Shown here piece after piece: positions 1 to 64,000 of a DNA stretch of 64,000 nucleotides (position 1 is its first letter; each line of letters begins with the position of its first letter). The stretch comes from Whitmania pigra. Its lineage: Eukaryota > Annelida > Clitellata > Hirudinida > Haemopidae. The position numbers and the translations under genes are program-made. The notes under the pieces were generated by a model that ran no database searches, was not told the DNA's origin, and saw nothing but the letters and a program-made list of their open reading frames with translations. The DNA lies in the NCBI GenBank assembly GCA_021613335.1, contig JAJTWR010000067.1, positions 1,313,501-1,377,500 of the forward strand, read 5' to 3'.

Positions 1-6
1 TAAATC

Positions 7-234
7 TTGAAATATGTTTCAACGGCCCATTACATTAAAACTATCCATTATCTCTCGAGACAGAACTGGATAATCACTGGCGTTCATTGTGTGGTCGACG
101 GAGGAACTACGGCCATGTTGAAGTTCGATGGATCGCAATACCAATGCAACTGTTCGGGAGAAACGAACGGACACTCCAGGTATTGCAGAATTCATTACTG
201 GTACTGTCCAAAGACGCCTAAGAATGCTAATTAA
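7..234 (+). CDS. Possible terminal exon of an unrecognised gene
   Basis: An open frame enters from the left side of the window and ends at a TAA followed by an ATTA-type repeat. The last 55 or so residues are Cys- and aromatic-rich (CVVD, CNCSGE, RYCRIHYWYC), which looks more like an extracellular or zinc-binding segment than random sequence. The frame has no ATG near its start, and a possible acceptor (CTCGAG before ACAGAAC) lies near position 50, so it would be the last exon of a gene lying mostly outside the window. I do not recognise the family. It could be chance. Confidence 0.25.
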   Translation: MKYVSTAHYIKTIHYLSRQNWIITGVHCVVDGGTTAMLKFDGSQYQCNCSGETNGHSRYCRIHYWYCPKTPKNAN

Positions 235-1059
235 TTAATTAATTAATTAATCGCAAGATGTTTCAACTGTGGTTTAGTCTTAAACGCTTTAAATAATTTG
301 TTACGTTACGTTAACTAAGTTGCCAGTCAGTCACCGATATTGATTAGCTGTTTCTGTTTAGTAGTATTGTTAAGTTTGTTTTGTCTTTCGTATGCCTCGT
401 TTTTGAGATGATCCGAGCGCCGAAAAATATTCGGTTGATGAATTTTTGTTTGTTATTTCTTACTATTGATATTTCTTCTTAAACGTTTTATTTTAAATTG
501 AGTCATTTATAAATTTTTTATGCGATTCACTTTTAAAAAGTTATGTTTTTTTCCGCAAAGAAATTTGTAATATGCAGTCGATTTTGAAAATTGTTCGCGA
601 CAATATTTTCAACTGAATTTAGTTTTCAACGATCGGTTCAACTTTTGCATCTGACATGTGTTCGTCATAAATTATGTTTGTTAAATGAGAATACAACTTT
701 TCGAACAATTCACTTTGATACAAAATTTATTTCAAATTCCGGTCAATTACCTGGATGGATTTAATTCAAGTCACTTTTAACCTAGTCTTTCGAACGTCAT
801 CATTACCTAAAATGCGTTCAAAAACGTCGTATACTAGGTCGTAAATTAAAGAAACAAGCTTTCGATTCGGGCCTAAGTTCCGCGATATGACAGCCATTTT
901 AACTCACAGAAACGTTCTACAAATGGCGCTCGTTTTGAAAGCCGAAGTATTTTAATGAGACGATTTCAAAGATCAACTAAACCGGATTCTAAACTGAAAG
1001 GCTGAAATCGCTAACCTATTTCAAACAAAATCGAAACATTTAGATGATCATTGTTTACG
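235..1059. other. Intergenic, AT-rich, nothing recognised
   Basis: Begins with a short TTAA-type tandem run just after the preceding stop codon, then AT-rich unique sequence. It should contain the promoter and 5' UTR of the kinase gene that starts at 1060. I see no clear TATA box or other gene. Confidence 0.5.
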
Positions 1060-4000
1060 ATGAGCATGAAAAAGAATTGGCTCAACATGTACAAGAAGCG
1101 AAAGGCTTCTTACGACGGCAACGATGTCGTCTCCCGCTCGAATAATTTATCTCTGCAGAACTCCATGAACCCGACGGTCCTGAGTCCGCTAAACGAGGTT
1201 TCCTCGACTCCTTCCATCCCTGTTTCCGAACACACCCAACTCCCAGCAGACACGTGGACTAACTTAGTCTCCTGCCATCCGATTATAGCCCGGGGACCCG
1301 AACATCAAACGCTTTACGACGAGCTGAGAAAAACGTGTTACCTCATCGAGGCTGCCAATCTTCCAACGACCAGTAAAAATGGTCACACTTTTATCCCGGA
1401 CGTGTCCAAAAATACCGGATCAGCCGATGCCAAGCCTGCCTTCCAGCTCACTTACAGAGCCATGTTGGCTAGGAAAGGCTTCTTAGCCAGAAATACACTC
1501 GGCTCGGGATCTTATTCAAAAGTTTCTGTTTCTGTTTTGTAATCTAAAGTGAATGCTTTTAATTGTTTTTAGATGGTCGTGTTGAGCAAGAAGTAATGCT
1601 AAAAGGAAAAATTAGAAAAAGTTATCTTAACATAAGCTGAGAAATAAATTTTAAATAAGAAGTTAATTGTGAAAATAAATTGTGACTCGATTGAGAATGT
1701 AAACTTGAATACTTGCAAGAAATAACAATTTGCACTTGCTTTATTTAGCATTACCTCATTTCAGCTCACAAAATGTCTACTTATGTACTTTAGTACTTCA
1801 AAAATCTGATCATTACGAATCAGTTCCAATATCAGTTAATTAAAAAAGCTGAATCATCTATAAATAATAACTCTAGCTAAATTCTCAATATCCGTTAATG
1901 ATATTTTTTGTATTAATACTAATATTCTTATTGCCATCATTAATATTACTATTAAATATTCTTATTAACATTAACAGAATCAATATTCTTATTACCAATA
2001 TTAATTAATATTCATACGACCAATATTAATATCGGTTTGCCAATTACAAATTAAGGTAAAAAAAGTTCTTAACTGCAACGAATACCCCGTGACAGTGGCA
2101 GCTGTCAAGATCATAGACAGGCTCAAGACACCCAAGGACTATCAGGAAAAGTTCATGCCCAGGGAGTTGGAGATTTGGCCACAACTGAAGCACCCTAATC
2201 TGGTGGCTCTTCTGGATCATTTCTGTGTTAGATTTACAAATTTATAAGAATATTTTCAATGACATTATTTTCTGCCAGTGCAATCTCGTTATGAAAAAAT
2301 ATTGTCATTGCGAAGCTTACAACATCTTTCATTATGTCATCATCATTATCATAGACGTCACTATCATCATCATCATCCTCGTCATCATCGTTACCATCGA
2401 TTAGCATTACTAATATCCTCTCAAGAGTTGTAACGAACTAGTAGCGCAATACAATACGTGTGTTGTAACAATAATTATTAATATTAATAGACCGTGAATC
2501 ACGTTACAAGGAATGTGATAAAACACAAGACATCCTGTTAAAGAATTTAGTATTATAAACAATTTAGTAATTTACCAGGGAGTGATAATATAAGAAATAC
2601 AAGTAAGGCAAACAATAAGAAATCATTGAAAGAGTTTAGAGATATGAAAACATGAAAAATTAATTGACAGACGGAATAACTTTCTTAGAAGGTCTGCATT
2701 CATTTTCATGTCTGTCACTTGACTTAGCCACTAGGTTAAGCAGAGATTATTGTACAGTAATAACAAAAAAAATAATAACAATAACAATGATAACAACAAC
2801 GGTAAGAATGATAATAACATCAATAATAACGAAAATAATAATAATTAGTAATTGTACTGGTCTCTGCAATCAATTTTTATTATTTCCTATTAATTTTTAA
2901 TGTGTTCGCCTGGAGACTCGTGATGATGAGTCATCGACGTGTTGGATTTGATTGAGTCAACAACCAGAATGATCAAATGACAATAAAAAAACTAACAAGA
3001 CAAACAACAACTCATAAAAGTGCCAAGCTTATTAAAAATGTCTTTATTTTTCGCACATTTAAATTTAAATGTTCATGTTACTTGCGATGACAAGACCACG
3101 TATGATTCTGTTGCAATGAAGATTAATGCAATTGAGTGGAGAAGTTACGTAATTAATTAATTAATGACTTTAGTTATTTATTCATCTCTTGTGCAACTCA
3201 ATTTTCAATCTCCAGTCATATAAAGATTTATTTTCAATCGGATAAATGTCGGAATATTCTTTTCAAGTTCAAAATCTAGAGTGAATACTGAGTTCAAGTA
3301 TTATTAAAGATAATTATTTGAACTTTATTACCATCTAACATGTAACATATGTGATACGCTTGTTTATTAAGTGATGGTTAGAAAAGCAAATGATCGCAAA
3401 TCACAAAGCAGAATAAATAAAGCAAAGTAAACTAAGCAGAATTCTCAAAGCAGTAAGCTTTTACAAGTCTAAGGATCCTTAGCTATAATTAGCGGGCAAT
3501 AATAAATCAACAAACAACAATATAAAGGAATTAACTTTTAATTAATTTTCAAAAAATTTAATAACCAACTATTAAGCAAGTGCAAGGTGTTTACAGAGTT
3601 TATTAAAGCAAGTCATCCATGGCATCTCAAAATTACCTGCAGCACGATTTCTCCGTCCATTGTCATTCATTCCGTGTATAGATCTTCACGGAGCACCTCA
3701 TATTCATCTAGCATACGTGCGCACACGTCATGGTCGTTCATCATTCCATCTTATCACAACCACTACCGACAGGATGTGAGGAGGGTCTTCATGGTCCTCG
3801 AGTACGTCTCAGGGGGCGATGCCCTCCAGTACATCCAGAAGAACGGCGCCGTGGGCGAGTGCGTTGCCCAGCGCTGGAGCAAGCAGATCGTCGACGCAGT
3901 TCAGTACCTCCACAACGCCAACATCACCCACAGGGACCTAAAGCTGGAGAACATTCTCATCACCGAAGACGAACAAATCAAGATCTGTGATTTCGGTTTC

Positions 4001-5135
4001 ATTAAGCGACAGGCCGATAACAGCGAACTCAGCAAGACTTACTGTGGTTCGAGGTCTTATGCCGCCCCTGAAATCCTTATGGGTCGACCGTACGACCCTA
4101 AGAAGACCGACGTCTGGGCCATCGGTGTCATATTGTACATATTCGTCTTTGGGAATATGCCGTTTGATGAAACAAAGGTGGTTGTTATGGATTTGTAGTA
4201 GGATGTTTGCTTTAATATTTTAACGACAGTTTTTAAAGTGACGTCTGTTTAGCTGTAATTCTTGACAAGCCGGCTTCTCTGGGATTCGAATTCAACCTTA
4301 CTGGAATTAATTTATAAATTCCTCAATTCCTTCACAGATCGACTTAACATCTTTTGTGTGTCTGTCTGATGATATATTTTAACACGAAGGCAAGTTTTGC
4401 AATTGCTATCCTTCAAAGCAACAAGTCCGGGTTAAATTCATATATCCAGAATTTAGATACGTTTAGTCGTTACTTAATAAAACGTAAAAATAAAAAATAT
4501 ATTTATATACAAATACTAATTTATTATGTTATAAGAGACGGTCAACGATGCTCCATTTTATCAATCAACGTCAGGGTACAAAGAGCATGTTGAAGGAGCA
4601 AGAAGCCATGGATCTGAGATGGATCAAGTACAAGAACAAACTCTCACCTCACTGCCAACAACTTCTAGTCAAAACGTTTACCTGGGATTTCGAGAACAGG
4701 CCAGACATTCACTTCTTGCAGAGGAGTGCCTGGTTCTCCTACGCCCTCTGTACCTCGCCCAATAGCGATCCCTGCTCTCATCACAAGGGCATCAAAGCTC
4801 CGGCATCGAGTACCAATCGGATGGGCTCAGACTCTCGACCGTGTCGGACGCTATCGCCTCTCCTGGCGGCAGCGGCTGCCGTTCTGGCCGACGAGAAAGA
4901 CATGTGCGAGGAAAGGTGCTGCGAGGGAGTTCGCACGATGCTCGACGGTCTCAAACCCTCGAGGTCAAAGAGCGAAACCAATTTATTGACCGATGCCAAG
5001 TCTAGTTCAGAAAGCAAGAAACCGAACGCTAGTCAGAGGGCAAGGTCTCGTTACCGTGCCCCAGGGTCGACAAAGCCTGCTCCTAGCGGCCAGCTCGGCG
5101 ATAGGGCGGCAACCCATAGAACGAATGCCATGTGA
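1060..5135 (+). CDS. TSSK-like serine/threonine protein kinase
   Basis: Four exons, all phase 0: 1060-1521, 2056-2226, 3773-4177, 4575-5135, giving about 532 residues. Kinase motifs are complete: Gly-rich loop LGSGSYSKV (~148-156) spanning the first intron, VAIK-type Lys in AAVKIID (~172), HRDLKLEN (~264-271), DFG (~284-286), APEIL, and a final Arg-containing lobe (FENRPD). The pattern and the catalytic loop fit the testis-specific serine kinase (TSSK) branch of the CAMK group, which phosphorylates substrates during sperm maturation. That role is inferred from family. The N-terminal ~135 residues and the C-terminal Ser/Arg-rich tail make it longer than typical TSSKs (~270-370 residues). The start is the first ATG in a frame that begins just upstream. 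The exon 4 acceptor could be 4575 (CAG) or 4584; 4575 gives the better family spacing. Confidence 0.85.
2227..3772 (+). other. Second intron of the TSSK-like kinase gene
   Basis: About 1.5 kb of AT-rich intron with a TCATCA-type microsatellite near 2335-2400 and an ATA/ACA-rich stretch near 2765-2850. No other coding segment or structured RNA was recognised. Confidence 0.6.
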
Positions 5136-5394
5136 TACGTTTTCTTAAGCCGTCTTTCTCCGTATTGCGTAATTTTAACCTTATTCCAATTATTGCTTGT
5201 CCCGGAAAGCATATCAGCCCAAGATAATATGTAATACCAAGAGCAGTGCCTGTGGCATGATATTTTACAGTACCCTCAAGTTCCGTATCAAAAAGGCCTT
5301 TGTAGTCCAACACATCTGATAATCCTGCTGGTTTGAAATAGCCGTTCCACGTTAAAAAAGTAGGCGGTGTCTTTTTGAGGAATGTGCATGCCAT
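5083..5394 (-). CDS. Antisense ORF over the kinase gene 3' end, unknown
   Basis: An ATG-initiated open frame of about 103 residues runs on the opposite strand across the end of the last kinase exon and its 3' flank. Composition is protein-like: it has a hydrophobic stretch (GTALGITYYLGLICFPGQAI) flanked by charged residues, so it could be a small membrane protein. I recognise no family and see no introns. The C-terminal part overlaps kinase coding sequence, which argues that at least that part is a shadow frame. Transcript evidence would be needed to accept it. Confidence 0.2.
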   Translation of the reverse strand: MACTFLKKTPPTFLTWNGYFKPAGLSDVLDYKGLFDTELEGTVKYHATGTALGITYYLGLICFPGQAIIGIRLKLRNTEKDGLRKRITWHSFYGLPPYRRAGR

Positions 5395-5946
5395 TTTTGT
5401 CATTTGTGAATTGAAACGTTTATTATACTTTTTTTCCAAACACACACAAAAAAATATATTTTACTCTGCTCATTGCCTTGCTATTCTTTCTGCCTTTACT
5501 CTACCCTTTCCTCCAGCGTTATCTCTTCGAGACAGGGATGTGCTCGGGAGATTAAATAAAATTGTATTTCATTGGCTATTTACTTTTTATCCATTTAGGA
5601 ATGGCAATATGTTAAGAGAATACTTAATATGGATATTTAAGTGGTTAAATCAAGCTTAAAGTCATTTAATTTGCTGGTCTGTTTAGAAAGTCATCAAACC
5701 ACGAATCAAGCCAAAGGCCTGGGTCACCGTAATGGTTGAGGCTGCGTGCGGTAACCTGTAACTCGATTAATTATTCATGACCCCTAGAGGTGCTGGCGTC
5801 GCCTTATGGGCGATTTTTGAACACGGCATAACCATAACCATATTGTCATCCATATTGTTAGCTGGCTATCAAAATATTCAGATATTTAACTAATTAAATA
5901 TATAATAATATTATGTTTTACTTTTTGAGAATCTTACTAATCCCAG

Positions 5947-5970
5947 CCCTAGCCCTAGCCCTAACCCTAA
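5947..5970. repeat. Interstitial telomere-like repeat, four units
   Basis: Four consecutive hexamers: CCCTAG, CCCTAG, CCCTAA, CCCTAA, preceded by a degenerate CCCAG. This is the C-strand form of the metazoan TTAGGG telomere repeat with two variant units. It is short and flanked by unique sequence, so it is interstitial. Confidence 0.8.
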
Positions 5971-6136
5971 ATACTGAAATCTAATAATTTAGAGTTTGGT
6001 TGTATCTCTTGGCTCCGTCTTCAAGGATGATCGATCGACTGGAATGATGTAAGTATCTTCAGCTCATCAGATTTTGGGGCGGACATTGTCAATTGATATA
6101 ATTCATACGCCTATCTGATAATGATGGTGGTGATCA

Positions 6137-6149
6137 TTACTATTATTAC

Positions 6150-6243
<94 letters not shown>
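6137..6243. repeat. ATT trinucleotide microsatellite
   Basis: About 105 bases of almost uninterrupted ATT units with a single slip near 6189. Preceded by a short GATGATGGTGG-like patch. Likely length-polymorphic. Confidence 0.9.
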
Positions 6244-8870
6244 CATCTCTTAGTTTTATCAGCATTATTTCTTTTCGTCGAATTTTTCACCTGAAATCAT
6301 CTTTTAGATTTTCACCCATTTTTAACTCGGCCAATCTCAGACCTTGACGCATTAACCTGGATTAATTTACCATTTTGTATCCAAAAGTCAGATTTGTTTG
6401 CGTCTTTTCGCAAATGTAATCCACTAAAAGGACATCTTGACACCTAATGCATCCGTGCCGACACTCACTTTGTCAATTTCTCATTTTTCAGCGCCCTTGC
6501 TGTCACTTGTGGCGCTAAATTTATGATCGCATCGTCATCATCGGTGTTCGGGCTCCAAATCATCTTCTGCAACGGTCTTCAATCAAATAAATAAATAACA
6601 TTATCATCAACGTAATTGAGGGGAAAGATTCAAAAACAGCGCCTAAGGACAGCATTAGCTAAGCAGTCTTATCCGATTGTATATTTATCGTCTTCGAGAA
6701 TGTTAATCATCAGCTTTCAGTATGTATGATAATTATTGGATAGTACATTATATAATTAGATTTAATAATTATGAAATTTTATAAAATTGTATCTCCTATC
6801 GCAACTTCTCAGAATGTTCTTAAAAATATGATATTCTCAGAGTAACACTGTCTATATTTTTTTTGCGGTAGGCTATCTGAATTAGTTCTTTCTTGAGAGC
6901 TAAATTCGTTCGCGTTCTTATCTGATTTATGACTCTCGAAGATGAGGCTTGTCACTGTAAATCACTTGAGACATGTCACCGGTTATGCGCATCAAAATAA
7001 AGATTGAGCTCGAGAAGTATCTCATCGAATAAGCAAAATTCATGACTTTATCTAATCGAAAAAGGTTCTCCTTGGGACATGCAGATGTACGCATGGGTTC
7101 ATGCGAGCTCTATGAAGCCGGCGGCGGAAACGAAGGTCCCATGCGTCGTATTTCCAGGACGATGTCGGAATACATTCCGCTTTTTTCCAGCTGTGTGCAC
7201 GTCTCAACATGCTTCCTCGTTCGATACGCCACCACAGCTATTCCAGTTCCAGACGAAGCGATCGTCATCATAACCCGAGCCGGAGAATGTAAATATGCGC
7301 GCCCTGATACCGTTACTCACGACAGGAGATTATTGGGGGCATCAACCCATCCATTCACCATGACGGGGAAAGGGGGAACGAGGAAATAAGTTTCTCTAGA
7401 CTGTGAGGGCTGTTTTTAGTTTATCCAAGCATGGGTCCTGGTTCTGTAAGACGGGGTGAAAATCGATTGTAAGATCTTCCGCATTGTTCTCATCGGCATC
7501 AAGAGAGATCTACTGCAGAGACTAAAGTCTAACTGGCATGCTTCGATCGAAAATCTTGTAGCCCATCTGCACATCCATGAGTCTTTGTGTTGCCATGTCA
7601 TAGGCTATGGAGATAAAATTAGTAGAGAAGGCTAAAATTAGTAGGAACGATTTGGTTATGAAATAAGTTTTGGAAATAACGACGTAGTCCTTTCAAGACT
7701 TCCCAAGAATTCGAACATACTCGGCCTGAACCAATGGTTAAACGTGATTTACTTCCGTCTTTCATCTGTCCATCGCCCTCTTAACTGTGATGATGACCGA
7801 GTCGCTACTCCATACAAATTACTTCCTTTTCCGTTTTCCAAATCCGGAGTTCCACGTACACGATTGGAATTCGACCATCACAGACGCTCACGTCGCCTGT
7901 CCGTGGTCGAGTCTGCATGCTAGCGTCATTGTAAGGGGCTTCGCATTTGATCGATAAACCAATATGGAAAGGTAGCCTCCTCTCTTTCTCTCTCGTCAGT
8001 GAAGCAGTGCGCTGTGTGCGTGAGGTTTTCTTTTTTCGAACGAATTGAGGTCCATTGATTCGCTTTCCAAGTGAAAACTTTGAGATGCGTTGAGTCAAAG
8101 TAACGTTTCCATCGACAAACGTTTAGACAAGTCGATCCGACGGGACTTTCGCCGCTGCCCTGCCTTCGTCGTTGGCGTAACTTTAAGACAAGGAAGTTGG
8201 AGATCACGGAGATAACGGAAACTCGGAGTACCACTGCTGCTTCCAAACGTCTTTTCGATGTTCCTCAAAGTTAGCTTTAACACTTGATGGGCGGGTAAGA
8301 TTCTTATAGTTGGAATATTGTTATTAAACCGCAATTTAGTTCCATTCAACAATGTCCATGCAAAGATGAGAAAAAATCAATGTTAACCACCAAATTCTCA
8401 GCTTAGGCAAGCTTTAGAGAGCTTGCCGCTCGTTATCACATTATATTTCTTGAAGTGATACGTATCCGATGTAATAATTTTCGTGTTCAAATTGTTTTGT
8501 TTGTTACCATTTTCACCTTAGAGATCAAAATAAAACATCTAAAAAAATCATCGATGGTTAAAAATTCATTTTTTAAGAATTTACTGCCGCTCTCCTTTTC
8601 ATCCAAACTTAAAAAGTTAACCTTAAGCCAGAAGGTCCCATGCCTAATCTCTATTCTATCGTCTAAATAAAATATCATTAAATGGAAATATCTCTTCACA
8701 ACATTTTATTCAATTAAAATTTAAAACAGCGCATTTATTCAAAAGTCTCTAATGATAATGCTTTGCCATGCACCTCTTCTGCTAACTTATTCAACGACCG
8801 CAAGTGACCGGTTTCAACAGGTCGGTCAAATGTTGCGAATTGTCTTTTTCGGCTCGTAAGAATTTAGAAT

Positions 8871-8916
8871 TTAGAATATATATAATATATATTATTAAAT
8901 TATATATATATATTGA
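8871..8916. repeat. TA-rich dinucleotide tract
   Basis: Alternating TA with a few interruptions, intergenic, preceded by a duplicated AGAATTT word. No gene association. Confidence 0.7.
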
Positions 8917-9440
8917 ATACGGAAATTGAAATAAAAATGTAAATATTCCATCTGCTTCTGTTAAAAAGCTGCACCATCTGCACGGACTTCTGCTTCCAGG
9001 ATCAGCAAATTGCAAGCCACAGAAACATCGATAAATATCACGCATGCGATCACAAAATGGAGCAATTTTTATGTAGGTTCCATCTTAATGAAAGTCCTGA
9101 CTAGAATCTGTAACGAAATTTGAAATAGGTCGGTGTTATAAGGCCTAATAAAAACAGGAGCAACAGTATGGAATAGCAGACATTCTAATTCCACATGATA
9201 TTGATCAGCGGCAGATATTCAAATCGCACCTCCGGTCCTTGTGGGAGTTTTAGGAAACTGGCTAAGAAGAATTAGCGCTCGAATTTTCAGTCATAAAATG
9301 CATTCCTCTCTTCTGAGTTTGATTTTCTGCTGGTTATGAAATAATTTTACAAGTTATTATGATCGAGAATAAATATTTTAATCGGCTAGTAACGGTTTCT
9401 TTAGACATTCAGCAATGTGAACCTTTGAACCAATCAAAAT

Positions 9441-12400
9441 ATGGATAGCGACATTTTTCTGGAAGAGTTTGAGGTGAATGTTATATTAATGTTTATGTTA
9501 TGAATATTAAATATAAGTGAATATTAAAATATTGAATACTACGGTACTATAAAATTTGAACAAAATAAAGACTTCTTGAATTTAGATTAATTGAGGAAAG
9601 ATCGAAGAGGATCCAAAATTGGAAAAAAATGGAAGCTGCAAACGGCGACTTAAAATCTCCCACAACAACAGTAGCGGTCAACAGCAAAGCAAACAGATTC
9701 AGACTTTTCACAAGGGAGTCATTGGCAAAAATTGCTAAAAGAATACAAGTATACAAATTTGTTTTTTATTTAAAATAATTCAAATGTCACTTTTAATAAC
9801 ACGAGCAATAATTTCCCGAGAATTATCCACTTTTCGTTTTTTGGCGCTTGAGACTCGAGAGTGTTTTGTGGACGTCTGTTATACTATTTCCGACAGGAAG
9901 ATAAGCTCGCTAAGGAACAACAAAAGGAAAAGGATCAAAAGGAAAAAGATGGCGAAAAGAAGGAGGAAGAAAGCCCTAAACCAAATCCTGCCCTCCAGCA
10001 AGGAATGCCTCTGCCGCAAAAAATGTCCGACTTTCCTCCTGAGATGTTCGGCATTCCTATCGAAGATATCGATGAATATTATCACAACAAATACGTGAGA
10101 AAGCCTTGAATTTTTTAATGTATTGTATTAGCATTAGGAGGTATGCAAAAAATGTCTGGAAATGTTCGTCATGATTCATGGCTAGATCGTTGACTCATGC
10201 ATCATTCCTGATTAAGACGACCTTGATACGGTGCCGGATTTATTCAGGTGGGGACTCACAAACCTCTGTTTGAGGTGGAGGCCCCTGTTCAGTGGCACAT
10301 CCTGACCATGCCTATATAGGTGTGTCACGGTCTTAGTGACTTACATGGAGAGACTTATTTTTACAAAATATTCTCAGCAACTTGTGTAGCAAAATCGGGA
10401 AGTATTTGTAAATGTTGCATTTATTGGCATGATCATAGTTACCTATAATTTTAGCAAAATTTTTAAGCATGCTAAAGAAGGTACAGTTGCACTGTTTGTG
10501 TTGAATAACCGTCTAATCGTGCCATTTATTTTATGAACTCTCTTGCAGGGCGCAAAATAGCACCGGCGTCCCATAATTTCCTAAGCAACGAATCAATAGC
10601 TTGTAAATAAGCGCTGTGGAATGCAGCAAGATAAATACGTTCCGGTTTTCCAATGTCGCGCTCCTTGACGTTGCACGTCATAACCGTTGGCAGGTGACTC
10701 ATCAGTGACCTCTCTGTCTCTTCATTGATTGGATGGACGGATTGGTGGCAGGTTCCAAACAGAGTTTGTTTCGATTGCGAAGTTTTCGGCATCATTTATC
10801 ATCAATAGGAAAGAAGATGTGCTGGTAATTAATGGAAGGAATTTTAAGAAAAATGTTTTAAAAATTCTTTGAAAAAATCTTTGACAAAGAGAGTTTTGCT
10901 TGAAAAATGTTATACAAAAAAAATTTGAATAAAGTTTGTTTAATTTTTAATTCTAGCCTTAGTTTTTAGAGTGCAATAAACATTGTCACAAACTTGCAAT
11001 CCTCTTGGATATCCAATTGGAGTCCTTTGTACAAAAGCTAAGAGTTTGCTGGAAAGAATTTGATAAACAATTTCTGACATTGTCAGAGAAAGCTTGACCA
11101 AGGATGGATAAGAGGGATAGGCATTGGCAGTTCGGACCTTAGAGAGCTGATAGATAGAATTGGTCGTAATATTGAAATGACTCCCACGAGTGAAGCTCGT
11201 CTGATGAGTCAGTTTGTTGGTCGATCATTCAAATTTGATGTGCACTGCTGGGCTCTGCTATGCTGCTTCCATGCACATCTTTCTGCATTGCGAATTGTAT
11301 GCCATGTGATGTGAATTGTGTTCAGCGCATTGCGAATTGTCATTATCACACTTGTGAATTACTCGTTATGATGCAATGTTTCAGTTTCGTTGTGGGTCGC
11401 ATCGGTAAATTGTGGATCATGATCATGTTGTGCAGCAGAATCAAATTAAATTCATGGCAAGGATTATTTCTAAGGCAACCTCTGAATAGAATTCGTACAC
11501 AGTTCATCATCGAACTCTGAAATGCATGTTGCATTATCTCTGCATTGTGGGTTGCATTCTCGTGAGGACAGACGAAGGCCGTTATCGACTGGAGTTTTTT
11601 TCTGTTGTCTGTGAATTTGTTGTCCGAGTCATTTTGAATTTCCTTTCTAGAGTCTTTGGACCAATCAGATTGGATGAATTCTAGAGGAAACCTTTTGCAA
11701 TTCATTGTTTTTTGTTTTGATTTGTAGAATTAATAAAATTTTCATCCAGAAATGCTTCTTTGTGAAAAAAGATTGCAATTACTTTCCTCTTTTCTTTGCC
11801 ATTTTTTTTTGGATAGAGTTGTGTTATGTTGCATGTCTTTAATTCTAGATTAACATCTGAATCAGGACAGATAGGTTGTGAATTAAATGTTATTAATTAA
11901 TATCGCATGGCAGAATAGCATCTGAAATTAAATTCTGGTGGAATTTGTGTGAAGTGGACGGATGGCATGCATGCACGGTCAGATGAATGCAAGAACAAGA
12001 AGTGAATGGATGAGTTCATGCTAACCAAGATGGCTGAAATGAATTGAGAGTGACTTGTCTTAGGAATCATGATAGAGTGCCGTGGATTGTGCGGACCTTC
12101 GGAAATTATAAAGCCATTCCTGCTGTCTTTTATATTTGTTGTCATTGTTATTTAGCCATCATTTGTCTTTGTTAAAGAAATGTTTCCATCCCATGATAAG
12201 GTGCAGCTGTTAATTATATTGAAGTGGTTATTAAACAACAGCTGAATTGTTTTTGTGACATCATCCTCATCCTCACTGATGATGACGTAATTCATTCTCT
12301 TTGAATCAGCTAGACATTTCATTCACTATTGAGAGAGTGGCTTCTCATTGGCTTCCTAATTTTCTTGTATTGTTTGTCGACTTATGAAAATGGGTCTTGC

Positions 12401-15400
12401 TTTCAGACGTTCGTGGTGGTGGCAAAGGACAAGACAATATTCAGGTTCAGCTCATCAAATGGATTCTTCCTTCTCAGCCCATGGAATCCCATCAGGAGGG
12501 CTGCACTCCTCGTACTCACTCACCCGTAAGTCGACGAAGACGATGATTATGGTGAAGGTGGCGGTGGTGGTGGTGATTATGATGATGGTTGGATTAGTAA
12601 TGGGATGATGAAGATTGTTTGATGATGGAGCTGAGGGTGGTTATAAAATAAGAAAGGTGGTAATCATTATGAATGTCAATGCTGGGAGCGCAGACGTAAT
12701 GATAGAATTTGCAGATGAATTTAGACTAATAATGATGAAGGCAATAGTGATGATGATGATGACTGCAATAAAAACAGTGGTGATGATAATGATGACAATG
12801 AGTTTGGACCACATGAGAGGGCCATTCGTCGCAGAAGGACGCGCAATATCATGCTTTCCAGTTGCAGTTAATTTTAGAATAAAGAATTGAATTATCCCTA
12901 ATGTTTTATGTCAATATTAAAGTTTGCGCTCCTAATCGAATCAAATGCATCCATTTCCTTTCTTGGATTCGTCACAATTTTCAGTGAACCTCAACGACGT
13001 TGTTTTGGATTTGTCATCAATTTTCCTCGCCAAACGAGTTATGTTCTATTTTTGGATAATTATTTGTAATTAATATTCATTTCTCAACATCTATTCTCAG
13101 AGTGATGCCAGCGATGATTTTTCTTCCTTGTTAAAATCCTTCTTTCGTTGTTTAGTTTGGCATCTCTTCTGATTCTTATTCGACCGACCGTTCTATGAAA
13201 AGGCAAGTCTAGCTGTCTGCTCTTGTTTTTGTCATTGTTTTGAAAATCTCATCAAGTCCCTTCTCAGTAAACCATCAGCCTCTGTGGTTGGATGACCTGC
13301 CCTGACGGCAAGAAACAATGATGAAGATGGCGTTGATGGTGGTTGTGATGATGATCACCTTATTGACTTTAGTCGAGCCCTTGTTGTTTATGCACAGTTA
13401 ATGGAAATGATGTTGTGATGATAGACAAGAAATGACTAAGCGTCACCAAGGGTGCCCTCATGTGCTTCTGCTGATAATAATGGTGGTGATGATGATGGTG
13501 GTGGTGGCAGTGGTAATAGTGGTAATGATGATGAGACCGTTTCAGGTAGTGACAATGTTGAAGATTATTGAGTTCATTTCATGTCATTTGGCTCAAATGT
13601 TAATCATGTTAATGAGATTGGAAGGTGTAATGAATGCTGGTTATGTTGGTGATGATGATGATGATGATTATGATGGTGGTGATGACTATGGCTGGACTAA
13701 GGTCGATCAATGTCCATCTTCTTCTGCAGAATGTTTAGTCTGCTGGTCATGCTGGTGATATTGGTCAACTGTGTCTTCATGGCTATAAACACAGAAATAC
13801 CCCATTCTGAGTGAGTGTCATCATCTGCATCATTATCATATTGATTTGATAATTCAACATCGTCATCATCACCAACACTGAACTTCCTGTCCAGTTGATG
13901 TGATATAAATTGTTGCAATGCAATGGATTAAACCTGCACACTGGGCTTAATTTCTTAATAATAATAACAATAATACTAATATTAGTAACAACAACAACAA
14001 TAATAATAATAATAATAATAATATTAACAACAATGATGATTTTTTTTATACCTCAAAAAACATTACAAAGTTAATTTCGTGTATGACAATGACCTAGTTT
14101 CACCTCGCAGGCTGATATTCACCATCATCTACACCGTCGAAGGAACAGTGAAGATGCTTGCCCGAGGATTCATTCTAGCCGATTTCACGTACCTCAGAGA
14201 TGCTTGGAACTGGCTCGACTTCATAGTCGTCTCTTCTGCGTTAGTATATCACGGCGACGACAAATAAGTAGGTGCTGATTTGCCCATCATTTTCTAATAG
14301 TGGGTTATCTTTCTCTCTGCTGTCTGTTAATCTTTCTGTTCTATGTCCTGTTCTATGCCTAGGTATTCCTAGATTCTAATATTGTTAGACGATCGGCACC
14401 ACATGCTCTCCTTGAGAATGCACTTGTTTTTACCTGCATTGTCTGCTACCTGTTGTCATTATTTGAGTGTCATTCGCTTTATTTTAACCTGGCTACGTGA
14501 CATCGTGACAGGTACATGACGATAGTGTCGAAGGATTCGGGCGGAAAGATGGCCGTGCTGAGGACTTTTAGGGTGTTCCGGGCGCTCAAGACCGTGGCGG
14601 TGGTGCCAGGTTAGTCCCGACCGCATGCGTTCCCTTACTTTGGACTCTTCTGCATTTCATGAGACGTGAAATTTTTCAGGTCTCAAGACCATTGTTGGTG
14701 CACTGATGGAAGCAGTAAGGAGACTAAGGGATGTGATGATTCTTTCTCTCTTTGTTCTGTCCATCTTTGCTCTCATTGGGCTCCAGCTTTACCAGGGGCG
14801 ACTGATGAGGAAGTGCGTAGAAACTCCAGCCAACTTGACCGAGTACTTTAAACTGCCCAAGGACGATCGGAGGGCCTATGCAGGCAACAAAAGTGAGTGG
14901 GGCGACAGAAATGTTTGGCGGGCGATTTAAATAAGTAGGACGTCTAAATCTTTAGGCTGGAAGAAAATTAGTTAGGATGGAATGTATAATCTGATGTAGT
15001 CTGAACATCTGACACGATGTTTTTGGGTGTTCTTGTTGGTGGAATTATTTATTCGAGATTCAGAAAAATCTGATCAATTTACTTTTATTTGATGCTCTAA
15101 AAAATTCTCAGTTTTAAGGACATTGCTAGTACAATTTTTAATCATTATCATCACCACATCCTTCATCAACATCAACAGGTAGATGGCAGAACTACCCCGA
15201 CAATGTGGACGGCAAAATATGTGGAGGAAGGTAATAAGTAATTCACCATGTCAAAAGGCTTTGTTGCAATATGATGACTTGTTAAAACATTTTAAAACCT
15301 ATGATTGGATTATAAAACTTGTCCATGTGATAACTTAATATTCATTAAACGTTTTGTTCTGAAAAAATATATGCAAATGTAAGAGTAAATTGAAATAGTA

Positions 15401-18400
15401 AGCGAGTAAACAAATAAACAATCCAGCACCTGCGGGGAAGGCTACACGTGCTTGGAATCGGGTTTCAATCCAAACTACGGCTACACAAACTTCGATAACT
15501 TCGGATGGGCACTGCTGTGCGCCTTCAGGCTCATGACCCAGGATTTCTGGGAGGACCTGTATCAACTGGTTAGTACTGACAATGTGATTGGTTAGTTGAT
15601 TGAATTATAAACCATGCTTGGCCCTTGTTGTTACTTAATTAATATAAATTAGATAAGGATTATAATAATGATGCGTGATATTTTAATCGTTGCAAATTAA
15701 GAGATTACCCTACGAGTCTACATGGTTCTATTAACGAAGTCATTAATCTGTCTCAGTGAATTTCTTTTATTTTTTATTAATCAGGCATTTCAGTTTATTG
15801 GGAAACTTGTTTTACTTTATTATTGAGAAAAGAGAGACAGTATTATTTTATTAAATTTTATAACTCATTCAATTCCCCTGATGTCTTATTGAAATCATAA
15901 AGTCGATTGATTTGTGCTCTTTCAATCCTCAATCGTTTCACCTCTTCTCAGACTCTGAAAGCCAATGGGCCATTTCACATGTTCTTCTTTGTCATCGTCA
16001 TCTTTCTCGGATCATTCTACCTCGTCAACCTGATTCTTGCCATAGTTGCCATGTCCTACGATGACTGTCGGAAGCAGGATGCAGACGCCGAAGCACTGGA
16101 AGAGGCGGAGCTACAAGAGATGATGGTTGGTTCTAGGCTAAAGGATTCTCTAAAATGTGCCTGTGTGGTGTGGGTGGAAAGAAATTCTGTCATGTGATGG
16201 TGGATGTTTTTGTCGTTTTGTTCTGTTACAATTTATCTCTTATGAGTGGTTGTTGGTAGCTCTAGAATGAAATATCGGGACATATTGCGAGTCTGCGTTT
16301 GAAAATAATGATGGCCATCCTAATGATGATAAGAATGGTGGCCATGACGACATCGGTTTTGGTGAAAATTAATGGATGCAGCCTTCAGAATAATGTACAA
16401 ACGAGAATATTATTTCGAACTTGCACTAACTAGGACATGAATTGACAGACTTTAGATTGTGGTTTTGCTAATCATCAGTGAAGTTTATTGCTTGTTTAGC
16501 AACAACAAGAGATGGAAGATGCGGCAGCTGCAGCACTGCTGGCAGAGGAGGCGGCCGAAGAATTTCAGCCCAAGAGTCCACAATCTGCTCTCAGCGGTCA
16601 TGCTGATGGGTACCAGAAGGGGGACGGGGCAAGCCTGAGGTCTGCCGGAAGCTTTCGGAAGAGATCGGAAGTCAATAACTCTGCCATCGATGTAAAGGTT
16701 GTTGTTGTTGCTATTATTGAGGCGGTGTTGCTGATATTCATTGTACCGGAGATGACTCCCTCCCAAATTAGGATTGGATCTGGGTCAGAAATTTTGTTTC
16801 GAAGTACTTTGTCATAACTTGTTTGGCCGACCTGCACGACTGTATATGCTGCATGTGTATATCTTTTATATTCGATGTCATCAACTGTTCAAAACAGTTT
16901 TAATTCTTCTAAGTCATGAACAAGAATCCATGCATCTTAACAGATATCCACCAAATTAACTTTCAGTCAATGTCAAGCCATCCAGACTCTCCCTCCCTGG
17001 CCTTACACAGGGGCAGTCAGTTCGGCTGGCGTTTCCAGCCCCCCCTACCACCCCCCAGCTACTCCTCGCAACCCTTCGGCAACAACTCATACCAATCGCC
17101 GGCCCTCAGCACAAGCGGCCCCTTCGTTCTCCCATGCCTTGAAAACCTGGACTTGCCGTTCGCCGACGATTCGGCTGCCGTCACCCCAACCTCCGAGGAC
17201 ATCTGCGCTTTCCAAAATGCCAGGAATGCCTATCTCACCAGCAAGACTGGCGTTCGGTCGAGCATGACGCTCATCAGCGCCGGGAGCGGAATGGGGCTAT
17301 ACCAGCAGCAGCCGAATCGCATGGTTCAGCTGGAGACCAGGTTGGATATTGCACGAGGATTTTATGAAGTGGTTTTTGGAATTTTGTTTTTATTCAAGTA
17401 GGATTATAAAATACAATGCTAATAATACAATACATGAATATGATGCAATGCAATACAATACAAGTTTAGATTTCCTTGTGCTGTATATTTTCCTTTCACC
17501 AGATTTGCCAGTTCCAGACAATCAAGCTATGTCTCTACACACCCTTACGTTCAGTCCCCCAAATTACTTTCCACTCCGACCTCAATATTGGCTGGAGAAG
17601 GTCCCCACGGTCGGATGAGGCTTCCCGATTTCAGAAGGACGGAGCCCACGCATTTTCATTGGGTTTCGGGAAGAGGGCGGAACCTAAACACCAATGCCAT
17701 TGGTGGAGCAGGAATAACTGTTGGAAAAACAAAAGATGTACGTGGTAAAATGGTGCACTTGCTGGAGAGTCTGCTTGTTTGAGTATTGATGATGATCTTG
17801 TTAGAGTCAATGCTATTCTGTCCTTGTTTTTTGCAATAATAAGATTAAAAAGAATTCAAGAATTAAAAAAACATTGAGTTATTGAACAATTTTGCATTTA
17901 TTTACATATTTATTTATTTATTTATTGTTTTATTATGACTAGGTTGGTCAGGTCAGTTTATTTTTTGAAATTGTTTTAAAAATCTTTTTATTTTTACCTC
18001 CGATGAGCAGTCCTGCAGTAGAATGAATTCATCAAGTTTTTCCAAAGCTCGCCTCCTTCAGATTTTTAGCAGCTCTTGTTTTGCTGTTGTTGTCAGTGAA
18101 GCATTTTTCTTTCAAAAATAAAACCCATTAAATGATGGCCACTATTTCGGCTGCTTTCTCCTTTGAGCAGATGCATTTGCTTCTACAATAATAAGCAGTA
18201 ACGACGTTCTTCAATTTTATTCTCGAAAGTGCTTCTAAATTTGTCCTCTCATTACGTTTATTTACGAACGGTCTTCGATGGCCAACAAGGCCTTTTGTCT
18301 TTTCTGTTACTCCCGAGTATCCAATAAATCGCCCGTACCGATAAAGATCGGCAGAAGACAATGCGTTTCAGATGATAATTAATATTCTGTGATGAAGTAA

Positions 18401-21400
18401 ATATAGAATTACAGATGTTATCATAATGATGATGATGATGATGATGATGATGGTGGTGGTGATAATGATGTTGATTCTTAATACTTTAACGCCAGGATCT
18501 TGATAAGAACAAGTTGAACGATGCAACATTTGCATACAGGACACCCAGCAACACCACCATCGACATGAAAGGTGATTTGATGCTGATGATGATAACGATG
18601 GGAACATGATGATTGTTGTTGGCGATGGGATTATAATGTTGGATTTAGACATATTAGTAATACGGCTTTTTCTCTCGACACTTCTTTAAATCTCTGAGGT
18701 GCACTTTAAGTTACATCATAAAAACATAACCCAGCTAAATTATCATCTTCATCATCATCGTCATCATCATCATCATTATCATTATTATTATTGTTATTAT
18801 TATTATTGTTATTATTATTTAAAAACATAATTGTTGACCGTATATTTGCAGATGTCCTTGTCCTGAAGGACCTGATCAAAGAGGCATCGAAGAAGAAAAG
18901 TAATTTTTCATGAAATTATAAATAAAATAATTATTTCTTTATTTATTTCATCCTTTTTATGATTAAATATCTTAAAATTTATTGCAAATATAATAATTTA
19001 CAACTACGTTCATAATTTGGATAACGCTGATGTTGTTAATAATTCAACTCATCTGCATTCAAACCGTTTCTCGCCTCTGACTGCTCGTCAATCAACCACG
19101 ACAATTGCTTGGAAAATTTAAATGGACAAGACGTGGTCCATCGATCATCATCTGGGGATGGACACGAAGGAGAATTAAGAATTAGGATGGTCTTATGTTT
19201 GACAGTGATCTTAGAATGAGTCATGGTTGTTGTCATGGAGACTATCACCAAACCCGGAATATATCCTGCCTCCTGTGCCATTTTATTTGTTGTTATGTTT
19301 ATTGTCCGAGTCATCTTCTTATGGATGTTAATTAGTTTATTAATTAAACTATTATTAATAGTTTTTAAATATAAAAGTTATTATTTAAGCTAGTTATTCA
19401 CATTGAATTGATTAAACTTTTAACATATAATTAATAACTAACTGCTTATTAAATGTCAACATCGTCCACGTCGACGCTGTTATCACTTCAAATCCTCCTC
19501 GAACCAGACATCTTTGGCATGGAGGAAGGCCAGAGCAAGAAGGAGTTCTTCAAGGCAAAGTGCCACCAGCTGCTCTTTGGCTGGGAGTGTTGCCCCTGCT
19601 GGTACAGGTTTGCCAGGGTCATCGAACTCTTCATCATGGATGCCTTCGTTGACCTTTTCATAACCCTGTGCATCGTCATCAACACCCTCTTCATGGCAAT
19701 GGACCACGACAAAATGAGCACCCAGCTCGAGTCGACCCTCAAATATGGCAACTATGTGCGAGTCGTTTTGTTTTGTGCGAGTCGTTTTGGCGGCATTTGA
19801 TTTGCTGGCAATGATTGTTGTTGTGCTATAGATATTGGTAATGGTGGTGATGATAATGACGGTGCTGTTGATGATGATCTTACAATTTACATGTGCCTTC
19901 TTCTTCGATGTTTTGATGAGCGGATGTATCGAGGTGTGTTGTAAAAACTGTCATGCCACAAAATCTTTAACCACGACCTTGGTTTGAACTTACAACAGGT
20001 GTTCACCTGCATCTTCACCGTCGAGGCTGTACTGAAGATCGTGGCACTGGGTCTGTACAAATACCTCGAGGACAAGTGGAGCTGCTTTGACATCGTCATC
20101 GTCATCCTCAGCCTCGTCGAACTCGGACTCTCCGGCGTCAAAGGTCTCTCCATCCTCCGATCCTTCAGATTGGTTGGTATTTTTAGATGCACTGTTTCTA
20201 ATTAATGTGATTATTATTATTGTTATTACTATTACTATTATTAGTATTTCAAGGTAATAAGATTAATGACAATCCTGGCAATTATGATTGATAATTTATG
20301 ACAATCAAGGTAAACAACAAGTTATGAAGGTTTGAAAATATAACTTGAGTAAATGCTCCCTTTCTGCCAAAAGCTCCGTGTATTCAAACTTGCCAAATCT
20401 TGGCCGACCCTCAACCTCCTCATCGGCATCATCGGGCGGACCATGGGCGCCCTGGGCAACCTGTGCTTCGTGCTGGCCATCATCATCTTCATCTTCGCCG
20501 TCATGGGCATGCAACTGTTCGGGCCGAACTACGTGGCCGAAAAATTCGAGGGAGAGCTGCCCGGTTGGCACTTTTGTGACTTCCTGCACGCTTTCATGAT
20601 CGTCTTTCGGGTCTTGTGCGGAGAATGGATCCAGTCCATGTGGGACTGCATTCACTGTAACGGCTACCACTGCATCCCCTTTTTCCTGCTCACCATGATC
20701 ATCGGAAATCTCGTGGTGAGTGAGCATTTGGCCATCTGCGGTGGGTTGAATAGGATTGAAGAGTTTAGCAGCAACGAATGAATGAGCAATATAGGTTTGT
20801 CGAGGTCAATAACTCAATTTGTCTTTTTTGAGTGCCCCTTTTAGTTTACAGATTAGCTCAACGGGTTGTGTTTCTGCATGCAACGGTAATGGCAACAGTT
20901 GTAATCTGTTATACCTCAAGGCAACAGTTGTGATGTGTTGTGTTCATAACCCACCCTGACCATTCTTGGCTATGCAAAAGTTCAGGCGATCAGGATTTAC
21001 GAGACTCTCACGAGGGCTAAATACAATCTTCCATATCACTTTTCCTCAATACCAAGCTTTTTCGCTCCACATCAGGTTCTGAACTTGTTTCTTGCCCTGC
21101 TCTTGAGCTCGTTCGGTGCGGAGAGTTTGAAGCACAGCGAAGAGGACGAAGGACCGAATAAACTTCAGGAGGCCATAGACAGGATAACGAGATTCTGCAT
21201 TTACGTCAAGTCTCATCTCTACTATCGCTTTAAAAAGCCCAAGCACCCTTTGTTGGTCGACGGGGAGATCGTGAACGCGCATGCTGTCGAACAGGGAGGG
21301 AACGGCGGGCTGTACCAGGCGTACGACTGCACGTCGCCGCCGGCAACTGGAGGTTTGTTTGCGGATGATTTTTTTAAGAAAATATGTGGTCAAAAATGAA

Positions 21401-22845
21401 ATATAATAAAATGAATGGGTGAGTGATTGGAGTGGTTAGACTAATACTTCTTCCTAAACTTCTGTGCCCCTGTGATGTTGACATGGCAACGCTTACCTGG
21501 CGCAGTTTGAATGAACTGTGATCATTTAGCCACTCGCAGACGTCTCAAACACGTCCAGTCACCTCACATCTGCTACCATCCAGTGGCCACCTCAGAGGGT
21601 AGGTGCCTAGCATGTCGGGTGGAAAGTCCACCCAACCTTCGACCTTTTTCAGGGTCAAGTTACGATTTTAAAACCATCTCTTCTCTATCTCTCTTCTCTG
21701 TTTTTTGATAGCCTACTTACTTCCTGTAGTCAATAGAATTCCTTGACTCTTGTTTCAGAGTTTCATATAAATTTCTTATTACTTATTACTTATTACTTAT
21801 TACTATACATCGATTTTTACATCGAGGTGCATGCTGCATGATAAATCATTGATTAAATTTCTCTTCTTTTTTTAAAATTTGTTATCCTCATTGAAAAGAA
21901 ACATTGCTAATTACTTGTTACTAATTACTGACTGGACAGTAATTATTTATATTGGTTATAATTTTATTGAGAAACTCTTCGGCCTCTTAATTTCCAAAAA
22001 ATTAATCTCGTATTTCTTTTTTCAGAGATGACGACAGCAGGGAACAAGGTAATTTCTTGATTTGTTGGTCGTTTATTTCTCAACAGTCGTTCATTTTGAC
22101 CTTTCAGATCGAAACGTATTAATTAATTTTCATTCTAATTAATAATAATAATGTCGCAATTAACAATCAGTTTAGTAATTTGCAAAGACATTGGACAACA
22201 GATATTAGTTAAAGTTTGTCATTGAATCGTACCTGTCAGAATGTATGTTGTAAGTCAAAAGCTTTGGATGATGATGAAACAAAATGTTTAACAGGCTGCT
22301 ATCATTTTTATCATTTAAATCAGTAAATAGTTATTGTTGTTGGTGACCTAAAATGCTGTTTCACCCTGCTGCTTCCTCAAAACCATCCATCCATTCACCA
22401 ATCACAGGTGGGCAATCACCACCCATCCTGCAACCACCAGCAGCATCATCATCATCGCCAGCAGAGCATCAAGAGTGGAACAAGCTACGACGACGGGTCA
22501 TCTGTGGTTTCCTCTTCGACGTCATCCACAGAAGGGGACGGAGAGAAGAGCATGATGTCACGGTTCTCGTACTCCTACGATGACGTCACCAGCACAGCAA
22601 GGACTGTGGAGGGGCCTGAGATCCATGAGGTGAGGATGGCTGGATGGTTGGGTTTGTGGATGGATGGATGGATGGATGGATAGGTGGATAGATGATCATT
22701 CTATTAGGTAAATTAGAAATGGACTAAATTAATTATATGTTACATAGTCTAAAAGTGAGAAAATAGATGAGATAAATTCCTTTAACCTGATGGAAAAGCA
22801 TAAGTCATTACACAAATTACTTGTTTTTATTGTTTATTATTGTTA

Positions 22846-22912
<67 letters not shown>

Positions 22913-25900
22913 CGTCATCATCATTATTGTTATTACTTTTGCAATCTTGAAATTCTACACATCTTTTGAATCCCCTCAATCTCTCATGCCCAGGTGAAAG
23001 TGGTATTCATAAAGTACCCCGACGAGTGCTGCCCAAAGTGTTGCGTCAGTAAATGCGGTTTCATATTCGACGCCTTTGACAGGACCACCGTCGGCAAGAT
23101 CTGGGGCAGTTACAGGTTCTTCATGTTCAAGCTGGTCGAGAACAACTATTTCGAGACCTTCATCATACTCATGATCCTCATGAGTAGTCTTGCCCTGGTT
23201 GGTGTCAGTTTCGGACGAACAATTGGCCGGATTTGATCCGAGTTGCTCTTGGTGTCGCATCCGTTCATCAATCTAGCAAAACAAATTATGGATATCTTAA
23301 TAATAATAATCATAATTTATTTGGATCTCTAATTCGTTCGTCTTCTTTCCAGGCCGTTGAAGATGTGTACATAGAGAACCCAGAGAGATGGATCTTTAAG
23401 ATGATCTTGAAGGTCATGGATAAGGTCTTCACTGTGATCTTCGTCATCGAGATGGTCATCAAGCAGTCTGCCTATGGCTTCAAGAAATACTTCACGGACG
23501 CCTGGTGCTGGCTCGACTTTGTCATAGTCACGGTAAGCGGTCGTTAAGTAAGGTTTGAAAACTTTATATTGAACTAATTAATTATGCGTCGACCAATTCT
23601 TGTTCAGATATCGCTTTTGAGCTTGGGTGCAGAGAGCGCGGGGTATGGAAACATCGGCGCCTTCAGGGCACTGAGGACTCTGAGGGCTTTGAGGCCTCTA
23701 AGGGCTGTCTCCAGATGGGAGGGCATGAAGGTTGATTGACATGATGTTCTAATTGTATATTTGTAAATATGCCCAGTGATTAAATCAATTTGCATATTCA
23801 TGATGTTTGCTTAGAATTAGGTTCGAACTACTCTGTGATGGCATATTGTTTTTGTTTTAGTCGTCACGATGAGCTCATAAATAAGATACAATTCTTCATC
23901 GCAAATGAAATAAACCAGTCTAATGTTATCATCTAGTTGATAAACAATCACCATTCTCTTTAGAACCATTTCCTGACCACCACAATATCATTTACCCATT
24001 CGACCTTAACTTAATGACTAAGACAATACCACATACTTAATTGACCCCAAATTTCTTACCATGTGATATTTTATCACTTATCCGATTGACCAACATCTCT
24101 ACCTCTCCTCATGGACAACAGGTTGTGGTTAATGCCCTAATTCAAGCCATTCCCTCCATCTTCAATGTGCTGTTGGTCTGCCTCGTATTTTGGCTCATCT
24201 TCAGTATCATGGGAGTCAATCTGTTTGGGGGAAAGTTTTATGAGTGTCAGGACAGCGATGGTGTCAGGTTGAATAACAGCATAGTGCCCAACAAGACTGT
24301 CTGTGAGCAGATGGAGAAGACCCACAATTACACCTGGTTCAACCCGAAGATCAACTTCGATCACGTACCTGTCGGCTACCTGGCGCTCTTCCAAGTGGTA
24401 GGTGTGGCTTGAGGAGAAAATATTGGCGGTGGTGGTGATGATGATCATGATGATGTTAGTCATTTAATTACTCCGCCTTGCTTTTGATGTAGGCAACATT
24501 CAAAGGATGGATTGAAATCATGAACAGTGCAATCAACAGTCAATCGGAGGTAAACATCATCATCATCATCTGTATTTTCATTTCAATCATAATGAGAAGT
24601 TCAATTTTGTAAACATCATCATGGCAATTTAAACGAACCAAACACACGAATGTAAATGTTGTCTGCCAGATCTTTTCTGTTTCACAATTAACATAATTAT
24701 TTTCTTCATCAGGTAATTTTTAATTAGCGAATAAATATTAGAATTTTCATTGTCATCACTCAAACACACCATTTCCTACCAACCCCTCAGCCTGAGGCTC
24801 AGCCAGTGTTCGAGGTCCGGTCTGGAATGTACCTCTACTTTGTCTTCTTCATCGTCTTCGGATCGTTCTTCACTCTCAATCTCTTCATTGGTGTCATCAT
24901 TGAAAACTTCAACGTCCAAAAGAAAAAGGTCGGTTCGAGTACTATCATTGGTTGTAATTGGGTCGTCGACATATAAAAAAGATGGGGTAAATGAAATTTG
25001 TTGGTTTATAATTGGTGATGTGGGAAGTTTTGAAATGGTTTTTTGTTTTGTCAATAAATTTTTATGCAATGTTCTTTGGATTAAGTTGGACATTCTTCAA
25101 TAATTATTGTAGTGTGTAATGAGACAATCGTCCTCACGAAGTTCATTACTGTTGATTGAACCACAACTACTTGTTCGATGCATGAGCGAATATTTTTAAT
25201 GCTTTCTTCTTAATCATCATTCAGGCTGGTGGATCCCTGGAGATGCTGATGACTGCAGACCAGAAAAAATACTACAATGCCATGAAGAAATTGGGCTCCA
25301 AACAGCCACAGAAGCCCATACCAAAGCCAAAGGTAGGATTTGAACTCGCTCTTGTCAGATCTGATCCTTAGCAACAATGTTCGTAATGTTTGGAAATCAG
25401 ATATAGAATATTTAATGATTGATTTGGTGGATATATTTATATTTTATATTATTTAATATAATAAATAGTTGTGTTCCTTATTGTGGTTCTGGAGTGGTGA
25501 ATGGAGAAGACTATCATGACCCACGGACATCTTAATCACCGTCATCATCATCACTTCATTGACCACATTTTCCACCAGATGAAGTGCCAGCTGATCCTGT
25601 TCTACATAACCTCGAGCCAAAAGTTTGACATCTTCATCATGATCTTCATCCTCCTCAACATGATGACCATGGCCATCGAGCACTTCGACCAATCCAAGGA
25701 ACTCGGCCATGTCCTCTGGTGGGTCAACCAGTTCTTCGTCTTCATCTTCACGCTCGAGTGCGTGATGAAGCTGCTCAGTCTCAGGCAGTACTACTTTAAA
25801 CAGCCGTGGAACATCTTTGACTTTGTCGTCGTCATCTCCTCCCTGCTGAGTGAGTGGTGATGATGGTTGGGGTGTCTGTGATGATGATGGCAAGGGTGAT

Positions 25901-28158
25901 GATGCTATTGATTTTATATAGTTTTTGTGATTAACTTAGATGATGAAAAATTGTTATTATAGAACATTAAGAATTCATATTATTACTACTATTATTATTC
26001 TTATTATTGTTGTTGTTATTATTATTGTTATGGAATATATAAATCAAAACCAACAAATGCACTAGAGTAATCTCTTGATTATATCAATCTTCAGCTGCCA
26101 TCCTATCCGAGGAGTTGGATGACCTCCCCATTTCCCCAACTCTCCTGAGGGTCGTCAGGGTCTTCAGGGTGGGCAGGATCCTTCGACTGGTCAAGTCTGC
26201 CAAAGGGATTCGAACCTTGCTCTTCTCGCTGGCCGTGTCCATGCCGGCTCTCTTCAACATCGGCCTGCTGCTATTCCTGGTCATGTTCATCTACTCGATC
26301 TTCGGCATGTCCTTTTTCATGCACGTCAAACACACGAAAGGATTGGACGACATGTTCAACTTCGAGACTTTCTTTCGGAGCATGATCATACTCTTCCAGA
26401 TCTCCACCTCTGCCGGCTGGGACGGGGTTCTGGCCGGCCTCATGAACGAAGACGACTGCGACCCAAAACAAACGGACATCAAGCCCAACGGGGACTGCGG
26501 CAGTTCGGGCGAGGCCGTGGTGTTCTTGGTAACCTATCTGGTCATCAGCTTCCTCGTCGTCATCAACATGTACATTGCCGTCATATTGGAGAACTTCTCG
26601 CAGGCCACCGAAGACGTCCAACAGGTTAGCGACTTTATCATTGTCATTGTTATTAGTAGTATTTATTATTAATATTATCATTGTCATTGTCGGTAATATT
26701 ATTATTATCATCATTGTCTTATTGTTAATGTTATTATTATTAGTATTATAATTATCGTCATAATCATTATCATTGCTGCAAACAGGGCTTGACCCAGGAT
26801 GACTTTGACATGTACTATGAGATCTGGGAGAGGTTTGACGAGAATGCCACGCAGTACATCAACCTGACCGAGTTGAGTCGGTTCACGGACGAACTCGAAG
26901 ACCCCCTCCGGCTGCCCCTCCCCAACCACTTCAAACTCGTCTCCCTTGACATCCCCATCTGTGAGAATGACAGGGTGAGTTGTTTTTAATTATTTAGCAA
27001 AAAATGTTTAAATTGTTTTTCAAATGTTTTTAATTGATTTTAAAAAAAGTTTTTAAAACTTGAATTCAGTGGCAGAAGTTTTCTCTTTTGTTTCACTGCT
27101 GCTGCTTATGATGATCCTGTTCTTGTGAGGCAGTTTAATATGTGCAGTGAGATATATAATATACATATAGATATATATATGTATTATTATATGAAATGAC
27201 CCGTGAGTCCGCAAATTAGTAAGTTAACCAATAAGTTTATTAGAGCAAGTATTCAGTTAACGGGACTGAATAATTGAAGTTAAGTGTTTAAGGATTTGAG
27301 GTACTTAAGGATGCAAATGGAAATTTGGACTCTCACTGATTGTCAAGTTAGGTGATTAGTGAGACACATTTTATGGCATAACAACGAGACTTTGTGCATG
27401 AAGAAGATACCAAATATAATTAATTATAAATTTAATTACACTGGCAATATAAACTTAATTATTCCGCAAGCACGTTTACAACATTATGATTATAATTATT
27501 ATATGTTATTATAATAATCATAATGAATGAATGAAAGTTCATGAAAATATTCATTATGAATGTATTATAACAATGATTATTCCATTGACTAAATTTTTTT
27601 AATCATGGTACTTAATAATGTATATGCTAGTAATCACGTTATTTTATAGAAGTATTACTATTATTATTATTATCATCATCATCATCATCATCAGGTGCCT
27701 ATTAAACTTTATGTTATTAAATATGGAATTATTTCTAATTAATAACAATAATAATGTCATTTAACCGAGAAACATTTCTTTACTTCTTTGCGTTATCAAA
27801 CCCATCACTCTACAAGGTGCACTGTGTGGACATCCTGGATGCCCTCACCAAGAACTACTTGGGCACGGTCGAGACGGATGACCTCACGGACATCAAGAAG
27901 GGCCCCGAGAGGAAGGACTACCACCCTATCAGCAGCATGCTGAAGAGACAGAGGGAGATCTATGCTGCCAAAGTCATCCAGGATGCTTGGAGGAAATACT
28001 ACAAGAGGAAACATGGAAAAGATTTCTACGACGGCGATCAAGCCCCGCCTTTTTCTCTCCCTCCACCAATCATAGAGGTTCCAGTAGCTTACAGCCCCGC
28101 CCAGGTACCGCACGGCAAAGCCGAGGAAGAGCAGGGCATTGACTTGATTGACATTTGA
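9441..28158 (+). CDS. para/Nav1: Voltage-gated sodium channel alpha subunit (Nav1/para type)
   Basis: Pore-forming subunit of the fast Na+ channel in the plasma membrane of excitable cells. Predicted exons: 9441-9473, 9596-9748, 9897-10094, 12407-12525, 13730-13810, 14111-14239, 14512-14609, 14680-14892, 15179-15230, 15427-15568, 15952-16125, 16500-16691, 16967-17340, 17503-17737, 18496-18571, 18852-18899, 19508-19755, 19999-20172, 20374-20715, 21076-21352, 22026-22048, 22408-22629, 22994-23197, 23353-23532, 23608-23730, 24122-24397, 24493-24549, 24791-24928, 25225-25332, 25579-25849, 26095-26624, 26786-26974, 27817-28158. Phases agree throughout, giving about 2006 residues. Selectivity filter D398/E997/K1466/A1760 (DEKA) marks it as Nav1 rather than Nav2 (DEEA). 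Four S4 sensors with repeated Arg/Lys are present. The C-terminus has an EF-hand-like region and an IQ motif ([13 protein letters not shown], ~1946-1958). Oddities: MLM inactivation motif and Gln at the domain II outer ring. The first exon is provisional; an in-frame ATG at 9629 is an alternative start. Confidence 0.95.
9596..10094 (+). CDS. Sodium channel N-terminal cytoplasmic exons
   Basis: Two exons (ending 9748 and 9897-10094) encode the conserved [16 protein letters not shown] block and a Lys/Glu-rich stretch ending [12 protein letters not shown], the counterpart of the para/vertebrate PxxDLDPYYxxKK segment before S1. Both borders are phase 0, joining the [14 protein letters not shown] exon at 12407. 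The upstream [11 protein letters not shown] exon (9441-9473) is joined on phase and Nav N-terminal style only. Confidence 0.8.
10095..12406 (+). other. Large intron of the sodium channel gene
   Basis: About 2.3 kb between the N-terminal exons and the exon leading into S1. It holds decayed low-complexity words such as GCATTGCGAATTGT repeated near 11288 and 11328. No coding exon with channel similarity was found; the open frames here have no recognisable motif. Confidence 0.6.
12407..15568 (+). CDS. Sodium channel domain I (S1 to pore)
   Basis: Seven exons give S1 ([19 protein letters not shown]), S2-S3 ([27 protein letters not shown]), S4 ([16 protein letters not shown]), S5 ([12 protein letters not shown]) and the pore loop [15 protein letters not shown] with the filter Asp at 15542-15544. 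The residue after this Asp is Phe, an aromatic at the site where Tyr or Phe gives high tetrodotoxin affinity and Cys or Ser gives resistance in vertebrate channels. Exon phases 2-1-1-2-0 are internally consistent. Confidence 0.93.
12527..13729 (+). repeat. Intron dense in GAT/GGT trinucleotide repeats
   Basis: This intron between the pre-S1 and S1 exons contains scattered ATGATG, GGTGGTG and GATGATGATG tracts (about 12560-12800, 13470-13530, 13650-13690). Long Met/Val/Asp-rich open frames here are products of the repeats and not genes. Confidence 0.8.
13954..14030. repeat. AAT/AAC microsatellite
   Basis: ATAATAATAAC followed by CAACAACAATAATAATAAT units inside a sodium channel intron, just upstream of the exon encoding S2-S3. 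Confidence 0.8.
15952..18899 (+). CDS. Sodium channel DI-S6 and I-II cytoplasmic linker
   Basis: S6 ([19 protein letters not shown]) is followed by the Nav signature Tyr-Asp-Asp and an acidic/Ala-rich helix. Further exons encode a long Ser/Pro/Gln-rich linker and finish with [15 protein letters not shown], matching the conserved para block just before domain II. The linker exons are the least conserved part, so alternative or missed exons are most likely here. Confidence 0.85.
18425..18470. repeat. GAT trinucleotide microsatellite
   Basis: About ten ATGATG units followed by GGTGGTGGTGATAATG, just upstream of the exon at 18496 in the sodium channel gene. Confidence 0.85.
18747..18822. repeat. 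ATC then ATT microsatellite
   Basis: TCATCATCATCG units grading into ATTATTATTGTT units, directly before the short exon 18852-18899 of the sodium channel gene. It may overlap the branch-point region of that exon. Confidence 0.85.
19508..21352 (+). CDS. Sodium channel domain II
   Basis: Exons 19508-19755, 19999-20172, 20374-20715 and 21076-21352 encode S1 ([18 protein letters not shown]), S4 split by an intron (LSILRSFRL | [10 protein letters not shown]), S5, pore loop [13 protein letters not shown] and S6 (IGNLV | [13 protein letters not shown]). The filter Glu is at 20623-20625. Three residues further, at 20632-20634, the codon is CAG (Gln) where nearly all Nav channels have Glu. Reading is unambiguous because the frame is fixed on both sides. 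Confidence 0.93.
20851..20960 (+). mobile_element. SINE-like tRNA-derived repeat, copy A
   Basis: Contains an A-box-like TTAGCTCAACGGGTT, a family core CGGTAATGGCAACAG, and a B-box-like GTGTTCATAACCC. Related copies lie near 34366 and 35181, sharing the core. Located in a sodium channel intron. It has no clear tRNA cloverleaf, so I call it a decayed SINE and not a tRNA gene. Confidence 0.5.
21353..22025 (+). other. Sodium channel intron with TTACTTA repeat
   Basis: Intron before a 23-base microexon. It holds a short tandem run of ATTACTT units near 21777-21803 and otherwise AT-rich unique sequence. Confidence 0.6.
22026..22048 (+). CDS. Sodium channel 23-base microexon (II-III linker)
   Basis: TTTTTTCAG precedes it and GTAATT follows. 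It converts phase 1 (end of 21352) to phase 0 (start of 22408) and encodes the end of a Glu codon plus MTTAGNK. The phase fit is the main support. Its length is not a multiple of three, so skipping it would shift the frame of everything downstream unless the neighbouring exon changes too. Confidence 0.6.
22408..22629 (+). CDS. Sodium channel His/Ser-rich II-III linker exon
   Basis: A 74-codon exon, phase 0 at both ends, rich in His, Gln and Ser (runs of HHHH and SSSTSST). It is low complexity and poorly conserved, and could be included as a cassette without frame change. GAT-type repeats and a GGAT tandem tract follow the donor. Confidence 0.65.
22845..22912. repeat. ATT trinucleotide microsatellite
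   Basis: About 65 bases of near-perfect ATT units in the intron before the domain III exons, ending in a TCATCATCAT tract. Confidence 0.9.
22994..24928 (+). CDS. Sodium channel domain III
   Basis: Exons 22994-23197, 23353-23532, 23608-23730, 24122-24397, 24493-24549 and 24791-24928. Visible are the pre-domain Cys block (DECCPKCC), S1, S3 ([10 protein letters not shown]), S4 ([18 protein letters not shown] with six Arg), S5 ([19 protein letters not shown]), pore loop [10 protein letters not shown] with filter Lys at 24502-24504, and S6 ([22 protein letters not shown]). The outer ring residue four after Lys is Glu. Confidence 0.93.
25225..25332 (+). CDS. Sodium channel III-IV linker (inactivation gate)
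   Basis: Encodes [20 protein letters not shown] followed by [16 protein letters not shown]. The surrounding sequence is almost identical to the invariant inactivation gate of Nav1 channels, which fixes the alignment. The hydrophobic triad that docks in the pore reads MLM (25243-25251), where vertebrates have IFM and insects MFM. Confidence 0.95.
25579..28158 (+). CDS. Sodium channel domain IV and C-terminal domain
   Basis: Exons 25579-25849, 26095-26624, 26786-26974 and 27817-28158. S4 reads [20 protein letters not shown], pore loop [13 protein letters not shown] has filter Ala at 26412-26414 with the outer Asp retained, and S6 is [21 protein letters not shown]. The next exon holds the EF-hand-like region ([20 protein letters not shown]). 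The last exon has the conserved [14 protein letters not shown] and IQ motif, then a short Pro-rich tail to the stop. Confidence 0.95.
26975..27816 (+). other. Last sodium channel intron, AT-rich with inverted repeat
   Basis: Contains a TA-rich tract near 27148-27192, an AT-rich imperfect palindrome near 27483-27523 (arms ATTATGATTA and TAATCATAAT), and an ATT/ATC microsatellite at about 27657-27693. No coding segment was seen. Confidence 0.6.
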
Positions 28159-29667
28159 GAGTTTTCTTGCTTTTTTCACTCCTTGCAATATGACACGCGT
28201 CACCATGCGTACGGTCGACGCATCATCGATTGTACAGGACAAGCGCGGATTTTTGCTCTCGATCGGTTCCTGGTTTTTTGTGTTGTTTCGGTTTCGTTTT
28301 GCCTAACTTTTGGTTTCGTTTTGTGTGATATTTTAATTGTTATTTTTTAAAGGAATTTTACGTCTTTTCAATTTTTGTTAAACTTTATCTTCTGATAATA
28401 TTTTTTTTTTTATCAATTTCCTTTACGAGCTCAGTGGATCGATCGATTAATTGATTGATTATTTTGCTCGGTCCTTAGGACGTGAATTTATACTTTTTGC
28501 TCAACGCAGTGAATTTCCTGAACTTTATTTCTCGGCGTCATCGTTGACGTCATCAGGCTTCTTTTGAGTCAGCAATTTTTGCTCTGTCGCTTGGTGATGT
28601 TACTATAATTTCATCATCATCATCATCATCATCATCACGTCATTACGTTGTCATCATTCACTTTTTGAATTCTGCTCACTTTTAATTGCTTTGGGAATTT
28701 GAACTTTTCTTATTCTTCTTATTAGCTTTGGGTAATTTCCAGTTCGGAATTCCCATTGGCTGAGAAGCAGGATGAGGGCGGAGCAACGGACATCTCCGAT
28801 GTTGACCTCTGGATAATAAGGTCACCACCTGCTGCTTTTTTTTTAATCAACTCTTTGCTTATTAGCTTTTAGGAGACTCACATCACGGTGACAGAAAATG
28901 GATGCAAAGGATTCAATTCGTTTCCTGCCGTGTTATCGTTTGGTGTCCGTGTTCGTGTTGGCATCATGTTTTAATTATGACACATTAAGTGGTATCTTGT
29001 GATTTCTTCTTAACTTCAGTGAATATCATGACGACGATTTTTGTACATTGACATCGACGATTGTAATTTCGTTCGTTCGGCAGCAGCAGTAGTAGCAAGG
29101 TTATGTGACGTTCGATTCTTTTGTAGTCACAGGTCGCCGTCTCTCTTTTTTTTGTCTCGTTTAGATGATGAGCAGTAGTGGGCTTCACCACGCGGATCAT
29201 CGTCGGCTTCACTCACTACTAGCCGTCGTCGTCGTCATCATCATTATCTCGTGCACGAATTTCTCCTATTCTCAATGAAGCATTTGCACTGAGTCTGCCT
29301 TTATATTCTTTGAATTTCGGTTGAATTTTCATCGTCTCACTTGCTTTCATTCCTGGTCTGGCCTGGTCGGAGGATGACGAAGAAGCGGGAGGAGCTAGGG
29401 GGTAGTGGGATGATACAAGCGGTTTGAGGATTTTGCCCCATTCCACGGTGAAGAGTTGAGAAGCTTATCCCATCCTGCAGAGGAAGGCTGACTTGTGGCC
29501 AGCCCCCCGTCATACATATCTTGCCGTGCGAGGTTCGAAGCAGCCCAGCAAAACAGCTACACTTGGTTTCGTTTGATGGTGATAATGATGATGATGATGA
29601 TAACCTTGCGTCCCAACGTTGCCATCCGTTTTTTTACGTTCTTTTCTTTTCCCCTTACATCTCGTTT

Positions 29668-29698
29668 GTATGTTTGTTTGTTTGTTTGTTTGTTTGTG
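29668..29698. repeat. TTTG tetranucleotide microsatellite
   Basis: About seven TTTG units, continuing into a degenerate TGTATGTTTG region to about 29820. Confidence 0.85.
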
Positions 29699-31036
29699 TA
29701 AGTGTCTTTATGTGTGTATATTTGTGTGTTATTGTTTGTATGTATGTTTAAGTCTTTGTTCGTTTGTATGTATGTGTGTTTGTATTTTTGTTTATAGCTA
29801 TGTATGTTTTCATGTGTTCGTTTTGTCTGTATTCATGTTTCTTTTAAAATCGATTCAATGCGTACTAACGACTGTGTGATTGCGATTGTAATCCTGCTCG
29901 TATGCATGCGTCCGTGAACGTATCTCCTTGTGTACGTGTGGTTACTTTTGTATCGAGGGCTGGCGGTGGTATTGATTCGGTCGCTGCTTGAAGTCGAAGC
30001 GCCGACCGTCGGTGCATGACGCTGGTGGAGGCGAGGCGAGTGGGTCGCGTGGTATTTTGCGTCTGTGATTTCATTCGTCTGTGTCTCCGTGGGTGTGTAT
30101 TCGTCTGTGAATCGTCTTTGTGTGGGCGGTTTTCTTATTCGTGTTGTTGTTGTTGTTGCTGTTCAGCTCATCGATCCGCCATTGCCAAGTGTTTCTGTTG
30201 AGAATATGTTTTGCCTTATGAGAACGCAGTTTGATTTTTTCCTTGTTTTTTCTGAAACGTTTTTTGCGTGCTTTATCACTCTCCAATCGCAGCCACTACC
30301 ACCACTCCTACGACTACTACTACTACTACTACTACTATAACTACTGCTACTGTCGTCGTCTTTTTTTAACGTTGTCGTTGTTGTTGACGTTTTCATTCTA
30401 TTACTTTCTTTCTATCTTCTCGAGGCTCCATTTTCGCTGGGTTGCTGTACATAAGCGGGTGGAGAGACGATTTTCGGAGTCGCTTTTTTCCCGGTTTTCT
30501 TCTCGTCGCGATTGCGCAACGTCCAGTCACTTCCATGCAATCCAGGTTGCTGATACACGTGCTTCTATTGTTGACTTTCAAATAGATGGATCTCTTCCAC
30601 ACATGGCTAAATTGATCTCGCTTCTTCTCGTTTTTTTTTAAATTGTATTTTTTGGTCGATCACATTCAAATCTTGCACGTAGATCTTGCTGACTGCATGG
30701 CATGGCATTATCATAATATATTTCACTGATCGAAAAAGGCTGGTTACTCTTCCGAGCAGATGCCTGGGTGGCCTGTTCCCGCCCCTTTGGCGACCTTGAA
30801 AAGAGGCGAAGGGTCAAAGTTCATCGAATTTTTCGGGTTTGCATCGAATTGGATTCGGATTTTATTTCTCGGCAATTTAAAATAATAATAATAATATAAA
30901 AAGTAATCATTATCATCACGCAGAGCGGCTGTCGCACGGTTGTTTCATGTTTTGATTCTGCGAGCGGCACTTGTAAAGCACTTGGCACCTCTTTCTTTTC
31001 TTCCTGTATAGTTCTAGCACGAGAACACGCCACCTA

Positions 31037-31102
31037 TGCATTCATTCACTCGTTCAAGCATCCATTCACGCATCCATGCATCCATTCACGCATCCATGCA
31101 TC
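31037..31102. repeat. CATCCATTCACG tandem repeat
   Basis: Three imperfect copies of a roughly 20-base unit containing CATCCATTCACG and CATCCATG. Intergenic. Confidence 0.7.
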
Positions 31103-32527
31103 CGCAACAACAGAAAAAAACGCGCGAAGGGCACGACCTCAAGTCGAGCGTCTGATCGGCACTAGCGACGCCTGTTGTTCTTCTTCTACTTTTTCTTTCT
31201 GTTGCGTCCTTTTTTTGAATTCTTGAAATTCGTGTTTGTTCGTTCGTTCGTTGGTTTTTAAACTCATTCGAGAAAAAATAATGCATGGTCGTCGGCATCA
31301 ATTCATCTTACATCCAGAAGCGACATCACGCTCATCAACTTGCGAGCTTTTAGCCGCCCCGAGATTTCTGCCACCAAGGAGAAAATTTCAGATCACAAGC
31401 TGCTTCTTCTTTTTCAATCGAGATGATGATGATGATAACGATGATGACAATCGGATGATGGTGTTGACAAATGGACCATGATGACGATGATGATGATGAC
31501 GATAACAGTTGACGAAGGTGCCGGTTAGCGGCCTCGTAGGGCACAATGTTGCTGAGAAAATAAGCAAAGAACCGCTGAAGTATGTCATGTGGTTGGCTCC
31601 CAAGACGATGACATGGACTTGGCGACTCCGGCGTCGAGTTTACCACTTGCAGCTGTGGACGAACGCTTTTCGCAAATTATTGAGCTTCACCGCGCCAAAA
31701 TACAATAACTGACAATGAGACAAGTTTGGGCGCAATTTTGAAGAGTAAACGCTGTCTAGAGATTCTGACAATTTAATCAATGGAAGGCGTGCTAAAGATC
31801 AAGTGCTAAACATCCGCCAAGGAAAGACTACGGGGAAAGATTAGACTGGCCGAGTTTAGTCTTGAGCTGACTTGGTTTTGGCGCGAATTACCGGTTGCAT
31901 TCAGTACGAAGGTAAGCCTTTAAAACGGAGACACACGCAGTGGTTTGAAGGACCGCGCAAGGAAATAGAAACAAACATGAATTAATTACGAGCTACAAGA
32001 ACAACGGCAGCAACTAAATTGCACTAAGTAACATCGAAACAACAACTAAATTGCACTAGGTGGCACTAAAGTACGCAACGACAACAACAGAGGCATGACG
32101 TCAGTAAAACCCGATGGTGGTGATAACGATGATAATTAAGATGGTTAAGGATATTGGTAACGATGATCGTCAACAAAGCTCCACTATACAAACTGTGGAT
32201 AAACATGGCAATGCGACAACAACAGATCAAGCATGGCGAGTTTAAGACGGCTTGATAATTTTAAATTATTTGATCATTAATTATTTACAACGATTTTCAT
32301 GACAACGTCCAACTAATTAGCTAACTAATCAGAATAACTAATAGAAACCTTCACATTCACTTCAGACACAACTAAATACTAATACTCTAAGCATTCATTT
32401 ACAAGCGCACAACCACTGTGAAACATGGAATGGCAAAATTTGTCAGTAAATAAATTATGACTTGTCAGATAATGGGCAGGTAATCTTCCAGAAGGGTTAA
32501 TTGAGTGATTGATTAGTGGAGGGAGGG

Positions 32528-35500
32528 TCAGACGAACTTCCACATGAAGAGCAGTGACAGCAGGGAGCCGAACCCCAGACCGAGACTCAGGAAAAAGGGC
32601 ATGATGGACCCCACCAGTTCCACCTGATTGTTCTGCACGACCCTAGAATGGAGGGATGCTAATTAATAATTAATTAGATAACTAATACTTAACTAGGTTG
32701 CTGAATAATTAATCAGTTAATTAATTGGAAAATTGATCAACGAATGCTTGAATTCTTCATTAAGGACTAATTAGGTTGTTAATCATTGGTTAGGCAATAA
32801 ATAATTAATTTGCAAAAGTCATTTTTAGATAACAATTGTATAGTTTTACAACTGCCTGCAATACTTCCCTCTACTCACCTAGGTGCATACATCATGCAGA
32901 GGGTAGACAGGTGCCCATTGGACCACCCGAGGAAGACGTTGAGGACTATGGGGATCCAGTCGTCTTTCAAGAAAGTTGTGATATAGTGCCGGGGTTGTAT
33001 GTTGCAGAAGAGGAAGGCAGGGATGAATGCCAGCCTGACGATGCTCATTACCAAGAGAAGGAAGGGATTGTTGATCGTAGGCTTTTTTTGGGATGTTTAA
33101 AAGTGAAGTTATAATTGAATTAATTTGTTAATGAGATAATTAAGTTGTAATTGTAAACAAATTTTGTATAACAACTTGAGTGAATATTTTGGTAGTTTTT
33201 TTTAAAGAGAAAAAAAAAGAAAGAACATTGTGAAATGTAACTTCCATTCAAATTTATAAAAGTTCATCAAAAAGACCGTTTCAGTCAAAAAACTCACCCA
33301 TCTGATAAAACTGCTGACACGTCCGACAACGTCGAACAGATTAAACACCAAAAAACATCCGACCGGACTGAAGTACACCTCTGAACAACAAAAGAATGCA
33401 AAAATTGAAAAAAAATCACTCACAATTTATCAGATTATTTAGACAATTTGTACAAATTAATCATAATTATTTCAAGCTATGATTTAGCATTTTTTGTGGA
33501 AAATTTGGAGCTCCCCTGGCACTGACATTTATGGTGCTTTATAAATAAACATATTATTACTATTACTATTGTTGTTGTTATTATTATTATTATCGTTTAT
33601 TTACAATCACAGCCTTCCGCCGGAAAACAATGACTCCAGATCCCAACAAGGGATCATAGGCAGTCATAACAATATACATGGTAAATCAGAATTCAAACAA
33701 AAGTCAACTCAAGCGAGCCAACAATTCTAGAGTCGTGGTCCAATATAAACGAACATAAGACAAATATAATTATTATTATTATTATTATTATTATCAGAAA
33801 AAAAGAAATTCCAAGCGGACCCGCCCATGTCTTATTGTCAGATGTTGATCGGATGGCAGAAAGCATGGCAGGATAGCAGGTCAAGGTTATTGTGAAAGTC
33901 AGACACATGGTTACTGCATAAATCCAGATCTGGAACAAACAAATAATGGCTATTATGATCGTATTAAATAATGATGTGGACAGAAGCTTCAATTTTAGTT
34001 CAAACATTTTTTTTTACAAAATGATTGCAAAAACAAAGACAAATGGAATGAAATTCAAGAGGGCAGAAACTGAAACAGGTTAATCAATTATGTATATTTG
34101 AAGATAGAGTTATAAATGGGTTGTACAGCATCCCAGGAAGCTCTTAAGAACACACCTTCTTGAAAACATCAAGAATCTCTTGGAAGTTTGAGCATTTTGT
34201 CCGACTGGCAGTAAGGGAGTTAACGACAATGTCAACGTAGTCCTGGTTCATGGCTGCTAGTGAATTAATCGATTGGTTAATTAGGTGTTAAATCACACTA
34301 TTGACTCAAAAATCAATTAAATAATTAGTGAATATTGTCGATCACATAATAATGACAATTGGCATGCAGTTTGACCGAACGGGTTACGTATATGCCTGCG
34401 TACGGCGGTAATGGCAACAGTCCTAAGGCGTCGTGTTCCAAACCCAGCCTGGGTTTCAAGAAGCGCCTCTGACGCTATGCATATGACGCTATATAAATGA
34501 AGTACAATTACAACAATTATAATTACATAACAGTGGTCACAAAATGATATTTACAGTTATTACAAAATATCGTATCAATATTTGTGAATAAAAATGAATA
34601 ATACACAAACAGCATTAACTGCACGTAAAAACTCTATGCTCATCGCTTATTTCCCTTTCTAAAAAAAAACAAAACAATGGAATTTTACCTCTGTTGAACC
34701 TCAGCTGGACCAGGTAATAGTTAGCATATGTCTGTAGGAATAGAAAAGGTGAAACATTACAATTAATTGATATTTCTAAAACTAATCAAATTAATTAATT
34801 TACATAGCAAGTAAAATTAATAATATAACATTAATATAATTGATTAACTAACTAAATCCGATCACAATTTGAATAATCAGCCACGTTCAATCACGTTCGT
34901 AAGCAACAGCACAATCATGACCATGCCTTGGATTCAAAAAACAAACAACAAACTAAAACGTAGCAACGACTGCAAATAGTTCCAAATTGACTTTTCGCAG
35001 AAGATAAAAATAAGCCCCCATCCAGAGTCAGCAAATTACACCAGGTAAAAGAGAAACATTGCAAAGGTAAGCAATGTAAATGCCCCGTTAAGTTAATTTA
35101 GTGACGAAAGTCGCACAAAAACGTGGATTCGCATTCTATCCTCGGGCATCCAGCATCATTTAAATGAAACGACAGCCTTGGCTAAAAACGGCTCGAATCG
35201 AAGGGGCCGTGCGAATAATGCGGCGATAATGGCAACGGTCGTAATTGCAACCCGGCCTGCACTTCCACGAGCACCACTGAAATGGGGTGCTATACAAATG
35301 GTTAACAAGAAGTGCGCTACATACACGACACGAAGTAAATGAAGCACAATTACAAAGATCAAAAAGAACAATCAATAGGTCTTGAAATTGTCGTAACTCA
35401 CGATTTTGGGCAGCACGAGAAATCCGATCAGGCATGCCAGAAGGGCGACGGTAGCGATGCTGAAGTAACAAAGTCCACTGGTGATGGGGTGGGTGCCCAC

Positions 35501-37991
35501 GCTGGTGATGATGAGGGAGGACAGGGCAGCAAAGAATCCTCCCAACCCCTGTGGATTGTCAAGATGAGAATGAGATTATAATAATAATCATAATGAAGTA
35601 CCATCTGTAATAATAATTAATAACCTTAATGAGTTAATGAATTCATTTTAAAAATAATAACCATAAAAAACTAATTAGCCATCAAAATAATCTTATTATA
35701 TTATCTGATTTATTAATTATTCAAGAAGACAACAGAACATTTGAGAAACGATTGAAACCGACCATTCCACTCATGAGGGATTGCATGTACCTGTCCGGGA
35801 ACTTGCCTGCCAATCCGAACAGACCTCCTTGTAGGATGGCCACAGCAGCTGAAAAGGATCATCATCATGATCATCGTCGTCATTACCACTGCAATCATCA
35901 GCAGCAACATTGCCGTTATCATTGATTCTACATCATCATTATCATAACCCATAACATCACCATGTCATCATCATCATCATCATCATCAAATTAATTAACA
36001 CCATACCATTCATTAGGGAAGCCGCGAGCAATGAAACACTTAGGAATCCTTTTTGCCCTGCAAAAATAAACATGATGATGATGATGACGATGATGGTAGG
36101 GACGAAGATGATGATGATAGTGGTGATGATAATGAAGATGGTGGTGGTGATAGTGATGACAACAATGATAATTCTGGTAATTACAGATAACACACCTTGG
36201 GTAATATTTTTAGTTCCCTTCGATCATTAAGATAGGAACCCATTGATGACAAAATGCATTGCATACATAAAAATTACAATAACGAAAATTAAAGATTAAG
36301 TTTATTATAAATAAATTATCGTTACTATTATTAATAAGTCAAGAAATCCAAACCGACATGTATCCGTGTCGACCTGCGTCAGGATGGTCGTGATGAGAAA
36401 CAACGTAAAAAGCATGACGGTAGAGTAAATCACCCTCTTGTTTGCCGAAACCCTGGAGGTGAAGTTGTTGTTGATGATGGTGATGATGATGTTGTTGTTG
36501 ATGATTATTTTGCATATAATTAAAATTATATTATTGTTATTCTAATTATTCCTTTTATTATTATTATTATTATTATTATTATCATTATTTATTATTATTA
36601 TTATTATTATTGTTGTCGTTATTGATAATTAATATTATTATTGATTATTATCATTATTATTGTACTATCATTATCATCATCATTATTATAATTATTAAAA
36701 ATTGATGACAACATTAATAAAAAATTCAACATTGATCATTCATTCCCATCTTGTTTCATGTTCATGTACTGACATGTTGGTGATGATGATGCTGACGACG
36801 GTGAACAGGATGCCTGGGAGAAGGGAGGCCAATTCGAGGTAGTTGATGAACAGGATTTGATCCTCCGTGAGGGCGTCCGGGTGGTCGAACGGTATCACGG
36901 ACTCGTTCTGGGTGCAGTTCCGTAGCTTGTACGAGAAGTACTGCGAGGAGAACGAACAATAAGTTGATGAAAAACGAATATAAATCATTTTCAATAAGTT
37001 TTTAGATTTTAGCGTCAACAGTTATTCTGTTTATATTTTAAATAGTTTTTAGTGTTAATATTAATAATAATTTTATTTTAAATAATGCTTAAATCTTACT
37101 TTTTAACATTTATTAAGAATATTTGTATAGCGCAAACTCGATAAAGTGCACCGAAGCCAATTGTTAAGTGTTCTTTGAAACAAACAAGTTTTAAGTTTTT
37201 AGTTGATTTCTGAAAAAGTCAGTAACGTGATGACGATGTGTGCGACTGAACAACAATTGATCCAACAAATTTTATAACAAAACTTGATTGCGATGAGCTC
37301 TGGCTTTGTCAGTCGAATGATAGAATTGATGCATCCACAATCACAAATAATAATAATCACAATTATGATTTTGTTATTTTTGTTATGGGCAGCAATCATG
37401 ATTTATCCCTGCTGATTTAATTAAAATATCTTTATGACTGATTGATTTAATCAAAGGTCATTAAAAAATGAAAACCTATTTATTTCATAGACATTTAAGT
37501 TAGCGATGATGATAATGATGTCTGAAGGTTACTCTTTCTGTACTACAGAAGTTTGAGTTACATAATAATTTTATTAATGTTACATAACAATTGCACAATT
37601 GTCATATTCATCCAAAATGCTGACCAAAGCCTTTGTTAATAGAGGGAGGTCTTGTAAAGGATTTGCCTTACATAGGTAAATTAATTAGTCGTAAACTAAT
37701 AACTTACACGTTTGGCGTTGCTGAAAAAGTTCCATGGTAGCAAGCAGCCAATTCCCAGTAGGTAAAATATCAGGTACACAACATTGAACCTGTAATTGTA
37801 TTAAAGGCTCAGCTTTTGATACAACCCTTGATATCAACCCTTCTTGAAAAGTAAATTTTCACAAACCTGTCTTTTACTGGAACTAGATTATTGTCTAAAT
37901 CTCTGTTTGAATTTATAATCAATGGAGCCTTAGAGCTATCTGACGTCTGATTCTCAAAGTTAATGTTCTGTTCTTCATCACTGGAGTACAT
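32528..37991 (-). CDS. SLC29: Equilibrative nucleoside transporter (SLC29/ENT family)
   Basis: Facilitated nucleoside carrier in the plasma membrane. Thirteen exons on the minus strand: 37867-37991, 37708-37789, 36774-36940, 36358-36452, 36007-36057, 35763-35848, 35402-35548, 34689-34731, 34156-34256, 33821-33929, 33298-33380, 32879-33081, 32528-32642. Phases close to give about 468 residues, typical for ENTs (~450-480). TM1 has the family signature LLGIGCLLPWNFF. TM4-5 carry AILQGGLFGLAGKFP and LMSGMGLGGFFAAL, which match ENT1/2 closely. TM8 has VGCFLVFNLFDVVGR, and the last exons encode LGWSNGHLST and a C-terminal hydrophobic helix. The loop between TM6 and TM7 is short. Substrate preference cannot be read from sequence. 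It is divergent from FAM161 with only 454 bases between start codons. Confidence 0.93.
33485..33600. repeat. SINE-tail-like segment and trinucleotide repeat
   Basis: Within a transporter intron. A GGTGCTTTATAAATAAACAT segment leads into ATT/GTT repeats, a layout common at SINE 3' ends; a similar CGCTATATAAATG motif closes the copy near 34366. The 5' part is not recognisable. Confidence 0.35.
33764..33796. repeat. ATT microsatellite
   Basis: About ten ATT units immediately downstream (in gene direction) of transporter exon 33821-33929, close to its donor. Confidence 0.85.
34366..34515 (+). mobile_element. SINE-like tRNA-derived repeat, copy B
   Basis: A-box-like TTGACCGAACGGGTT, the shared core CGGTAATGGCAACAG, B-box-like GTGTTCCAAACCC (34433-34445), then a 3' tail with GCTATATAAATGAAGTACAATTACAA. 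It lies in a transporter intron, opposite to gene direction. The tail is shared with the copy near 35181. Confidence 0.55.
35181..35366 (+). mobile_element. SINE-like repeat, copy C (degenerate)
   Basis: Shares the core word (GGCGATAATGGCAACGGTCGTAAT) and the 3' tail word AAATGAAGCACAATTACAA with copy B. The B-box is reduced to GCAACCC. Also in a transporter intron. Confidence 0.45.
36463..36700. repeat. ATT/GAT microsatellite cluster in transporter intron
   Basis: GATGATGGTGATGATGATG at the left, then a long ATT run with slips (about 36553-36611) and further ATT/ATC patches to about 36700. Confidence 0.85.
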
Positions 37992-38445
37992 TTTATTTGA
38001 GAATAACTTTTTTTAATCCAAGAAAAAGGAAAACTAGGTCAACGTATTAGCCGATCGGTCCTGGAAATTTTAGTCTTTGCGCTAAAGTCATGTGAATCCG
38101 CGAATGAATCACATTAGCATGAACCGGCCAAACAATAACATTAGGAACAATTGTGTTTACAAAGAAAAATATTGCGTAAAATATTTTGACAAATTACACT
38201 CAAGGTGTGTCAAATTGAATAAATACTCTTTTTAAAGTAATGCCAAGCTTTTACATATTTTTTACAACTTTTGCATTCATATAATCACCAGAAAAAAATT
38301 AATCTTTGTTGTTTGTTATGGCAACGATGCTGACGCTTAAAAGCACTGCCATTGTGTTTGGCTGAATAATTACTACATGACTACCGAGTATGTTTCATCA
38401 GGATAATAAAATTAATATTTCTTGTAGGAGATTTTAAGTCGCGCA
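37992..38445. promoter_or_regulatory. Candidate bidirectional promoter, transporter/FAM161
   Basis: The transporter start codon (minus) and FAM161 start codon (plus) are separated by 454 bases with no other gene. Divergent spacing this short usually means a shared promoter region. No TATA box or named factor site is evident. A GCGATCGG-like CG-containing patch near 38052 stands out from the AT-rich background. Confidence 0.45.
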
Positions 38446-40177
38446 ATGTTTTTAAGCGATGAAAAAGACGACTATTACGATCTAGATGCGGACAACTCAG
38501 ATGCTGGGTTGGTGCCTGATTTGTCGAATCTTTCAGAAGAAGAATTTCGATGGAGATTAAAAAACTTGCGAAAGAGTCATCAGGAATTGTTGGAGTTGTG
38601 CGATCAAGTAGGATTAAAAGAACGACCTAATGGAAGAGCAGTGGAAAAAAATCAAATAAAAAAGTCAAAGCTCCAAGGCGGTCTTCACTCTAAAAGTATT
38701 TCATTCGAATCCTTAAGTTCTGAGACTAGTTCTAAGTACTCATCGAAGAATATCGCCAAAAATAAAAGATTCATTGGGCCAAATTGTGACTATCTCCGGC
38801 CGTCAAATAGCGACGCACTTTTGAATTTCAAAATCAACAGATTTTTCGAAGGGAGTGACGAATCATCACTGAACTGCCCGCTGCCCATCAAAAGAAGTCT
38901 ATCTCTAACTTCAGATTCCGATTTTAGATTCAAGGTTCGGGGGACGAAAAAGCCGATAACCGTCTGCAAGCCGTTCAGCATGACCATAAGAGAGGAAGAA
39001 AAGAAGAGGAATAACTTTTCAACAAAATCCTCGAAGCAGTTGGAGCGAGACTTGAAGATGAAGAGAGATTTGGAAAAGATGGAGTTACGGAGAACATTCG
39101 AAGCTTTGCCACTTCCGCCTAGTACGGCAGAAGGCTTGTACGATGAACTGTTGAGGAACAGCAAAGTCAGAAAAGAGAGAAACTTGTTAAAAAGAAATGA
39201 ATTCTTAATGCGCACCAGTAAACCTTTCGGATTCGTGGAAAGGGAGAAAAGCAGAGTCCAATCCGGATTCTCAGAAAGAGATTTTGCGGCTTCTCCTAAA
39301 GAGGTTTTCAGAGCGAATCCCTTCCCCGTTCATCTCTTCAGCGAGAGAACAGACGAAAAACTGAGAAGAGCAGCCATTCTCAGGCAGATCAGATCAGCCG
39401 AAAGATCCGAGCAACTCCTAAGAGCTTCGAGATCGTTGAGTAGCATGAAATATCGATCCATTAAACACAAGTGCCACGCTCCAGTTCAAGCCGATAAGAA
39501 ACGAAATCACATTCTTAGGTGTGATGTTCCCAGGCTGTCTAGAACTCTACCATTAGGAACCCCGGCGGCAAATTGTACCGGTAAAGCTTCAGATGCTGAA
39601 TCAAACGGATGCGCTGATGAGAGCCTCGGGGTTAAGTACTCCACTCGAATATTCCAAACATCTTGCCGAGAACTTTTGAACCGAACCGAGAAGAACGACA
39701 GGCGCAAAGTTTATTATCCTAGGTTTATTCGATTTATATTTAAAAGTGAACTTATTTTTTTTTATATAAAATAAATATTTCTTTTTCTGTCTTTCTTCCC
39801 AGAATCAGGTCTGCGGAATCTTCGAGAAGCATAGATCAAAAGCTCGCAACAAGTTGGAATGTTCGCTCTGGTTTTTTGTTATTTATTTTTCAAATGATGC
39901 CCTTGGCAACCTAAATCTCGAAGTTCCGTCCTCTGCGGGATTTTTCTGCCAGCGGAAAGAATTCCTCTTGAATTTCTAGATTATTGAGGGCCTTATCATA
40001 CGTAAAAATAAATCTGAAATAATTATAATGAAAAATGATTTTGCCTTTTAGAAATTCGTCAAAAGTCAAAGAGAAGAAAACAAAAGGCCGATACGCACGA
40101 GAAAACATGACGAATACTGGATAGATGAGAAGATGAAAAGAGAGATCGAGGCAGAATTGGAACAAATTACTTTGTGA
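38446..40177 (+). CDS. FAM161: FAM161 family centrosome/cilium protein
   Basis: Three exons: 38446-39722, 39803-39860, 40052-40177, about 486 residues. FAM161A/B proteins bind microtubules at the ciliary base and centrosome. The assignment rests on the N-terminal helix EEEFRWRLKNLRKSHQELLE (~29-50), the central KPFSMTIREEEKKR block, and the C-terminal FRANPFPVHLFSERTDEKLR followed by LLRASRS, which matches the UPF0564 domain pattern (KANPxPxHV, then LLRAxSxP). The last exon (YWIDEKMKREIEAELEQ) matches the usual FAM161 charged C-terminus. Highly charged, with Lys/Arg/Glu coiled-coil character. Phases 2 then 0 are consistent. Which paralogue (A or B) cannot be decided. Confidence 0.8.
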
Positions 40178-41670
40178 ACCTCACATTGATTGACGAGCAA
40201 TCAAACAGAACCACTTTATTTCTTGTGAACCTTTAAACATTTCTTTTTTATGTTCTTTGGCTCCGAAGCAAGGTCGTAAGCACTTAACTCGACTCGACGA
40301 AATTATGCAATTTGAATCTTGTTTGCCGTTGCCTAAACTTCTAAGAAACAATTTAGTTGAAAAAGATGGTATTTTTGCTTTACAAATAGCTAAACTGTAA
40401 TTGCATTCCAGGGTTTTTGGTTCTATTTTTGGTTTTTAGAAAACAAATCGACCGACGGTTTTGACTTTTTAGAAACTGTTTGAAGTGACGGCAGACAGAG
40501 CGTGCTCGTTCGCCTGTCTCCTGCAAGGTACGGATGGGAGTGGGAAAGAGCCTGAAAGTAATTTCAGCAGCACTAATGTCCTCAGCTGCGATGACTTTGA
40601 ACAATTTCGAAGCAGTCTCGTGTTTGACAGGCACTGCACACTCGTCTTATTCGAAATCCACTTCATATCCACGGAGTCGTCAAACTGCAGAACATGCTAA
40701 ATGTAAGTGCGAGAGAGCGCTGTGATTGTTCCCCGCCTGTAAGATGAAGACGGCATACAGAATCCCATCGAACAGTGTTTTTTTTCTATTCGGTTTTTTG
40801 TACAAATTGAATCATGGCAACACGCCCGGCATCATACAGCATCGTTGCTCGCTGCAAGGTCGCTTTTTCCAGATCCGTGCGCTAGATTGAGAGGCGAATA
40901 AGCTCGATGCGGAAACAGGAGTGGAGACGCTCTTGGCCATAACTTGAGTTGTGACTCACCTCCTCTAACAGCCTGTGGTTTCAGCAAATGGCGAAAGTGG
41001 TTAATGGCGGCTGTTCGCTCGGCTAATTGACTCTCGAGCCGGCGAGAGTGAAAACGGAGAAAATGAAAGAGAGATGGTAAGGTTTGCAAATTGCCGTTCG
41101 GGCTGTCATCCGTAATCTCCATATATTATAACATGTGGAGCAGATCACAATCGTACGCTGGCATACATTATGCACCTATTCCCCTCTCCGTACCTTCTCA
41201 TCTTCCCTTGGCTTGCGTACAGCCATAAAGAGATCTTCGTAACACTGGATCTCCTGACAGATGTTTCGACCGGTCACCGGATTGGTAATTCGAATGTTTT
41301 GATTTTTAACATAAAGGTTTGTTCGTCTCTAGTTAATTTTTAATAAAAATTAGTGAAAAAGCAAGACGGATCGCTATTCTAGTTTCTGCAAACTGCGTCG
41401 GAAACCGTGGTAAGATCAAACTACTCTCTATGCCTGCAAGGTTAGATTTTCATGCACATGGGTGGACCGATCTCATACTAAAGATTATGTCGCAAACGTA
41501 TGTGTATTATTCGCCGGGATTAAATTATCCCTACTTCTATAACGACCACACGTGCAGCGCATCGGTCACAACACGCGCTAACAGTGTAACCAGCTCGTAT
41601 TCAAAACACCAACTTGTGTTTTTTGTTTCTCCAGACTTTCATTAATGACGGTGGTCTAAAGATCACGAAA
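40178..41670. other. Interval between FAM161 and the Q-rich EVH1-like gene
   Basis: About 1.5 kb. It probably contains the promoter and non-coding or unresolved 5' exons of the downstream gene. A good acceptor (TTTCTCCAG, ending 41634) sits in frame just before that gene's first ATG. No upstream coding exon could be assigned. Confidence 0.5.
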
Positions 41671-43524
41671 ATGATGAACTCGAGAAAGCGCTACAACGTA
41701 GAAGTGGACAGACTGTCTCGCATCGAGGAAGACTTGGAAAGACTGAGTCTTTGCGGGGACAGCCAGCCAACCGTAACCAGTGTTCAGCTCGTGAATAGCC
41801 AGCACCTACAACAACAAGTGCAGGACAAACTGCTCGAATCCATACCCGTGGAACAGCATCTGATGGTCGAGAGAAGTGCCCAGAGAGATGACAAGTTACT
41901 GCAGCACCTTCAACAGCAGCAACTGATGCAACAACAATTCCACCAACAACAGATGTTAAAACAGATTCATGCCCATCAGATGGGCTATCCGGATTCAATC
42001 CGTTCGAAACACTTGCAGCAGGAGAGCCAACCCATCTCCCAGCAGATCGACCACCGCCAACAAACCAATCGTCCCGGCATTCAATACTGCAGAATCGAAC
42101 ACGGCCGCTCGGAAATTGCCAATCCTCTCGGAAACCATTACCAACATCTGGCGGACTTCCAGTCCGGTCGAATGAATCTTGACCAACTTCATTGCAGCCA
42201 TCACGCCACGGTCGAACAAAAGAACGCCCTGGAATCCCCCGACGGCCCAGACGGGGCGAAGTTTCTGAAAGAGAAGTACGACTCACTGGGAAAAGTGAAA
42301 GTTCCCAAGCCTCAAGGAACGTCCAACAATTTCAATGGTCAGGATCGAACGCAGCAAGAACACGACAGGTCATCGAATCAGTTTCAGGTGCTCGTTGGGG
42401 CCGAAGGGGCCTGCCAAAATCCCTTTGCTCATTTTGACGGGCAACAAAGAGAACAGTTCCACGAGGTTCATTATTTCCACGGGCCCCGGCAACGACACGA
42501 TGCCGTTCACGCCGGGGGAGAAACAACCCAAGAGCAGGAGAACCAATGGAGGCAGCACTACGATCGTCTCCCGACCAAGGAAGAGCAGGTCGTTGCCTCG
42601 GAAGAGCGAGACCGGGCGACTTCGAGCCGACAGCAAAACTTGAAACCTCAACAGCCTCAGGAGAGGCACTTGCTCAATGAACACGACTTGATGCAAGTCG
42701 ACATCTTCTACAGGAGCCAAAGATCCAAGATATTTGTTTCTCGTTGCTGTGCCAATCTGATGATGGGTCCGCAGTGGTCCTTCCAATCCACCGGCAGCCT
42801 GGGGGGATCTCCCGCCTCGGGCGTGCGTCAACTCTGCCGCAACTTCAGAGACTGGGCCTGCGTCAAGTCGGGCGTGCCGGTCCTGGTGCTGGACACGTCG
42901 AAGAACGAGCTGTGCATCATCTTGGCCGAGCACGGATCCGGCTTCGCCCTCTGGCGCAACAGAATGGGTCCGCTGACCGGCTACTCCGTCATCGCCGCGG
43001 ACTTCCACGCTCTGAGAACCGACCCGTCCATGCAAAGGAGTCTGGCGAACAATCCTTCGTCCACGCTCGTCACTTCGATCGTCGGTTTGAATTTCGTAGA
43101 CGCGGAGGCTGCAGAAGAATTTTACAAAAACGTCGTCACTCTTTCGACTCTAGCTTCGTCTCTCGGCTCGGTAGCGACTTCGAACAGAAATCGCCACGTC
43201 AGCGGCGACGCCCTGAACGACTCGCAACAGCGCGATCACGGTCTTTCCAACTCGACGCAGGACTTGCAGGCTTCAGGAATCAATAAGCAAAACGGCGAGA
43301 GAACGAAAAACTCGAAAAAGAGCAAAAGATCCTTCAGCAAGACCGACATTTCTCAGCCGTGTTGTTTTTCTCACGTGACAAAGCTAGGAGACCGGTTCAG
43401 AGATGGATCTTCTAGATTATTCCTAACCACCAGCGACACTAACGTGCTCGTAAGGGGTACGGCGACGATAGACAAAAAATCAGCCCTGCACAGACTACAG
43501 TCTGGATTGAAGCAAAAGCATTGA
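41671..43524 (+). CDS. Q-rich protein with EVH1/PH-like domain, unknown function
   Basis: A single large exon, about 617 residues from the ATG at 41671. Residues ~45-110 are Gln/His-rich (QQQLMQQQFHQQQ). Residues ~350-490 look like an EVH1/WH1 fold: KIFVSRCCANLMM, then W..Q-STGSLGG, a strand VPVLVLDTSKNELCIIL, GFALWRNRMGPLTGYSVIA, and the closing SIVGLNFVDAEAAEEFYKNV, which resembles the GLNF...A..F helix of Ena/VASP and Homer domains. EVH1 domains bind proline-rich partners in cytoskeletal or synaptic complexes. The C-terminus is basic and Ser/Lys-rich. No exact orthologue is recognised. The frame is open upstream to an acceptor at 41634, so an additional 5' exon with the true start is possible. 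Confidence 0.6.
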   Translation: MMNSRKRYNVEVDRLSRIEEDLERLSLCGDSQPTVTSVQLVNSQHLQQQVQDKLLESIPVEQHLMVERSAQRDDKLLQHLQQQQLMQQQFHQQQMLKQIHAHQMGYPDSIRSKHLQQESQPISQQIDHRQQTNRPGIQYCRIEHGRSEIANPLGNHYQHLADFQSGRMNLDQLHCSHHATVEQKNALESPDGPDGAKFLKEKYDSLGKVKVPKPQGTSNNFNGQDRTQQEHDRSSNQFQVLVGAEGACQNPFAHFDGQQREQFHEVHYFHGPRQRHDAVHAGGETTQEQENQWRQHYDRLPTKEEQVVASEERDRATSSRQQNLKPQQPQERHLLNEHDLMQVDIFYRSQRSKIFVSRCCANLMMGPQWSFQSTGSLGGSPASGVRQLCRNFRDWACVKSGVPVLVLDTSKNELCIILAEHGSGFALWRNRMGPLTGYSVIAADFHALRTDPSMQRSLANNPSSTLVTSIVGLNFVDAEAAEEFYKNVVTLSTLASSLGSVATSNRNRHVSGDALNDSQQRDHGLSNSTQDLQASGINKQNGERTKNSKKSKRSFSKTDISQPCCFSHVTKLGDRFRDGSSRLFLTTSDTNVLVRGTATIDKKSALHRLQSGLKQKH

Positions 43525-44823
43525 TGGAGTTTCGCTTTTCAGCCCCATTTTTGTTTTTGAGCCGAAGACGTCGTTTGATTTATGTAAATAGGCATCGTCC
43601 CAATGGAGGCCAACTTTCTTTTTTGGAATTATTACGCGTCAACTTAATAGCATCCTGTGCTTGCAACGACTCGAATTTCTTTGTTGCCGGTCTCGACGAG
43701 CAATCAACTGATCTTCCTCTATTTCATTACTAGACATTCGCGCAGAACAAATGCGTTTACTTTATCGATTTCCTCGGCAATTTTTTCTAGTTTGTTTCTT
43801 ATTATTTCGGTGAGATCGGAGGACGAGCGATTAAACAATCGAGTTGCTCTGTCAACTGAGCAATGTTTATGACGTTCCTTTCCTGTTGACTGTTTTGTGT
43901 CGCAGAGCAAAAATCTTGGTCTCCGTGACTCCAAAATTAGTAAAAAAAAGGCGAATAATTGTTCATGTAACCAATGAAGGGAAATTAAATTATCAGTAAT
44001 TAAATAACTAATTCTCTCAATGATGAACTACTACTCTGCAAACTCTCTGATATTGATTTACTTGAAGTAACCGGGCCTCCCGCGCAGCTGAGCTCAGCAA
44101 ACAGAAATTCGAGGCGCATTAGTCTGACATCTTCGAGGCATTACGTTTTAAAAGTATTTTATTTATGCCAGTTTACTGAAATTGGAGCGCCCGTGTGGGC
44201 CACTTTATAACAAATACCATTGCACCGTAGCCAGTGGCTAAACTAGCAGACGATTTCCGGAATGAGGCCCCGAAACAACAAACAAACACCGAGTACGGAG
44301 ATGAAGAGATGTCATGTTACTCTGAGAAACAAAAGAAACGAGAAGAAACACAAAACGACTCAGGCATTTTATTGAAAGAAGTTCGATAGAAAGAATAAAA
44401 ATGACTAAAAACAGGAGGGATACACGTATGACCCTGGTGACCTTATGAAATCACTTGTGAGCACAACAAAAATACCATCTATACACACTTTACATACTCG
44501 ACGACGATACCACAGCAGCGTTTTCCTCCCGCGAGCAGACAACATTGAAAAGAAAATAAAAGAATGAAAGATGAAAGTAAACGACAAGTGAGATCAGGTT
44601 CAGCGAGTTCCCAATTAACAAAAAACTGAACTGAAATTCGTCGTCCCGTGGTCCATTAGGGCGACGCCTAGGGAGGCTGCCGGTCTCCTAGGATCCGAAC
44701 TCGTAGGAGAATGCGCGCGACGTCCGATCCGAGTCACCGAGCTGTTGTGCAACCAAATTCTTGCAGCAGCAGAGGCGTCATTAAATTTACATCCGGATGG
44801 AGCGGCAGGGATGCGACCTTTGC
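43525..44823. other. Convergent intergenic interval, nothing recognised
   Basis: Lies between the ends of two converging genes and should hold both 3' UTRs. No repeat, RNA gene or supported open frame was seen. Confidence 0.5.
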
Positions 44824-47800
44824 TCATGCCTCCGAGCCCGCGACGGTCGCCTCGGGATGCCGGGAGGGGCTTCCGTCGGAGTCGTTGCAGCGAGAAGACG
44901 AGGAGACCGGGTGGTCCGGAGGGTGGGAGGAGGACACGGTCGACTGGATCGGTCGACTCCTCCTCAACCGTTCGATCTCCTGGTCCGCCTTTTCCAGTTT
45001 TTTTCTCAACTTCGCGATCTCCTCCTCTCTCTCGTGGAGCAGCTTTTCCAAGGAGGCATTCGAGCCGCGACCGGCCGTGCCGACGTGATTCTTCTGGGAC
45101 TCCTCCGGCTCGTCCGCCGGCACGGGCCGAGGGTCGTTTTCGTGGCTGCTGTCGACTCGGTCCGACTTCTGGGTCTTGGTGAGAGCCACGGGGAGATCGG
45201 ACTCGTGGGATTCATCGTCGGGTCGACGATGGTGGTGGTGGTGCCAGGTCCACACCTTGGCTTCCGCCCCGGACGACTGGGCGTTCGGCGACGGCGGCGG
45301 CATCGACGACTGGATGGTTTGGTCGTTCTCGTTGCCTTCTGGACTCGCCTCATTTCTGAGTTACAACAGCAGTTGAGTACTAAGATTAAGGGATGTATCT
45401 TTTGAAAGCTTAAAGCTCTTTGAATAAATAATCAAACAATGGCATTTAATGAATTACTGAGAAAATAACAAATTCAATATGAATGCATTCTTGAAATCAT
45501 TCGTGCTAAATAAATTATAATAAAGGCGACATAAACTCGACTCACGACGCTATCATTTGAATCAAATATCATTTTAAAGGACTAACGCTTCACTTTTCCA
45601 GACATCTTGTTGCTGTAGAGCAGGCTCCACGGCTTCCTGCAAAGTATTGATCGTGCCCCCGTCGCCCTGCGAATATATCGCCTGATTGGTGAATCCCATC
45701 GAAGCCAAGATCTGTTGTATCGACCGATTGGACCACGAGCCCGCCAATCCCGTGGCCACGTTCAGGTGCTGCTGGAGTTCCGTCGGCTGCTGTGCCACCG
45801 CCGTGATGGGGGAGGAGGGCTTGGAAGGTGCACTGCTGTGAAGCAGAACGGAAGATGTCGTAGTCGCTGAAGAGTGGAGCTGCTGAGACTGTTGGTGGTG
45901 CGACAGGGGCCTCTTCCTGTTCAGTCGAGTGCGGATGAGATCCGACGGACTGAGGTTGTTGTTCTGCAAGTAAGCTCGGATCTCTTCGTCGTAGCGGATC
46001 TGAGGGAAGGAAAAAAAAATCAATCTCCATCAAACTTCAGAAGATGTTTGAAATGATTTTTAAACGAAAAAAGTCGAGGCGATCGTAATCTCTTCGCGGA
46101 AAATAAACATCGAAGTAATCGTAAACGTTTTGATGTCGACAACGTCATGACCAATAACAACGCTACCTAGCATAATTAGAATAACAATTAATCAAGGTAA
46201 TTGATAATTACCAATCAAATAAAAACGATATTAAGCAAAGGTGAAGCTGAGCCATCGAAAAACCTATACTTGACGTACATTGTCGGACTGTTGTTAACAT
46301 GTTATCTCATAATAACTGACTATCATCCCCTCACCTTGTCTTTGGTGAACCTCTCATTATATTTGAGCTTCTGTTCCGCATCCAGCTCCCTCCACATGCT
46401 GCCGATGATGGCCCCGATCTCCGTGACGGTGGACAGGTGGGAGTTGGCAGCCTTGACGTGGTGCCAGTGCTGTCGATAATGATAAACGATGACATAGGTG
46501 ACGTTATTGGTGCTATTGCATTGATATAAAAAGTCACCTTTGTCGTGAATTACGCCTTTATTAAAATGATTGCAATAAATAAACTGAACTAACCAAATCA
46601 GTTAGTTAAATTGACTGATTAAAGTAAATTAATAACTATTTCGAAGCTACTTCTAACTGCAAGTGTTGACCCAACCTAGATGCGATATAAACGATACAAA
46701 AACAAGTAGAGTCCAGTTAAAAATCACAGCCACTGTCTATCATAAAATGCCATCACCTTATTAAAATTCCAGGCAATGATTCTAAAGATTCTGACTGACT
46801 GATTTGTCCAGCATTAGGAATAATTAATTAATAGCCAAAACATTTGTTTATTAGTCAATGCATTTGGCTATTAGCTATTAGTAACTAACAGATTCAGTTA
46901 TTAGCTAACATGTCCAACCAACTAGCCAACTTATTTGCTTATTAGCTAACATATTCAACTACAGCCATTAAACCTTATCGTTATGATCGCGCGGGAACTC
47001 TGCTCATTTACCCGAACGAGCAGATTTACGAGTAAAGTAAGAGCACTGCTTAAGGTAGAATCAGTGACAGAGGGGCTTACGAACCTCTTTGCTGAAGAGC
47101 ATGTACGGGGTCAACGGCTTCTTCGGGGGTTTCGGCCTCTGGGTCGTCGGCTCGGCGGGCGGGGTGGCCTGCTTGCCGACCTGTTGGGCCCTGGCATTTT
47201 CGTCGGCCTGAGCCACTTGCATCCCCAACAAGTTGACGAGATTTCCTACCTCCCTACCCCCGGACACCAAGTTTTGTTGTTGCTGTTGTTGCAGTTGTTG
47301 CTGTTGTTGTTGCAGTTGTGCGATGACTTGTCTCTGTAGCAGGGCAGAGATGAGAGGGTTTGAGTCTGCCATGATCTGCTTTCGGGGAGAGAGAATTGTT
47401 AGTGCAATTTTGGCTAGATGCCAATTGTCAGACACAGTTCAGCTGGTAGTTGGTCATGGTTCATGTTTTAAAATATGTTTTAGCCAAAACTAAAGAAACT
47501 GCTACACTCAGCTTATGCGTACATTCTCGGCTCTTATAATTTCAAATTAACTTAACTTCAAATATTGATTGACTGAATTGATTAAAAATAACTTTAATTC
47601 TTAAAATTCTAAACAAGGTTAATGACGCAGGCCGGACATTAACTCCGAAGATTCAAGTAGATTTATTTGCTAATTAACTGCTGGCAACCTACAATATGTT
47701 TCGTGAAAGCTTCTTAGTAACTGACCGATGTTTCCTGTTGTCCATCTTGTCCCTCATCTGCCTGTGGCACAACAACCAACTGTCCATCCTCTACTTCGGT

Positions 47801-48100
47801 GGCATTTGGCACAAGAAACTGTTGCTGTCTCTGTTGTAGGATGAGCATTTGTTGATAGTGAGGCAACAACCACGGCAGAGATATGGCCGCCGAAGCAGAA
47901 GCCTGCAAGATCTGTGAAGGAGAGAGCAGTCCTGCCGAGCATGTCGAAACGGAATTCGCCAAAATCTGCTGAATCGTCTGCGACATGTCGAGGAGATTTT
48001 CCGAATCCATGGTGCGAACGTTCGACTGACTAGCGTCGGAAACTTCGGCACTTTCTCCTTCCTGGTCGGACTCTTTCTTTATGGACGAAAAACTATCCAT
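44824..48100 (-). CDS. HMG-box protein, SMARCE1/BAF57-like box, Q-rich
   Basis: Five exons on the minus strand: 47726-48100, 47085-47375, 46335-46469, 45587-45999, 44824-45355; phases 0,0,0,2 close to about 581 residues. Residues ~1-205 are Gln-rich, including a polyQ stretch (QLQQQQQQLQQQQQQ). The HMG box (~206-285) begins KPPKKPLTPYMLFSKEHWHHV and continues TEIGAIIGSMWRELDAEQKLKYNERF, closest by eye to SMARCE1/BAF57 (EIGxIIGxMWRxLxxEEK). HMG boxes bend DNA; SMARCE1 is a SWI/SNF subunit. The C-terminal exon encodes a heptad coiled coil (ASLEKLLHEREEEIAKLRKK). Outside the box I see no SMARCE1 similarity, so it may be a different HMG family. The start could be 48100 or an in-frame codon upstream; the ATG at 48100 is favoured. 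Confidence 0.8.
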
Positions 48101-50337
48101 ATTGGCATGAAACGCGAGAAAAGTCAGTGAAAAAAATGCGCACAATCGAAGTAACTATTACGTTCCTGAAATCGACTCATAGCGGTCACGTTTTTTTCTT
48201 CGATACCATGGCAACAATCAACTAAAACTAATTGAAAAGTTACGCAAGCTTATCACAATTTATTTTACGTAATCCGAAAACCAATAGCACAAGCCAGGAT
48301 TGAGTCTCGTCAAAAATAAACTCATTGATATTCTTAAAACCGTTTCAGTGCTTTGGCAATCGGTAAAATAACCGAGGTGCTATTAATCATATGGAAGGAA
48401 ATTTACTTCTCTTCAAAGTAACGGCTTCAATTTTCAAATCGCTTCGGAAAACCGCCCGGCATCGGAAAAGTAAGAACAATTAAGGTCAGCTGACAGGTAG
48501 GGTTAGAAAGCCCCCGACCCGCGATCAAATTTGCCGGATAATTAGACTAAATTGCGAGAGGAGGCTCCTAGCTTGTTTCAGCCCAAACGCAAACAGTACA
48601 TCGCGCAGTGAGAATCCTTGGCTACAGAGACGAAGCAAAGCCTTTTTAGCGACTGCAGAGATATAGACGATCGTATGCAATATGGAGCCTAGGCATGTGT
48701 GCTGTATACCCATCTGTACACTCGTTCGATGTTAATGATCCTTAGCTTCAGTTCCTAGACGGAGGCCCAAGATTTCTGGAGGTCTGTTTTGTACTACTTC
48801 TGTTATTCGGCCTGCCTGTCCGGTCGCTACCGGGACCCAATTCCGACGGTTTAACTGATAACCGATGCCCTCTAGAAATGCATATCATCTTCCATGCGAG
48901 TGATTTAGTTTCATAATTTTATAATTTTATCCTGCTTTTTACGGCTGTGTTTGCTCTGGAGTCATTCTGTCCTCAAAACATCGAACCCGGTTTTATCGAT
49001 TTCGAAACGTCTCGCATCGGTCATCCTTCGATACGAGATCATTCCGATTACTGATTAAAAAAAGAACGGGAAAGTTTTCCTAGAGTTTCTCTATCGAAAA
49101 GAATCCAGTCATTCGATTTCAGATTTTTAGAGTTTCATAGAGAGCTTTAAGTGATTATATGAAGTTACGATGTATAAATTTGGTACGTTGTTATGATTTT
49201 ATTGTCGACATAGGGACAAGTTTGATTTTAAGCTTTGAACCTGAAAATAACGATATTTAAAACAAAGTCACTGAAGAGTGACATCTTGAGGGAGTCAGGC
49301 GCTATGATGCTACTTAAGGCCGTGCAGTTTCTTGTTTGTTTTTTGATCTTAGTTTTATGATCAAAGGTCGTTCCAACTTTTCAAGAAGAGTGTTATTGTG
49401 GTGTTGTACTAAATAGCACGCATAGCAATGCCTGTTTGCATTTTGACCTGGTCCGTGAGGAGATAAAATTTGAAGAGAGTTTACAAAACATTCACTGCAC
49501 GTGCTTGCTGAGCCTGAGAGCTCTGCTAGGCCTATTTTACTAAAGCATGCCTTCCAAAGCATGAATATTAAAGCAGAAATGTTGTAAACATCACAAATGG
49601 GTGTGTTCGTCTCCTAATTAAGGCAAAACATGGCGAATCTATAAAATACGGCGCACTAACATGCATCCACCCGCTAGCTAGGAGCAAACACCCTCGAGTA
49701 TACTCAGCCTGACTGGAACGAGAATTACGCCGTCGCACATTTATGCCGTCCTTAGCGGTAATAGTTACTTAAGTTAGTTATTGAAATTACATTACCAAAA
49801 ATAATTAAATTTAATAGTCGCGCTAAACGCTAAAGAGAATAAATGAGATTTCATCTACCTAGTGTTCCACATTTGAATCCTAATTGGAGGACCCCACCAA
49901 AAAACTTGCCGCACCCTCGATTGATATATCAACTTTCTCAACTTGTAAAACATATTTATAATTTCACAACCGTGCTGCTTGTTTTATTTGAGGAAATATC
50001 TACACCATGCAAATAGTGAAGAAATGAGATTCTCAGAACACCCACATCGACAATATGCTAGTTAAAACAAGGAAAGTCGGTGCCAAATAAAAACAAACGT
50101 GTTTGCAATTAACACGGTTCAATACGAAACCAAATGTAAATTGTATTTTTAGAAATGATTCTAAAACCATCGATGCTTCTAAATAGACATTCCTTCTTCT
50201 TTACCATTCCTACAAAGTTTACGACAGGTGACGCACAGCCAGGGAATCTGCAGCACCAAATAATAGCATATGACGGATCCAATTCCACGAGCGAGTCGAG
50301 TCACGTCAGCCGGAATTTTTATATTTACAAGTAGCTG
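48101..50337. other. Intergenic between HMG-box gene and TAF13
   Basis: About 2.2 kb. The left end should be the HMG gene promoter and the right end the TAF13 3' UTR. Only short open frames without motifs are present. Confidence 0.5.
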
Positions 50338-51531
50338 CTATTTGCTGTCGTATTTTCCCTCGTCGAATGCCTTCCTTGCCTTCTTGAGTTCCTCGTTCAT
50401 GAGCAGGAGGTCCTTCACCCTCGAGTACTTTTTCGGGTCCTTCCTGATGAGGAAGACGATGTCGTCTGCCGTGATGCGATCGGGTTTGCCGATGTCGAGC
50501 GCCTTTTTTGTCTGGAAGCGATTGGATCAAGATTTAAAGAAACAAGTGAATGGTAGTCATATTAGTTACAAAACTTTAAGGAAATAAGTCACCAATGATG
50601 CAATTTAAAGCAATTTAAAGGCAAACAAAGCTCCAAGCTGAAAGATGAATGCGAATTACTGATTTACATCCTAACAAATCGAGTGTACAAGTGCAGAAAA
50701 TAAGTTGAACGATGACTTGAAATAAGAAACACATTACCATCTCGCAGATGTACTCGATGACCATATCCTCCAGCAAGTCCACAGACTCGGAGTACGGGTT
50801 GGGGTCGTCCCCGAAGCCATACATCATGCACCTCACTGCAGAGACAAAAACAGTTGCATTACTAGATTTGTATAAATAATACAATACAATAATCCCCTGG
50901 AAATACATAGCTCCATAAGTCATTTTTACAGCCTCCATCTCTAAAAAAACTATAATCTAGCCTATAAGTTCAACTTTATTTGACCATTCCTCAATTTCGT
51001 GCAGCAAAAAATAAATTAGAATAATCTTCTAAAACAACTTCAGAACTAACATTCTTTTGTGAACATTTTCTTCTTTCTCTCTAGTGGGACATCATCTTCA
51101 TTGTCATCTTCGTCAATCTTTTTGGAAGCAAATCAAATGTAACGATCATTCCTTAACATACTACTCAGAAACCATTTAAGGTGAAAATTTTAAACCCATT
51201 TAAATAAATTCAAGTTAGATTATTTTAATAAATTATGTCATGAAAATTAGCAGCTGCCCAACAAGCAACCATTCAACATAGCATTACAAAATTGTAGAAC
51301 TCTAAAATTAGTTAAATTTATTTAATGTAGAACACATTCATAATGCTTTCTTAGGTTTCTTAATAAGGCAAGTTTAGTGAGAATTGTAACAAAATGTTTT
51401 TTGAAGCTTTATAAGAATTGCTTGTATTCAGTTTGTAATTTGTAACAGATTGACATGACAGGCTTGTTGTAAAATAAAGTCAAATACAAGGTTAGTAATA
51501 CCTCTCTAAGAGAATCCTGGTTTTCAGCCAT
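50338..51531 (-). CDS. TAF13: TAF13, TFIID histone-fold subunit
   Basis: Subunit of the general transcription factor TFIID; its histone fold pairs with TAF11. Four exons on the minus strand: 51502-51531, 51051-51117, 50738-50835, 50338-50511, phases 0,1,0, giving 122 residues; human TAF13 is 124. After a short acidic N-terminus (IDEDDNEDDVPLE) comes the conserved core LRCMMYGFGDDPNPYSESVD, then DMVIEYICEMTKKALDIGKP and DRITADDIVFLIRKDPKKYS, ending KARKAFDEGKYDSK. The match is nearly residue for residue. The first exon is only ten codons. Confidence 0.96.
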
Positions 51532-52088
51532 TGTTTACGAGAGCTTAAATATTTATTATTTTGGCGACGAATTCTGAAAACTCCGTTGTAAGCAGCAGCA
51601 CAACGCGAACAAATAATACTTTTATTTATTTTAAAAATTTTGTTTATTTTAAATTTATTGTATTTAAAATTTATTTAAGACTTGTGAAATTATTTGTTTT
51701 AATATGTTATATAACATAAATAACATAACATTATAAAATACATTAAATGTATATTAATATACAATTTAAAATTTTAAAAATAAACATTGAACATGTTTTA
51801 AAATTTAACTTAAGTACTACAAGAAAGTAGTTTATAAAATTTAAATAAAAAGTATTAATAATAAATATTTTAAATAAATACAATCAAATGTTTATATCGT
51901 ATAATAATTGTTTTGTACAATGAAATTTAATTTCTTATATTTCTGCCTGGCAGTGTTCCACTTCCTTTCGGATGCGTTTCCCCTCCTTCTTGGGGCCTTG
52001 ATTGTTGTTGGCCACGTTTTAGGCGTTATCCGTGGTAATTTTGGTGCTCTCAAATGATTTATTAGCGGTTATCTGTAACTAGTTTGCA
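51532..52088. other. AT-rich region upstream of TAF13 and the snoRNA pair
   Basis: Very AT-rich from 51600 to 51930 (TTTAAAAT-type words). A GC-richer island at about 51950-52040 contains, on the minus strand, a 27-codon frame (NVANNNQGPKKEGKRIRKEV...) that ends in TAA at the island's left edge and is closed upstream by another TAA. It could be a gene remnant. On the plus strand the same island precedes the snoRNA pair and could belong to their promoter or host. Confidence 0.4.
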
Positions 52089-52171
52089 ATCCCTATGATG
52101 AACGATGTCGTTCTTGAGGACCATGTTCTCTGAAGACTAAACATGTCATCACCTACCGAATCTGAAGGGAT
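52089..52171 (+). ncRNA. C/D-box snoRNA candidate, copy 1
   Basis: Box C ATGATGA at 52095-52101, box D CTGA at 52162-52165, and a perfect 6-bp terminal stem ATCCCT/AGGGAT flanking the boxes. An internal CTGA at 52130-52133 can be box D'. The guide region before box D reads CATCACCTACCGAAT and is identical in copy 2, predicting 2'-O-methylation of the G in a target containing AUUCGGUAGGUG by the D+5 rule. I could not place this target in rRNA or snRNA. Length about 83 bases is typical. It lies outside any recognised host intron. Confidence 0.72.
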
Positions 52172-52247
52172 AAATACAAACTTGATGTACTTTTTTTATG
52201 CATTTTAGAATTATTAATGCAAAAGTTGCGAAGGATAGGTTTTATCT

Positions 52248-52331
52248 TTCCCTATGATGAATGATGTAGTTCTCGAGGATTTATTTCCTCTGAAGACTAA
52301 ATATATCATCACCTACCGAATCTGAAGGGAA
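52248..52331 (+). ncRNA. C/D-box snoRNA candidate, copy 2
   Basis: Tandem relative of the preceding RNA about 160 bases downstream: box C ATGATGA at 52254-52260, box D CTGA at 52322-52325, D' CTGA near 52290, and terminal stem TTCCCT/AGGGAA. The outermost stem pair is T-A here and A-T in copy 1, a compensatory change that supports a selected RNA structure. The D guide is identical to copy 1, while the D' guide region differs (GAGGATTTATTTCCT here, GAGGACCATGTTCT in copy 1). Confidence 0.72.
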
Positions 52332-52903
52332 AGTGCTATAATTAATATCTTCAATCCATTGTGTGAACAGTCGTTTGTGAGCAGGGACTTCCCCAAATTG
52401 CCTTCTTATTGCGAAATCCAAATAGATGACCTACTGAAGTCGATAGATATATTCATTGCATGCAACAAATATGCACTGTGATGGAAGATAACGATTTAAG
52501 CACGTTCTTATATCTGGTGTAACTTGCAATTTGAGAGGGGATTCAATATTTATTCGTAATATATCAAAGCAAATGTACAGACATTTTGTACCATTTTGTA
52601 ATTTTCAAAAAGTCATGTAAACCTTCACTTTCCCCAAGTCAAAAACAAAATAAAATTATGCAAAAAAACATCAATCCCAAAAGAAATTGCACTGACTTAA
52701 CTTTTTAGGTTAGTATATTGTAATGATAGACAAGAAAGTTAAAATCATGAGAACATTGGGTAGGTGTCACAAAATTTAACTTAATAAAGTGCAGATTAGC
52801 CCCACAATTGGATTGTAAAAACTGATAAACTACATCAATGTGTTTAAATTTTAATTCTCCATGCTTTGAAAACCATGGGATAATTTATTGAGACTAAAGG
52901 GAG
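52332..52903. other. 3' flank of SMARCAD1, nothing further recognised
   Basis: AT-rich sequence between the snoRNA pair and the SMARCAD1 stop codon. Probably includes the SMARCAD1 3' UTR. Confidence 0.5.
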
Positions 52904-55900
52904 CTACTTCATCTTCAATGCTTCCTTCAGCATGGAGGCCACATCACCTGAATTCATTTCTTCATCTAAAATTTATAAAATTTCTTATAATCAATTATCA
53001 TTAATAATAAGCAGATGAATGACTTTATACATCTAAGTTATTCAATTATTATTAGAACTAAATAGCTTCAAGCATTCCATACTAGGAAGGCCTGATTGAG
53101 CAAAAGCCATATTCATAGACCCACCTGCGCTTGTACTAGTAACCTCTCTCTCTAACTTGAGTTTTTCTTGGGCACACTTCAACATGGCTTCTTCTATCGT
53201 GTTCTTTCCAATAAGTCTGTATAGCGTCACATCCCTGAAATTTGAATTCAAATCGGTCAATAATCTCCACCTTCGATGCAAGAAAAAGAAAAATCACTCA
53301 ACGGTGTCGACTATGATAAGATTTTGTGTTCGCAATTTGGATCACGAGCATGTAATGAGTAAAAAGCAAAGATGCTGCTAGCACATTGATCATACCATTA
53401 GATTGTACATGGATAAAAATTACAATACCTTTTCACCATCAGCACGTTAATTGTACCAATTGTAATGAGCAAAAAGCAAAGATGCTGCTAGCATGTTGAT
53501 GATACCATTAGATTGTAGATGGATAAAAAAATTACAATACCTTTTCACCATCAGCATGTTAATTGTACCAATTGTAATGAGCAAAAAGCAAAGATGCTGC
53601 TAGCATGTTGATGATACCATTAGATTGTAGATGGATAAAAAAATTACAATACCTTTTCACCATCAGCATGTTAATTGTACCACAGGCAATAATAACCAAA
53701 ACGAACCTCGTTTGCCCAACTCTGTGACATCTATCCTCGGCCTGCTTGTCGTTGTAAGGGTTGAAGTCGATATCGTGCAGGATGACTACGTTGGCGGCGA
53801 CCAGGTTGATGCCCATTCCGCCTGCCTTTGTCGAGAGTAGGAAGACGAAGATGTCGTCGTCCTCACTGAATTGGTCTATCAGTTCTTGTCTGCGGTGACA
53901 ACATTAATTAATTGAGTTAAATAATTGCAACTTATTAAAATAACTAGTAAAAACATTCATGTCATTTGAAGCATGTCATTGTTCTCCAAGAGAAAAAGAC
54001 AAACAATTTTCAAGGTTCTTCAGAACAAACGATAAAGAAAAACGAGATTTGCATGCTCCCCTCACCTTTCAATGACGGGGGTCGAACCATCAAGTCGTAG
54101 GTACTTGTGATTTCTCTCCTCCATGTATGCCTCGACGATGTCCAACACCATCGTAAACTGGCTGAATAGCAGAACTTTATCTCCCTGAAGAGAGTGATTG
54201 AATGAGTTTAAGAAACATGACAAAATAATAATAATCAATAAGACATTGTTGAACTAGTAGCTTACTTTAGCAATTGATTATCATTAATATTAATAATTAT
54301 TATAATATAATGATAATAAATAATATACTAAATAACTAATCAATTATTATATAAATCTAATAATAATAATAAGAGTTACCAGAATAATTAACAATAATGA
54401 CAGAGATATCTCCCTGAAGAGAGTGATTGAATGAGTTTAAGAAACATGACAAAATAATAATAATCAATAAGACATTGTTGAACTAGTAGCTTACTTTAGC
54501 AATTGATTATCATTAATAGTAATAATTATTATAATATAATGATAATAAATAATATACTAAATAACTAATCAATTATTATATAAATCTAATAATAATAAGA
54601 GTTACCAGAATAATTAACAATAATGACAGAGATATCTCCTTGAAGAGAGTGATTGAATGAGTTTAAGAAACATGACAAAATAATAATAATCAATAAGACA
54701 TTGTTGAACTAGTAGCTTACTTTAGCAATTGATTATCATTAATATTAATAATTATTATAATATAATGATAATAAATAATATACTAAATAACTAATCAATT
54801 ATTATATAAATCTAATAATAATAAGAGTTACCAGAATAATTAACAATAATGACAGAGATTTGATATAGAAACCCAAAACGTGACATCGGCATAAAAAAAC
54901 CTTTTTTTTCATGGTCGGCAACAAGTCGTCGAGTTGCTTGAACTTTCCCGACGCGAGGATCTTTTCTCTGGGCAGGCAGTGGTCTTTCAATACCTGGAAA
55001 GTGGAGTCCTTGTCAGAAGTCAGTGTCAATAAGGACTTCATAAAGTTATAGAAAAAACCAAAAAGAAATAAAAAATGCCCTTTTTTTGGCAATCACAATC
55101 ATAATGCTGAATGAAATATAATGAGTCAATTATCCAGCCATCCACTGCTAGTAATGCTATCATCAATCCCATCATCCTATAAATAACATGTGAGCAACCA
55201 TGTGTTCATTTGTCCAAAATGAAAAAGAATATCAGTATGAATACTCGACCCAAGAACATGATTGCAAAAGTATGCTAAGCATTGCTTGCTGACAGCAGCA
55301 TCATTCTGGACTCCCACCAACCTTGTATTTTCTGCAGAGAGAATGGATCTCAAAGTCAGACATGAACTGGAGATCCTCGTAGATGGCGTTCTCGTCTGAA
55401 CTCCTGTGCTCTGGGTCCTTGATCAAGTAAAAAAAGCAACGAGTTATTATTAATGTAATGTAAAGACAATTAGAGAGCAGCTAGATGTTACGACCGGCAT
55501 TATTCGTGGCAAAACAGAATTTTTGTTTGTGAAAATGTGAAAATTTGTAATATTAAATTAATTAATCAAAAATAATTTAAATCTCACTTTAAGTAACATC
55601 TTTGTGATGGCCTTTAATTTAGAGTCTTCGTAATTCTTCCTGTGAAGCAGCTCGTGATTGGCCGCCTTCCTTAGCTGCATCATCATGGATGCCCCCGAAC
55701 TGAGGGGATTCTTCTCCGTCACGTCTTTCATGAACTGAGTCTTGAGGTCGGTGTAAAGGTCCTGTTGACTGGGGGTCAGGGAAACCCTGATTGTGTGTTC
55801 GGTCTTTTTGGGAAGTTGTTGCAACACGTCTGCCTTGAGTCTTCTGAGGAAGAACGGTTGCAGGATTCTCTTGGCTTGCTTCAGGGTTTCTTGAACGTAC

Positions 55901-58900
55901 GTACCCCTGCTGTCATTGGCTGACGCGTCGGTTTTCTCGTTTTTGGCAGCCTGTTGAATATAAAAAGTAGAGTAGCAAAATATTGACAATATGTGAAGCA
56001 CCTAGAAACACTGTGGTTTTAATACAAGCAAAGACTGCTTAATGCCTGTTTAATGGCGAACACATGCAGCAACTCACAGAGAATATTTTTTTCAAGTGAT
56101 CAGTTTTCCCTGCAAATATGTCCGGCATGAGGAAACACAAAAGTGAGATGAGCTCCAGGAGGTTGTTTTGGAGAGGTGTGCCGGTCAATAGCAGTCTCCT
56201 CTCTGCCTGCACGAAGATGCAAACAACAATGACGACAACGTTTTAGAGGTGCAGAAGATTTTTTAAATTAGGAGATATTGCCAATCATAAATTTGCTAGT
56301 TAAAAAAAATGGTATAACTTTTCATCAAATTTTAAATTACGATACTTATTTACCATGACATTATTTTTAAGTATTTTCTAATAACAACTACGAAATTGCC
56401 AAGTGTTGATAAGAATGCTCCAGATATAATAAACGTTTACAATCCACTATTTACAAGATTTTGAAATTCTAATTTGCACAACTGATTCTCACCGATATCC
56501 TGGTCAGGTTCTTGTAGCGACTTGATGCCATATTTTTGAGCATGTGACCCTCATCGAAGATGGCATAAACATACTTGTACTTCTTAAATAGCACCTTGTC
56601 TTCCAGACTGCCAGATGCCATGTTGTAGCTGAACAAAAATATAACATACTTCATTTATGTAGTGCCATATGCATAGCATCAGAAGTGCTTCTTGTTGACT
56701 GTTTTTACAGCGCTCATTTCCAAGGGCACTTGCAGCAGCTCGGGCTGGGTTTCGAACACGACGCATTGGAATTGCCATTACATCCACACACAGAGACCTA
56801 ATGCTTTCAGCCAATCTGCATTCAAATCGAAGGGGCTCAACATCAAACCTAATTTAGAAATACCCCTTTTCCTTTAAACTCCAATACATCCATGCATGAC
56901 AACCGAAATGAGGAAAAAAACTCACGACGTGAGGATGACGTTGACTTCCATTCCCTCGTCCAATAGTTGACTCCTCAGGTCCCTTCTCTCCTCCTGGGTA
57001 CCGTAATAAGGCACAACTTTCATGGCTGGACACCATTTCTGCAACTCCCTCAGCCAGTTATCTGATGAATGTGTAAATCTAGTTACTAATTTATTATTGA
57101 TATTGTCATCATCATCATCATTATTATTATTATCACAACATGATTGGATGATCGAAATTTGAATCTAACCAATGGTTGAAGAGGGACATACAATGACATG
57201 GGGTCCTCTATTTCCCTGCGACAGGAGATGAGCCAGGAAGGCAATTGTCTGAATGGTCTTTCCGAGACCCTGAGCAAAAGCAAAAAAAAAAAAAGAATGA
57301 TTATATGACTCATAATTTATCTATTATTATATTCATTATTACAGAATAAAGCATTTGCCTAATAAATTACAAAAGAGAATAAGATGCTAAATAAGCAAAT
57401 ACAAAAGTGTCTGACCATTTCATCTCCAAGAATACCATTGAGTTTGTGAGAGTGCATCATTATAAGCCAGTTGATGCCTATCATCTGGTAAGGAGTCAAC
57501 TTCAATCTGTGGAATAAAGATGGAACTAACCCATTAACATTTTTATTAATAATCATTTTCAGTTGTCCATGAACAACGATATTGCGTGCCATTGTGCATC
57601 CAAATCCGATTGACATGCAATCATTAACTAAATTCTTATTTACCTCACTGCCCAATTAATTAACATACTTAATTCGAGCAAATCAGAAATGCAACCAGTA
57701 AAACTACCACCAACCCCGGAGAGAGAATTGCCGGCTGCTTGACCAGGTAGCCGCACTTGTTCCGTCCTCCGCTCGGGTGCGTGCCCCGACCCCCCATGAT
57801 GTCCGAAATGGAAGACTCGAGGTTGGCCGAGATCATCTGACAGCTCTCCATCAGTTGCTTGACGTTGTCTCTGACTTTCAGCAGGTCTTGGCATTCCTCC
57901 ACCAACCAGTGGCCGAGCTGTCTGTTTTCTTCAAGTTTTTTATCCTGCAAAGTCATTTACTTAAAAATCAGGATAGAAATATATGGATGTATAGATAGAT
58001 AGACAGACAGATAACTTTCATTTATCACATCGGGTTGAAAATATTCATTCTTGAACTCACAAGATCTTCCCAGGATTCAAAAGGTCTCATGTTGATGACG
58101 GACTCGGCTTTTTTCTTTGAGCATCCGTTCATGGAAGTCAGTTCTTCAAGTGTGGCAGAGCTCAAGAAGCTCAAAACCATCCCTTGCATGATTGGGTCAC
58201 CCTTTTTCTGTGTAAAAGCAAAGTAATGCCTAAAATGTTCATATTTTCCATTGACAAACATTTCCATATTAATTCATATTTTTAATTCTAAATACAAAAT
58301 TTCAACCACTCCTTCTTAATTTATAATGTTAATAAAAACATTAACAGCCATTTACAATTGCAAACTTTAGACAGACAGTTAGATAACTCTCAATTTGTTC
58401 AACAATCACTAAGCTTGAGATGAATTTGATAATAATAATTTTTGTCCAGCATAACACTTTATTTATTGCAGATAAAATAATCATTTTTCCATTTTAAAAA
58501 AATCAGTTTCTAACTCACCTCCTCTTCTTTGTCCTCCTCGTGATCATCGTCATCGTCTGCATTCTTGTCTTTGACTTCCGATTCCGAATCGGAGTCGACC
58601 ACCTTGACCCTCTTCATTTTTTTCACTTGCGGAGAACCTGCTGTCGATCGTAGGAAAAGTGATTTTAAATTTTATGTGAAGCCACAAATTGTCAGCAAAT
58701 TACTTCAGGGTTATAGATTATAATCTATTATTCATCAACAGAACAATGGAATAAATTATAGAAAAATGACATAGACTGTAAATAGAACAGTAAAAGCACA
58801 AATGACATTTTAGATTAAAACACTTGGACAAGCATCAGATATCCAAGAGATGAGTTGGCACAGGTTAAATAGCATCTGATGGATGCAGTACCACATGGCA

Positions 58901-59987
58901 TTACCCCATCATTAATAGCAACATTAACCAAATCATTTGGTAAACCAACAAAACATTAACCAAAACATCAAACCTTCCTCTTTGTTTGGAGAATTTGAGA
59001 CAATGGAGTTGTTGCTGGTGTTGGACGTATTCATTCGTTCCATCATCCTATTTACTTTGAAGGCTTTGATGCTTCCAAAATTATTCTTTTTTTCCGGCGA
59101 TTCGGATGCTGCAGTAACAGAAATAGAGTCTTTACGATTTTTCTTAAGTTAAACCATTAATTACTGAAAGAACAACATTTTGCTTTTTGGAGTGCTGTCA
59201 GTTTAACCGTTGCAGATTCGACGTTGAAATTACTTTCCCTCAGGATCCTAACAATGTCCTGTCATAAAAGGTTTTTGACTAGAATACTGTCTTCCATAAA
59301 TAGCTATTTAAATGACTTATTATGAATCTTAAGACCTAATATTTACTTTTTGTTGTCACCAAATTGGAAACTACTAATTCACAAATAATAATAAATGTAG
59401 AAACACATCTAACAGGCCTCTGAACTGTTGGGAACTTAAGGCAGAGCATGAAAATATTCTTCTTTGAGCTCTCTAGCTTGTCTGGACTGCTTGTGTGGTT
59501 GTTCTCTTCGATTTTAAGTTTTTTGTTATGATTATCACGTCTTACATCGTCATCCTCATCAGATGACACAATGCACCTCACTCTTTTCCTGGAGACACCC
59601 TTAGAATTTGAGGATTGTTGAGAGGATCTTTTGATACCATTTGCAAGGGAGCCTATAAAAAAATAACAAAACCTTTGCAAATAAACAAATTAGCACCCAT
59701 TATTACAGTGACATGTTGACACCATTTTTTGTTGGCTTTGAGGATGTCAACCACGGAGACTCTGATCCAGAAGAAGATGGTTTATTTCCTGTTTTAACGT
59801 CTGAACTGGATTTGCCATCCTTATTTGGGCTTATTGCAATATTTTTAGCCGATTGGGTATCTATTAATAGAAATCACACAATGAAATCACCGGTCAATGA
59901 CAAGAAAAATGTTTACATACTTCCAAATTTTAGTTTCTCGTATTTGAATTGAGACAACTCTTTGATAGATTTCGCACCACCAACCAT
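52904..59987 (-). CDS. SMARCAD1: SMARCAD1 (Fun30-type) SNF2 chromatin remodeler
   Basis: Nuclear SNF2 ATPase that slides or exchanges nucleosomes; in other animals and yeast it helps DNA end resection and heterochromatin inheritance. Twenty exons on the minus strand: 59921-59987, 59723-59860, 59414-59652, 59177-59258, 58974-59108, 58519-58640, 58061-58207, 57715-57944, 57416-57506, 57170-57269, 56926-57061, 56493-56628, 56078-56206, 55588-55950, 55322-55417, 54901-54993, 54066-54184, 53707-53889, 53125-53234, 52904-52965. Phases close to about 925 residues; human is 1026. Motifs: a CUE-like domain (~137-175), Walker A DEMGLGKT (~415-422), DEGH box (~521-524) typical of SMARCAD1/Fun30, [23 protein letters not shown], and RCHRVGQTR (~861-869). 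The N-terminus is Ser/Lys/acid-rich. Only one CUE is visible where human has two. Confidence 0.95.
53351..53683. repeat. Intronic tandem repeat, about 111-base unit, three copies
   Basis: Three near-identical units, each containing AGCAAAGATGCTGCTAGCA and CTTTTCACCATCAGCA, lie in the intron between the RCHRVGQTR exon and the following SMARCAD1 exon. Copies 2 and 3 are almost identical to each other; copy 1 is more diverged. The unit is not coding. Confidence 0.9.
54178..54860. repeat. Intronic tandem triplication, about 228-base unit
   Basis: Three highly similar copies (unit starts at about 54178, 54408 and 54634) fill the intron upstream of SMARCAD1 exon 54066-54184. The unit includes the last part of the intron and the first bases of that exon, so each copy carries a CTCTCTTCAG acceptor followed by GGAGATA or AGGAGATA. 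Only the copy at the low-coordinate end continues into the real exon. Confidence 0.92.
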
Positions 59988-60400
59988 TCTCACCGCCAAC
60001 CGGCCAAAACTTTGTTGCTTTCTAACGTTTAGGGCGCGATCAGGTCTTAATAATTTCGTCCTTCTTGATTTAGTAATATGTTTTGCAAAAACAAAAAAAT
60101 TTACATTTTAAATAAGATCAATTATTCTGACAAAAAAAACAGCAGTGGCTCTAAAAATTGTATTAAACACGTTTACCAATGCTTGTTGTTGATAAACATA
60201 AAAATATATAACAATTTATTAAATAAAATGTATTTACTATTTTGATTGCGTCTATAAACACCGACGAATTGTAAATATTACGAATTAAGCGCTATAGTAC
60301 TCGTTCATCACATCGGGTTTAGTAGAAAAAAAACATCTTTTAAAAAATCTAATCGCTTTCCGAATAGCAAATTTGGAGCGTTCGTGGAGTTTTATTTCAG
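59988..60400. promoter_or_regulatory. Candidate bidirectional promoter, SMARCAD1/MYPT
   Basis: Start codons of SMARCAD1 (minus) and the MYPT gene (plus) are 413 bases apart, head to head. AT-rich in the middle with GCGATCAGG-type CG-containing words near the SMARCAD1 side. A TTTTATTTCAG acceptor-like sequence directly precedes the MYPT ATG, so its 5' UTR may be spliced from an upstream exon or trans-spliced. Confidence 0.45.
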
Positions 60401-63400
60401 ATGGCAGCGGTAATAGAAAATAGGCTCGGTAGTTACGAAAAGAGAAAAGAACAAGTTCGACGTTACGAACTCTTTATTGAAACCAACAATTCAACGGGAG
60501 ATACTAACAAGAAGCCGAGGCTCGAAATCGAATCAAAAAAGTCAAAATATAAAATTCGATTTCCCGATGGGTGTGTATTTTTGGCGGCTTGCTCTAGCGG
60601 CAGTACGGAAGATGTAGCCGAGCTTTTGAAAAACCCAAATACGGACATTAACACAACAAACGTAGACGGATTAACTGGTCTCCATCAGGTGATTGCATTG
60701 CCATTTAATATATTAAGTATGGTGATGCAGGCGAATTCTTATTCTACTGACTAATTCTTTGAAATTCGAGTAAGTCTAGCCTTTCTAATTATAGTTTTAG
60801 TGACCTTTATGGTAAACCATTGCTAACCCTTTGTTTATTTGACTCTTTCCAACTTACCTAACAAGATTTACTCTCGCATCATCGTAAAAAAAATATTAAT
60901 AGGCTGCGGTGTGTTTTTATGAATGTTTTGTGTCCAGCATTTGATTAAAACTTTGAAAATGCCTGCCCAAAAGGCTTGCATCAATGAAGACATCGACATG
61001 GTAAAGTTTCTGGTAGACAAAGGAATTGACATAAACATGAGGGACAACGAAGGTTGGACGGCTTTGCATGCAGCTGCCCAGTCGGGGTTTATCGAGATTG
61101 CCAAGTGAGCTTGAATTCCTGATTGAGCAAACATTAATTGTGGTCAATATGAACAATTTCATGCATTTACAATTTGAATGATAGCCTAGTTACTTTTAAT
61201 AATATCAATAATGACAATAATAATTTAATAATAAAAGTATTAATGATAATATTTTGATAATAAAATTGTTGATAGTAATAATTTATTAATAATTCATAAT
61301 AATAATAGTAATTTCTAGTTATTGTTGAGGCATGAGTTTTATAAAAATATCAAATTAAAAATTGACTTTTCTAAACTCATTTTGTAATAATCGTTAATGC
61401 CTTTGAACATTATTACAGACCTGTTGTTTCTTAATGTGGACCTGAGCATCCTTATTCATAAATGGATGAATGGATATGCTGATACATGCTATGATTTTTA
61501 TGATCATTATTATCATTGTTGTTATCGTCTTTATTAGAAGTTATTAATTATTAATACATAATTTTTTAATCAGCAAAATATTTATGTATATTCCTGCAAT
61601 TAAGTTTATATCAATTTAGTCCTTATGGCATCAAATCAGCTCATGATTTGTTATGAATATCAGTTTGATCCTCAGTTTATCAATTGAAAAACATGAGCAA
61701 ACAATTCATGAATTAAAATTCATAATATTAATACATAAATATTATTAAATACAAGTATTGCATAAATAATATAACATTGGAGTTGTTTGTCATTATTTAT
61801 TTATTTATTTCCTGAATACTGTGTGAAGGAGATGATTATAATGTAAAGTAATTGTTGTGAAATTAAAGGTTATCTCTAAATGTCAAGAAATCCCCACTTT
61901 TCTTTCTTATACAGGTTTTCTCAACTGCTTAACAACATTTTGCTATCTAATGAATAAATGATTGATTGATTGATTGAATGAATGAATGAATGAATAATAA
62001 ACAATGGCTACTCCTCATCTTTGTTTTATGCACAGTTTCAAGCCGACCTTTTTAATATTTTTTTATTCTGATAATTTACATCCAAATTAAAGCAACAATA
62101 CTATTATCACTAACAATAATATTTAATTTATAAAACATTATGGGCTCTGTCAGAGGCATCTTAATCAACATGGCACCATAGGTACCAGGTTACCTGGTTA
62201 TGGTTTCTCCAGTAACCACTTGAAGATATATCTTCAGAATTTGAAAGCTGATCATGTCAACTAAAATGCATTACAAATTTTATTTCTTAATTCTATTCTT
62301 AATTCTTACAGGTTCCTCATCAACCGGGGTGCCAGGCTGGATCTAATAAACTGCGACTGCGAACTGCCCATCGACTTGTCTCAGACCAAGAGCATGACGC
62401 AACTCCTGGAGGAAGCAATGAAGGAGCAAGGTGAGTCATGGTGTGGCACAGAGATGTTATCTTGGTGGGTTATGGTGTGTAAGCTAGGCACTACCTTGAC
62501 GATCCTTGGGATGGCCTCAGTGGACCGGGTTTTGATTCGATTCCTTTCATACATTCAGTCTCCATAATATGATCACTAGGCTGTGGTTGATGCTGGTTTC
62601 TGTATAATTTTAATGTATTAATGACAAATTGAATTGTTACTAGAGTGAGCATTGATTTCCAAATCAATGTACACTTTTAATGCACAATGAGTGATTCATC
62701 TGTCAAAATGTTTAAAAACGATATGATAAATACAACATTAACTTTTATTGAAATAATGTTACAATAACCTTAATATTTAAAAAAGTAATACGATAACAAC
62801 AGTAATATTTACAAAAATGAAATGTCAATAGTAATTTACAGAAAGTATGCGCGATGCTAGCAGCGTCGAGCACTTGTTGTTGAGTGCCAGTGTAGACCAT
62901 TCTCATGTTAATTGCTGAGGTAAGATCGAGATGGCGAGCCTAGTTAAACTCATTCACTTTGTTTCGGATCGCTTTACTCTAGTGATGCTGATGCAAGCTA
63001 GGGTTTGAACCCAGAGGCCTCCGATTACGTCCTGTCGCAACGAAGATCACCTTCGCGATCATCACCGAGCTCATTTGTTTGTAACTTCTGACACGATGAG
63101 ATGTATCTTGCTGGTTTTGTTTGTTTTTGTTACAGCTATCGATCGATGATCGATGTGTTCAGTCTTGAGACACGAGTTCGTCTTGTTATCTTGTTATCAG
63201 TATCACTAGTGTGTGAGATTGCGAGCAGCCACTTGATTTGAATCTCTGCTTTCTTTCCCAGAATTTCTCTGAGATTTTTACTTAGATACCCCTACGTATG
63301 AGTCCGGTTATTAGAATAATGGACTGTGAAATGCTGAAGTGAAATGCAACCGAGCGCTATTATTTTGTGAGCTTGCTTGTAATGCTGATGCTGCTTTATT

Positions 63401-64000
63401 GCTGCCTTATATCAGAAAAATGTTACATTAGCAAATTCATTTGATTTCCTTATTGACAGATTTTTAATTAAAATCCATGTCATGTGAGTATTTCTTCAAT
63501 TACTTTATTATCTTCATATGTCAGTCTGGTTAGAGCTCTGACATTCTTCCATGAGTTTAAAACTGTGACTTAGCATGCTATCACAATAACTTTCACAATT
63601 GTAGCCATTAAGTTCATTATTGCAGATAGAATGAATGACACAAATGAACACAATTTAAATTCCACAATTATAACGATGAATATCATCGCCTCTCCGGCCC
63701 TCGCAAAAACAGGAATAGACGGAAACAGGGCTCGTAACGCAGAAGAGCGCATGATGATGGAGGACATCGGGAAATGGAACCGAACCGGCATTTACGAGGG
63801 CACGGCGGACGAGAGGACCGGGGCGACGCCCCTGCACGTGGCTGCGGTCAAGGGCTATCAGGAAATCATGAAGTGAGACATTTCACTGATGTTAGGGAGA
63901 GCTAAATTACATTGACATTCACTTTTTGTACACATTTGATTTTCCTATTGAACTCAAGACGACTCATCCAGCTCGGGGCACCTGTCGATGCCGTTGACAA
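60401..64000 (+). CDS. PPP1R12: Myosin phosphatase targeting subunit (MYPT), 5' part
   Basis: Regulatory subunit that brings protein phosphatase 1 to myosin light chain. Exons in the window: 60401-60688, 60974-61104, 62312-62430, 63713-63872, and 63959 onward; phases 0,2,1,2 agree, and the frame is open at the window edge. The PP1-docking RVxF motif is KIRF (~51-54), immediately followed by FPDGCVFLAACSSGSTEDV, the signature start of MYPT ankyrin repeats. Next come NVDGLTGLHQ/ACINEDIDMVKFLV, DNEGWTALHAAAQSGFIEIAK, the inter-repeat ARNAEERMMMEDIGKW helix, and TGATPLHVAAVKGYQEIMK. The match to human PPP1R12A/B/C order and spacing is close. The N-terminus has ~50 extra charged residues before KIRF. 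The remaining ankyrin repeats and the myosin-binding C-terminus lie beyond the window. Confidence 0.95.
61105..62311 (+). other. MYPT intron 2
   Basis: About 1.2 kb of AT-rich intron with ATA/ATT-rich patches (61190-61320) and a short TGAA/AATG tandem tract at about 61965-61998. No coding segment or RNA gene was recognised. Confidence 0.6.
62431..63712 (+). other. MYPT intron 3
   Basis: About 1.3 kb intron carrying the SINE candidate in its middle. Otherwise no coding or RNA feature was recognised. Confidence 0.6.
62936..63086 (-). mobile_element. tRNA-derived SINE candidate (minus strand)
   Basis: In MYPT intron 3. On the minus strand it reads GAGCTCGGTGATGATCGCGA (A-box-like) and, about 45 bases on, GGTTCAAACCC, an exact match to the RNA polymerase III B-box GGTTCRANNCC. 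The spacing between boxes is tRNA-like but the acceptor stem does not close, so a SINE head is more likely than a tRNA gene. No obvious poly(A) tail. Confidence 0.5.

Follow-up and report, generated by a model that had tools for sequence, protein, structure and literature searches.

Two short units lie one after the other on the forward strand of the leech Whitmania pigra, each with the boxes of a box C/D snoRNA, and the locus raises two questions: whether it encodes a pair of such RNAs, and which nucleotide their common guide would address. RNAs of this class are stable small RNAs bound by fibrillarin, NOP56, NOP58 and 15.5K. In the window, which is the whole stretch of 64,000 nucleotides analysed here, the pair is found between a TAF13-like gene (TFIID-18kDa domain, ORF 50615-50935) and a SMARCAD1-like gene (SNF2 domain, ORF 55558-55998; its top hit in the PDB is a SWI/SNF-related subfamily A protein), both on the reverse strand. 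The region of the SMARCAD1-like gene also holds two tandem arrays, at 53351-53682 (three units of 112 bp, 96% matches) and 54178-54859 (three units of 226 bp, 98% matches), which are probably intronic. Further away in the window is an ORF of 636 residues (41614-43524, forward strand), for which there is no Pfam family; its relatives are one of 88% identity, on an ENA contig, and four more distant ones with 29-33%.

The first copy is 83 nt long (52089-52171). Its terminal stem of 6 bp is formed by 52089-52094 and 52166-52171, and within the stem are a box C, ATGATGA, at 52095-52101, an internal CTGA (box D') at 52130-52133, and a box D, CTGA, at 52162-52165. The second copy (52248-52331) has the same elements, with box C at 52254-52260, box D' at 52290-52293 and box D at 52322-52325, and its stem can be extended to 52246-52333, where arms at 52246-52253 and 52326-52333 make 8 bp. 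An earlier note, made from the letters of the DNA, had described these boxes and stems, and all of them were located. Its description of 83-base units with 6-bp stems fits copy 1, whereas copy 2 has 84 nt with the 6-bp stem and a stem that reaches 8 bp. It had also remarked on a compensatory change in the outer stem pair. This is indeed present, A52089-T52171 in copy 1 corresponding to T52248-A52331 in copy 2, but one such pair is weak evidence by itself, because it comes from two paralogues of one genome.

Both copies therefore carry the RUGAUGA near the 5' end, the CUGA near the 3' end and the terminal stem (6 bp in copy 1, 8 bp in copy 2) that define the class, and the complementarity to a target, of which at least 10 nt is expected, amounts at box D to 15-18 nt on 18S-derived sequence of the same genome. 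No clear C' box was seen in either copy on inspection by eye; C' boxes are frequently degenerate in box C/D snoRNAs. By the features that can be tested in the sequence, the clear C' box excepted, the locus is a box C/D snoRNA pair.

This pattern is rare in the window. A strict scan of both strands, for RTGATGA with a CTGA 50-120 nt further on and a 5-bp stem (G-U allowed), returned these two places only in the 64 kb, whereas 50 mononucleotide shuffles gave 0.16 on average and never more than 2. The predicted fold is strongly stable in copy 2, taken as 88 nt with the long stem (z -3.86, none of 200 shuffles equally stable), and unremarkable in copy 1 (z -1.70, 12 of 200). A DNA search of the 178-Mb assembly found the pair at this location only. 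Sequences resembling guide plus box D occur with two mismatches at three further places, against four for a control pattern, and these matches are therefore background.

The two copies are identical in 72 of 84 aligned columns, with 11 mismatches and one gap. The differences are unevenly spread: the D' spacer takes four of the mismatches and the gap, that is 5 of the 12, and there are none in the 15 nt 5' of box D, so that 52147-52161 and 52307-52321 are the same sequence. The identical D guide and the diverged D' guides had both been pointed out beforehand. Boxes C, D' and D are likewise letter-identical. Outside the unit the likeness ends. The 77-nt flanks share 37 identities upstream (shuffled mean 42.3) and 41 downstream (mean 40.6; 200 shuffles), and with identity confined to the unit and flanks at the shuffled level, an older duplication seems to have been erased everywhere except in a segment of the size of the RNA. 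The evidence for conservation of boxes and guide comes from two paralogues of one genome.

Rfam places the pair in no family. In the whole window there were no matches at the gathering score, and a search of 51900-52600 up to E 10 gave 11 matches, all far under their cut-offs, including the plant snoR21 model (22.1 bits, cut-off 45) and the snoCD11 model (21.0 bits, cut-off 60). CD11 of Dictyostelium is assigned to 26S Am3279 (PMC8817022). The pair accordingly has no Rfam family, while the class itself is an ordinary one. The earlier note could not match the shared guide to a known snoRNA; the guide now has a candidate target in rRNA.

That target emerged from a search of the whole genome for the complement of the shared guide with wobbles tolerated. 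Of its seven matches, two are the snoRNAs, two appear unrelated by their flanks, and three lie in 18S-derived sequence and all read ATTCGGTGGGTGGTG. A control pattern gave five matches, so that only the location of the matches in rDNA is telling. The guide pairs with AUUCGGUGGGUGGUG at every position between N+1 and N+15, two of the pairs being G-U, and the duplex continues with more G-U to N+18, starting at 52144 in copy 1 and 52304 in copy 2. The copy on contig C235 is recognised by Rfam as eukaryotic SSU rRNA; the copy on C100, which is short, gave nothing above threshold. When 763 nt of the C235 copy were used in a DNA search, 30 matches were found, among them C100 (99% identity) and C320 (98%). 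The site is covered in full by four of these matches: three have it exactly, and in the fourth bases have been lost there. The 18S copies are dispersed fragments and an intact rDNA unit did not turn up, so that the target in the working rRNA is deduced from three fragments that agree.

The fragments are 35 to 763 nt long and are scattered over contigs C235, C184, C365, C183, C11, C100 and others; by eye, a retroelement-like stretch adjoins the one on C235. Full-length matches to 5.8S rRNA, equal in score, are present on four contigs (C164, C225, C163 and C224). In the stretches retrieved from C164 and C225 they lie at 3997-4139 and 3975-4117, respectively, with no 18S or 28S beside them in either stretch.

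The match was compared with that of other sequences in the same DNA. For this control every usable CTGA motif of the window was taken, 493 on the two strands together, and the 22 nt 5' of each were matched. Against the 763-nt 18S piece the two D boxes come top of the 493 with 18 nt, the next best reaching 16. Against all the rRNA pieces, 2,464 nt in total (18S, 763 + 55 nt; 28S, 847 + 656 nt, which partly overlap each other; 5.8S, 143 nt), they are still first, the order being 18, 18, 17 and 16. Duplex energies for the 24-nt guides on the 18S piece are -29.8 and -27.7 kcal/mol; of 1000 shuffled versions of each guide, 1 and 0, respectively, reached this on the same piece. With a match to 18S of the same genome in the N+5 geometry, the shared guide is no orphan by its sequence.

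The D' spacers behave quite differently. Against the 2,464 nt of rRNA pieces their best matches are 9 and 11 nt without a mismatch, or 12 and 12 with one, and such reach is common: at least 9 nt is found for 235 of the 493 motifs, at least 11 for 69, and at least 12 with one mismatch for 135. There is thus no notable rRNA match upstream of either D' box, and complementarity of the kind seen at D is not found at D' in these pieces. On the rRNA pieces scanned, in which 18S lacks its 5' part and 28S is largely missing, and with no snRNA among the targets, the D' spacers are probably unconstrained, have drifted and guide nothing. Of the proposal that the pair has one shared and one divergent target, the first half is supported by the fit to 18S, and the second is left with a reach on rRNA of just 9 and 11 nt; with values so unexceptional among the 493 motifs, it is simplest to suppose that the shared guide works and the D' spacer is idle.

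Five nucleotides upstream of box D stands a C, whose pairing partner is the bracketed first G in AUUC[G]GUGGG. By the N+5 rule, the first G of the GG in AUUCGGUGGGUGGUG is the predicted methylation site. This G lies 9 nt 5' of the U in GGUGG[U]GG, which we take to be human Um1326 and yeast Um1269. The assignment agrees with a spacing of 11 to the helix-34 cytidine, on the assumed numbers 1356 and 1337. That cytidine is Cm1367 in the fly, and its human counterpart carries ac4C, according to PMC13228274.

A search of the literature for a mark at the same column gave several candidates. In Arabidopsis, U1264 lies 9 before U1273 and is served by SnoR8 and SnoR67 (PMC8053127), and in Dictyostelium, Um1255 lies 9 before Um1264 and is served by CD20 (PMC8817022). 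The gap is also 9 in tomato (Um1263/Um1272) and, by prediction, in O. tauri (Um1231/Um1240); the same compilation has human and yeast blank at the column and tobacco marked 'np', for non-mapped (PMC11542601). From the equal spacing we infer that the Arabidopsis and Dictyostelium columns are one, although in the table of the Dictyostelium paper Um1255 is accompanied by dashes for Arabidopsis, yeast and human (PMC8817022). A plant Um1261, given as absent from yeast and human in PMC8351944, is taken as the same site in an older numbering. Among animals, the planarian has a full Gm1258, 8 nt before Um1266 and outside the sites that its authors count as conserved (PMC11649923). By plain subtraction, unaligned, it is one nucleotide off the predicted G; a neighbouring mark or a register shift could explain the offset. 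Among the open papers listed for the site in other animals, which leave out the fly site list, this planarian neighbour is the only lead, and an earlier description in fly or worm may exist. The target column is already known in other lineages, and is better known as a mark in plants and amoebae than in human and yeast.

How the pair would be expressed is suggested by splice-like signals around it. A putative intron of 134 nt (52075-52208, forward strand) runs from a GT at 52075 to TTTTTTTATGCATTTTAG ending at 52208 and holds copy 1, which starts 14 nt past the intron start and ends 37 nt before the intron end. A second putative GT...AG intron, of 132 nt (52239-52370, forward strand), holds copy 2 in a similar position, 9 nt past its start and 39 nt before its end, and a putative exon of 30 nt (52209-52238) would separate the two. 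An AATAAA at 52649-52654 on the same strand is a possible polyadenylation signal of the host, or a six-base motif present by chance. The parallel layout of the two is suggestive, and we lean towards an unannotated forward-strand host with one snoRNA in each intron of about 133 nt. We do so with some reserve, because GT and AG are common, those of the model were picked from several, and GTTTTA makes a weak 5' splice site for the second intron. Directly 5' of the first putative intron is an ORF of 45 codons (51920-52057, forward strand) with a hydrophobic, signal-like start; it could be fortuitous, or encode a small protein carried by the host RNA.

The earlier note had left the choice between independent transcription and an unannotated host RNA, and the splice-like signals suit the second. 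A pol III unit for both copies was considered and is unlikely, as there is no TATA[AT]A on the forward strand in 51900-52720, and a run of seven Ts follows copy 1 and not copy 2. Independent pol II transcription of the pair is possible.

It might be supposed that these are genuine C/D snoRNAs with another function, either orphan guides on ETS/ITS, snRNA, tRNA or mRNA, or chaperones of this 18S region that do not methylate. A duplex of 15-18 nt exceeds the length that methylation needs, and in copy 1 the pairing can extend further across a bulge, as would suit a chaperone; in addition, the column is blank in the human and yeast lists. However, the top-ranked rRNA match exactly adjoins box D in both copies, and Nm has been mapped at the N+5 column in other lineages, and we regard a function of this kind as unlikely. 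The position of the match also bears on a role like that of SNORD13, in guiding acetylation, where the RNA would bind helix 45 (3' end of 18S) so that the ac4C cytidine stays unpaired. A single fragment of the 18S 3' end was found in the genome, and with its TTTCCGTAGGTGA the guide does pair 8+3; the one mismatch falls on what is presumably the ac4C cytidine. Against this, the duplex at helix 45 has -14.9 kcal/mol, whereas the 15-nt guide reaches -25.0 at the main site, and it is the main match that directly adjoins box D in the manner of a methylation guide. SNORD13 has two widely spaced antisense arms that flank the helix-45 cytidine, a layout not seen here, where the pairing is 8+3 on one short stretch. 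Helix 45 was rejected as the guide target for its much weaker duplex, and acetylation guiding can be given hardly any weight.

The units could also be silent copies in decay, with the working snoRNA gene elsewhere, as the diverged D' spacers would allow. Yet the 178-Mb assembly yielded no other place by DNA search, and boxes and guide have stayed letter-identical while the flanks have dropped to the shuffled level, which makes decay very improbable.

We therefore hypothesise, with a probability of about 0.8, that these are two paralogous C/D snoRNAs that use one shared guide for methylation of the predicted 18S G, as redundant isoforms with an idle D'. Each copy would be freed from its own intron of about 133 nt in the forward-strand host RNA, would fold into a C/D kink-turn closed by the terminal stem and, as expected from its class, would recruit the standard C/D proteins and fibrillarin. 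The 15-18 nt directly upstream of box D, whose complementarity is evident, would then pair with 18S rRNA at AUUCGGUGGGUGGUG, and fibrillarin would 2'-O-methylate the first G of AUUC[G]GUGGG, both copies presumably serving this one site.

A wider reading is that the lineage has retained two copies of a guide dedicated to one 18S methylation, a mark known from mapping in plants and amoebae and absent from the human and yeast lists, and that the mark falls here on G where those have U. We offer it tentatively, at slightly under an even chance. If it is true, the mark would be either ancient, with repeated loss, or a second invention at that column, and the redundancy of the copies would point to its importance in this lineage. 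If the G is methylated, plants, amoebae and the leech lineage would share a mark that has no human or yeast counterpart in the lists, and this would help to place in time the gains and losses of rRNA methylation in the small-subunit head. In any case the 'orphan' call becomes a checkable prediction about one named 18S rRNA nucleotide.

Comparison with known systems shows where the locus is ordinary and where it differs. Non-coding hosts of the UHG type carry intronic snoRNAs, one per short intron, and the leech locus would be alike in having one snoRNA per short intron with a short exon between; it differs in that its host is putative and unannotated, and in having two snoRNAs only. SNORD33/SNORD32A, snR55/snR40 and the plant U33/SnoR34/SnoR21 have their targets in the same 18S stretch (Um1326/Gm1328), but methylate 9 and 11 nt further 3', so that the register of the guide differs. 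By spacing, the closest likeness in target position is to SnoR8/SnoR67 of Arabidopsis (18S U1264, 9 nt 5' of the Um1326 equivalent) and CD20 of Dictyostelium (17S Um1255, or 1264 minus 9), which address the same column. In both the target is a U, while in the leech it is a G, and the likeness is one of target position.
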